A stretch of DNA of 41,090 nt from Kiritimatiellia bacterium. Lineage in GTDB: Bacteria > Verrucomicrobiota > Kiritimatiellia > JAAZAB01. The stretch's first letter is position 1. Each line of letters opens with the position of its first letter. Under the pieces are notes generated by a model, which was given only the letters and a program-made list of their open reading frames with translations, did not search any database and was not told where the DNA came from. The stretch lies in contig JAQUQV010000019.1 of NCBI GenBank assembly GCA_028715905.1, positions 1 to 41,090 on the forward strand, in the 5' to 3' direction. This document shows positions 1 to 41,090 of this stretch, in pieces. The position numbers and the translations under genes were made by a program.

Positions 1-34
1 CTTCAAACCGTTCAATCTTCATAATCTTCCAACT

Positions 35-54
35 GTGAACCGTGAACCGTGAAC
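35..54. repeat. Tandem heptamer repeat (GTGAACC)
   Basis: Nearly three head-to-tail copies of GTGAACC, just beyond the stop codon of the M16 peptidase gene. This is one of several 7-8 base tandem repeats found at gene junctions in this window. No coding function is seen in bases 1-59. Confidence 0.75.
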
Positions 55-59
55 TTTAA

Positions 60-2741
60 TCACTTTTCCGGTTTCACCGTTACTACAACCATCTTCTCCG
101 CGCATAGAATTTCCGCCGCCGTTTTGCGCACGTCGGCCGGAGTCAGTTCCGCGAGCCGTTTTTCGGTTTCAATTCCGTGGTTGTATCCCAGTCCGTAAAG
201 CTCGTTAAGCGCGCACTCCCGCGCGAGGGCGCCGTTGTCCTGTTGTTTTTGGCGTCCTTTCATAACGATCTGCAGCCGGGCGCGCTCAAATTCCCCGGCG
301 CGGATTCCCTTTTCGCCGATCCGGTTGATTTCCGTTGCAATCATTGCGCGCACTCTTTCGGCCTCTTCAACGCGCGTGCCGGAATAAACCGCCATGAGGC
401 CGCCGGCCAGTCCCGCCCGTTGATACGCGCCCGTGTAATAAGCCAGTCCTTTTTGATCGCGCACCCTGATCATCAGGTCGGAAGAAAGCCCGTTTAAGGC
501 CTGCAGGATGATGTTAAGCGCATCCATACGTCCGTCAACCAGGGCAAGGCCGGGCAGGCCGGCCAGTATGATTGTCTGTTCGCGCGGCGCGGCCAGATCA
601 ATTTTTTTACCGGAACGCGTTCCGGTTGCAACGTCGCCCGGCGTCGGCCGGTCCTGCCGCGGGCCGGCGGGCATTTCGCCGAAATATTTTTCCGCCAGTT
701 TTTCCGCTTTCTCCGCGGATATATCGCCGAAAACGGCAATGACGGTGTTGCCGCCCGCGGCGATTATTTTGTGCAGGCCGCGCAAATCTTCGCGGGCAAG
801 GGCCGTGACGCTTTCCGGCGTTCCCTCCGCGTTCAGGCGGTAAGGGTGCCCCGCGAAGAGCGCCCGGCGCATGGCCTCCTGCGCCAGGAACATGGGCGAT
901 TCGCGCTGTTGTTCAATCCCGGCAATCTGGACCGCCTTGCATTTGTTAATTTCCGCGTCCGGAAAATCCGGCCGGAGAAAACAATCCGCAAGAATATCCA
1001 TGAAAAGCTCAACATCTTTGGCGAAACAGCGCGCCTGCAGGCCGCAGGCGTTCATGCCGGAAAAGGGGGCGAGCGCCCCGCCCGTGTTTTCCGCGGCGGC
1101 GGAGATCTGGTCCCGGGAACGGAGCGCGGTTCCGCGCGTCAGCATTTCCGCCGTCAGGCAGGTGATGCCGCTGTTTTGTTCGTTTTCCAGGAGCAGTCCC
1201 CCCAACGATGCGGCGCAGATATGGACGAAAGGCAGGCGGTTGTCTTCCCGCGCCAGGAATGTCAGGCCGTTTGGAAATGTTTTTTTAACAATATTTATTT
1301 CCGCCTTAATTTCCGTTTCGCTTTTTTCCGCGGCGGCATTTGTAATAACGGGCGACAGAACGGCAATGGTCCGGTTGTTTTCAACGAGATATTTGCCGGC
1401 CGCCTCCTTCAGCGCGGCCGGGGTTACCGCGTCCAGGCGCTTGAGATAAATGTCAAAATAAAGCGGCGTGCCGGCGTAGAACTCGCCCGAGGCGAAAGTA
1501 TCGGCCTGGCCGCCGACTGTCTGGAATGCCAGGAAGGTATCGGCGGCGATTTTATTACGCGCCTTTTCCACTTCGGCTGCGGTGAAGGTGTTGGCCCGCC
1601 AGCCGGCGACTTCCTCCTCAATGGCCTTGAGAAGTTCCTCCTCCTTGGCCGGATCAAAATCGGCGTTAATTCCGAAAAGCCCGGGATCCTTCGGCGTCCA
1701 CGACCAGGCCGCGATATTAAAGGCAATTTTTTTGTTTTCCTTGATTTGCCGTTCCAGCCGCGAGCTTTTCCCCCCGCCGGCAATTACCGCGAGGACGTCC
1801 AGCGCGGGGGCGTCGGGATGGCTCAGGTTGACCGTATGCCAGGCGCAAGCCAGGCGGGCAATGTTGTATTTTCCGGTTTTACGGGCCGTGCGCTGGCCGG
1901 CCTGGATGGGCTCCGCGCCCTGAGCGGCCGGCGGCCGCGTGCGCCGCCCGGCTCCGGAAAAAAGATTTTCAATCTCGGCGCGGACCTCGTCCGCCGCGAT
2001 GTTTCCCGCGACGGCAACAATCATGTTGTCGGGGGTATAATGGCGCCGGAAAAACGCAACCAGATCGTCGCGGGTCAGGGTGTTGAATACGGGCTCCAGG
2101 CCGATTACCGGAAAACGGTAAGGATGCGCGTGGTAGGCGGTTTGAAATAAAAGCTTTGAAAGCGCCCGGCCGGGGTCGTCGTTGCCCATGGCCATTTCGC
2201 GCCGGACGACTTCCTTTTCGCGCCGCCATTCATTTTCCGGGAAAGATGCGTTCAAGACGGCGTCGGCCAGCACGTCCAGTCCGGTCCGCCAGCTTTCAGA
2301 AGGCATGACGACCCAGAAAACCGTCCGGTCAATGGAAGTATAGGCATTGATTGTTCCGCCGGCGTCGTCAATTTCCCGGGAAATATCCGCGGGTTTGCGC
2401 CTGGCGGTGCCCTTGAAAATCATATGTTCAATCAGGTGGGAAAGGCCGCCGCCGAGCAAGTCGCCTTCCTGGGCCGAACCGGCGCCGACCCAGATTTGAA
2501 TTGATACCAGGGGGGCGGAAAAATCCTCCTTGATTATGCACGCCAGGCCGTTATCCAGCTGGTGGCGCCGGACGCCGGCGGAGAGTCGTTCAATCCGCTG
2601 ATTAACTGGATTGCCATCGGCTTTTGCTGAAAGGCACGGCGAAAGCAAAATTATTCCGAAAGCAAAAAGAGCAAAGCTTTTTTTTACCGCAGAGGCGCAG
2701 AGATCGCAGAGGTAAATCACTTTTTGTTTTTTTCTGAACAT
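60..2741 (-). CDS. Two-domain M16 (pitrilysin-like) zinc metallopeptidase, exported
   Basis: An 893-residue protein with two M16 halves, as in zinc-dependent processing peptidases that degrade peptides in a closed chamber. The inverted zinc motif HLIEH lies at residues 102-106, and the downstream glutamate region (EKEVVRREM) follows about 70 residues later. The C-terminal half lacks HxxEH and is the usual non-catalytic partner. A hydrophobic segment at about residues 22-40 ending ACLSAKA-like suggests export to the periplasm. The start is uncertain: an AGGAG lies 14 bases from this ATG but only 4 bases from another ATG at 2751 that is out of frame. A GTG at codon 8 is an alternative. Residues 10-21 are encoded by a CTCTGCG repeat. 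It is the last gene of the nusA-pnp strand, 32 bases after the Minf_1886-like gene. Family call is firm; substrate is unknown. Confidence 0.9.
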   Translation of the reverse strand: MFRKKQKVIYLCDLCASAVKKSFALFAFGIILLSPCLSAKADGNPVNQRIERLSAGVRRHQLDNGLACIIKEDFSAPLVSIQIWVGAGSAQEGDLLGGGLSHLIEHMIFKGTARRKPADISREIDDAGGTINAYTSIDRTVFWVVMPSESWRTGLDVLADAVLNASFPENEWRREKEVVRREMAMGNDDPGRALSKLLFQTAYHAHPYRFPVIGLEPVFNTLTRDDLVAFFRRHYTPDNMIVAVAGNIAADEVRAEIENLFSGAGRRTRPPAAQGAEPIQAGQRTARKTGKYNIARLACAWHTVNLSHPDAPALDVLAVIAGGGKSSRLERQIKENKKIAFNIAAWSWTPKDPGLFGINADFDPAKEEELLKAIEEEVAGWRANTFTAAEVEKARNKIAADTFLAFQTVGGQADTFASGEFYAGTPLYFDIYLKRLDAVTPAALKEAAGKYLVENNRTIAVLSPVITNAAAEKSETEIKAEINIVKKTFPNGLTFLAREDNRLPFVHICAASLGGLLLENEQNSGITCLTAEMLTRGTALRSRDQISAAAENTGGALAPFSGMNACGLQARCFAKDVELFMDILADCFLRPDFPDAEINKCKAVQIAGIEQQRESPMFLAQEAMRRALFAGHPYRLNAEGTPESVTALAREDLRGLHKIIAAGGNTVIAVFGDISAEKAEKLAEKYFGEMPAGPRQDRPTPGDVATGTRSGKKIDLAAPREQTIILAGLPGLALVDGRMDALNIILQALNGLSSDLMIRVRDQKGLAYYTGAYQRAGLAGGLMAVYSGTRVEEAERVRAMIATEINRIGEKGIRAGEFERARLQIVMKGRQKQQDNGALARECALNELYGLGYNHGIETEKRLAELTPADVRKTAAEILCAEKMVVVTVKPEK
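2686..2713 (-). repeat. CTCTGCG-type tandem repeat inside the M16 N-terminus
   Basis: On the minus strand this reads as three CTCTGCG units with one or two variable bases between them, ending GCGGTAAAAAAA. The same pattern, also ending GCGGTAAAAAA, is found in the other orientation near 3830-3856 beside pnp. Here it is translated in frame as residues 10-21 of the M16 peptidase. Confidence 0.75.
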
Positions 2742-2763
2742 TCAAAAACATCTTTCTCCTGAT

Positions 2764-2790
2764 CTCCGCGCCTCTAGCGCAGCGGGCGGC
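2764..2790. repeat. CCGCGCCTC/AGCGGGCGG repeat element
   Basis: The sequence CTCCGCGCCTCTAGCG followed by CAGCGGGCGG recurs with two mismatches in inverse orientation near 3760-3784. It overlaps the stop codon (2774-2776) and the last codons of the Minf_1886-like gene, so the basic tail of that protein is partly repeat-encoded. Confidence 0.6.
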
Positions 2791-3208
2791 GAAGACTCTG
2801 TTGCGCTTTGGCCGCCTTGCGTTTGCAGGCCGGTTGATAAGGCGCGCAAAACACGGTTTCAAAATCATAGCCGTTGTCAAAGTCGTGAATGGAGTCGCCT
2901 TCCGTCCTGCGGAGAATGTTTTTATTGACCAGGTTGAACACGATTTGGCCGAAATCGGAGCATCGCCGGATGCCCCAGAAATCCAGCACCGTTATGGCCA
3001 TGGGGCCGTATTCCCGGAGGGCGTACTGGCGGATGCCTTCCAGCAATTCGGCGGCGACAAGGTGTTTTTGCGGCCCCCTGTCCGGCTTTTTAACAATTTT
3101 GGATGCGAAGTCAAGCGCTTCGCGGACAAAAAAATAAGCCTCGGCGTGGTAGCGCTTGTCTTCCTGGAAAATCTGAAATACCGCTTCGCTGAAACCGATT
3201 TTTTTCAT
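2774..3208 (-). CDS. Minf_1886-family conserved protein
   Basis: A 144-residue protein matching the Minf_1886 family, which is typical of Verrucomicrobiota, Planctomycetota and relatives. Family hallmarks that can be read include EAYFFVREALDF near the N-terminus, ELLEGIRQYALREYGPMA, VLDFWGIRRCSDFGQIVFNL, and DFDNGYDFETVF near residue 120. It has no signal peptide or membrane segment, so it should be cytoplasmic. Its biochemical role is not known. The ATG at 3208 is preferred; a longer reading would begin at a GTG inside a repeat at 3247 and add 13 non-family residues. It lies between the HIT gene and the M16 gene on the same strand and is probably co-transcribed with them. The C-terminal tail (QQSLRRPLR) comes partly from a repeat. 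Confidence 0.85.
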   Translation of the reverse strand: MKKIGFSEAVFQIFQEDKRYHAEAYFFVREALDFASKIVKKPDRGPQKHLVAAELLEGIRQYALREYGPMAITVLDFWGIRRCSDFGQIVFNLVNKNILRRTEGDSIHDFDNGYDFETVFCAPYQPACKRKAAKAQQSLRRPLR

Positions 3209-3214
3209 GGTTGA

Positions 3215-3285
3215 AACCAGGCGCAAAGGCACATGGGCAGAAGGCACAAAGGAAGAGCAAAGACAAAAAGACGCAAATGGATGAA
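3215..3285. repeat. GCACAAAGG/GGCAGAAG repeat cluster
   Basis: Repeated short units (AGGCGCAAAGGCACATGG, GCAGAAGGCACAAAGG, AGACGCAAATGG) fill the gap between the HIT gene and the Minf_1886-like gene. They match the family at 8653-8717 and, in reverse complement, the GTGCCTTT array at 38010-38049. Confidence 0.65.
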
Positions 3286-3317
3286 ATTGCCGAATGCTAT
3301 TTCTCTTGTATTCATTC

Positions 3318-3749
3318 TTAATTTTTACTATGTGCCTTCAGTTCCGCGCCGATCTTCTCGGCCAATGCCTGCATTTCCTTGTTGTCCGCGTAGGGCCGCG
3401 GTTTCCAGTTCCAGTGATGGCCGTCGGCGTTGAAGCGGGGGATGACGTGGAAATGGATGTGGTTCACGACCTGCCCGGCCGCCTGGCAGTTGGACTGCAT
3501 GATGTTGATGCCGTCGGCGCGCAAGGCGCGTTTCTGGGCGCCGGCGATTTTTTGCGCGGTTACGATCAGGTGTTTCAGAACATCAGGGGGCGTTTCCAGC
3601 AAATGGGCGTAGTGGCTTTTAGGGACAACGAGGATATGTCCCTTGACGATCGGTCCGATATCCATGAAGGCGATCGCTTCGTCGTCTTCGTAGACCCTGG
3701 AACAAGGCAATTCGCCGCGGATTATTTTACAGAACACGCAATTTTCCAT
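3318..3749 (-). CDS. HIT-family nucleotide hydrolase/transferase (Hint-like)
   Basis: A 143-residue HIT protein. The signature HIHFHVIPR supplies the histidine triad, with the central histidine as the expected nucleophile on nucleoside phosphoramidate or dinucleotide substrates. The N-terminal CVFCKIIRGELP and the middle segment KGHILVVPKSHY are also typical. CVFC may bind zinc as in some Hint proteins. It is cytoplasmic. It follows pnp on the same strand after a 112-base repeat-filled gap, so joint transcription is possible but not certain. The C-terminal tail is somewhat longer than in the smallest Hint proteins. The exact substrate cannot be told from sequence. Confidence 0.92.
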   Translation of the reverse strand: MENCVFCKIIRGELPCSRVYEDDEAIAFMDIGPIVKGHILVVPKSHYAHLLETPPDVLKHLIVTAQKIAGAQKRALRADGINIMQSNCQAAGQVVNHIHFHVIPRFNADGHHWNWKPRPYADNKEMQALAEKIGAELKAHSKN

Positions 3750-3756
3750 GGTTTCA

Positions 3757-3856
3757 CCGCCCGCTCCGCTGGAGGCGCGGAGGACGCGGAGAGAAAAACT
3801 GAAAAGGTCAGAAATATAAATTGATTTTTCTCTGCGCGCTCTGCGTCTCTGCGGTA
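3757..3856. repeat. Composite CTCTGCG / CGGAGGCGCGGAG repeat between pnp and the HIT gene
   Basis: The left part (about 3760-3797) contains GGAGGCGCGGAGGACGCGGAG. The right part (about 3830-3856) contains CTCTGCG units ending in GCGGTAAAAAA. The arms are partly complementary, so RNA from this gap could fold into a long imperfect hairpin. This is the best-populated repeat junction of the translation operon and might affect pnp message stability or termination. Confidence 0.65.
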
Positions 3857-3861
3857 AAAAA

Positions 3862-5994
3862 TTATTTTTTCTGCGCGGCCGGATCCGGCAGGCCTTTTTC
3901 CTTCATCGCCTCCCGGCGGCTGAGCCTGATCTTGCCCCGGTCGTCAATTCCGATGCATTTGACCCACATCTGGTCGCCCAGCTTGCATATATCCTCAACC
4001 CGGCCCACGCGGAAATCCGCCAGCTCGCTGATGTGCACCAGGCCGTCCGTGCCGGGGAAAATTTCAACGAAAGCGCCGAACTCCTTGATGCCCGTTACCG
4101 TGCCGTTATAAATAATGCCGACTTCCGGCTCGGCCGTCACCAGGCTGATTTCCCTGATTGCCATCTCCAGCGCATCGCCGTTATTGGTGAAAATATGGAT
4201 GGTGCCGTCGTCGTCAATGTCAATCTGCGCTCCGGTCAAGTCGGTTATGCGGCGGATGTTCTTTCCGCCCGGCCCGATCAGGCCGCCGATCTTTTCGGGA
4301 TTGATTTTGACCTCGTGCACGCGGGGCGCGTAAGGCGACAAATCCTTGCGGGGTTCGGCGATGACGGAAGCCATGAAATCAAGGATTTTCATCCTGGCCG
4401 CGCGCGCCTTTTCAAGCGCCTCTTCCACCAGCGGCCAGGGCAGTCCCCGCCTTTTCAGGTCAACCTGAAAGCCGGTGATGCCGTCGCGCGTGCCGGCGAC
4501 TTTGAAGTCCATTTCGCCGTAATGGTCCTCGGCGCCGATGATATCGGTTACCAGCACGGATTTGTTTTCCGCCGAAAACAGGCCGATGGATATGCCGGCC
4601 ACCGGCTTTTTCAGGGGGACGCCAGCGTCCATCAGGGCCAGCGCGCCCGCGCAGACACTGGCCATTGAAGTTGAGCCGTTGGAGCTCATGATGTCCGATA
4701 CCAGCCGGACCGTATAGCCGTAATCGGAGGGCATCATCTGTTCCAGCGAGCGTTCCGCCAGCGCGCCGTGTCCGATTTCGCGCCGGCCGGTGAAACCCAG
4801 CCGGCCGACTTCGCCGGTGCTGTAAGGCGGGAAATTGTAATGCACCATGAATTTCTTTTCCGGCGCTCCGCCGGTGATCGCGTCCAGCTCCTGGCTGTCC
4901 TGCTGACTGCCGAGCGTGACGGTTGCCAGGGACTGTGTTTCGCCGCGGCTGAAGAGGGCCGAGCCGTGCGCCCGGGGCAGCAGGGCGACGTCGCCGGCCA
5001 GCGGCCGGATTTCATCAAAGTTCCTGCCGTCGAGCCGGCGTTGTTTTTCAAGCACGAGCTTATGGACCAGCTCTGTGCTGAGTTCTTCCAGCATGGCGCG
5101 GAATTGCTCATCGGTCATTTCCGGAAATTTTTCCAGCAGGCTGTTTTTTAACGTTTCCTTGGCCTGCTTGAGGCGGGATGCGCGTTCCTTCCTGTCAAGC
5201 GCGGTAAGGGCCTCCAGGAGGCTGTCTCCGCCGGCGTTCCGCGCTGTTTCCAGCAGGTTGTTGATTGCGGACTGGCCGGCGCCGTCGTCCGGCGCGATGG
5301 CTTTATCCGGCCGGCCGAGTTTGCGCCGCAGTTCAAGCTGGATATCAATCAGTTTTTTTACTTCCGCGTGCGCCGCCTGCATGGCCTGGAAAAAATCCTT
5401 TTCGGAAATTTCCCGCGCGTCGCCCTCTATCATCACGGGCTGTTCGGCCAGCCCCGCGTAGATCAGATCCAGGTCGCTTTTCTGGCGTTCGTCATTGGTG
5501 GGGTTGAATACCAGTTTTCCGTCAACGCGTCCGACGCGCACGGCTCCGATCGGGCCGTAAAAAGGCAGGTCGGAAATGACCAGGGCGGCGCTGGCGGCCA
5601 CGATGCTCAGGATATCGGGATCGTTCTGCCCGTCGGCGGAAAGAAGCATGTTGTTGATTTGGACCTCCCTGTTGAAGCCCTTCTGGAAGAGCGGTCTGAT
5701 CGGGCGGTCGGTGAAACGCGAGGTAAGAATTTCCTTTTCGGACGGGCGCGCTTCGCGCTTGAAAAATCCGCCGGGAAATTTTCCGGCGGCGTAGTACTTT
5801 TCGCGGTATTCAACCTGGAGCGGGAAATAATCAATGCCTTCCTTCGGCTCGGCGGCGGCGGTTGCGGCGGAAAAGAGAATGGTTTCGTCCAACTGGACGG
5901 TTACCGCGCCGCCGGCCTGGCCGGCCAGAAGACCGGTTTCAATTTTCAGGCGTTTGCCGCCTATTTCGGTTTCAACAAAAACAGTGTTTTTCAT
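3862..5994 (-). CDS. pnp: Polyribonucleotide nucleotidyltransferase (PNPase)
   Basis: A 710-residue PNPase, the normal bacterial length. It degrades RNA 3'-to-5' by phosphorolysis and can be part of the RNA degradosome. Visible domains are RNase PH-like domain 1 (to about residue 215), an all-helical linker, RNase PH-like domain 2 (about 320-550), a KH domain with [15 protein letters not shown], and an S1 domain starting [20 protein letters not shown]. Domain 2 keeps [27 protein letters not shown], and DHYGEMDFK. In the last motif the residues equivalent to E. coli D486, D492 and K494 are present, while D490 is replaced by Glu. It follows rpsO after 140 bases, the classic rpsO-pnp order. No good ribosome-binding site precedes the ATG. 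Confidence 0.98.
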
Positions 5995-6083
5995 AGGTTT
6001 ATGTGTTTTTACGCCCGAACGGACCCGCTTTATGGCGGAAGGGCGCGGTTTATATATGGGCGTTCATGGAATTTGAATCCGGC

Positions 6084-6099
6084 CGGAAATCAATTTCCG
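6084..6099. other. Small hairpin in the rpsO-pnp spacer
   Basis: CGGAAA-TCAA-TTTCCG forms a 6-bp stem with a 4-base loop within the 140-base rpsO-pnp gap. In E. coli the same gap carries a terminator and RNase III site for pnp autoregulation. Position is the only support for a similar role here. A TATATA box on the minus strand near 6052-6059 could be a weak pnp promoter, but no good -35 is seen. Confidence 0.3.
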
Positions 6100-6134
6100 C
6101 GCCGTTTTCCAATTTCAGCCCGTTTGTTTTAACA

Positions 6135-6398
6135 TCAGCGGCGCAGTTTCAGGCGCTGAATGACATTCTGGTAACGCGCTTGATCCGTTCGCGCCAGATA
6201 ATCAAGAAGTTTGCGGCGGGTGCTTACCATCTTGATGAGGCCGTAACGCGAGTTGTGGTCATGCTTGTTGGCTTTCAGGTGTTCGGTCAATCTGTCAATC
6301 CGATGGGAAAGCAGGGCCGCCTGGACGCCGGCCGAGCCGCTGTCCTTTTCATGACATTGGAAAGCCTTCTTTATTTCGCTTTTGCTTTTATTTTCCAT
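6135..6398 (-). CDS. rpsO: 30S ribosomal protein S15
   Basis: An 87-residue protein of normal S15 length that binds the central domain of 16S rRNA early in small-subunit assembly. Readable hallmarks are GSAGVQAALLSHRIDRLTEHLKANKHDHNSRYGL and the basic stretch RRKLLDYLARTD, with the usual LKLRR end (motif given in part; it spans residues 21-87). It sits between ribF and pnp in the standard bacterial order. The 63-base gap to ribF and the strand agree with one operon. Confidence 0.98.
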   Translation of the reverse strand: MENKSKSEIKKAFQCHEKDSGSAGVQAALLSHRIDRLTEHLKANKHDHNSRYGLIKMVSTRRKLLDYLARTDQARYQNVIQRLKLRR

Positions 6399-6461
6399 TT
6401 CTTTGTTAATTGGTAGCGGGCATTATAAAGAAGCCGCCTGATTTGTAAAGCAACTTTTTTA

Positions 6462-7409
6462 TTATTTTGTCGCCAGTATTTTCAAGGCTTTTTTTATGTC
6501 CCCGGCGATCTGCCGCCGCAAAGCTTCCGGTCCCGCGAAGCGCCGTTCCGCGCGGATTTTTTTGACGAAAAAAACTTCCAGGGTGCGGCCCGGGAGGGCG
6601 GGGGGATTGCCGAACAAATGCACCTCAAGGGTTTTCCGGCTTTTTGCCTTAGCGCCTTTGCCGTGTGAAAAAGTCGGCCGGACGCCTATGTTCGCCGCCC
6701 CGCCGTAAATCCGCCCGTTGACCGCCGCGCGGACGGCGTAGACGCCGTCGGGCGGGATAACCTCGTTGTGAATGGCGACGTTGGCGGTCGGCGCGCCCAG
6801 GCGGCGGCCGATGCCGCGGCCGGTAACAACCGTGCCGGCCACGCTGAAATGTCTGCCGAGCATGCCGGCGGCTTCTTCTATTTTCCCTTCCGCCACCGCG
6901 CGCCGGATCCGCGTGCTGGAAATCGCGGTGTGCTGGAGGCGGACGGGGCGGACAACGTCCACCTCAAAATCGTGGAGCGCGCCGAGTTTTTTGAGCAGTT
7001 CCGGCGTGCCGGCCCCGCTTTTGCCGAAAGTCCAGTTGCTGCCGACGGCGATGCCCCGCAGCCTGGGAGCGTTCCGGACCAGGCGCCGGATAAAATTCTC
7101 CGGTTTTATTGCGGCCATGCGGCGCGTGAACGGCAGGATAACGCAATTCCGGATTCCGTACGACCCCAGCAGGCGGATTCTATGTTCGGTTGAGGTTAAG
7201 AGCGGCGGCGCCGCCAGCGGCTGGAGCAGTTTGAGCGGATGAACATCAAAGGTCATTATCCACGGCGTTTCGCCGCGCGCGCGCGCTTTCCGGATCACGC
7301 GCCGGATAACGGCCTGATGGCCGCGGTGGACGCCGTCAAAAAAACCGGCGGCCAGGCGGATGTTTTTTTTTGAGCGGCGCAAGGCGGAAAGACTGCGGCA
7401 GAGTTTCAT
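6462..7409 (-). CDS. ribF: Bifunctional riboflavin kinase / FAD synthetase
   Basis: A 315-residue protein that phosphorylates riboflavin to FMN and adenylylates FMN to FAD. The N-terminal FAD synthetase domain has GFFDGVHRGHQAVI, with the nucleotidyl-transfer HxGH as HRGH, and the later SSTRIRRAV motif. The C-terminal riboflavin kinase domain begins around GTVVTGRGIGRRLG and holds the PTAN motif, then GVYAVRA and the NIGVRPTF block. I chose the ATG at 7409 because it leaves the normal spacing to GFFDGVH; a GTG at 7442 would add 11 residues. It lies between truB and rpsO in the usual order. It is cytoplasmic. Confidence 0.95.
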   Translation of the reverse strand: MKLCRSLSALRRSKKNIRLAAGFFDGVHRGHQAVIRRVIRKARARGETPWIMTFDVHPLKLLQPLAAPPLLTSTEHRIRLLGSYGIRNCVILPFTRRMAAIKPENFIRRLVRNAPRLRGIAVGSNWTFGKSGAGTPELLKKLGALHDFEVDVVRPVRLQHTAISSTRIRRAVAEGKIEEAAGMLGRHFSVAGTVVTGRGIGRRLGAPTANVAIHNEVIPPDGVYAVRAAVNGRIYGGAANIGVRPTFSHGKGAKAKSRKTLEVHLFGNPPALPGRTLEVFFVKKIRAERRFAGPEALRRQIAGDIKKALKILATK

Positions 7410-7452
7410 ACATGTTTTTGCGGGCTGGCCCGGTTTGTTCACGCGGCGGCGG

Positions 7453-8217
7453 TTACGGCATGTAATTGATGACTTTATTCATGGGGATCATGATCTGCGC
7501 CAGCTGCCGGCGGTCCATGGCCATGAGCCGCTCCATGGAATAGGCGTGCTGGATGTCAAAGGCGCCGTTCGCTTTCCGGCGCAAACTCGCGAGGTGGGCG
7601 CCGCATTTGAGCGCCTCGCCGATATCCGCGCACAGGGTGCGGGCGTAAACGCCCTTTGAACAATGCAGAAAAAATTCGGCCCGCGGCGGATTGAACGAAC
7701 GGAGGGTGAATTCGTGGATTCTGACCAGCTTCGGATTGCGTTCAACCGTTTTTCCCTGCCGCGCAAGCTTATAGAGCGGCACGCCGTCTTTTTTGGCGGC
7801 CGAAACCATGGGCGGGGTCTGCAGGATATCGCCGGTAAGTTTTTTCATTTCAGCCAGAAGCATTTCTTCGGTTATCCCGCCGGGGTCGGCCTCGCGCACT
7901 ATTTTGCCGTCGGCGTCCTGGGTGTCGGTGGCTATCCCGAGGCGGATGGTGCCTTCGTAGATCTTGTCGGCGGCCATCAGGCGGCTGGCCAGTTTGGTGG
8001 CGCGGCCGATCATAATTACCAGCATGCCCGTGGCCTGCGGGTCAAGGGTGCCGGCGTGTCCGACCTTGGCCAGGCGGAAATGGCGCCGGATCTTGTCCAC
8101 GATGTCGTGCGAAGTGGGGCCGGCCGGTTTGTCAACCAGGAGCACTCCGTCAAGCGACGGTTCCCCCGGGGCGGGAGTTTGTTTTGTTCCGAATGTATTT
8201 GTCATGGCAGCATCCAT
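7453..8217 (-). CDS. truB: tRNA pseudouridine(55) synthase TruB
   Basis: A 254-residue TruB, which converts U55 of tRNA to pseudouridine. The catalytic motif GHAGTLDPQATG places the nucleophilic Asp at residue 59. GVLLVDKPAGPTSHD at the N-terminus and KGVYARTLCADIGEALKCGA further on are typical. The protein is shorter than E. coli TruB and has little room for a C-terminal PUA domain. A second in-frame ATG at 8205 is an equally good start. The gene precedes ribF with a short gap. Confidence 0.97.
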   Translation of the reverse strand: MDAAMTNTFGTKQTPAPGEPSLDGVLLVDKPAGPTSHDIVDKIRRHFRLAKVGHAGTLDPQATGMLVIMIGRATKLASRLMAADKIYEGTIRLGIATDTQDADGKIVREADPGGITEEMLLAEMKKLTGDILQTPPMVSAAKKDGVPLYKLARQGKTVERNPKLVRIHEFTLRSFNPPRAEFFLHCSKGVYARTLCADIGEALKCGAHLASLRRKANGAFDIQHAYSMERLMAMDRRQLAQIMIPMNKVINYMP

Positions 8218-8233
8218 AAGCCGCAGGTAACAG

Positions 8234-8259
8234 CCGCAAGACGGTAATTCTTCTTGCGG
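8234..8259. other. Hairpin between rbfA and truB
   Basis: CCGCAAGA and TCTTGCGG form a perfect 8-bp stem around a 10-base loop, just upstream of truB in the operon. There is no T-run after it on the minus strand, so a terminator is unlikely. A processing or translation-control element is possible. Confidence 0.45.
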
Positions 8260-8293
8260 ACTGACGAATTCAGGCTCCCGGCTTCTTTCTTAT

Positions 8294-8644
8294 TCATTCC
8301 TTATCCAGTTTGTTCAAAATATCAAGAACGCGGTCGCCTTCCTCCAGCGAAGTATCCAGCTCAAAACTCAGGCGGGGCGTGTATTTCAACACCAGGTCGC
8401 GGTTGATCAGCCGCTGAAACTCAACCCGGCGGCGCTGCAACGCGGAAAGCATGCCGCGTCTTTCATCCTCATGGTTGCGGATGGAGACGTAAACGCGCGC
8501 CTCGCGCAGGTCGCGGCCGAGAAGCACGCGGGTAATGGTTGCCGAGGAAACGTCAAAGCGCTCATTCTGCATGACGCGGAACAACGCGTCGGCCAGCTCC
8601 CGCTTCAAGAGTTCGTTCAATCTGGTGATGCGGTCAACACTCAT
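8294..8644 (-). CDS. rbfA: Ribosome-binding factor A
   Basis: A 116-residue RbfA, a KH-type 30S maturation factor. Typical features are the start SVDRITRLNELLKREL, the central strand ATITRVLLGRDLREARVYVS, and the end RLSFELDTSLEEGDRVLDIL. It is placed between infB and truB as in most bacteria. I start it at the ATG at 8644; a GTG at 8662 inside a GTGCCTT repeat would add six residues that do not belong to the family. It is cytoplasmic. Confidence 0.95.
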   Translation of the reverse strand: MSVDRITRLNELLKRELADALFRVMQNERFDVSSATITRVLLGRDLREARVYVSIRNHEDERRGMLSALQRRRVEFQRLINRDLVLKYTPRLSFELDTSLEEGDRVLDILNKLDKE

Positions 8645-8652
8645 GATCTTTT

Positions 8653-8717
8653 TGGAAGGCACATAGGCAGAAGGCGCAAAGTTTCAGAAGGATTGCTTTT
8701 TTTACTTTGTGCCTTTC
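8653..8717. repeat. GGCACA/GGCAGAAGG repeat with inverted GTGCCTTT arm
   Basis: The infB-rbfA gap contains AAGGCACATAGGCAGAAGG and CGCAAAG on one side and CTTTGTGCCTTTC on the other. GAAGGCGCAAAG can pair with CTTTGTGCCTTT (two G-U type mismatches) to give a stem of about 12 bp. The repeats belong to the same family as those at 3215-3285 and 38010-38049. Confidence 0.6.
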
Positions 8718-10898
8718 TTACAATGTCTGGGGGACTTTTTCCAGCTCAAAAAATTCAATGGTATCGCCGGTCTGGAAATCCTTGAAATTTTCAAGCCGCA
8801 TGCCGCACTCCTGGCCCGCGCGCACCTCGTTTACCTGGTCCTGGAAACGTTTCAGGCTGAAAATGGCGCCCTCGTAGAGAACGTCGCCGCCGCGTTTTAC
8901 CCGCGCTCGGCAGCGCGCGCCGACCTTGCCGTCGGCAATAAGGCAGCCGGCGACCTGTCCCTTCCGGCTGATTTCAAACACCTGGCGCACCTCCGCCCGG
9001 CCGACGTATTTTTCTTTTGTTTCGGGCTGCAACATGCCGCTCATGGCTTCCTTGATCTGGTCAAAAATGTCGTAAATCACCCCGTAGAGGCGGATTTCAA
9101 CGCCCTCGTCCTTTTCGGCGCGGGCCACTCCCTCCTCCTTGCTGACATTGAAGCCGAAAACAATCGCGTTTGAAGCGCTGGCGAGCATGACGTCGTTTTC
9201 ATTGATGTTGCCGACCGCGGCGAGAATGACGGCCAGCGAGACTTTATCGCTTTTTATTTCGGCCAGCATTTTCTGGATCGCCTCAAGCGAGCCCTGCGTA
9301 TCGCACTTGAGGATCAGGCGCAGCTCAAGCCGCTGGTTGGCCGCCATGGCCGAAAAAACGGTTTCCAGCGAGATTTTTTTCTGGGGCGCCGTCTGCAGGC
9401 CGCGTATTTCCGTGCTGCGCTGCTCGGCGATCTCGCGCGCCATTTTATCGTTCGGCATCACCTGGAAAGGCTCGCCGGCCTTGGGAACCCCGGAGAGCCC
9501 CATGCACTTGATCGGTGTGGCGGGAACGGCCTTGCGCACCTTGATCCCGTGATCGTTGATCAGGGCCTTGACGCGTCCCCAGTAAGGACCGCAGAGGATT
9601 ATGTCGCCGACGCTCAACGTGCCGCGGGACACGAGGAGGTTGGCGGTGGGGCCCATTCCCGGTTCCATCCGGGCTTCAATCACGAACCCGCGCGCTCTGG
9701 CGCGCGGATTGGCCTTGAGTTCCAGGATTTCGGACTGCAGAATAATCATTTCCAGCAGGCGGTCAATATTCCTTCCGGTCAGGGCGCTGACCTCAACGCA
9801 GATGATGTCTCCGCCCCATTCTTCCGGCGCCAGGCCGATGGCCTGCAGTTGCCGCTTGACTTTATCGGTGTTGGCGCCGGGCAGATCAATTTTATTGATG
9901 GCCACCATGATCGTGGTCTTGGCGGCCTGGGCGTGTTTGATGGCTTCTTCGGTCTGGGGCATGACGCCGTCATCGGCGGCAATCACAATCACGGCAATAT
10001 CGGTCATGTTCGCGCCGCGCGCCCGCATGGCGGTGAAAGCGGCATGGCCCGGCGTATCAAGAAAGGTGATTTTTTTGCCCTGATGTTCGGCCGTATAAGC
10101 GCCCACGTGCTGGGTTATGCCGCCCGCTTCGCCTTTGGCGACGGCCGCGTTGCGGATGCGGTCAAGCAGGGAGGTTTTGCCGTGGTCAATGTGCCCCAGA
10201 AAAGTAACCACCGGCGGCCTGCTTTCCAGGTCTTCCGTCCGGTCCGCTTCATCTTCCTGGTCCAGGAACAATTGGCCCGACAGGGGTTTCGTTTCAACCG
10301 GCTTTTTTTCAAGCTCTATGGTAAAACCGTGTTTTTCAGCAATCTGCTGGGCGATTTTTATTTCCAGCCGCTCGTTGATGGCGGCCAGGATGCTCATCAT
10401 CATTAATTCGGCAATCAGCTGGTTGGGCTTCATGTCCATCCGCTCCGCCAGATCGCGCACGATGATGGGGCCGTGAAAAACAAGCGTCCTGCTTTTTGCG
10501 CTTGCCGCCGGTTTTTTGGGCGGGGCCGGTTTTAGGGCGGTTTTTTCGGAGGGGGGGATTGCGCCCGCTGTTTCCGCCTTTGAAGCGGGAGGTTGGGCGG
10601 CCCTGTCCGGTCCGGGCCGCGGCCGGGATTTATCTTCAACCAGATCCGCCGGTTTTTGCGCAGGGGTGGCAGTCTGCGGAGCGGGCGGGTTTTGGCTTGT
10701 TTTGGCCGGGGCGGGGCGGCGCGCGCTTTCCGCATCCGGCGCCGGTGTTTTTTTTGCGAAAATATTTCTGACTTTTGCGACGGCTTCTTCGTCAATTGAA
10801 CTGGAATGGCTCTTGAAGGCGACTCCGATTGACTGGAGGGCGGCCATCAGCTCCTTGTTGGCGACGTTCAGTTCTCTGGCTAAATCGTAAATACGCAT
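8718..10898 (-). CDS. infB: Translation initiation factor IF-2
   Basis: A 726-residue IF-2, the GTPase that delivers initiator tRNA to the ribosome. The N-terminal IF2_N fold (residues 1-50) is followed by a Pro/Ala/Lys-rich linker to about residue 135 and a second IF2_N-like segment. The GTPase domain has G1 GHIDHGKT (about 235-242, with Ile where Val is common), G3 DTPGH (about 281-285) and G4 NKID (about 335-338). Domains II, III and IV follow, ending [18 protein letters not shown]. The gene lies between nusA and rbfA. The 107-base gap to nusA holds a GC-rich inverted repeat (TGGCGCGGCCGGGCCGCCA) but no T-run. Confidence 0.98.
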
Positions 10899-11005
10899 AT
10901 AATGTTAATTTCAGACGGTTCACAGCTCTGGCGCGGCCGGGCCGCCATCCAAAACTTACAGCTGACCACGCGCGGCGGTTTTCACTTTGCCAGGATTTCC
11001 GCAGG

Positions 11006-12259
11006 CTAATCCTTTTGTTTGGCGTCGGCGGAGACGGAATCCTTTATGGATTTGGCGCTGTCGGCGTCCAGCCCGGCCTGTTCCTGCAGGTCGGCAATGT
11101 CGGCCTCGGCGATGCCCTCAACCGTCAGGAAACCGGCGTGGACAAGCTTTTCCGCCTGGTCTTTTTCAATCCCGAGCAGGCGGGTCAGTTTGTCAACCGC
11201 CATGGCCACTTTTTCCTGGAAACTTGTGTCTTCCTTGTCTTTTTCAATGTCAATTTTCCACCCGAGCAGTTTTGATGTCAGGCGCGCGTTTTGCCCCCTT
11301 TTGCCGATGGCCAGCGACAACTGCTCGGCGTCAACCACGATCGTGATCTTATTCTCTTTCTCATCCACGATGATCTTGTTCAGTTTGGCCGGGTTCAAGG
11401 CGTTGGTTACGTAAGTTTTCAAATCGGCGTTCCAGCGGACGATATCTATTTTTTCCCCGAGCAGTTCGCGCACGATATTTTTTACGCGCATGCCGCGCAT
11501 GCCGACGCAGGCCCCGACCGGGTCAACTTTTTCATCATTGCTGCAGACGGCTATTTTTGTCCGGTAACCGGCTTCGCGCGCGATGCCCTTGATTTCTATT
11601 GTCTTATCGGCCAGTTCCGATATTTCCAGGGTAAAGAGGCGCCGGACGAAGTCGGGATGGCTGCGCGAGAGCACGATATGGTGGCCGGAAGTATGATCCT
11701 GCACGCTCAAGACATAGGCGCGGATCCGGTCGCCGACCTGGTATTCCTCGGTGGGGACGCGCTCGCGGGCGGGCATGATCGCCTCCACCCGGCCCAGATC
11801 AATGATCACGTCGCCGTGGTCCAGCCGCACGATCGTGCCGTTGATAATATCTCCTTCGCGGTTCTTGTATTCCTTGACGACAATTTCTTTTTCGGCGTGC
11901 CTGATTTTCTGAATAATGGCCTGTTTGGCGGTCTGGGCGGCAATGCGGCCGAACTCGCGGGCGGGAACTTCAATTTCAATGATGTCGCCCGTTTTGGCGT
12001 CGCGCTTGTATTTGCGGGCCTCGGCCAGCGAAATCTGGGTGTGGCGCGAGAGGACGCGTTCGGCGACTTCCACCTTGGCGTAGGCTTTGATGTTTAAAGT
12101 CTTGCGGTCAATTTCAATGCGCAGGTCATTGGCCGGGCCGACGCTTTTGCGGGAGGCGGAAAGGAGCGCCGCCTCAACCATCTGGACGAGGGACTCGCGG
12201 CTTATGCCGCGCTCTTTTTCCATGTTTTCTATTACGGTCAAAAGATCGTTTACAGCCAT
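11006..12259 (-). CDS. nusA: Transcription termination/antitermination factor NusA
   Basis: A 417-residue NusA that binds RNA polymerase and nascent RNA. It has the polymerase-binding N-terminal domain (about 1-125), an S1 domain starting near GDIINGTIVRLDHGDVIIDLG, and KH1 and KH2 domains including VGACVGMRGMRVKNI and LAIGKRGQNARL. A short helix-hairpin-helix C-terminal segment follows in place of the long acidic repeats of E. coli. A GAAGGTG lies upstream of the ATG as a plausible ribosome-binding site. The gene is first in this operon, with its own promoter at 12314-12342; rimP, which usually precedes it, is absent here. Confidence 0.98.
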   Translation of the reverse strand: MAVNDLLTVIENMEKERGISRESLVQMVEAALLSASRKSVGPANDLRIEIDRKTLNIKAYAKVEVAERVLSRHTQISLAEARKYKRDAKTGDIIEIEVPAREFGRIAAQTAKQAIIQKIRHAEKEIVVKEYKNREGDIINGTIVRLDHGDVIIDLGRVEAIMPARERVPTEEYQVGDRIRAYVLSVQDHTSGHHIVLSRSHPDFVRRLFTLEISELADKTIEIKGIAREAGYRTKIAVCSNDEKVDPVGACVGMRGMRVKNIVRELLGEKIDIVRWNADLKTYVTNALNPAKLNKIIVDEKENKITIVVDAEQLSLAIGKRGQNARLTSKLLGWKIDIEKDKEDTSFQEKVAMAVDKLTRLLGIEKDQAEKLVHAGFLTVEGIAEADIADLQEQAGLDADSAKSIKDSVSADAKQKD

Positions 12260-12313
12260 GACACACCTTCATTCGGCGCTGGTTCTTTGGGAATTTATTC
12301 TCCAAAAAAAGTA

Positions 12314-12342
12314 ACTATACGGGTTTGCGCGGAAACAGTCAA
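12314..12342 (-). promoter_or_regulatory. Sigma70-type promoter of the nusA operon
   Basis: On the minus strand TTGACT (12337-12342) is separated by exactly 17 bases from TATAGT (12314-12319). Both boxes match consensus in five of six positions. The expected start site near 12307 gives a leader of about 48 bases before the nusA ATG. The position explains how the operon is expressed independently of the catabolic genes upstream. Confidence 0.75.
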
Positions 12343-12481
12343 TGGTTTTCTCCCGCATGTTGTGAGGGAAATGGCGGCGGCGTTTTGTTTTGCCGGGAAA
12401 AGCGCGTTGGAAGCGAGGCGGCCGGCGCGCTCGATGCCTTGAATCCGGCGCGCCGGGCAGTTCTTAAGCGCGAAAGCGGGG

Positions 12482-13609
12482 CTAAAGATGCCCGCCAAAA
12501 TACTCCAGCGCGGCGTCATACATCGCAATCGCCGAAGAGGCGGAAACATCTTCCTGAAAATTATGCGCCGGCGCAAAAATGAAGCCGCCGTCTGTTTTGG
12601 GATGCATTGCCCGGATCAGTTTGTTGACGCCTTCCCTGATTTTTGCATGATTGCCGGATGGAAGGAGCGCCTGCGTGTCCAACCCGCCGTGAAAAGTAAG
12701 TTTTCGGCCGAATTCAGACTTTAATCTTTGCGGTTCCATGCCGGCGACCGGCTGAATGGGATTGAGCACTTCCACGCCGGCCTCAATAAGATCGGGGATT
12801 ATTTGGAATATGTTTCCGCAGGAATGGTGCTGTTGCGCCGCATCTGTAAACTCTTTTATGTGCGCAAACCGCTGTTTCATGCAGGGTTTTATAAATTCCC
12901 GAAACATGGCGGGCGACATGAACAACCCCTTCTGGGTGCCGAAATCGTCCCCGCTGGTGGTCATATGAATATACCGCCCCAGCCTGGAATAGTAGGCTCC
13001 GGAGGCTTCTTTTTGAAACGCCAGTATTTTCCCGAAGAGAACGCTGATAAATTCCGGGTCCGCCGCGAGCATGCACATGATATGTTCATAGCCGCACAGC
13101 CGGCAAGCCAGTTCCAGCACTCCGTTGACGGGATGTTCGGCAACAACCACATAGGGCGTTTTTTCATGCAAACAGCGAGCCCTTTGTTCCAGAGCTTCAA
13201 GATCGGTCGTCAACTGATCAAGGCGCGGGAATTTATACGCGTTGACCTGTTCAATGGCGGCGTTTTCCAGCGGTCCCGCGGATGTTTCCCAGTATTTTCC
13301 GCTGAAAACGCGGTGAATTCCAAAATGATCGGAATATTCTGTCGCGGAAATACGTCTTTCCCGGCCCGTCTCAAATTCAAGCATTGCGCCAACCCGGCGG
13401 AAATCAACGTCAAAACGAGCGAGCAGGCGTTCATCCGGATTTCCATGTTCCGCGCCGGCGCATCCGAGAAGTGATTTCAATTTTTCATGCAAGCCGGGCG
13501 CGGTAATGGTTGTTTGGGGAGTGCCGCCGAGATCTATGGGGCAACGGTCCACGCCCTTGTGCCGCAGGGTATTTGCGAACCTTTCGCGATATATGCTGTC
13601 GGTTGTCAT
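12482..13609 (-). CDS. Uroporphyrinogen decarboxylase / MtaA-like family protein (last gene of catabolic operon)
   Basis: A 375-residue member of the URO-D superfamily, a TIM-barrel family that includes heme-pathway HemE and zinc-dependent corrinoid methyltransferases. HSCGNI (residues about 261-266) supplies the H-x-C pair used as zinc ligands in MtaA/CmuA-type enzymes, and it is followed by LIEAGVEVLNPIQ. HemE lacks this pair, so a methyltransferase-like or unknown role is more likely than heme synthesis. It ends about 140 bases before the nusA promoter, with no obvious terminator in between. No corrinoid protein is encoded nearby. It is cytoplasmic. Substrate is unknown. Confidence 0.8.
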   Translation of the reverse strand: MTTDSIYRERFANTLRHKGVDRCPIDLGGTPQTTITAPGLHEKLKSLLGCAGAEHGNPDERLLARFDVDFRRVGAMLEFETGRERRISATEYSDHFGIHRVFSGKYWETSAGPLENAAIEQVNAYKFPRLDQLTTDLEALEQRARCLHEKTPYVVVAEHPVNGVLELACRLCGYEHIMCMLAADPEFISVLFGKILAFQKEASGAYYSRLGRYIHMTTSGDDFGTQKGLFMSPAMFREFIKPCMKQRFAHIKEFTDAAQQHHSCGNIFQIIPDLIEAGVEVLNPIQPVAGMEPQRLKSEFGRKLTFHGGLDTQALLPSGNHAKIREGVNKLIRAMHPKTDGGFIFAPAHNFQEDVSASSAIAMYDAALEYFGGHL

Positions 13610-13653
13610 TTACGATTGTTGCCCGGTGCGCGAGTTGCCGGCCGCTCCGATTT

Positions 13654-14450
13654 TCATCCTGCGGCGGACGGTATTTTTTCCCATTCCTCCAAAATGGCGA
13701 TGGTTGTATCCAGATTTGCCCCGGGATCAACCCAGAGTTGCGCAATAACTCCGCCAGCGGGATCATAGAAATGCGCCGCGACTTTTTTCACGGCGCCCCG
13801 TCCGACCGCCGGGTCGGGGGAGGTTATAATATGCTGACGGTCTATATCTCCCCAAAAGGTGATTTTCCCTTTGGCGCGTTTTGACAATTCCGCCATGTCC
13901 ATGGCAAAAAGCTGGGAGTTAATGGCATCCACGCCGATCTCAATCAGGTCTTCGTATATTTCCAAAATTTGCCCGCAGCAATGCATGAAAGCGGATTTGC
14001 CCCTGGAATGAATCAGTTTGCAATAATCCGCGTACAACGGTTTGAACATATGGCGCCAGGTTTCCGGCGAAACGAGCAGCGCATGCTGGGATCCCCAGTC
14101 ATCCGAGAACCGGATGGCGTCAACATTCGTGGTTATCCAGAACTCCAGTTCCTTCAAATTAAACGCATGAATGACTTCCAGCAAATTCCATTCTCAACAT
14201 TCAGAAACTCGCAGCCCCACGCGTCTACATATGTTCCCGCGCCGAATTTGTCCCCCCTGACTCTCGGCGACGGCTGATAAACATTGTCAACCCTGGCCCA
14301 GCAAATATCGGAAGGGAAACGCCGGTTAATTTCCCGAACCTTTTCCGGAAATTCCGAGGCGACATAATCGGATATGCAGGGATCCCGCGGGATACGCCCC
14401 GGATATTCAAACTTCAGGCATTTATTCACTATCGTTCTGGAAGTTTCCAT
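13654..14450 (-). pseudogene. Broken URO-D/MtaA-like gene (internal deletion with frameshift)
   Basis: The 5' part, from the ATG at 14450, encodes a normal URO-D-family N-terminus up to the VDAWGCEFLNVENGI region, then reads out of frame to a stop at about 14154. The 3' part, in another frame from about 14184, encodes the family's C-terminal half: LLEVIHAFNLKELEFW, DAIRFSDDWGSQ, FMHCCGQILEIYEDLIEIG and KGKITFWGDIDRQH. Compared with the intact paralogue at 12482-13609, about 80-85 residues between these blocks are missing. One deletion of roughly 250 bases, not a multiple of three, would explain both defects. The rest of the reading frame looks undecayed, so the loss may be recent. A sequencing or assembly error cannot be excluded. 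Confidence 0.8.
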
Positions 14451-14506
14451 CGTTGTCGTCTTTCCCGAAAACAAACAAATATCGCGCAATAAGCCGCGTC
14501 TTTGCC

Positions 14507-15835
14507 TTAAGAAGGGGGCATGGCAACACGGGCGGCTCCCAAAGCGGCCTCTTCCGATTTCGGCAATATTCTGATCGGCAGATGAAACCGCGTTTTGACG
14601 GCCTCCTGTAATATTTTCAGGCGCCTTATGGCATTGCCGCTGCAAACCACTGTTTTTTTATCCCGGAAAATTTCGTCTGGCATCATGCGCTGGATGTTGG
14701 CAATCACGCCCCTGGCCAGGGCGGCCGAGATGTTTCCGAGGGAAAAATTGCCCAGCGTTATGCCGGATATCTCGCCTCGCAAAGAAAAGTCATCCCTTTC
14801 GCCAAGAAAATTGGGCTTAATTGCCAGCGAATCGCCGTTGCTTTTCAGACCCAAAATGTCAATTATTCTGTAAAACTCGTCCTGCCCGGGCGGGCTAATT
14901 CCGAGTTCCTTCAGCCACGTTTGGAGCGAATTGATCAGCCACTCAAAAGCCTGTCCTCCGCATAATGGAGCGGCGACGGCGATATATTTTTGCCCCACGA
15001 ACGGCCTTACTTCAACCGTCGCGCAACGTTTTATTTCATTGATCATCTTTTCCGGAATCACCACGGAAAGCTGGCCGCCGGTGCCAAGCGTCAGATAGAT
15101 TTCCTCGTCCGTATTGTTTGCCGTCGCCAGTATTGAAGCCTGATTATCCCCTATCGGCGCATGGACCGGAATCCCTTCCGGCAATCCAAACAAAGAGGAA
15201 TATTCGCCCGATAATCTGCCGGCCTGAGCGCCGGCGGGGACAACTTTCGGAAAGAATTTTGCCGGTATTTTGAGTTTCCCGATCGCGGCAAAATTCCATT
15301 GTTTTTTCCTGATGTCAAACAGGCCCCAGCTGGCGGCATCGGAAGGATCCGTCAATGGTTTCGCCAGGGCGCAGATTTTGCAGGCAAAATAATCATGGAT
15401 GGTCCCCGCAGAACTCCACCGGCCAAGTTCATTCCTCGCGGCGAGATACGCCAATGTTGCCGAGCCGAACCCGGCCCTCAATTTGCGGCAGCCCGGTTTC
15501 CGCCTGATCTTGTCCAGGAACCCGCCCTCAAGAGTTCTTTTGTCTTTCCACGTGTAAAGAGGCGAGGCCTCCTCGTCATTCCAAAGAATCATCCCGTGCA
15601 TCTGCCCGGTAATTCCCACGGCGGAAATTCTCCGCCTGATTTCGGGGTCAATTGATTTGACGGCGCGGCCGACCGCCTCAAGGATGGCGGCGGCGTTTTG
15701 TTCGGACCGTCCTTCCGGGACGGGAATGTCCGCCTTTGTTTTGACAGAAGCGCTGTCGCGCAAGGCGCCGCCCGTGTCAATTGCCACAACGGCCGCTTTG
15801 CCGGTGCCGATATCTATGCCGATCGCGCAGGACAT
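14507..15835 (-). CDS. FGGY-family carbohydrate kinase (sedoheptulokinase-like)
   Basis: A 442-residue sugar kinase of the FGGY family. The N-terminal phosphate-binding motif reads AIGIDIGTGKAAVVAID, and GITGQMHGMILWN is the segment typical of sedoheptulokinase-like members. GDNQASILA and YLTLGTGGQLSVV mark the second domain, with the adenosine-binding CSGNAIRR near the C-terminus. It probably phosphorylates a ketose or polyol in the cytoplasm, but the sugar cannot be read from sequence. The start codon lies one base after the stop of the TIM-barrel gene upstream, so the two should be translated together. Confidence 0.85.
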   Translation of the reverse strand: MSCAIGIDIGTGKAAVVAIDTGGALRDSASVKTKADIPVPEGRSEQNAAAILEAVGRAVKSIDPEIRRRISAVGITGQMHGMILWNDEEASPLYTWKDKRTLEGGFLDKIRRKPGCRKLRAGFGSATLAYLAARNELGRWSSAGTIHDYFACKICALAKPLTDPSDAASWGLFDIRKKQWNFAAIGKLKIPAKFFPKVVPAGAQAGRLSGEYSSLFGLPEGIPVHAPIGDNQASILATANNTDEEIYLTLGTGGQLSVVIPEKMINEIKRCATVEVRPFVGQKYIAVAAPLCGGQAFEWLINSLQTWLKELGISPPGQDEFYRIIDILGLKSNGDSLAIKPNFLGERDDFSLRGEISGITLGNFSLGNISAALARGVIANIQRMMPDEIFRDKKTVVCSGNAIRRLKILQEAVKTRFHLPIRILPKSEEAALGAARVAMPPS

Positions 15836-15836
15836 A

Positions 15837-16748
15837 TCACGCCAATTTCCATGCCTCTTCCAGGCGTTTTGCAGAATCCCGGATTGTTTCCTCTACAGTC
15901 ATATCCGGGAACGGCAGCATCTCCAGCACGAGAGCGCCGCGTTGTTCTTTATTCAAATAGCCGGCCCGCAATGCCAGACGCAGCACTTCGGTTAATTCCG
16001 GAACATCTATTTCCCCGCCCGCAAAGCCGACCGGCGGATGCGTGTCTCCGCGCCATTTTGATGATGAATCTTTCATGACGCAATTGCCGATATGCATGCG
16101 TTTCAGTTTTGGCTTTACGGTGGAAATTGCTTTTTCAAAACTCTCTCCCATCAACGGCAGATGGGCGATATCAAGCTCTATGCCGAAATTAACGATTTCA
16201 GGCTCCAGGGAATTAATCAATTCCATGCACTCCGGCGTGGGGCCATAAAGGAATTTTTTGTCAAACTCGCGGTCAAACGGCTCCAGCAGCGCGGTGATGC
16301 CGTGTTTGGCCAGTTCAGGGCAAAGCCATTTGCATAAATTTCTAAAATTTTTCAGGGCCGCGGGTCTTTCCGGCGCCGGAACGTCCCTCCCGGACGAAAA
16401 CACAAATCCTTTTGCGCCGATCGCCGCGGCCGCGGCGATCTGATCCTGAAGGTAAAGACGGATAAGCTTCTGTTCCCGCGGGGAATCGCTGCCCAGCGAA
16501 ATTTTATCCAGGGGAAAAATATGCATGGAATAAACAACTTCCTTCCCGCTGTCCCGCACTGCTTCCATCGCCTTCCGCTTGTATGGTTCTTCAAACGGAA
16601 GGCAGCAATCAAACGTCTCAATGTCGTCCCGCTTTACGAATTCACGCAGGGTTTCAAAATGATATGCGGCGTCCTCAAGGCACCTGGGATATAACAGATG
16701 GTGGACCAGCCCCAATCTCGCGTATTTTCCGATATTCTCTTTCATCAT
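15837..16748 (-). CDS. Sugar phosphate isomerase/epimerase (xylose isomerase-like TIM barrel)
   Basis: A 303-residue AP-endonuclease-2/xylose-isomerase-like TIM barrel. Useful marks are TALLEPFDRE (metal-binding Glu on strand 5), FGIELDIAHLPLMGE (Asp and His of the metal site), KRMHIGNCV, and ALVLEMLPF near the end. These proteins use a divalent metal to isomerise or epimerise sugars. Its first codon overlaps the stop of the GHL6-like gene (ATGA), and a second ATG follows at once. Coupling to the kinase downstream suggests a step that prepares a sugar for phosphorylation. Confidence 0.82.
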   Translation of the reverse strand: MMKENIGKYARLGLVHHLLYPRCLEDAAYHFETLREFVKRDDIETFDCCLPFEEPYKRKAMEAVRDSGKEVVYSMHIFPLDKISLGSDSPREQKLIRLYLQDQIAAAAAIGAKGFVFSSGRDVPAPERPAALKNFRNLCKWLCPELAKHGITALLEPFDREFDKKFLYGPTPECMELINSLEPEIVNFGIELDIAHLPLMGESFEKAISTVKPKLKRMHIGNCVMKDSSSKWRGDTHPPVGFAGGEIDVPELTEVLRLALRAGYLNKEQRGALVLEMLPFPDMTVEETIRDSAKRLEEAWKLA

Positions 16749-18784
16749 TCCTCCGCCACAAGCAGGGCATATCCCTTGAACATGGGCACTTGTATTTCAA
16801 GGTAATCGTCTCTTATTTTGAATTCCATTGGTTTCCTGTCCGGCGCCGTATAGACTTTCCCGGGAATTTTGCCGTCAAGCCTTATCTTTACCACGGCATC
16901 GCAGACGGTTATGGGTTCTTCTATCATTTCTGTTGCCGATTCCCCTTTTTCCTCCGGCGTATAAAAAGCAAGCGCTTCCGTCAGCGGGAACCAGGCCGGG
17001 AGCTTTGAAGCCCCGCGCTTTTCCGGCACATAAGCGAAAAGATGCGCCATTTTCCGGCTTGCCTTTTCCGTGACCATGGCCCTGGCGAATGACGGCAGGT
17101 TTTGTGTTTTTAAAACCGGGTTTGAAAGAAATTCATCCAGAACGTTGGCAAAAAGCTGGCGGAGGGGAACGGGCGCCATTTTATAATATGCGTCAAAGAT
17201 CGGATGGCTGAAATGGGCGACCTGTTTGCCGGCGACAAGGATCGGGAGATCTGTCGCTTCATAAGGCGGCGCGTAGAAATTAATGTGTTCCCCGTCCCAG
17301 CCGAAATTACAGAATGATTTTATCATTTTCCCGAACGCCCCGGTTCCCCGGATCGGCGCCATCTCAATCCCCATTGAATAAAGCGAGAGGGGCATATCCG
17401 GCAAGTCCCTGCCGTAAGGGGGCGCAATGGTGAAGAAAGCCGGGGCAAAATCATTGTCCTTTATGAAGCGCGCGCCCCATTCTTTTTCAAACATAAAGCC
17501 TTTCAGACCGGGCTCAAAACCGCTTTTGTGGCTGGCGATTATCTTTTTCCCGGCGTCAAGATGGGCCTTTACCTTTTTTTGAATCGGGCCCGTCATCAAA
17601 ACATTATCGGGCAAGATAATTATTTTATATCCGCTCCAGTCGTTTTTTTCCGATATCACGTCAAATTGCTGTTTCAACTCGCAGAGCATCCTCGCCGCTC
17701 CGTAAACACCGGGGCCGATGCCGGCCGCGAGGTCGCCCATATCATTATCGGTATTGAGAAAAACGGCAATTTCAGCAACGGGCCTGGCGTCCAGATGCCA
17801 TTCATCGTAGGTTTGCAGCTTTCTATAGACTTTTTTGATCAAATCAAACACGGCGTTGTTTATGTCGCCTCTTGGATGAAAATGCCCGCCCACATTCGGA
17901 CGCATTCCGTTGGCAAGGCCGTAAAGAAGATCATATTCCAGGCTGGCTTCGGTGCGTATGCCGCCGAAATCGCCCCAGCTTTTATGAAAGCGGCCGGTCA
18001 TGTTCAGGACGGTTTTTTCGAAATTTCTGAGATACCTTGACAAGACCGGCAGAGCTTCGTACCCCCATCCTCCCGTGGGCAGGCATTCGCATTCAAGATA
18101 AGTCCCTATTTCCGCTTGCGGCGCAAACCCTAATCCGTTGAAATACAACAAATACTCGGGATTGATTTTTTTCAATTCCATTGAAATTTCCTCCGCTATG
18201 CGGACGGCGGAAAGCCGCGAAAAAGCGGCCGCGGCTCTCGCGTCTCGCCAATTTATGCCGCGTTTTTTCATTTCCTTCACGCACACGGGGCAGACGCAGG
18301 GATGCGTCGGATACATGCAATCCCAGAAAAAACCGCTGACGGACGGGTATTTCTTTGCTACTTCCAGGGTCATTGCCTTGAGATGTTCGCGATACGGCGT
18401 ATTGAAACACATGATCCTGACGGACGGGAACGTCTTGTCGGTATAAACTCTTCCTTCCATGTCCACGCGCAGCCAATCCATGTGGAGCAGGGCTTCCGCA
18501 TGGCTCAATCCCGCGTTGAGATAGGCGGAAAGTTTTATGCATTTCCTTTCACAGGCTTCGGCGATTTTACCGAAGAGATCATAGGCGAGGGAAGGATGCT
18601 TCACGCCGATTTTTGTGTCGTAATACGCATTGCCCATGTTGCATCTGGCGTGAAAAGTCAGAAAATCAACCCCGCATTCTTTTATTTTGCCGGTAAAGGC
18701 TTCAACATCAAAATTCTTGCCGACATCGGGGCATGAGGGCATGGTGTGGTTATCATAGAAAAGACTGTATTTTGGCTTAAACAT
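16745..18784 (-). CDS. GHL6-type putative glycoside hydrolase with Glyco_hydro_42M-like domain
   Basis: A 679-residue protein whose N-terminal half resembles the GHL6 'hypothetical glycosyl hydrolase 6' TIM barrel: the FLTFHARCNMGNAYYDT strand, the FPSVRIMCFNTPYREH block, SGFFWDCMYPTHPC and the CPVCVKEMKKRG segment. A middle domain at about residues 330-560 (VAEIAVFLNTDND, KIIILPDNVLMTG, KKIIASHKSGF) fits the beta-galactosidase trimerisation fold. There is no signal peptide, so it would act on small imported sugars or glycosides in the cytoplasm. The catalytic acids are not assigned. It overlaps the TIM-barrel gene downstream by four bases and follows the M55 gene by 28 bases. Confidence 0.65.
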   Translation of the reverse strand: MFKPKYSLFYDNHTMPSCPDVGKNFDVEAFTGKIKECGVDFLTFHARCNMGNAYYDTKIGVKHPSLAYDLFGKIAEACERKCIKLSAYLNAGLSHAEALLHMDWLRVDMEGRVYTDKTFPSVRIMCFNTPYREHLKAMTLEVAKKYPSVSGFFWDCMYPTHPCVCPVCVKEMKKRGINWRDARAAAAFSRLSAVRIAEEISMELKKINPEYLLYFNGLGFAPQAEIGTYLECECLPTGGWGYEALPVLSRYLRNFEKTVLNMTGRFHKSWGDFGGIRTEASLEYDLLYGLANGMRPNVGGHFHPRGDINNAVFDLIKKVYRKLQTYDEWHLDARPVAEIAVFLNTDNDMGDLAAGIGPGVYGAARMLCELKQQFDVISEKNDWSGYKIIILPDNVLMTGPIQKKVKAHLDAGKKIIASHKSGFEPGLKGFMFEKEWGARFIKDNDFAPAFFTIAPPYGRDLPDMPLSLYSMGIEMAPIRGTGAFGKMIKSFCNFGWDGEHINFYAPPYEATDLPILVAGKQVAHFSHPIFDAYYKMAPVPLRQLFANVLDEFLSNPVLKTQNLPSFARAMVTEKASRKMAHLFAYVPEKRGASKLPAWFPLTEALAFYTPEEKGESATEMIEEPITVCDAVVKIRLDGKIPGKVYTAPDRKPMEFKIRDDYLEIQVPMFKGYALLVAEE

Positions 18785-18812
18785 TATTGATCCCTTCCGC
18801 GTATTCCGTCTT

Positions 18813-19661
18813 TTATTGCTTTTTATCTCCTAAAATTTTTAAACATGCAAGTTTCGTTTTCCAATAGCATGCCCATGCCGCGGTAACGTTTTTCGCGCGG
18901 ATGCGCAAAGCCTGCTCGCCGTGAAACTCTTTGCCGCACATATGCTTCATTTCATTCAAAAACAAACCGGGCCTCAACACAATTTCCAGGACGGCATTGT
19001 TTCCATAATTATAAGGCTTTATCCGGTTTTCGTTTTTCATGGCTTTCATGGCGGCTTTTCGTATCATCCCGGCGGTTAATGCCGGGGCCAGGCACGCCGC
19101 GCCCGTTTCGCTCCGCCCCTCCTTGACCGGCACGCCAACGATTCCGGGCAGCAGCGCCTGCGCTTCCCGCGCGCCGGCGGCATCGCCGGCCATCATGATG
19201 GCCGGGACGCCGAAGTCGCCCGCAATGGCCGCCTCCATCCCTATTTCGCCGATGGACACTCCATTGAGGACAAGGTTCGCTATGTCCCATTCATAAGTGT
19301 GCGGCAGGAGCCCGTCGGCAGTCCCGGCCTTGGAATGGAATCCCAGCAAAATAAGCCCGGCAAAGGTTTCATCAAGGCCGCCGGCCCAGCCGGCCCGGTA
19401 AGGCGGCTTGCCGCAGATGGCTTTGGCATAAACAGGCAGGCGGACCAGATCAATGTTTCTTCCATCACAGTGTTCATCATAGACCACAACTTCATCCGCG
19501 CCGCCCTCCCGCAGCCCTTTCAGGAGCGCCAGCAGATCATGCATGAACATTTCGCGTCCGATTGCATATTCCGCCTTGCCCGGCTCGGCCTGGCTGTAAC
19601 TGACTATGCCGCTTGCGCCTTCAAGATCGCACCTGACCATGTATTTCTTCTTTTTTACCAT
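18813..19661 (-). CDS. M55-family D-aminopeptidase (DppA-like)
   Basis: A 282-residue DppA-like peptidase. Family members form decameric rings that cleave D-Ala-D-Ala or related D-amino acid peptides with two zinc ions. All key positions of B. subtilis DppA can be placed: D12 and E14 (CDLEG), H64 (DEHCDG), H109 (GFHSKAG), H121 (LLPHT) and E139 (GEIGME). The ATG at 19661 lies only four bases after the stop of the URO-D-like gene upstream, which favours this start. No signal peptide is present, so it is probably cytoplasmic. Its place in a sugar-like catabolic operon is unusual. Confidence 0.88.
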   Translation of the reverse strand: MVKKKKYMVRCDLEGASGIVSYSQAEPGKAEYAIGREMFMHDLLALLKGLREGGADEVVVYDEHCDGRNIDLVRLPVYAKAICGKPPYRAGWAGGLDETFAGLILLGFHSKAGTADGLLPHTYEWDIANLVLNGVSIGEIGMEAAIAGDFGVPAIMMAGDAAGAREAQALLPGIVGVPVKEGRSETGAACLAPALTAGMIRKAAMKAMKNENRIKPYNYGNNAVLEIVLRPGLFLNEMKHMCGKEFHGEQALRIRAKNVTAAWACYWKTKLACLKILGDKKQ

Positions 19662-19665
19662 AAAA

Positions 19666-20739
19666 TCAATACCGCCCATATTTGCGGATCGTTTCAAGCG
19701 CATACAGATAATTTTTAAGTTCCACGGAGGGCGGGATGGAATGATCGGAATGATAAATATAACCGCCGCCGGCCATGGCAACAGGCAATTTCCCGGCTAT
19801 TTCCTCCTCTATCTCCGCCGGACTATTGAACCTGGATGTCTCAATTCCTCCCATAAAGGCCAGTTTGCCTTTATACATTTTTTTCAATTTAACGACATCC
19901 ATGCCGGCCTTAACCTCCAAAGGATGCAGACAGTCAACGCCGGCTTCAATCAAGTCCGGAATCAATTCCGCAACATAACCGCAAGAGTGATAAATAACTT
20001 TCATGTTGGTCTGATGCGCGTAATCGCACAGCAATTTATCGTTTTTAAACATAAGTTCGCGGTAAAGCGTTGGAGAAATCAGGGAAGCGTTTTTATATCC
20101 CATATCATTACACAGCCATAATCCGTCGAACGCATATCCCTTTTGCCGCAACAGTTCGCAACTTCCAATAATAAGTTGAGCGACTGTTTTAAACATATCC
20201 CTTGCCGATTCCGGGTCCTCCATCATCAACACAAGTAAATCGTCAATTTTCACGATGTTTTGAAATCTATCAACGCCTGTGGCGGCATAGAATGCCGTGA
20301 ATTTATTCGCCTCCCTGGCCCTGCCGAAATTTTCAAAATTTCCGGCCTTTTCATTGAAACGATCGGCTTCCGGCCGCAGACGCAGTTTGAATTTCTCCCA
20401 ATCGTTCCGTCCGCCAATCGCGTTTTTGACGATGATGGAGCTGGCATCTTTCACTCGTTTTATCACGCTGCCGTCCCGCGTGACTTCAAGATTATAGTCT
20501 TTGCCGGCTTCAATCACCCTCTCGGGCAGACGGGCCGACAAATCTATTCCAAACCGCGCCACATCAAACCGGAAATACTTGGTAAACGAATAATTTTCCG
20601 GAGACCCCCATTTTACGTTCCGCGGCAATCCCTGCGCGTGCCAGGCGTTTATAGCAGCCTCCCAAATGCCATCCTGCATGGGCAATATATCCGGCTCTTT
20701 ATGTTCCAATGCCGCAATTACGCGTTCTCTGGAATTCAT
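19666..20739 (-). CDS. Uroporphyrinogen decarboxylase / MtaA-like family protein
   Basis: A 357-residue URO-D superfamily protein starting MNSRERVIAALEHKEPD, a typical opening for this group. The zinc-type H-x-C motif is in YHSCGYVAELIPDLIEAGVD, followed by LHPLEVKAGMD. GKLAFMGGIETSR and GGGYIYHSDHSIPP are the closing strands. It is related to but clearly different from the gene at 12482-13609, so this is not a tandem duplicate. An AGGAGG lies 12 bases before the chosen ATG at 20739. It is followed within four bases by dppA. Probable zinc- and corrinoid-linked methyl transfer is inference from the H-x-C motif only. Confidence 0.8.
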   Translation of the reverse strand: MNSRERVIAALEHKEPDILPMQDGIWEAAINAWHAQGLPRNVKWGSPENYSFTKYFRFDVARFGIDLSARLPERVIEAGKDYNLEVTRDGSVIKRVKDASSIIVKNAIGGRNDWEKFKLRLRPEADRFNEKAGNFENFGRAREANKFTAFYAATGVDRFQNIVKIDDLLVLMMEDPESARDMFKTVAQLIIGSCELLRQKGYAFDGLWLCNDMGYKNASLISPTLYRELMFKNDKLLCDYAHQTNMKVIYHSCGYVAELIPDLIEAGVDCLHPLEVKAGMDVVKLKKMYKGKLAFMGGIETSRFNSPAEIEEEIAGKLPVAMAGGGYIYHSDHSIPPSVELKNYLYALETIRKYGRY

Positions 20740-20785
20740 AATCGCTTGTTTCCTCCTCAACGCTTTTTGCGCCTGTCGGCCGGGC

Positions 20786-21571
20786 TTATTTTCGCTTATT
20801 CCGTCTCCTTGCATAACTCCGGGCCTTTGCGGCCAGGAAAACCGTATCCATGCCGAGCGCGATGAACGTGAAGCCGTCCTTGACGGCGTTCGCGATTTGT
20901 TTTTCGTCCGGGCGGACAATATGAATTCCGGCGGATTTGCCATGCTTTTTGCATGCAACGGAAACGGTTCGGCAAGCCTGAATAATATCGGGATGCGACA
21001 CTTGCCCCGTCACACCGTAGGAGCCGCTCATATCATAGGGCCCGATAAACGCCCCGTCCACTCCTTCCACCGACAGAATGGCGTTTATGTTTTCAACCGC
21101 CGCCCTGGATTCAATCATGACCACCACGGCCGTATCCCTGTTGGCGGCGGCCGCATATTCATCAAAGTCAATTCCCCAGTTGTTTGCGCGGCAAAACGCA
21201 AAACCCCGGATGCCTTGCGGCGGATATTTTGCCGCCTTGACCGCGTTTTCCGCTTCAGCGGCCGAATTGACCAGCGGCACAATCACGCCCCGCGCCCCGG
21301 CGTCCAGCGTCTGTCTTATGGCGATGGCATCGTTTGCCCGCACGCGGGCCAGGGGAACCGCCCCTTGCCCGGGCATGCTCCTGATCACAGCCGTAAAAGT
21401 TTCAAGGCCTATATCCGTGTGTTCCATGTCCACCGCAAGCCATTCAAATCCCGCCCGGGAAAATATTTCAGAAACCGCCGGGTGGCCGATTTGAATCCAG
21501 GAGCCGACCGCCAGCCGCCTTTCCAATAACGCCTTTTTCACCGGATTGCTGGTTGTTGTGTTTTTGTTCAT
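20786..21571 (-). CDS. HpcH/HpaI-type class II aldolase
   Basis: A 261-residue pyruvate-type aldolase of the HpcH/HpaI family, which cleaves 2-keto-hydroxy acids to pyruvate and an aldehyde. The active-site residues can be placed: H51 (DMEHTD), R76 (PLARVRAND), and metal ligands E154 (MIES) and D180 (GPYDMSGSYG). The length fits the family. Its ATG overlaps the stop of the dehydrogenase gene (ATGA), so the two are translationally coupled. The substrate is probably a sugar-acid derivative, which fits the hydroxyacid dehydrogenase next to it. Confidence 0.9.
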   Translation of the reverse strand: MNKNTTTSNPVKKALLERRLAVGSWIQIGHPAVSEIFSRAGFEWLAVDMEHTDIGLETFTAVIRSMPGQGAVPLARVRANDAIAIRQTLDAGARGVIVPLVNSAAEAENAVKAAKYPPQGIRGFAFCRANNWGIDFDEYAAAANRDTAVVVMIESRAAVENINAILSVEGVDGAFIGPYDMSGSYGVTGQVSHPDIIQACRTVSVACKKHGKSAGIHIVRPDEKQIANAVKDGFTFIALGMDTVFLAAKARSYARRRNKRK

Positions 21572-22458
21572 ATTTCTTTGACCAGATTTTCCAGAGCCTG
21601 CCGCTCCATTACCAGCCGCGCCTCTTTCGCGTTTGAGCCGACGTGGGCCGTCAACACGACGTTCTCAAGATTTGCCAGCGGCCCCGCATAGGGTTCATTT
21701 TCAAAACAGTCAAGGGCCGCGCCGGAAAGATGTCCCCGGGTCAGCGCGTCATAAAGCGCTTCTTCGTCAACCAGGCCGCCGCGCGCGGTGTTGACCAGCA
21801 TGGCGCCTGTTTGCATGGCAAAAATACGTTCGCGATTCAGCAGATGATGATTTTCAGCGGTGTGCGGCACGTGCAGGCTGACTATATCCGAATCGCGGAG
21901 CAGTTCTTCCAATGCGCACAACCGGCAAAAAGAAGCGGCCTTGACATAGGGGTCATAGCCCAGCACGTTGCAGCCGAAAGTCTTGAGCAGTTTGGCCGTG
22001 TAACCTCCTATTCTCCCGCAGCCGATCAGGCCGACCGTTTTGCCGGCCAGGAGAAACCCCATGGGGCGCGGCCATTTTCCGAGCCTGATTTGCCTGTCCA
22101 TGACGCTGATTTTTCTCAGCCCGGCAAGCATCAAAGCCACGGCCAGCTCCGCCACGGCCGGGGTCGGCGCATCCGGCGTGTTCGCGACCTTGATGCCCAG
22201 TTCAGAGGCGGCCTGTAAATCCACGGAATCAAGCCCGATCCCGCACCTTGATATGACCTTCAGGAAAGGCGCGCGCGCCATGGTGTTCCTGGTCAACGGC
22301 TCAATGCCGGCGATCATGCCCGTCGGCCGATGCCGTTGAATCAAGTCGTCCGCCTCTTGTTCGGAAAGTTTCCGGCCGTACGGATTTTTTACAACCTTGA
22401 AATCCGCGGGGAAATCGTTGAGCAGGAATTCTTCCGTGGTGATGAGAATATTTTTCAT
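21568..22458 (-). CDS. D-isomer-specific 2-hydroxyacid dehydrogenase
   Basis: A 296-residue NAD(P)-dependent dehydrogenase. The Rossmann motif GLIGCGRIGG is at about residues 143-152. The catalytic residues are R226 (NTARGGLVDE), E255 (FENEPY) and H272 (LTAHVGSN). It would interconvert a 2-keto acid and a D-2-hydroxy acid. There is no C-terminal ACT domain, so it is not a full-length SerA-type phosphoglycerate dehydrogenase. It follows the FAD oxidoreductase after 41 bases and overlaps the aldolase gene by four bases. Confidence 0.92.
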   Translation of the reverse strand: MKNILITTEEFLLNDFPADFKVVKNPYGRKLSEQEADDLIQRHRPTGMIAGIEPLTRNTMARAPFLKVISRCGIGLDSVDLQAASELGIKVANTPDAPTPAVAELAVALMLAGLRKISVMDRQIRLGKWPRPMGFLLAGKTVGLIGCGRIGGYTAKLLKTFGCNVLGYDPYVKAASFCRLCALEELLRDSDIVSLHVPHTAENHHLLNRERIFAMQTGAMLVNTARGGLVDEEALYDALTRGHLSGAALDCFENEPYAGPLANLENVVLTAHVGSNAKEARLVMERQALENLVKEI

Positions 22459-22499
22459 TTGCCGCCGCTCCGGATAATTGTCCCTGCCGGACTTTGCGT

Positions 22500-23927
22500 T
22501 TATAAAACAACCTTCTGTTTAAGCAGTCTTTCCCTCAATTGCCGGGCATTTAAATCCTTCGGCTTGACTTTGCCGTTCAGGCACAGGGCCGCCGCCGTTC
22601 CGGCCGCCTCGCCGGTTATCATGCACTGGGCCGTGCCGCGCGTGCAGCCGAACGCTTCGTGCGTTACGGAAATGCACCGCCCCGCCAGCAGCAGATTGTC
22701 AATGCCTTTCGCAACCAGGCTCCTGTAAGGAATGGAAAATGACCAGCGCCGAAGGGCGCGTTCTTTGAGTTCTTTTCGGACCGGAGCGTCCACCGGATGC
22801 GCCCCGCGCCCGATGCCGTCCTCAAATTCGCGCATATTGAAAATGTCGTCTATGGTCAACACGTATTCCCCCCGCACAAGCCGCGTTTCCCGCACGCCGA
22901 TCTGCGGACAATCCAGCAGATACATCTTTTCAAAACCGGGTATTTTCCTGATTTTTTGGCACCAGGCATGCACCATTTTGGTTATGGTTATCTCTGCCCG
23001 GGTAAGGTCCGCCGCCGAAGCGCCGTTGCCATGACAACATGGGCAGCACAAGGTAACCACTCCTTCCATGGGAAGGTTGTAGACCTGGATGAAATATGGG
23101 CTGAAATCGGTCTTGACGTTGATCGTCATCATTTCTCCTCCTTTCAGCTTTTCCGCGGCTTCTTCCAGGCTCAACAACGCGCAGCCCTGGATCTGAAATA
23201 TTTCGGGGTTGGTTCTTAAGTATCCAAATAGTTTCGCCAAGTTGACATTCCCGACCCGGAACATCACCCCCATGGCCGAGAGAGAGTTTGACTTGCCGTT
23301 GGCCAGTTTTGCCACCTTGCATATGTCAAATTCAGCGCCGGACCGCGCGGCAACGTCGCCGTCGCCGGTCGCGTCAATTATCGTTTTTCCCAGGATGGCC
23401 TGCCTTCCGGATTTGTTTTCCACAATCACGCCCTTTACCGTGTTTTTTTCCTTTATCACGCCAACAATCCACGAATGAAGCAGCAGCTCAACTCCCGCCT
23501 TCTGAAGCATGGTCAAAAGCAAATATTTGAATTCCTCGGAATTGGTGAAAACGTAACTTCCGGCCTTGCCGCCGGTCCCGATGCCCGCGCCCGTTTCAAG
23601 CAGTTTTTCCGTGATTTCCATGGAAATGCCGCCGACAATCTGCACCTCCGCCGGATTTTTCGCCAGTTGCGCCAGAACGTTTTTGTAATCCGAATGTTCC
23701 GTGGAATGAACGACGTATTTGGTCAAGCCCGCGTTGCCGGCCGTCATCATGCCGCCCAGGAAGCCATAACGCTCAATTAAAATGGTTTTTGCGCCGTTGC
23801 GGGCGGCCGCAAGCGCGGCTGCCACTCCGGCGGTCCCGCCGCCGGCCACTATCACATCCGTTTCGCCGACAATCCGGGACTCAACCTCATTCCTAAATGT
23901 CCCGCCGATTTTCAAATTCCGATTCAT
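22500..23927 (-). CDS. FAD-dependent oxidoreductase (FAD_oxidored family)
   Basis: A 475-residue flavoprotein, first gene of the catabolic operon. DVIVAGGGTAGVAAALAAAR with AKTILIERYGFLGGMM is the FAD-binding Rossmann start, and TIIDATGDGDVAARSGA and GRCISVTHEAFG are the later FAD-contacting segments. Such proteins are common in Lentisphaerota and relatives next to carbohydrate genes, with unknown substrates. No signal peptide is seen. GGAG sits six bases before the ATG. Co-operation with the dehydrogenase and aldolase in oxidising a sugar or sugar acid is inference. Confidence 0.85.
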   Translation of the reverse strand: MNRNLKIGGTFRNEVESRIVGETDVIVAGGGTAGVAAALAAARNGAKTILIERYGFLGGMMTAGNAGLTKYVVHSTEHSDYKNVLAQLAKNPAEVQIVGGISMEITEKLLETGAGIGTGGKAGSYVFTNSEEFKYLLLTMLQKAGVELLLHSWIVGVIKEKNTVKGVIVENKSGRQAILGKTIIDATGDGDVAARSGAEFDICKVAKLANGKSNSLSAMGVMFRVGNVNLAKLFGYLRTNPEIFQIQGCALLSLEEAAEKLKGGEMMTINVKTDFSPYFIQVYNLPMEGVVTLCCPCCHGNGASAADLTRAEITITKMVHAWCQKIRKIPGFEKMYLLDCPQIGVRETRLVRGEYVLTIDDIFNMREFEDGIGRGAHPVDAPVRKELKERALRRWSFSIPYRSLVAKGIDNLLLAGRCISVTHEAFGCTRGTAQCMITGEAAGTAAALCLNGKVKPKDLNARQLRERLLKQKVVL

Positions 23928-24040
23928 GGCTTACTCCATTAGTGTTTAATCAGTCTTTGATGATTTAAACTGCAAGCGGTCCCAAAATCCATAAAAAAAA
24001 AGCGCAAAAAGCGGACATTTGTGTCGGAAAAAGGACAAAC

Positions 24041-24172
24041 ATGAGTTACAGTGGAATTGCCCGCCGAGGGAGCCGGTCGCTTGCGGCGCGGCAATCATGT
24101 TCTCCCGCGGGATATATTCCGCCGATGTCAATCATCCGCGTGGAAAGCGGCAAAATGCTGCTTATGCAGTAA
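24041..24172 (+). CDS. Possible 43-codon small ORF
   Basis: An ATG at 24041 is preceded by AAGGA with a five-base spacer, the best ribosome-binding site in this region. It opens 43 codons ending in TAA. The product is basic, with no membrane segment, and I do not recognise it. It might be a leader peptide, a remnant of a lost gene, or chance. Confidence 0.2.
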   Translation: MSYSGIARRGSRSLAARQSCSPAGYIPPMSIIRVESGKMLLMQ

Positions 24173-24212
24173 TCCCACTGCGATCAAAACCTGAACCACG
24201 CCAATTTTTTTC

Positions 24213-24241
24213 TTGCTTTGCCGGACAAACCGGAGCATAAA
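24213..24241 (+). promoter_or_regulatory. Candidate promoter of the SNF2 helicase gene
   Basis: TTGCTT (24213-24218) is followed after 17 bases by CATAAA (24236-24241). Each box is only a partial match to consensus. A start site near 24248 would leave almost no leader before the ATG at 24250, and an in-frame stop at 24238 rules out an upstream start. Confidence 0.35.
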
Positions 24242-24249
24242 ACGTCTTC

Positions 24250-27200
24250 ATGAGTCTGGAGCAGGCATGCGCCCATTTGTTTTCATTAAAATCCCGTGAA
24301 AACGGCGCAAACCATTTTCATAGCGGCCGCGTGCGGACGCTGGAATTCCATCCGAAGTTTTATGACGCCGAAGTGCGCGATTTGACGGCTCGCCAGGTAG
24401 AATTGGAATTGGACGGTCAAAACCTGATTGCCATATGTTCATGCGCGCATGCCCGCGGCGGTAATTTGTGCGAACATATGTGGGCCGCGATTCTGGACGC
24501 GGACCAGCGCCACGTTCTTCAGCCCAAGTCCGCGACCACGCCGCTGCCGGTCGTCAACATGAGCGAAGATTATTTCGGACCGGACGATTTGCTTTTTGCG
24601 GATGATAACGCCGATGCGGAGAAACCCGAAATTTGGGAAGACCGCCGTGGCTCGAAACGCGGCCGGTTGTCCGACCCGTTCGGCGCCGTTCTCAACCTGT
24701 TGCGCATCAGCGGTCAGATGCAACCGGTCCAGCCGCGCAAACCCAAACCGCCAGGCTGGAAACAGTTGTTGATTGCCGACTGTTCAGCCGCCGGCCATCT
24801 CCAAACGCAGGCGTTGCGGGAACGGGAAATCAGGTACCAAACCTCTTTCTATGATCATAGTTGCAACGCGGATTTGCAGTTGCTTGTCGAACTGCGCGAG
24901 CGAAAGTCGAACGGCCAATGGGGCACGTGGAAAAACGGGAAGCTGGATTTTTTGGCCGTGGAACAACTGACCGATCCGCTGGACCGGAAAATCCTTGGCC
25001 TGCTTGAAGGCGTCAGGACGGTCTATGACTATGGCGGAAGGACAGCAGACGCCAACTATCGATTGCGCGGCGCGGCCCTGGCGCACTTGCTGCCGGACTT
25101 GTGCGCCACCGGCAGATTTCACCTGAAATCCGACGGCCGACTTCCGCCTGCGGTTTTGCGCTATGACGATGGGCGCCCTTGGGCCGTCACGGTCGAGATG
25201 ACGCCCGGCGCGCGCGGCAAGTATCAAGTCACGGCCAGATTACGCCGCGACCAGGAATCCCGCGAACTCAGTGCGGCACGCGGATGGCTGAGCGGCGGCT
25301 GGATTTTTTTCAGGGACACGGTTGCCCGTTACGACAATGGAATGAACCCGGGGTTCCTGCGTTGTTTCCACCACCACCCGGAAATCGGGGTGCCGGAAGC
25401 CGATGTCCGGGAATGCGTCAAAACGCTCTACACCCAGACCTGGGCGGAGCGCTTGATAATTCCGCCCCACCTGCGCCTGGAGGAAATCGTTGTCCGGCCC
25501 AGGCCCGAATTACGAGTTAAAAAAGCGCGCGCGTATTATTCGGTTGACACTTTGGTCGCCGAACTCGGATTCGATTATAACGGACAGAAAATCTCATCGG
25601 TCGAGGGCCGGACCTGCCTGTTTCCGCGGGAAACCGGTCAGGCGGTGCGCCGCGACCTGGCGGCGGAGTTCAAATGCCGTCAGGCTTTGGACGCGCTTGG
25701 ATTCAAAACCGCCGTATATATTGAAAGCGACGGCTATAATCTGCAGATTGCGGCCCAGCGCTTTCCGGCCGCCGTTGCCGCGCTGCTGCGGGAAGGTTGG
25801 CATATTGAGGCCGATGGCAAGCTATATCGTTCGCCAACGTCTTTTGCTTTTACGGTATCCTCCGGCGTGGACTGGTTTGAACTGCGCGGAGCCGCCCGCT
25901 TTGAACAAATGACCGTGGAATTGCCCACGCTGCTGCGCGCCCTGGGCGACGGCCAACGTTTGATTGCCCTGGGCGACGGAACCATGGGCGTCCTGCCCGA
26001 AGACTGGCTGGCCAAGATCGGAATGTTCAGGGGGGTTGGCAAGGAGCGGGAAGACCATATCCGTTTCCAGCGGACTCAGGCGGCGGTGCTGGATGCCATG
26101 CTGGCCGAATCCGAGACCGCATTCGACGAGCAATTCAAACGCCTCCGGCGGGAACTGCGCGCCTTCGAAGCCATCACGCCGCGCGATGCCGGAGCTGGAT
26201 TTCATGGACAATTGCGGCCATATCAGCGCGACGGCATGGGCTGGTTCGAGTTCCTGCGCCGTTTCGGGTTCGGCGGCTGTCTGGCCGACGATATGGGGTT
26301 AGGCAAGACCATCCAGGTGCTGGCCATGCTCGACGCGCGGCGCGAAGAACGCCTGCAAACCAGCGCCGCGGCGAACGAACCGACGCTAGTGGTGACACCG
26401 CGCTCGCTGATTTTCAACTGGCTGGCGGAGGCCCGGCGTTTCACCCCGGCCCTGAAAATTCTGGATCATACCGGTCAGCAACGCCTGAAAGGCGCGGCGC
26501 ATTTCGGCGAATACGACATGGTGTTGACGACTTACGGCGCTTTACGCCGCGATATTTTTAAGCTTAAGGATGTGGCGTACGATTATGTTATCCTGGACGA
26601 ATCCCAGACCATCAAAAACCACCAGGCGCTAACGACCAAAGCCGTGCGGCTTCTGCGGGGCCAACATCGTCTGGCGCTCAGCGGCACGCCGATCGAAAAC
26701 CACCTCGGCGAATTGTGGAGCCTCTTTGAATTCCTCAATCCAGGCATGCTGGGCGCGGTCGCGGCTTTCAAACGCGCCGGCGTCTTGCGCGAGCCCGACG
26801 AGGAAACGCGCGTTTGGCTGGCGCGGGCTTTGCGGCCATTCATCCTGCGTCGCAAAAAATCCCAAGTTGCCCGCGACCTGCCGGAGAAAATAGAAGAGAC
26901 CGTCTACTGCGAACTGGGCGCCGAGCAACGCCGCCTTTACGACGAATTGCGCAATCATTACCGCGTCGTTCTCACGCAAAAAGTGGCGCGGGACGGCCTG
27001 AATAAATCGAAAATCCAGGTGCTTGAAGCCCTCCTGCGTCTGCGCCAGGCGGCCTGCCATCCGGGATTGATTGACTCGGCATACCGGGAAGTCAAGAGCG
27101 CCAAACTTGATGCGCTCCAAGCCCAGGCCGCCGAGGTGACCGAGGAAGGTCACAAGGCTCTGATATTCTCACAGTTCACCAGCCTCCTGGCCATAACGCG

Positions 27201-27603
27201 CGAACGCCTGGACAAAGCCAAAATTCCTTACGCCTATCTTGATGGGCAAACCGCGGACCGCCAGGCGAGCGTCGAGCGGTTTCAGTCAGATCCGGAATGT
27301 AAACTGTTCCTGATCAGCCTCAAGGCCGGCGGACTTGGGCTGAACCTGACGGCGGCCGAGTATATTTTCCTGCTCGATCCCTGGTGGAATCCGGCGGTAG
27401 AGGCCCAGGCAATAGACCGCGCCCATCGCATCGGGCAAACGCAAAAAGTGTTTGCCTATCGCCTGATTGCGCGCGACACAGTCGAGGAAAAAGTGCTTGA
27501 ACTCCAAAACTCCAAACGCGCCCTGGCCGACGCCATCATCACCGCCGACAATAGTCTCATCGGCGGTCTGACCAGCGCGGACTTGGAGCTGTTGCTGTCG
27601 TGA
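24250..27603 (+). CDS. SNF2-family helicase/ATPase with SWIM zinc finger
   Basis: A 1117-residue SWI2/SNF2 protein that should use ATP to move on double-stranded DNA and remodel bound protein. The N-terminal SWIM zinc finger is C63-x-C65-x8-C74-x-H76. A long middle region fits the bacterial SNF2-associated domain. The motor holds Walker A DDMGLGKT (about 680-687), motif II DESQ (about 782-785, where DEAQ is usual), SGTPIENHLGELWSLFEFLNP (given in part), SLKAGGLGLNL and DRAHRIGQT (about 1056-1064) with the arginine finger. Length fits the family. It has no ribosome-binding site and may be translated from a near-leaderless message. It stands alone between the catabolic operon and the AraC gene. 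A housekeeping or defence role cannot be separated from sequence. Confidence 0.92.
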   Translation: MSLEQACAHLFSLKSRENGANHFHSGRVRTLEFHPKFYDAEVRDLTARQVELELDGQNLIAICSCAHARGGNLCEHMWAAILDADQRHVLQPKSATTPLPVVNMSEDYFGPDDLLFADDNADAEKPEIWEDRRGSKRGRLSDPFGAVLNLLRISGQMQPVQPRKPKPPGWKQLLIADCSAAGHLQTQALREREIRYQTSFYDHSCNADLQLLVELRERKSNGQWGTWKNGKLDFLAVEQLTDPLDRKILGLLEGVRTVYDYGGRTADANYRLRGAALAHLLPDLCATGRFHLKSDGRLPPAVLRYDDGRPWAVTVEMTPGARGKYQVTARLRRDQESRELSAARGWLSGGWIFFRDTVARYDNGMNPGFLRCFHHHPEIGVPEADVRECVKTLYTQTWAERLIIPPHLRLEEIVVRPRPELRVKKARAYYSVDTLVAELGFDYNGQKISSVEGRTCLFPRETGQAVRRDLAAEFKCRQALDALGFKTAVYIESDGYNLQIAAQRFPAAVAALLREGWHIEADGKLYRSPTSFAFTVSSGVDWFELRGAARFEQMTVELPTLLRALGDGQRLIALGDGTMGVLPEDWLAKIGMFRGVGKEREDHIRFQRTQAAVLDAMLAESETAFDEQFKRLRRELRAFEAITPRDAGAGFHGQLRPYQRDGMGWFEFLRRFGFGGCLADDMGLGKTIQVLAMLDARREERLQTSAAANEPTLVVTPRSLIFNWLAEARRFTPALKILDHTGQQRLKGAAHFGEYDMVLTTYGALRRDIFKLKDVAYDYVILDESQTIKNHQALTTKAVRLLRGQHRLALSGTPIENHLGELWSLFEFLNPGMLGAVAAFKRAGVLREPDEETRVWLARALRPFILRRKKSQVARDLPEKIEETVYCELGAEQRRLYDELRNHYRVVLTQKVARDGLNKSKIQVLEALLRLRQAACHPGLIDSAYREVKSAKLDALQAQAAEVTEEGHKALIFSQFTSLLAITRERLDKAKIPYAYLDGQTADRQASVERFQSDPECKLFLISLKAGGLGLNLTAAEYIFLLDPWWNPAVEAQAIDRAHRIGQTQKVFAYRLIARDTVEEKVLELQNSKRALADAIITADNSLIGGLTSADLELLLS

Positions 27604-27739
27604 TAATCTTCTTGTAATGGCGGAAACGATATTTTTAATTCCCCTTAAAAATAAAAAGTATACCATGCCGCGCAATCAATGCCAGACGATCGCGCGCAGA
27701 ACCCGCCGGAATCATGGGGCGAAACGCATTGATTCTCGC

Positions 27740-27762
27740 AAAAAAAGCGGCCGACCGGCCGC
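27740..27762 (-). terminator. Hairpin with T-run on minus strand, next to the AraC ribosome-binding site
   Basis: GCGGCC-GACC-GGCCGC (27747-27762) is a 6-bp GC stem. On the minus strand it is followed at once by seven T, the form of a Rho-independent terminator, but no minus-strand gene lies upstream of it. On the plus strand the hairpin ends directly before AGGA (27763-27766), the ribosome-binding site of the AraC gene. It could therefore affect translation of that gene or stop antisense transcription. The rest of the gap 27604-27774 shows nothing clear. Confidence 0.5.
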
Positions 27763-27774
27763 AGGACCGGCTCA

Positions 27775-28704
27775 ATGTTGAAAAACAGGAAGAATTTAAA
27801 AACTGAAGGCAGTGGAACAAATTGGCGTGTCGTTGATGAGATTCTTCTCACGTCACTCGAATACGTGCCGGTTTTGTCTCTTGATGGCACGGAAATCCGT
27901 CTCGAAATGGCTCATTTCAAACCCGGCGCGGTGCGGAAAGGATTCCAATCGGTGGAGCATATTCATGATTCCATTCATTTTCAGTTCGTCATGGAAGGCG
28001 TCTTCCTTTTTAAAACCGGGCGGCATTCCGCATTGCTGAAGCCGAATGATGGCATCTTGATTCCCGCAAAACAGATTCATTCATGGTCGTGCGGAACCTC
28101 GGGCGTATTGTTCGGCGCAAGCATCTGTATCACGGGCCAGGCCGCAAATGTTTTCACCGATTATGTGAGATCCCGGGGGGCCGGCAATTTCCTTTTTTGT
28201 TCAGATCCCCGGCTTGGCGGCATACTAATGCGGATTATTGAGCTGGCGTTGAAGCCCGCGCCGTTTCACTGGCGCCGCGACATGATCGGCTGCGAGCTTT
28301 TGCTGTGGGTGGGGCAGGCCCTGCACAAGGCGCTTGACCTGCGCCTTATGAAAACTCCCGCCCCCCATGCCGCCAAATCCCGCTTTGACACGTCCCGGCC
28401 GTTGTGCGAGGAGGCCGCCCGTTTCATCATGTCAAATTTCAACCGGCCGATAACCATCCATGAAATTGCCGGACATGCCGGCGTGACTCCCCGTCATTTA
28501 AACCGTCTCTTTCTGCGCTATCTGCACGAAACCGCGCACCGGTTCCTCGTGCGGACGCGTCTTGAATACGCCGACAGGATATTGAAATCTTCGCCTTCCC
28601 TCAAAATCAAAGAAATAGCCTTTGCCTCGGGTTTCAAGACGTCCAGTCATTTTATCCAGTGTTTTAAACAGCATTTCGGCCGCCGTCCGGCCGGGAAAAT
28701 TTAA
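27775..28704 (+). CDS. AraC-family transcriptional regulator with cupin sensor domain
   Basis: A 309-residue regulator. The N-terminal half is a cupin-like ligand domain (HIHDSIHFQFVMEGV, LLKPNDGILIPAKQIHSW at about residues 62-105). The last 90 residues form the two helix-turn-helix AraC DNA-binding domain: ITIHEIAGHAGVTPRHLNRL and IKEIAFASGFKTSSHFIQCF, with the usual FGRRPAGKI-like end. AGGA lies eight bases before the ATG. It probably senses a carbohydrate ligand and is the only regulator near the catabolic operon, so it is the best candidate to control it, although the helicase gene stands between them. Confidence 0.92.
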   Translation: MLKNRKNLKTEGSGTNWRVVDEILLTSLEYVPVLSLDGTEIRLEMAHFKPGAVRKGFQSVEHIHDSIHFQFVMEGVFLFKTGRHSALLKPNDGILIPAKQIHSWSCGTSGVLFGASICITGQAANVFTDYVRSRGAGNFLFCSDPRLGGILMRIIELALKPAPFHWRRDMIGCELLLWVGQALHKALDLRLMKTPAPHAAKSRFDTSRPLCEEAARFIMSNFNRPITIHEIAGHAGVTPRHLNRLFLRYLHETAHRFLVRTRLEYADRILKSSPSLKIKEIAFASGFKTSSHFIQCFKQHFGRRPAGKI

Positions 28705-28781
28705 CCCGTTTCTCTTGACGCTGTTCCGGAGGGCCGGGCCCAAACGGGCGAATGCGTAAAAAATGCTTGCTTTTTTTTACG
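28705..28781. terminator. Inverted repeats after the AraC gene
   Basis: CCCGTTT (28705-28711) can pair with AAACGGG (28742-28748), enclosing a GGGCC-G-GGCCC mini-hairpin. A second, AT-rich hairpin follows: CGTAAAAAA (28755-28763) with TTTTTTACG (28773-28781), whose 3' arm includes eight T. Together they could end the AraC transcript before the acetyltransferase gene. Strength is uncertain. Confidence 0.45.
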
Positions 28782-28803
28782 GACGGAATCAAGTTATGAA
28801 TTT

Positions 28804-29343
28804 ATGAAAAAGAAAAAACAAATTGTTAAAATCAGGCCGCCGGGGTTCAGCGACGCGGCGGCCATTTATGCCCTGCTCAAGGAACACCCGCGCGAGGTTT
28901 TACCCCGGTCCATGAGCGACATTATCCAGAACATTGACCGTTTTCTCGTGGCGGAGATCAATGGCAGGATAGCGGGAACCGCTTCCTGGCAGATTTTGCC
29001 GGAAATTGCCCGCTCGCCGAGCCATTCGGTGGAAATCAAATCAGTCGCGGTTTCAAAAGATTTTCAAAGACACGGGGTCGGCACGGCGCTGGTCCAAGCC
29101 ATGATCAAACACATCAGAACCTACCGGCCGGCGCAGATTGTGGTGCTCACCTTTTCCCCGGCTTATTTCCGGCGGTTCGGTTTCCGCGAAGTGCCCAAGG
29201 AAACGCTGATGCACAAGTTGTACATGGGCTGCATCAATTGCACCAAATACGCATCGCCCTTCACTTGCCCGGAAGTCGCCATGACGCTTACGGAAAGGCA
29301 GAAGGCAGAAGGCAGAATTCAGAAAACGGAAGAATCGGATTAA
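28804..29343 (+). CDS. GNAT acetyltransferase, short ArgA-like (amino-acid N-acetyltransferase)
   Basis: A 179-residue GNAT protein resembling stand-alone ArgA domains that make N-acetylglutamate in arginine synthesis. Typical marks are IRPPGFSDAAAIYALLKEHP, EVLPRSMSDIIQNIDRFLVAE, the acetyl-CoA loop SVAVSKDFQRHGVGTALVQ, FSPAYFRRFGF and the CINC...C end. These resemble the arginine-specific subgroup more than general GNATs. No arginine-pathway gene is next to it. The last 15 or so residues (ERQKAEGRIQKTEESD) come from GGCAGAA heptamer repeats and are not part of the family, so the original stop was probably earlier. It is cytoplasmic. Confidence 0.8.
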   Translation: MKKKKQIVKIRPPGFSDAAAIYALLKEHPREVLPRSMSDIIQNIDRFLVAEINGRIAGTASWQILPEIARSPSHSVEIKSVAVSKDFQRHGVGTALVQAMIKHIRTYRPAQIVVLTFSPAYFRRFGFREVPKETLMHKLYMGCINCTKYASPFTCPEVAMTLTERQKAEGRIQKTEESD

Positions 29344-29391
29344 TACATCCGTCTTTTCTTTCTGCCTTCTTAATTCTGCCTTCTGCCTTTC
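29293..29391. terminator. Repeat-built hairpin between convergent genes
   Basis: Three GGCAGAA heptamers (29297-29317) on the left face TTCTGCC heptamers on the right (29360-29366, 29374-29380 and 29381-29387). The flanking bases AGAAAACGG and CCGTCTTTTCT also pair, so the whole segment can fold into one long imperfect stem. It lies exactly between two convergent stop codons (29343 and 29395), a good position for a two-way terminator. The left arm is translated as the C-terminus of the acetyltransferase. Confidence 0.6.
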
Positions 29392-29394
29392 TTA

Positions 29395-30093
29395 TCATGG
29401 CACCGCCCCTGCCTTGCGAAGTAGATCGGCCGTGTTTTGCTGTTCCGAGACAACCGCCCAGGTCAGGGGCGTTTTCCCGGCCAAATCGGCGGCGTTGATA
29501 TCGGCGCCGGAGTCAATCAGGAGCCGCACTGCTTCGGCATGTCCCCTGGCCGCCGCCATGTGGAGCGGCGTGATGCGGTTGCCGCCTTCGGTCGGCAGGT
29601 TGACGTCAACCCCGCGCTTCAGGAAAAATTCTATCATTTCGGCATGTCCCTCCTCGGCCGCGAGGTGAAGGGGAGACAGACGGAGAGCGCCGTATTTCCG
29701 GCCAAAAGCCGAAACATCGGCGCCGGCGGCGACCAGCGCTTCGGCGCAGGACCTGCCGTTAAAAATGGCCGCTCTGTGCAGGGGGGTCATGCCGTCCCGG
29801 TCAACGGCGTTCACGTCCGCCCCCTTTTCAATCAGGCTGAAAACCAGGTTTGACCGGCCGGCGATAACCGCCCAGTGAAGCGGCGTGAACCCGTTGCTTT
29901 TGTCGCGCGCGTTCAGCAGGCCGGGGTGGGCGGCCAGTATTTTTTCAACGGCGTCGGCGCGGCCGTCGTAAACGGCGCGGGCCAGCCGCTCCATGCGGTC
30001 GCTATGTCTGAGCAGGAATGAGATAAACATGAGCGCGCCGCCGACAATGAGAATAATCTTCAACTCTTTGCGGGCCAGGATTTGCGCGATCAT
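29395..30093 (-). CDS. Membrane-anchored ankyrin-repeat protein
   Basis: A 232-residue protein with one hydrophobic segment at about residues 10-28 (ELKIILIVGGALMFISFLL) and about six ankyrin repeats after it. Repeat cores that can be read are TPLHWAVIAGRSNLV, TPLHRAAIFNGRS, SPLHLAAEEGHAEMI, TPLHMAAARGHAEAV and TPLTWAVVSEQQN, each with the usual GADVNA-like turn. With the N-terminal anchor, the repeats probably face the periplasm. The gene starts 24 bases after the stop of the large TPR gene, so both are probably on one transcript diverging from the ExbB/ExbD cluster. It should act as a protein-binding scaffold; the partner is unknown. Confidence 0.88.
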   Translation of the reverse strand: MIAQILARKELKIILIVGGALMFISFLLRHSDRMERLARAVYDGRADAVEKILAAHPGLLNARDKSNGFTPLHWAVIAGRSNLVFSLIEKGADVNAVDRDGMTPLHRAAIFNGRSCAEALVAAGADVSAFGRKYGALRLSPLHLAAEEGHAEMIEFFLKRGVDVNLPTEGGNRITPLHMAAARGHAEAVRLLIDSGADINAADLAGKTPLTWAVVSEQQNTADLLRKAGAVP

Positions 30094-30117
30094 GGAGCTG
30101 GATGGGGCGACATTTTT

Positions 30118-33100
30118 TTATTGTCCCGCCGGGGACGCGGCCGCCGGCAGGGCCTTGAGGCGTTCCTCCGCTTTCTTTGCCCAGGAGTACTGTTTGAAGT
30201 CTTTGGCCAGCCGCTCGTACTGTTCGCGCGCCATGTCGTACTTTTTCTGCATCTCGTAAATCTGCCCTTTGTGCCAGAGCGCCTCGGAGACGAATTCCGG
30301 GTAAGCCTCAAACATGATAATAATTCTGCTGGCGCTTGCGTCGGCCGCGTTGAATTTTTCCAGCGCCTGGGCCTTCTGTCCCTGTTTATCCAGGGCGTCC
30401 GCCGTCACCAGCTGGCAGCGGATGGTTCCCAGCAGGGCGCCGATGCGGGCTTCTGGCGAACGCTCCTGGGCGGCGACTTCCGAGTACATCCGTTCGGCGG
30501 CCTCGTAATCCTTGCGACGCTCGCGGATCTGGGCGATTTTAACCTTGCCCTGTTTGCCCTTTTCAAACCACGGAAAGTCTTTCAGAACCTTCACGAATGC
30601 CTGTTCCGCCTCCGCGTCCTTTCCTTCCAGGAAGCGGATATCGGCGAGGCCGTAAGTGGCCGGCGCCGCGGCGTAGGGGTCGGCGGCGAATTCGGTCAAG
30701 ACCCTCTGGTAAGTCTGTTCCGCCTCCTTCAGGCCCATGGCCTCCTTGGCGGCATCGGCGTAATCCAGCAGCATCTGGTAGGAAAGCCGCACGTTGGCGT
30801 CAACCGCCAGCGCCTCTTTGAAGGCGGCCAGCGCTTTTTCTTTTTCGGCGTTTTTCACCAGGAACATTCCCCGGCTGAAAATCAACTGGGCCTGCAGGGC
30901 GGGGTTATCCTTATGCCTGGCAATGGCTTTGGCGAAATACTGTTCCGCTTCGTCGGCATTCATCATCCGGTAGCGCACCAGGTTGAAAATGGCGTCGGCG
31001 ATGCCGGGTATGGCGGACAGGGCCTGTTCCGAATCGGGGTAGTTCCGCAGAAGCGATTCGCAGGCTTCCGCGCTTTCCAGCATTGTCTGGCGGTAGACGG
31101 CGCGCTGCTGGTCGGGCAGGATGGTGGGTTGGCCCATGCGCTGGGCTTTTTCGTTCAGGGCCTGGGCGATGAGAAAGAGTATTTCCGGGGCGCGCTCGTT
31201 CCGCGGATCCAGCTCCAGCGACTGCCAGAGATAATGGACGGCCGTGTCATATTCGTTCAGTTTTTCCTTTCCGACCCAGCCGAGGAAGAAACAGGCGTCG
31301 GCGTTGAGCGGGCTCTCCGGGAATTCGGCCGGCACCCTTTCCAGGGCGTGCGACATGCGGACAAAATCTTCCTTTTCGTAATACATCACGCCGATGCGGA
31401 ACAGCGCCTGGGCCGCGATCTCCTGGTCCGCGTATTCGCGCGCGATTCGCTCCAGAACGTCCACGGCCTTGGCAAACTGCCCGTCATCGTTCAGCGCCAT
31501 GCTCATCTGATAAAGGGCGAACGGCATCATGCGGCTTTCCTTGTATCGTTTCTGAAAATCCTCATACAAGCGGACGGCTTCCTTCGGTTTTTTTAACTGG
31601 GTCAGGAAGACGCCTTTCTGGTAAAGAGCCTCGTCAATCGTCTCAAAGGCGTCGGTCCCCTTCGGGAACCTCTGCAGGAGTTCGTTAATGGCGGCGAGCG
31701 CCTCGTCCCATTGTTTTTCGCCGGCCAGATTGACGGCCCTGAAAAAGAGCAGGTTTGCCAGAAAGTGTCCTTTGGGAAATTTTTCCATGTAAATTTCCAC
31801 GGTTTCATGCAGGCTTTCCGGTTGGTTGAGGTTGAACTCGCAGGCCGCCTTCATGTAGAGGGCGTCTTCTGCGCCGGCCCCGTCGGGAAAGGTGTCAAAA
31901 CTTTCGGCGAAATATTGCAGGGCGGTTGCAATGTTGTTCTGGACAAAGTAAAGCTGGCCCAGGGAAAGGGCGGCGCGTTCGGCGATGGGCGCGTCCGCGC
32001 CGGTCTTGGCCTTGAATTCTTCAAATTCCAGCGCGGCGGCGTCCGCGTCTTTCTGGGCGATGTATCCGTTAATGATCAGGAAGGCGGCCTGTTGATACTG
32101 GGGACCCTTGGTGAAATTCAAGAGGTGCCGGCCGACCGTGATGGCTTCGTCATAACGTTTCATCCTGAAAAAAATGTCCGCGATGCGGAAATAGGCGGTG
32201 ATCATCAGGTCCGGCGAATCCTGGACGCCGGCATACTGCCCCTGCACGCGCCCGAGCTCGTTTTTAATAGCTTTAATATCGGCTCCCTTGGCGAGGTCGG
32301 CCGCCATCCTGGCGCTGATTGCTTCCAGGCGGGACTTGAGGTCAAGCAGCACTTCGGATTTCGGGCGGACATTGCGGCAATATTGAATGGCCTGGTCGTA
32401 TTCTCCGGCCTCAAGCCATGTTTCGGCGAGCGAATAATTGCTGTCGTTGGCCAGCGCGAGATTGATGTTGCTTTTGGAAAGCTGGTCAAAGATTTTACGG
32501 GCTTTTTCAAGCCAGGGCTGGGCCTCGGCGCGTTTGCCGGCCTTGATCTGGTCAAGGCCCTGCTGGCTGTAGACGCTGGCCAGCAGAAATTGCGCGCTCA
32601 TGCCGACGGAAGTGTTTCCGAAGCTCCGGATAAGGTTGTCCAAATCCTTCTGGGCGTTGTCCAGCTCGCCGCTCAGATAATAGGCGTAGGCCCGGCCGTA
32701 AATGGCATAGGGATAATTGATGCTCTTGGGATAATTTTTTATGAAACTATCCTGCAGTTCAATGGCTTTTTTAAGATTTTTTTTGCGTTCCTTTTCCTGT
32801 TCCTTGCCGGTCAGGGAGGCGGCCAGGCGCGTATGGCATTCGGCCATGAGGAAGACGGATTGTTCCTGTATCTCCTTGCTCGGCGCGCGGTCGCCGCTCA
32901 GGTCGGCGAGCAGGGGGAGCGCCTCTTCGTACCGGACGCGCTGGTAATAACACCAGGCCAGGTTGAATTTCACCGAGGGGATGTTCACATAAGTCTGCTT
33001 GGTCTTTACTATTTTTTCAAAGAAGCCGATGGCCTGGTCATACTGCCCGCGGTTCATGGCTTCTTCGCCGCTCATGGCCAGGTCGTCGGCCACGTCCGCC

Positions 33101-33171
33101 AGCGCCGGCAGCGCCGCGGCCAGCAGAACAAGGAAGAAATATCGTTTTTTAGAGGTGCCGATTGTCGCCAT
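30118..33171 (-). CDS. Large secreted TPR-repeat protein
   Basis: A 1017-residue protein with a signal peptide (SKKRYFFLVLLAAALPALADV) followed by tetratricopeptide repeats along its whole length, about 15-20 by eye. Examples are GQYDQAIGFFEKIVKT, GEYDQAIQYCRNV and KKYDMAREQYERLAKDF. The start at 33171 has AGGAG seven bases upstream; a longer reading from 33264 would begin inside the -10 box and is rejected. Parts resemble YbgF/BamD-type periplasmic TPR proteins, which assemble envelope machines. It is transcribed away from a second TPR gene and the exbB/exbD genes, from a shared 182-base region. This suggests a scaffold or accessory for that system. Confidence 0.9.
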   Translation of the reverse strand: MATIGTSKKRYFFLVLLAAALPALADVADDLAMSGEEAMNRGQYDQAIGFFEKIVKTKQTYVNIPSVKFNLAWCYYQRVRYEEALPLLADLSGDRAPSKEIQEQSVFLMAECHTRLAASLTGKEQEKERKKNLKKAIELQDSFIKNYPKSINYPYAIYGRAYAYYLSGELDNAQKDLDNLIRSFGNTSVGMSAQFLLASVYSQQGLDQIKAGKRAEAQPWLEKARKIFDQLSKSNINLALANDSNYSLAETWLEAGEYDQAIQYCRNVRPKSEVLLDLKSRLEAISARMAADLAKGADIKAIKNELGRVQGQYAGVQDSPDLMITAYFRIADIFFRMKRYDEAITVGRHLLNFTKGPQYQQAAFLIINGYIAQKDADAAALEFEEFKAKTGADAPIAERAALSLGQLYFVQNNIATALQYFAESFDTFPDGAGAEDALYMKAACEFNLNQPESLHETVEIYMEKFPKGHFLANLLFFRAVNLAGEKQWDEALAAINELLQRFPKGTDAFETIDEALYQKGVFLTQLKKPKEAVRLYEDFQKRYKESRMMPFALYQMSMALNDDGQFAKAVDVLERIAREYADQEIAAQALFRIGVMYYEKEDFVRMSHALERVPAEFPESPLNADACFFLGWVGKEKLNEYDTAVHYLWQSLELDPRNERAPEILFLIAQALNEKAQRMGQPTILPDQQRAVYRQTMLESAEACESLLRNYPDSEQALSAIPGIADAIFNLVRYRMMNADEAEQYFAKAIARHKDNPALQAQLIFSRGMFLVKNAEKEKALAAFKEALAVDANVRLSYQMLLDYADAAKEAMGLKEAEQTYQRVLTEFAADPYAAAPATYGLADIRFLEGKDAEAEQAFVKVLKDFPWFEKGKQGKVKIAQIRERRKDYEAAERMYSEVAAQERSPEARIGALLGTIRCQLVTADALDKQGQKAQALEKFNAADASASRIIIMFEAYPEFVSEALWHKGQIYEMQKKYDMAREQYERLAKDFKQYSWAKKAEERLKALPAAASPAGQ

Positions 33172-33255
33172 TGATGTAGCTCCTATTCCTGTTAATCCGT
33201 CCGGGACGGCTGAAATAAAAATGATAAAAAAATTGCTTAAAAATTTACAATGGCT

Positions 33256-33284
33256 ATTATACATGGTCCGGCGCTGAATGCGAT
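33256..33284 (-). promoter_or_regulatory. Promoter for the large TPR gene
   Basis: A perfect TATAAT lies at 33256-33261 on the minus strand. The matching -35 after 17 bases is ATCGCA (33279-33284), a weak match. The start site near 33249 would give a leader of about 78 bases. Confidence 0.55.
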
Positions 33285-33303
33285 GAGTTTTTTCGGAAAA
33301 AAA

Positions 33304-33332
33304 TTGACAGATGAAATTAATTGTTTTATTTT
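33304..33332 (+). promoter_or_regulatory. Promoter for the TPR-exbB-exbD-DUF4159 cluster
   Basis: A perfect TTGACA (33304-33309) is followed after 17 bases by TATTTT (33327-33332). Transcription from about 33339 would leave a leader of about 15 bases before the ATG at 33354. With the opposite TATAAT 43 bases away, the two gene sets look jointly controlled. Confidence 0.65.
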
Positions 33333-33353
33333 TACCCTTGTCACAATAAAAAA

Positions 33354-34196
33354 ATGAAAACCGGACTTTCTTTTGGCGTTAAGCGTTTGGCGGATGTTTG
33401 CGTTTTATTGTTTTTCATCTGCGCCTTTGCCGGGCGGGCGGAGGACGTCATCATCACCAAGAACCAGCGGTTCCGCGGCCAGGTCAAGTCCGCCGACAGC
33501 AAGGGGGTGGCCATTGAAATCGCCGGCCAGGGCGTGTTGACCGTGCCCCGCGCGGCGATAGTGCAAATGAAGGTTGAGCCGCCGCCGACCATTGTCCGCG
33601 GCATTGAGGCTTACGAAAAGGGCAGTTACCGCGAGGCGCAGTTGAACCTTGCCCGGACTGTTCACCAATATGTCGGATTGGACACCGACTGGGCCGCCAA
33701 GGCGCTGGTCTATTACGGACGCGGTTGCCTGGCCGGCGGCGATCTGGCCGGGGCCGAAAAGGCTTTCTCCGCATTTCTCGCGGCCTATGACGACGATCCG
33801 CTCGGAATGGATGCCGAGCTCGGGCTCGCGGAAACCGAGGTGGCGCGGAACGAGATTGACAAGGCCATGCCCAAATTCCAGGCGCTGGCCGAAGAATACG
33901 CCAAACAGCTTAAACCTTCCAGCGAAACAATGCCTTATGCCGCGGCCGTTTTCCTGGGGCTGGGCAAATGTCTGGAGGCCAAGGAGAACCAGGCCGGAGC
34001 GTTGGAGTCTTATTTAAAGGTCATAGCGCTCTACCCGGACAATAAGGCCATGCCCGAGGCGCTGTACCGCTCCGCGCTGATTTACCAGCGGCGGAATGAA
34101 AAGGAGAAAGCCGGGTTGATTCTGAATGATTTAATGACGCAATATCCCTCTTCGCCGTTCAGCCAGAAGGCGGCGGAGTTGAGGAAGATTAAGTAG
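33354..34196 (+). CDS. Secreted TPR protein (first gene of the exbB/exbD cluster)
   Basis: A 280-residue protein. The N-terminus has a signal peptide (RLADVCVLLFFICAFAGRA, residues about 10-29). A short beta-rich segment (VIITKNQRFRGQVKSADSKG and following) resembles domains that begin many PVC TPR proteins. TPR repeats fill the rest, for example GSYREAQLNLARTVHQYVG and QAGALESYLKVIALYPDNK, ending YPSSPFSQKAAELRKIK. It is of YbgF/CpoB type in layout, and CpoB works with Tol-Pal in E. coli. The start at 33354 sits just after the signal-peptide-compatible leader; no clear ribosome-binding site is seen. The stop is followed at once by a hairpin pair. Confidence 0.85.
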   Translation: MKTGLSFGVKRLADVCVLLFFICAFAGRAEDVIITKNQRFRGQVKSADSKGVAIEIAGQGVLTVPRAAIVQMKVEPPPTIVRGIEAYEKGSYREAQLNLARTVHQYVGLDTDWAAKALVYYGRGCLAGGDLAGAEKAFSAFLAAYDDDPLGMDAELGLAETEVARNEIDKAMPKFQALAEEYAKQLKPSSETMPYAAAVFLGLGKCLEAKENQAGALESYLKVIALYPDNKAMPEALYRSALIYQRRNEKEKAGLILNDLMTQYPSSPFSQKAAELRKIK

Positions 34197-34262
34197 GAGC
34201 CGAACCCCTGTTCGGCGATGTATGTTTTATTGTCCGGAATCGCCGCATGGGGATGCGGCAGC
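34196..34262. repeat. Inverted pair of REP-like hairpins
   Basis: The left element GCCGAAC-CCCT-GTTCGGC (34199-34216) is a perfect 7-bp stem preceded by GTAGGA and followed by GATGTA. The right element GCCGCAT-GGGG-ATGCGGC (34242-34259) is another perfect 7-bp stem. Read on the opposite strand, the right element aligns with the left one (GCCGNANCCCNTGNGGCGAT-like). Two similar hairpins in inverted orientation with a short spacer is the layout of REP doublets/BIMEs and REPINs. The element lies between the TPR gene and exbB. Confidence 0.65.
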
Positions 34263-34299
34263 GATCAAATGCAGTTTCCGTCTTTGTTCCTAATTCATG

Positions 34300-34316
34300 A
34301 AACACGAAACGTGTTT
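34300..34316. other. Perfect palindromic hairpin upstream of exbB
   Basis: AAACACG-AAA-CGTGTTT is a perfect 7-bp inverted repeat with a three-base centre, 40 bases before the exbB ATG. It could be an operator or a processing hairpin. No T-run follows, so it is not a standard terminator. Confidence 0.45.
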
Positions 34317-34356
34317 ATCAACTATGAGTGAAAACAAACACACAGGAGAGAGAATA

Positions 34357-35361
34357 ATGAAAAAAATCATTGTGAAGATGCTGGCCGTCATGACCGTCGG
34401 CCTGGTGATGTTGGGCGCGGAACCGCTCCTGCCTTCTGACGCGGATTGCGGGCGCGATTTCTTTGTTGCATCAGCCCTGGCTCAGGCGCCGGCCGCCGCC
34501 GGAGGCGAAGCGGCGCCGGCGGGTCCGCCGACCACGCTGGGGGATTACTGGGTGGTCTGCGGCCTTACCAGGTGGCCGCTATTGGCGGTGGCCATTTGGA
34601 TAACCGCGCTCATTATTGAGCTTACCATGCGCGCGCGGACCAAAGCCTTGTGCCCGCCGGCGGCCGTTTCGCAGTTGTCGTCAACGCTGGCAGTGCAGGA
34701 TTACGTCAAGGCCTGGCAGTTTTGCGCCGATAATCCGTCGCCTCTGGCGCGCATAATGATGCCGGTGATAGAAGCCCTCCCGAAAGGTCTGAATGCGGTT
34801 ATGGATACCGCCTTTGACAATCTGAATCTGCTGAATAACACATTCAAGACAAAATGCTCGTATTTGAACCTGCATGCGACCGTCAGCACCCTGCTCGGTC
34901 TTTTCGGAACCATTTCCGGAATGATGAGCGCTTTTAACAAGATGGCCTACAGCGGAGCGACCGGCGACCCAGCCAAACTGGCCGGAAGCATCAGCGAAGC
35001 GCTGGTCACGACTTACGTTGGGTTGGCTCTCGCTATTTCCGCGCTCGTTCTTTTTTATGTCTTCACAAACCGGATCAAGGCCGTCATGACCGACGCGCAA
35101 AATACCGTTCTTGGCCTGATCGGCGAGATTGATTTCAGCGCGATCACGTCCGACATGGAAATAGTAACCGGCGAAATGAAAGCGCGCGCCATGGGCGGGA
35201 AGATAGAAGGCGGGAGCGCGCCCAAATCCGCGGTCAAGCCGGTGGCGTCCGCCGTGGCGGCCAAGCCGGCCGAAATGGCGCAGTGTCCGCACTGTCAGCA
35301 CCAGGTGCATGTCGGCGCGGCCAAGTGCCCGAATTGCAGCAGTGAACTGGAATGGGAGTAA
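34357..35361 (+). CDS. ExbB/TolQ/MotA-family proton channel with C-terminal zinc ribbon
   Basis: A 334-residue ExbB/TolQ homologue that should form the pentameric inner-membrane proton channel. It has an N-terminal signal-like segment (to about residue 43, ending ALAQA) and three membrane spans at about 68-91, 173-196 and 212-238. The channel threonine equivalents lie in LLGLFGTISGMMSAF and EALVTTYVGLALAI. Unusually, the cytoplasmic C-terminus ends in a zinc ribbon with C310-x2-C313 and C324-x2-C327. AGGAG precedes the ATG at 34357. It is followed by two exbD genes and a DUF4159 gene, so it energises that set rather than a flagellum. Confidence 0.9.
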   Translation: MKKIIVKMLAVMTVGLVMLGAEPLLPSDADCGRDFFVASALAQAPAAAGGEAAPAGPPTTLGDYWVVCGLTRWPLLAVAIWITALIIELTMRARTKALCPPAAVSQLSSTLAVQDYVKAWQFCADNPSPLARIMMPVIEALPKGLNAVMDTAFDNLNLLNNTFKTKCSYLNLHATVSTLLGLFGTISGMMSAFNKMAYSGATGDPAKLAGSISEALVTTYVGLALAISALVLFYVFTNRIKAVMTDAQNTVLGLIGEIDFSAITSDMEIVTGEMKARAMGGKIEGGSAPKSAVKPVASAVAAKPAEMAQCPHCQHQVHVGAAKCPNCSSELEWE

Positions 35362-35436
35362 AAGCGGCGGATGGCGGACGGGGCAGGCGGTGTTTTGCGG
35401 TCCTGTCGGCTTGCCGTTGTTTTTTAATCAAAAATC

Positions 35437-35898
35437 ATGGCCGAACAACCGAAAAAACAGTTGGACATTGATACGCCGAGCATGCCGTTAAACCTCGGCC
35501 CGTTGATTGACATCGTCTCAATTCTGCTCCTCTATTATATTGTCTGCAGCACCTTTGAAACCACCCGGGTAAGCCGGGAGGTTATTCTGCCCTTCGCCCG
35601 CCAGGGCCTGAAAGAAGAAGATACTTCCGGACGTTTTGTGGTGAATATAGAGTGGAATGAAGGCCTGTATGAGGCGTCCTATCTTGTTAACGGCATGAAG
35701 ACGAGCGGGCCCGCCGAAATGACAACGCTCATTATGCAGGGCAAAAAATCGCAGGGCAATCCCAGGAATTTCCGAGTAGTTCTCAGGGCCGACCGAAGGG
35801 TGCCTTATGAATTTACCCAGCAGGCCATGGCGGCCGTGGCCGAAGCCGATGTGGGCAACATTCTTTTTTCAACGACCGAAGACATTGCTGAAAAATAA
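35437..35898 (+). CDS. ExbD/TolR-family protein, with conserved Asp
   Basis: A 153-residue ExbD/TolR homologue with one membrane span (about residues 21-40) and a periplasmic domain. The span NLGPLIDIVSILLLYYIV holds D25, at the same number as the proton-carrying Asp25 of E. coli ExbD. The periplasmic part (RFVVNIEWNEG, FRVVLRADRRVPYE) fits the ExbD fold. It lies 75 bases after exbB and 29 before the second exbD. Confidence 0.9.
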   Translation: MAEQPKKQLDIDTPSMPLNLGPLIDIVSILLLYYIVCSTFETTRVSREVILPFARQGLKEEDTSGRFVVNIEWNEGLYEASYLVNGMKTSGPAEMTTLIMQGKKSQGNPRNFRVVLRADRRVPYEFTQQAMAAVAEADVGNILFSTTEDIAEK

Positions 35899-35927
35899 AT
35901 CCGGACGGCAACCGTAAGGGTGCAATC

Positions 35928-36350
35928 ATGGCGAAAAAGAGGCTGATCAACGAAGATATTGAGCAATCGGACGGCATGGCGCCCATTATCAACTGCATGA
36001 TGATTCTGCTGATGTATTTTATCATTGCCGGTCAGATTAAAACCGAGGAAAAATATCTCGGCCTGCTGATTCCCGGGGGCGGCACGCCGGCCGTCGGTAT
36101 CCCGGTTGAACTGGTGCTGGCCATCAACGAGGCCGGACAGGTGTTCTGCAACGACCAACCGATGGATTCGCCGGCTGACCGAGAATTGCCGACAATCCGC
36201 GGCAAAATAAAACAGTGCCTTGACCTTTTCGGCGAAAAACAGCCGGTCATCATTCACCCCCAGCCCAAAGTGCGGCACCAGCGCATTGTGGACGTGCTTA
36301 ATGCCTGCGCCGCGGTTGGGGTGAAAAATTTGTCATTTAACGCCAATTGA
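35928..36350 (+). CDS. Second ExbD/TolR-family protein, Asp replaced by Asn
   Basis: A 140-residue ExbD/TolR paralogue. The membrane span is GMAPIINCMMILLMYFIIAG (residues 16-35). The residue aligned with the essential Asp is N22 (codon 35991-35993, AAC). The periplasmic domain is otherwise normal: VELVLAINEAGQVFCND, then KQPVIIHPQPKVRHQRIVDV, with no frameshift. AAGG lies upstream of the ATG. ExbD normally works as a dimer inside the ExbB ring, so this protein may pair with the Asp-bearing one to leave a single proton path. Confidence 0.88.
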   Translation: MAKKRLINEDIEQSDGMAPIINCMMILLMYFIIAGQIKTEEKYLGLLIPGGGTPAVGIPVELVLAINEAGQVFCNDQPMDSPADRELPTIRGKIKQCLDLFGEKQPVIIHPQPKVRHQRIVDVLNACAAVGVKNLSFNAN

Positions 36351-36384
36351 CAGATAGTTGTGTAAGTCAAATATCGTTTGAGCC

Positions 36385-37956
36385 ATGGCTTTTAATTACG
36401 CACAGAAGCTTAACAAGCTGGAAGGAATCGTCGAAAGCAAAACGACGGGGCGTTTCAGTATTGTGTGGAGCGTCGTGCTTGCCATCCTGCGATCCCGTTA
36501 TTTCCTGATTTCCCTCCTTATCTATACGTTTTTGCTCATGATTCTTGGCGGGGTGGTGATATCGCATTATGTCATCACCAAAGGCACTTTTGAAGAAGGG
36601 CAGGTGCTCGTATTGCCGGACGGCGCCGGCGGTCCGCCCCCGCCGGGTCCGCGCGGCGCTCCCCAGGCCTCGGCCCAGGCGGCCGCCCAGCAGACCAGGT
36701 CGGTGTCCGTTGCCGTGCAGTCCATGTCCAGCCGCACAGCGGCGAAAACGGCCGCGCAAAGGTTGACCGTCAGCGCCCCTTCTGATTTTGTCCGCGCGCC
36801 GGCCCCGGTTGTGGCGCCCCATGTGCAGATGTCGGAGGTTAAAGTTGATACCCAGATGGCCAAAAGCATTGCCGCGGCCAATATACAGCGTTTGCAGGGC
36901 GTGCGCGACTTCCAGAAGGGATGGGGCGTAACCATGAGCGGCGGCGGCCGCGGCGGTATGGGCGGCGGGGGTAGCCGCGGGGGCGGGGGCGGCGGCGGGA
37001 TCGGCGGGGTCGGCCGGGCCGGAACATATCACGGCGTGCGCGCCAAATTCACCATCTTCCAGGCCAAATATCAGGACGGCGACTGGGACTGCAACGGAGG
37101 CAGAGGTACCAATCTCTGGGACCCGAGCGCGCTCAAAAATCTCATGTTCCAGATCAGGCAGTGGTCCCGCGACCGGATTGACGCCCAGGTTACCCCGGCC
37201 GTGCTTGATGTCGGCACGGATGCCATTTTCACGCTTAAACCCCCCTTTATCTATCTGACCGGCCACAAGGATTTTCATTTCCTTGACCGGGAAGTGAAAA
37301 ACCTGCGCGATTACCTGACCCTGGGCGGGGCGGTCTGGGCCGATAGTGCCCTGGCCGGCCGCCGTTCGCGTTTTGACGTGGCCTTTCGCCGCGAGATAAG
37401 AAGAGTTCTGCCGGACCGCGATTTTGAAATCGTGCCGCCCGACCACGAGATGTTCAACACTTTCTTTGCCAACGTGGACCTGCCCTCCGGAATAAATTTT
37501 TATCAGGAGCCGCTTGAAATCATCAATATCGGCGGCGAACTGGCCGTGCTTTACTCGCTGAACGGTTACGGTCATTTCTGGGAGACGCGCCTGAACCGCG
37601 AAGGCAACATTGAGTGGAAGCGCGTCAATCTCGGGGATCCCGGCAACCCGCAATGGCGCTGGGTCCACGGACCGCACCTTTATCCGCCGCGCACGGAAAG
37701 CGGGGTTATCTACCGCAATATCACCGATGCGACCGTGCGCGATAATTACAAGTTCGGAATCAATGTGGTGGTGCACCTGCTGACCCGTTATCAGAAGCAT
37801 TTCCGTTTCCTGCCCAAGGAACTGCCCCAGCTGGAGGGCATGAGAAAGCCGGTCAAGAAGGCGCCGGAGGAACAACAGCTTGAAGAAGAGCCCGGGAAAA
37901 CCGCCCGGCCAAAAGAGCAGACCAATCAGCCGCCGGGCAAGCAAGACGGAAAGTAA
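36385..37956 (+). CDS. Membrane-anchored DUF4159 protein with TonB-like layout
   Basis: A 523-residue protein. A cytoplasmic N-terminus is followed by one membrane span (about 39-63). A periplasmic linker (about 64-215) is rich in Pro, Ala and then Gly, with a run of Gly/Arg repeats at 186-212. The C-terminal domain (about 219-470) matches DUF4159: GDWDCNGGRGTNLW, PPFIYLTGHKDFHFLDREV, YLTLGGAVWADSAL, FRREIRRVLPDRDFEIVPPD and FGINVVVHLLTRYQ. A charged Pro-rich tail ends the protein. The order membrane span, flexible linker, folded end is that of TonB and TolA. It follows exbB-exbD-exbD directly. The role of DUF4159 is not established. Confidence 0.8.
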   Translation: MAFNYAQKLNKLEGIVESKTTGRFSIVWSVVLAILRSRYFLISLLIYTFLLMILGGVVISHYVITKGTFEEGQVLVLPDGAGGPPPPGPRGAPQASAQAAAQQTRSVSVAVQSMSSRTAAKTAAQRLTVSAPSDFVRAPAPVVAPHVQMSEVKVDTQMAKSIAAANIQRLQGVRDFQKGWGVTMSGGGRGGMGGGGSRGGGGGGGIGGVGRAGTYHGVRAKFTIFQAKYQDGDWDCNGGRGTNLWDPSALKNLMFQIRQWSRDRIDAQVTPAVLDVGTDAIFTLKPPFIYLTGHKDFHFLDREVKNLRDYLTLGGAVWADSALAGRRSRFDVAFRREIRRVLPDRDFEIVPPDHEMFNTFFANVDLPSGINFYQEPLEIINIGGELAVLYSLNGYGHFWETRLNREGNIEWKRVNLGDPGNPQWRWVHGPHLYPPRTESGVIYRNITDATVRDNYKFGINVVVHLLTRYQKHFRFLPKELPQLEGMRKPVKKAPEEQQLEEEPGKTARPKEQTNQPPGKQDGK

Positions 37957-37960
37957 TGCA

Positions 37961-39790
37961 ATGAAAGAAGCCAGAAGTCAGAAGTCAGAAGTTAGAACCA
38001 ACGATTTTTGTGCCTTTGTGCCTTTGTGCCTTTGTGCCTTTGTGCCTTTCTTAATGGCCTTTGCGCCCTTCTCCGTTTCGGCGCAGGCGCCGTTGCCGGT
38101 GGGCGATGAAATGTTGTCCAACAGCGCCATGGGCGAAGTGGCCGTTCCGCTCGCCAACTTGTGGGACGGAGTGGACAAGGATAACAACCTCTGCGTTCCG
38201 GTCATGCGCGGCCTGGTTCTCAACGACGTCGGCAAAATGGTTGATACGCCGTTGCCTTCCTATCCCAATTTTATTGACATGAACGACGACGGCCTGCCCG
38301 ACTTGGTGGTGGCCGATACCCAGGGGTTCGTCTGGATTTATGCTAATTCCGGCGAGAAGGGGAAACCGAAATTCACCGCCGGCAAATTCGTGCCCACCTT
38401 CATCGGCTGGGTTTCCAGGATCTATGTCTGCGACTGGGACGGCGACGGCGATAACGATATTGTTGTCGGCACGTTTTACGGCGATGTCGTCATTCTGGAG
38501 AATTTCGGCAGTAAAAAAGAATGGCGGTTCACCCGCAAGATGGGCGTGCCGCGTTACGTTGATCCGCAATTTACGGTGGATGATCCCCAGGAACGGCTGC
38601 GGCAGATCATGATCGGAAAAATGCCCCTGATAAAAGGAAATTACCTGGCCCCGTGGGTGTGCGACTGGAACAAGGACGGCAAGCCCGACCTCCTGCTCGG
38701 CGAGGGCACTTATTCGGCCAACAGCGTGCGCCTCTTTGTCAATACCGGTTCGCGCATGAAACCGGTCTTCAGCGAAGACCGCGAATTTTATCTTGCCTAC
38801 GGCGAGGGCTTTGAACAACTTACCCCCTCGGTGGTGGATTACAACGGCGACGGCCTTGACGACCTGATCGTTGGCACGCGCACCGGCCATATCCGGCTCC
38901 ACAAGGGCACGAAAGCGGCCGTTGAAGAAAAGGATTTTATCGCGGCTATGAAGGGAAACCTCGCCCCGGCCATCCTGGAATATGAAAGCAATCTGAACAT
39001 AGGCGGCCGGGAAATTTTTGACAAAATGTCGGTGGTTTATCCCTGCGATTGGAATGAGGACGGTCTTTTTGACCTTGTGCTGGGGCACACCAGCGGCCGG
39101 GTCTACATCGCCCTCAACAAGGGCTCCAAAGCCAATCCGGATTTTCCTTCCGCCGAGCCGGTCAAGGGCGCCGACGTGGAAAAGGACCTGCTGGCGCCGG
39201 ATGATTGGATGAACGGCGTTATCCGCGTCTGGTGGCATAACTTTATCGGCGGATTCTGCAACACGGCCTCTCTGCTGACCTGTGAAAAGGAGGTTATGCT
39301 GAAGCCGTCCGGCTCGCCGCTTGCCGTGCCGATCCGGCCGGTAACCGGCAATTATTTCCTGTACTACCGCTACGTTAATGATTACCAGGGCTGGATGCGC
39401 AACCAACTCGCCTATGTGAAAGACATCCCCGGCGTCAATACTGAAAACGTTGTCGGCGGACGACTCATCACCCCGAATCAGTCCTTTCCCCTGCGCCTCG
39501 GCAAAAAATACGAGCTTTCATTCTCCTCCATTCTCCAGGGCAAGCCCGCGCTCTGGAAAGTCTGGACACATGAACCGACGGCGCCGCCCTCGGATATAGC
39601 GCCGCCGCCGCTCGTGATTCAGGAGGCCAGCGGGATAATTCCGCCTTCATCTTCCTGGGTCAAGCGCAACTACAAGTTCAAATGCCCGAGCGTTTTTCAA
39701 ACCAATTATAATTATCGTTTGATTTTCCGCATGCCGCCGGGCGACTGCCAGTTTCTCTTGGACGGCATCAGCCTGAAGGAAATTCCATAA
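37961..39790 (+). CDS. Secreted FG-GAP/VCBS-repeat protein
   Basis: A 609-residue exported protein with five FG-GAP/VCBS repeats, at about residues 106-131, 157-182, 234-264, 292-316 and 358-384. The repeats carry calcium-type DxDxDG loops: DMNDDGLPDL, DWDGDGDNDI, DWNKDGKPDL, DYNGDGLDDL and DWNEDGLFDL. Such repeats fold as beta-propeller blades and often bind ligands at the cell surface. Residues 430-609 form a further domain I do not recognise. The start is four bases after the DUF4159 stop, so the two are coupled. The signal peptide (about 1-43, ending SVSAQA) is built from tandem repeats (37967-38049), which is unusual. Confidence 0.85.
   Translation: MKEARSQKSEVRTNDFCAFVPLCLCAFVPFLMAFAPFSVSAQAPLPVGDEMLSNSAMGEVAVPLANLWDGVDKDNNLCVPVMRGLVLNDVGKMVDTPLPSYPNFIDMNDDGLPDLVVADTQGFVWIYANSGEKGKPKFTAGKFVPTFIGWVSRIYVCDWDGDGDNDIVVGTFYGDVVILENFGSKKEWRFTRKMGVPRYVDPQFTVDDPQERLRQIMIGKMPLIKGNYLAPWVCDWNKDGKPDLLLGEGTYSANSVRLFVNTGSRMKPVFSEDREFYLAYGEGFEQLTPSVVDYNGDGLDDLIVGTRTGHIRLHKGTKAAVEEKDFIAAMKGNLAPAILEYESNLNIGGREIFDKMSVVYPCDWNEDGLFDLVLGHTSGRVYIALNKGSKANPDFPSAEPVKGADVEKDLLAPDDWMNGVIRVWWHNFIGGFCNTASLLTCEKEVMLKPSGSPLAVPIRPVTGNYFLYYRYVNDYQGWMRNQLAYVKDIPGVNTENVVGGRLITPNQSFPLRLGKKYELSFSSILQGKPALWKVWTHEPTAPPSDIAPPPLVIQEASGIIPPSSSWVKRNYKFKCPSVFQTNYNYRLIFRMPPGDCQFLLDGISLKEIP
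37967..38049. repeat. GAAGTCA heptamers and GTGCCTTT octamers inside a signal-peptide coding region
   Basis: Four heptamers (GAAGCCA, GAAGTCA, GAAGTCA, GAAGTTA) occupy 37967-37994. Five exact GTGCCTTT octamers occupy 38010-38049. They encode the basic N-terminus and the hydrophobic CAFVPLCLCAFVPF core of the FG-GAP protein's signal peptide. Confidence 0.85.
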
Positions 39791-39795
39791 GAGAG

Positions 39796-39904
39796 CAGTC
39801 AGAAGCCAGAAGTCAGTATTCAGAATGAAGAAAATTGAATTCAGATTCAGAACTCCTGACTTCTGACTCCTGACTTCTGACTACTGACTACTGACTACTG
39901 ACTA
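39796..39904. repeat. CTGACTT/CTGACTA heptamer array with inverted arm
   Basis: Seven CTGACTN heptamers (39856-39904: CTGACTT, CTGACTC, CTGACTT and four CTGACTA) fill the gap before dnaE. Upstream, GTCAGAAGCCAGAAGTCAG (39798-39816) is inverted and can pair with them into a long stem. The array may end the upstream transcript. No promoter for dnaE is evident. Confidence 0.75.
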
Positions 39905-39919
39905 CTGGATTCTAGCGCC

Positions 39920-41090
39920 ATGGCCAACCCTTTTGTCCATCTTCATGTTCACACCAGTTACAGCCTCCTTGACGGAGCCGCCCGCATTTGCGACCTGATC
40001 GCGGCCGCGGCCGAAGACAACCAGCGCGCCATGGCCATCACCGACCACGGCGTCATGTACGGCATCGTGGAGTTCTACAAAGCCGCCGTTGCCGGCGGCA
40101 TCAAGCCGATCCTGGGCTGCGAGGTTTACGTTGCGGAGAACAGCCGCCTTGACCGGAAAGAGGAAGGCATCAGGGCCTCCGCCGACCATCTCGTCCTGCT
40201 GGCCGAGGACGCCGCCGGTTATGCCAATCTCGTCAAGCTGGTTACCGCGGCGCACCTGGAAGGCTTTTATTACAAGCCGCGCATTGACCTTGAAATCCTG
40301 GCCGGGCACAACAAGGGGTTGATCGGGTTGTCGGCCTGCCTGAAGGGAAAAATCCCGGAGCGCCTGCTGGCGGGAGACGAAGAGCAGGCCGTAAACATGG
40401 CCGGCCGGATGGCCGATATTCTCGGCAAGGATAATTTTTTCCTGGAACTCCAGGCCAATGACCTGCCGGAACAGAAAAAAGTCAATCGCGGCCTGATTGA
40501 CCTGGCGCGCAAAACCCGCCTGCCCCTTGTGGCCACCAACGACGTTCATTATCTTAAGAAAGAACACGCCAAAGCGCACGAAATCCTGCTCTGCCTGCAG
40601 ACCGGAGCGGTTTTAAGCGATCCGAAACGCATGCATTTCGGATCGGACGATTTTTACCTGAAAAGCACGGCGGAAATGGAAAGATTTTTCAGCGGCCAAA
40701 AGGCGGCTTTGGAAAACACGGTTGAAATTGCGCAGCGTTGCAACGTGGAACTCCGTTTTGATGAACAGCATTTCCCGGAATTCAGCCCTCCGGAAGGACA
40801 GAGCCAGAAGCAGTATCTTGCAGATCTGTGTTTCCGGGGCGTCGGCCGGCATTACAATATCGCCGATCCCGCCCGTCCGCGGGACGAAACCGAACGGCGC
40901 ATCATGGAACGCCTGGCCTATGAGATCAGCGTCATTGAAAAAACCGGATTCCTTGGATATTTCCTGATCGTCTGGGATTTTGTCCGGTTTGCCAGGGAAA
41001 ATAAAATCCCGGTCGGTCCCGGCCGCGGTTCCGGCGCCGGCAGCCTTGTTTCCTACGCGCTCGGCATAACCGGCATTGATCCGCTCCGCT
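39920..41090 (+). CDS. dnaE: DNA polymerase III alpha subunit, 5' part
   Basis: The reading frame opens at the ATG at 39920 and runs past the window end, with about 390 codons visible. It is the replicative DNA polymerase catalytic subunit. The N-terminal PHP domain has [30 protein letters not shown] and TNDVHY. The palm region begins near [22 protein letters not shown]; the catalytic aspartates lie beyond the window. No ribosome-binding site precedes the ATG, and a repeat array lies just upstream. Its position next to the exbB/exbD cluster is probably incidental. Confidence 0.97.

Follow-up and report, generated by a model that had tools for sequence, protein, structure and literature searches.

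We consider it probable that the signal peptide of an FG-GAP repeat protein of a Kiritimatiellia bacterium is a derived, lineage-specific one, and that it exemplifies how intergenic repeats have repeatedly been captured as export signals. The gene lies at 37961..39790 on the plus strand of the window, as we call the whole 41,090-nt stretch of DNA that was analysed, and encodes 609 amino acids without an internal stop (Pfam FG-GAP_3, E 1.1e-23). That repeats can occupy a leader peptide and that repeat elements can be read in frame is already known; in the open-access papers searched, we found no report of intergenic two-arm repeats being used recurrently, and across a family, as export signals. 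The gain of export signals in bacteria is otherwise mostly visible as an outcome only. Here the birth of signal peptides becomes directly testable, with the raw material in view and both the upstream and the captured state present at one orthologous locus. New secretion tags may be readily drawn from junk-like intergenic repeats.

The ATG at 37961 stands 4 nt 3' of the stop codon of a gene with a DUF4159 domain (36385..37956, plus strand; Pfam PF13709, E 7.5e-28), which served as the marker of orthologous position. Read from this ATG, the N-terminus of the FG-GAP protein is MKEARSQKSEVRTNDFCAFVPLCLCAFVPFLMAFAPFSVSAQAPLP. Four heptamers, AGAAGCC AGAAGTC AGAAGTC AGAAGTT (37966..37993, plus strand), form a purine-rich arm that codes for ARSQKSEV of the n-region, and five perfect octamers TTTGTGCC (written GTGCCTTT in the earlier note; 38007..38046, plus strand) form a pyrimidine-rich arm that codes for FCAFVPLCLCAFVP of the h-region. 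The next eight nucleotides, TTTCTTAA (38047..38054, plus strand), resemble the outermost part of pyrimidine arms found elsewhere (TTTGTGCCTTTCTTxx); the same ending occurs in the arms at 8698-8721 of the window and at loci L090 and L105, and in contig L117 of an NPL-UPA2 bacterium. From the codon listing and the orthologue alignment, the non-repeat rest of the signal peptide is MAFAPFSVSA^QA, with a cleavage site of the AXA type (38054..38089, plus strand). Within the signal peptide the non-repetitive part is the c-region (SVSA^QA) only, and the mature protein is likewise non-repetitive.

TRF reported AGAAGTC in 4.6 copies at 37966-37997 (score 50) and TTTGTGCC in 5.4 copies with 100% matches at 38007-38049 (score 86). 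Two-unit matches to the octamer numbered 10 in the window against a mean of 0.7 in shuffled sequences, and those to the heptamer 20 against 1.4, both counts lying above 100 of 100 shuffles. These results bear out the earlier note, which had derived the basic part of the signal peptide from heptamers and its hydrophobic core from five octamers, save that the part made of heptamers is only weakly basic: the n-region has a net charge of +1 ahead of the most hydrophobic stretch (0 to +3 in the orthologues). That 12-residue stretch is the array-coded core itself, with a Kyte-Doolittle hydropathy of 2.59 (orthologues, 1.69-2.80), and small residues occupy positions -3 and -1 of the cleavage site, whether this is SVSA^QA or SAQA^PL. 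Judged by charge, hydrophobic core and cleavage site, the N-terminus is a plausible Sec signal peptide, and the protein is presumably exported.

The array might instead be an untranslated 5' leader, translation starting from an ATG at 38054 and the N-terminal reading being spurious, which we hold to be improbable. In many genes the pyrimidine arm does end 5-15 nt 5' of the start codon; the ATG at 38054 comes 7 nt after the last octamer, directly after the array, and codon scoring alone also chooses it. However, a start at 38054 leaves MAFAPFSVSA, a presequence of about 10-12 residues that lacks basic residues and reaches a hydropathy of 1.02 over 12 residues, whereas six of six orthologues have signal peptides. 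Moreover, the ATG at 37961 follows close behind the DUF4159 stop, as do several orthologue starts, and in several sister cases a start codon is altogether absent between array and cleavage site. Because all the orthologues have signal peptides, translation more probably begins at 37961 than at 38054. The short presequence of low hydropathy left by 38054 also weakens a possibility that the earlier note had held up against a repeat-derived signal, namely that the true start is downstream of the repeat. Beside such arrays, automatic start-site calls cannot be relied upon, whichever way they fall.

A protein search in 97 related genomes, with the N-termini read from the DNA, recovered near full-length orthologues from six members of the same family (G003-G008; 52-63% identity). 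Their N-termini are ordinary and mutually different, for example MKKHINSMGRLVPPCVIMALMAALALPWLALAQ in G006, MKGCMHSLNWSVPLRLALAVASVLPWLAFGQ in G007 and MIPSMKHYGKSLGQGSILLGMLLFYPMFAAAQ in G003, and neither the octamers nor AGAAGTC heptamers occur at any of the six. The comparison of orthologue N-termini that the earlier note had proposed turned up, among these six relatives, none with the same amino acids in unrelated codons. In four of the six (G004-G007), the C-terminus of the DUF4159 protein can be made out immediately 5' of the FG-GAP gene, whose position is therefore orthologous. The window protein aligns with the orthologues over its c-region and the beginning of the mature part, and its n- and h-regions fall at the arrays. 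Since the six same-family orthologues have ordinary signal peptides without arrays, parsimony suggests that the repeat-coded state is the derived one and arose in the window's lineage.

The genome is a 2.67 Mb draft in 141 contigs, and the loci surveyed are places found in it and its relatives by pattern search, which were fetched and then compared with predicted genes. Two and a half octamers (at most 2 mismatches) matched the genome 15 times and the degenerate heptamer 97 times, the reversed control giving 0 in either case. The arrays are mostly intergenic, and they often touch the stop codon of one gene or end 5-15 nt short of the next gene's start. Their purine-rich arm consists of AGAAGTC, AGAAGGC or GGCACAAA units, and a pyrimidine-rich arm lies 3' of it: among neighbours within 250 nt, the order was purine then pyrimidine in 22 instances and the reverse in 0 (p 5e-7). 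Within the window, too, such repeats lie between genes, as the earlier note had said. We found a heptamer element at 39794..39913 (purine arm 39794-39821, pyrimidine arm 39851-39913; fold z -4.27), an AGAAGGC-type heptamer element at the ends of two convergent genes (29299..29384), an octamer element between two genes, again with purine then pyrimidine arm (8658..8721; fold z -1.13), and a further intergenic repeat at 3220-3235. When five intergenic elements with matching arms were folded as RNA, four gave strong structures (z -4.3 to -7.0) and one a weak structure (-1.1). In the element at the FG-GAP gene (37955-38062) the two arms are not complementary and the RNA fold has a z of +0.85. Because its arms are neither complementary nor hairpin-forming, this heptamer-octamer element either is a hybrid or came about in two events. 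An Rfam scan of the window returned no match to a known RNA family.

The pyrimidine strands of the octamer, GCCTTCT and CATTCTG are stop-free in any frame, reading VPLCLCAF, LPSAFCL and ILHSAFC, and for TTTGTGCC, GCCTTCT and CATTCTG units alike the arm reads hydrophobic in all three frames; GACTTCT contains a stop (TGA) in every frame. The captured arrays that we found are of stop-free unit types. Because the octamer and the heptamers involved are stop-free on the strand used and their lengths are not multiples of 3, the same periodic peptide results in any frame. A purine-rich 5' arm would yield a hydrophilic, mildly basic peptide and a pyrimidine-rich 3' arm a hydrophobic one, so that arms in this order would be read as an n-region and then an h-region, a simple reason why such repeats are fit to be a source of signals. 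At the boundary of the DUF4159 and FG-GAP genes, we suggest, an intergenic repeat came to be part of the reading frame, placed after the start codon and ahead of the former cleavage-site region. The earlier note had left the choice between expansion of the repeat into the gene and capture of the repeat by it. Since the units form intergenic elements with both arms at gene boundaries, that choice can be narrowed: capture of a boundary element, followed by unit turnover, fits best. More tentatively, and with slightly less than even confidence, we suggest that the two-arm elements may act in evolution as a portable signal-peptide cassette, providing n- and h-region in either orientation and any frame and kept by selection in exported proteins and pilins. 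Orientation and frame would not matter because the purine arm always comes first on either strand and the translatable units are stop-free and alike in all frames.

The FG-GAP gene is not alone in this. Other repeat-derived signal peptides, for which the earlier note had advised a genome-wide search, are present in the window's genome and in sister genera; in about a dozen further genes of the family the pyrimidine arm forms a signal peptide, a lipoprotein signal or a prepilin leader. In the window's genome, a lipoprotein on contig C93, MKFLKYFCLLPSAFCLLLLAGC, takes its N-terminus from a pyrimidine arm after an upstream ATG. Four prepilins whose N-terminus is built in the same way (contigs C87, C2, C3 and C36) were confirmed by Pfam (N_methyl and GFxxxE models), and a TadE-like protein of C23 was judged by motif only. 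The C36 prepilin, MTNLKAEVRDQRSEIRRKNFCLLPSAFPSG^FTLIEL, has the same two-part build as the FG-GAP protein. In the window itself, the gene of a probably exported M16 peptidase (60-2741, minus strand) carries CTCTGCG-type octamers in its first residues (2688-2741; TRF 2688-2712), and its start region translates as MFRKKQKVIYLCDLCASAVKKSFALFAFGIILLSPCLSAKADG. Heptamer array matches number 58-192 in the sister genomes G001, G005, G006 and G009. Array-coded signals of sister genomes include MSTKFRLYFCVSAFCILHSTFLFAQ in G006 and MSPCFLRKGWTTRAGILHSAFCILNSAFFLLTASAGWA in G006 with its G005 orthologue; those of the Sec type occur in G005, G006 and G008, with an M16 peptidase among them in all three. 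In seven cases (L097, L120, L127, L146, L175, L208 and L211) no ATG, GTG or TTG separates the array from the cleavage or lipobox region, and the array must therefore be translated if the protein is exported.

The sampled loci include 40 pyrimidine arms that precede a gene in sense orientation. Of these 40 arms, 9 have to be translated; the products are exported or pilin-like in 9 of 9, against 7 of the 31 others (Fisher p 4e-5), the classes having been assigned, without blinding, from hydropathy and visual inspection. Most simply, only proteins that are exported or pilin-like would tolerate, or profit from, a hydrophobic insert at the N-terminus. Several candidates were rejected as captures, their own start lying downstream of the array: L089, L131, L225, the XerC-like gene of L169, the ferredoxin-like gene of L176 and the gene at 8294-8644 of the window.

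Two variants of signal coding were observed in passing. The M16 peptidase has CTCTGCG-type octamers in the window and CATTCTG heptamers in the signal peptides of its orthologues in G005, G006 and G008. In the start regions at L234, L236 and L190, a CGTCGTCTGT-like repeat codes for part of a presequence (RRLSSVVCRLL) and precedes CATTCTG heptamers or a prepilin site.

Different evolutionary states can be seen at single loci. At a lipoprotein locus the array lies within the signal in G000 and G008 and upstream of the start in G005, and G007 has no array; G000 and G008 have MKFLKYF in common and the same heptamer register, the unit being CTTCTGC versus CATTCTG/CATTCTT. For a protein marked by VVNGHFSD, there is a difference of exactly 7 nt, one heptamer, between the G005 and G006 arrays; the other indels keep the frame and the mature part is closely similar. 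This difference demonstrates that units turn over within a repeat-coded signal. Such turnover speaks for an origin in place, through slippage of a chance short repeat in an existing signal peptide and unlinked to the intergenic elements. Nevertheless, both unit sequences and the TTTCTT ending recur at dozens of intergenic places in the genome, and few other genomes of the class have the octamer array, so we regard an origin in place as very unlikely and prefer capture of the intergenic element.

Compatible with such capture is the idea that the repeat-coded signal is a contingency locus, at which slippage of octamers or heptamers would switch the protein on and off; this we find doubtful, if less so than the other alternatives. 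In simulated variants of either window array, a gain or loss of 1 or 2 units led to a stop after 13-62 codons and three units restored the frame, and the orthologous repeat-coded signals of G005 and G006 stand one heptamer apart in front of closely similar mature parts. Yet five octamers and four imperfect heptamers are short for rapid slippage, no copy-number variants of the window gene were seen, its genus being represented by this one genome among the relatives listed, and most arrays lie between genes, where frame is immaterial. By analogy with known switches, phase-variable expression of the FG-GAP gene through slippage is possible.

Among those switches, the opa genes of Neisseria have CTCTT coding repeats in the leader peptide (PMC3960869), and there as here a tandem repeat whose unit length is not divisible by 3 codes for leader sequence, unit changes shifting the frame. 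The opa repeats are those of a single gene family, in which they form a known switch (PMC3960869); here, unlike opa, two units that are also intergenic serve unrelated exported proteins, and any switching is hypothetical. Helicobacter pylori oipA has CT repeats near the gene start, similarly a slippage-prone repeat in the 5' region, which controls the frame of an outer-membrane protein gene; the unit is a dinucleotide, and the repeat is a known phase switch, not an intergenic element (PMC10564699). Rickettsia palindromic elements (RPE), palindromes of about 150 bp inserted in unrelated genes, share with our arrays their presence in coding and non-coding places and their being read in frame as an added peptide (PMC10969869). 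Unlike RPE, arrays of 7-8 bp units at gene starts here supply an export signal; the window element, with its z of +0.85, does not fold as a palindrome.

The TAACTGA heptamer repeats of Beggiatoaceae, Cyanobacteria and Bacteroidetes are, like ours, direct heptamer repeats, mostly intergenic just 5' of starts and patchy across phyla, a few overlapping gene edges (PMC4679880). The units here, AGAAGTC/AGAAGGC and TTTGTGCC, are different from TAACTGA, whose repeats are almost only direct, without paired arms, and are described with no mention of signal peptides (PMC4679880). Signal peptide gain and loss in Enterobacterales involves a whole N-terminal segment inserted between orthologues (PMC5952966), and the FG-GAP signal likewise would come from an inserted N-terminal segment. 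The Enterobacterales study names no repeat as the source (PMC5952966), whereas here the source of the new DNA is readable.

Purine arms, too, were seen within genes. They form C-terminal tails (such as RHKGTEAEGTK) at L094 551-589 and L095 2036-2059, where they end in AAAGTGA, the stop of one gene with a possible GTG start of the next. Genes on separate contigs, L129 1240-1815 (minus strand), L138 2-472 (minus strand) and L139 1287-3032 (plus strand), have a common N-terminus, MIRLGGA or MICLGGA, and purine-heptamer peptides (QKAEGRRRKAE), and constitute a repeated gene family. An NAD-dependent epimerase, L107 1101-2069 (minus strand), begins with MKSEVRSQKPEF from AGAAGTC heptamers and is a cytosolic protein with a captured purine arm. 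At L128 433-526, an AGAAGGC array of over 90 bp overlaps a predicted gene.

The repeats are narrowly distributed. The octamer as a 24-mer (at most 1 mismatch) occurred in 4 of 288 genomes of the class, and of 388 genomes of the phylum 4 had the CTTCTGC triple in exact form, the window's genome being an outlier; these counts rule out a class-wide trait. A combined CTGCMTT pattern was present in 9 of 224 class genomes; only members of the window's family had more than 2 copies. A phage origin of the octamer was rejected, the exact 24-mer being absent from IMG/VR. An exact match to the octamer with its TTTCTT ending came from a single further named genome, that of NPL-UPA2 bacterium Unc8. This organism belongs to a different candidate phylum, and in it the octamer adjoins GACTTCT heptamers in one intergenic region (L117 901-1113). 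The match in Unc8 recalls the patchy, possibly horizontal, spread of the TAACTGA heptamers (PMC4679880).
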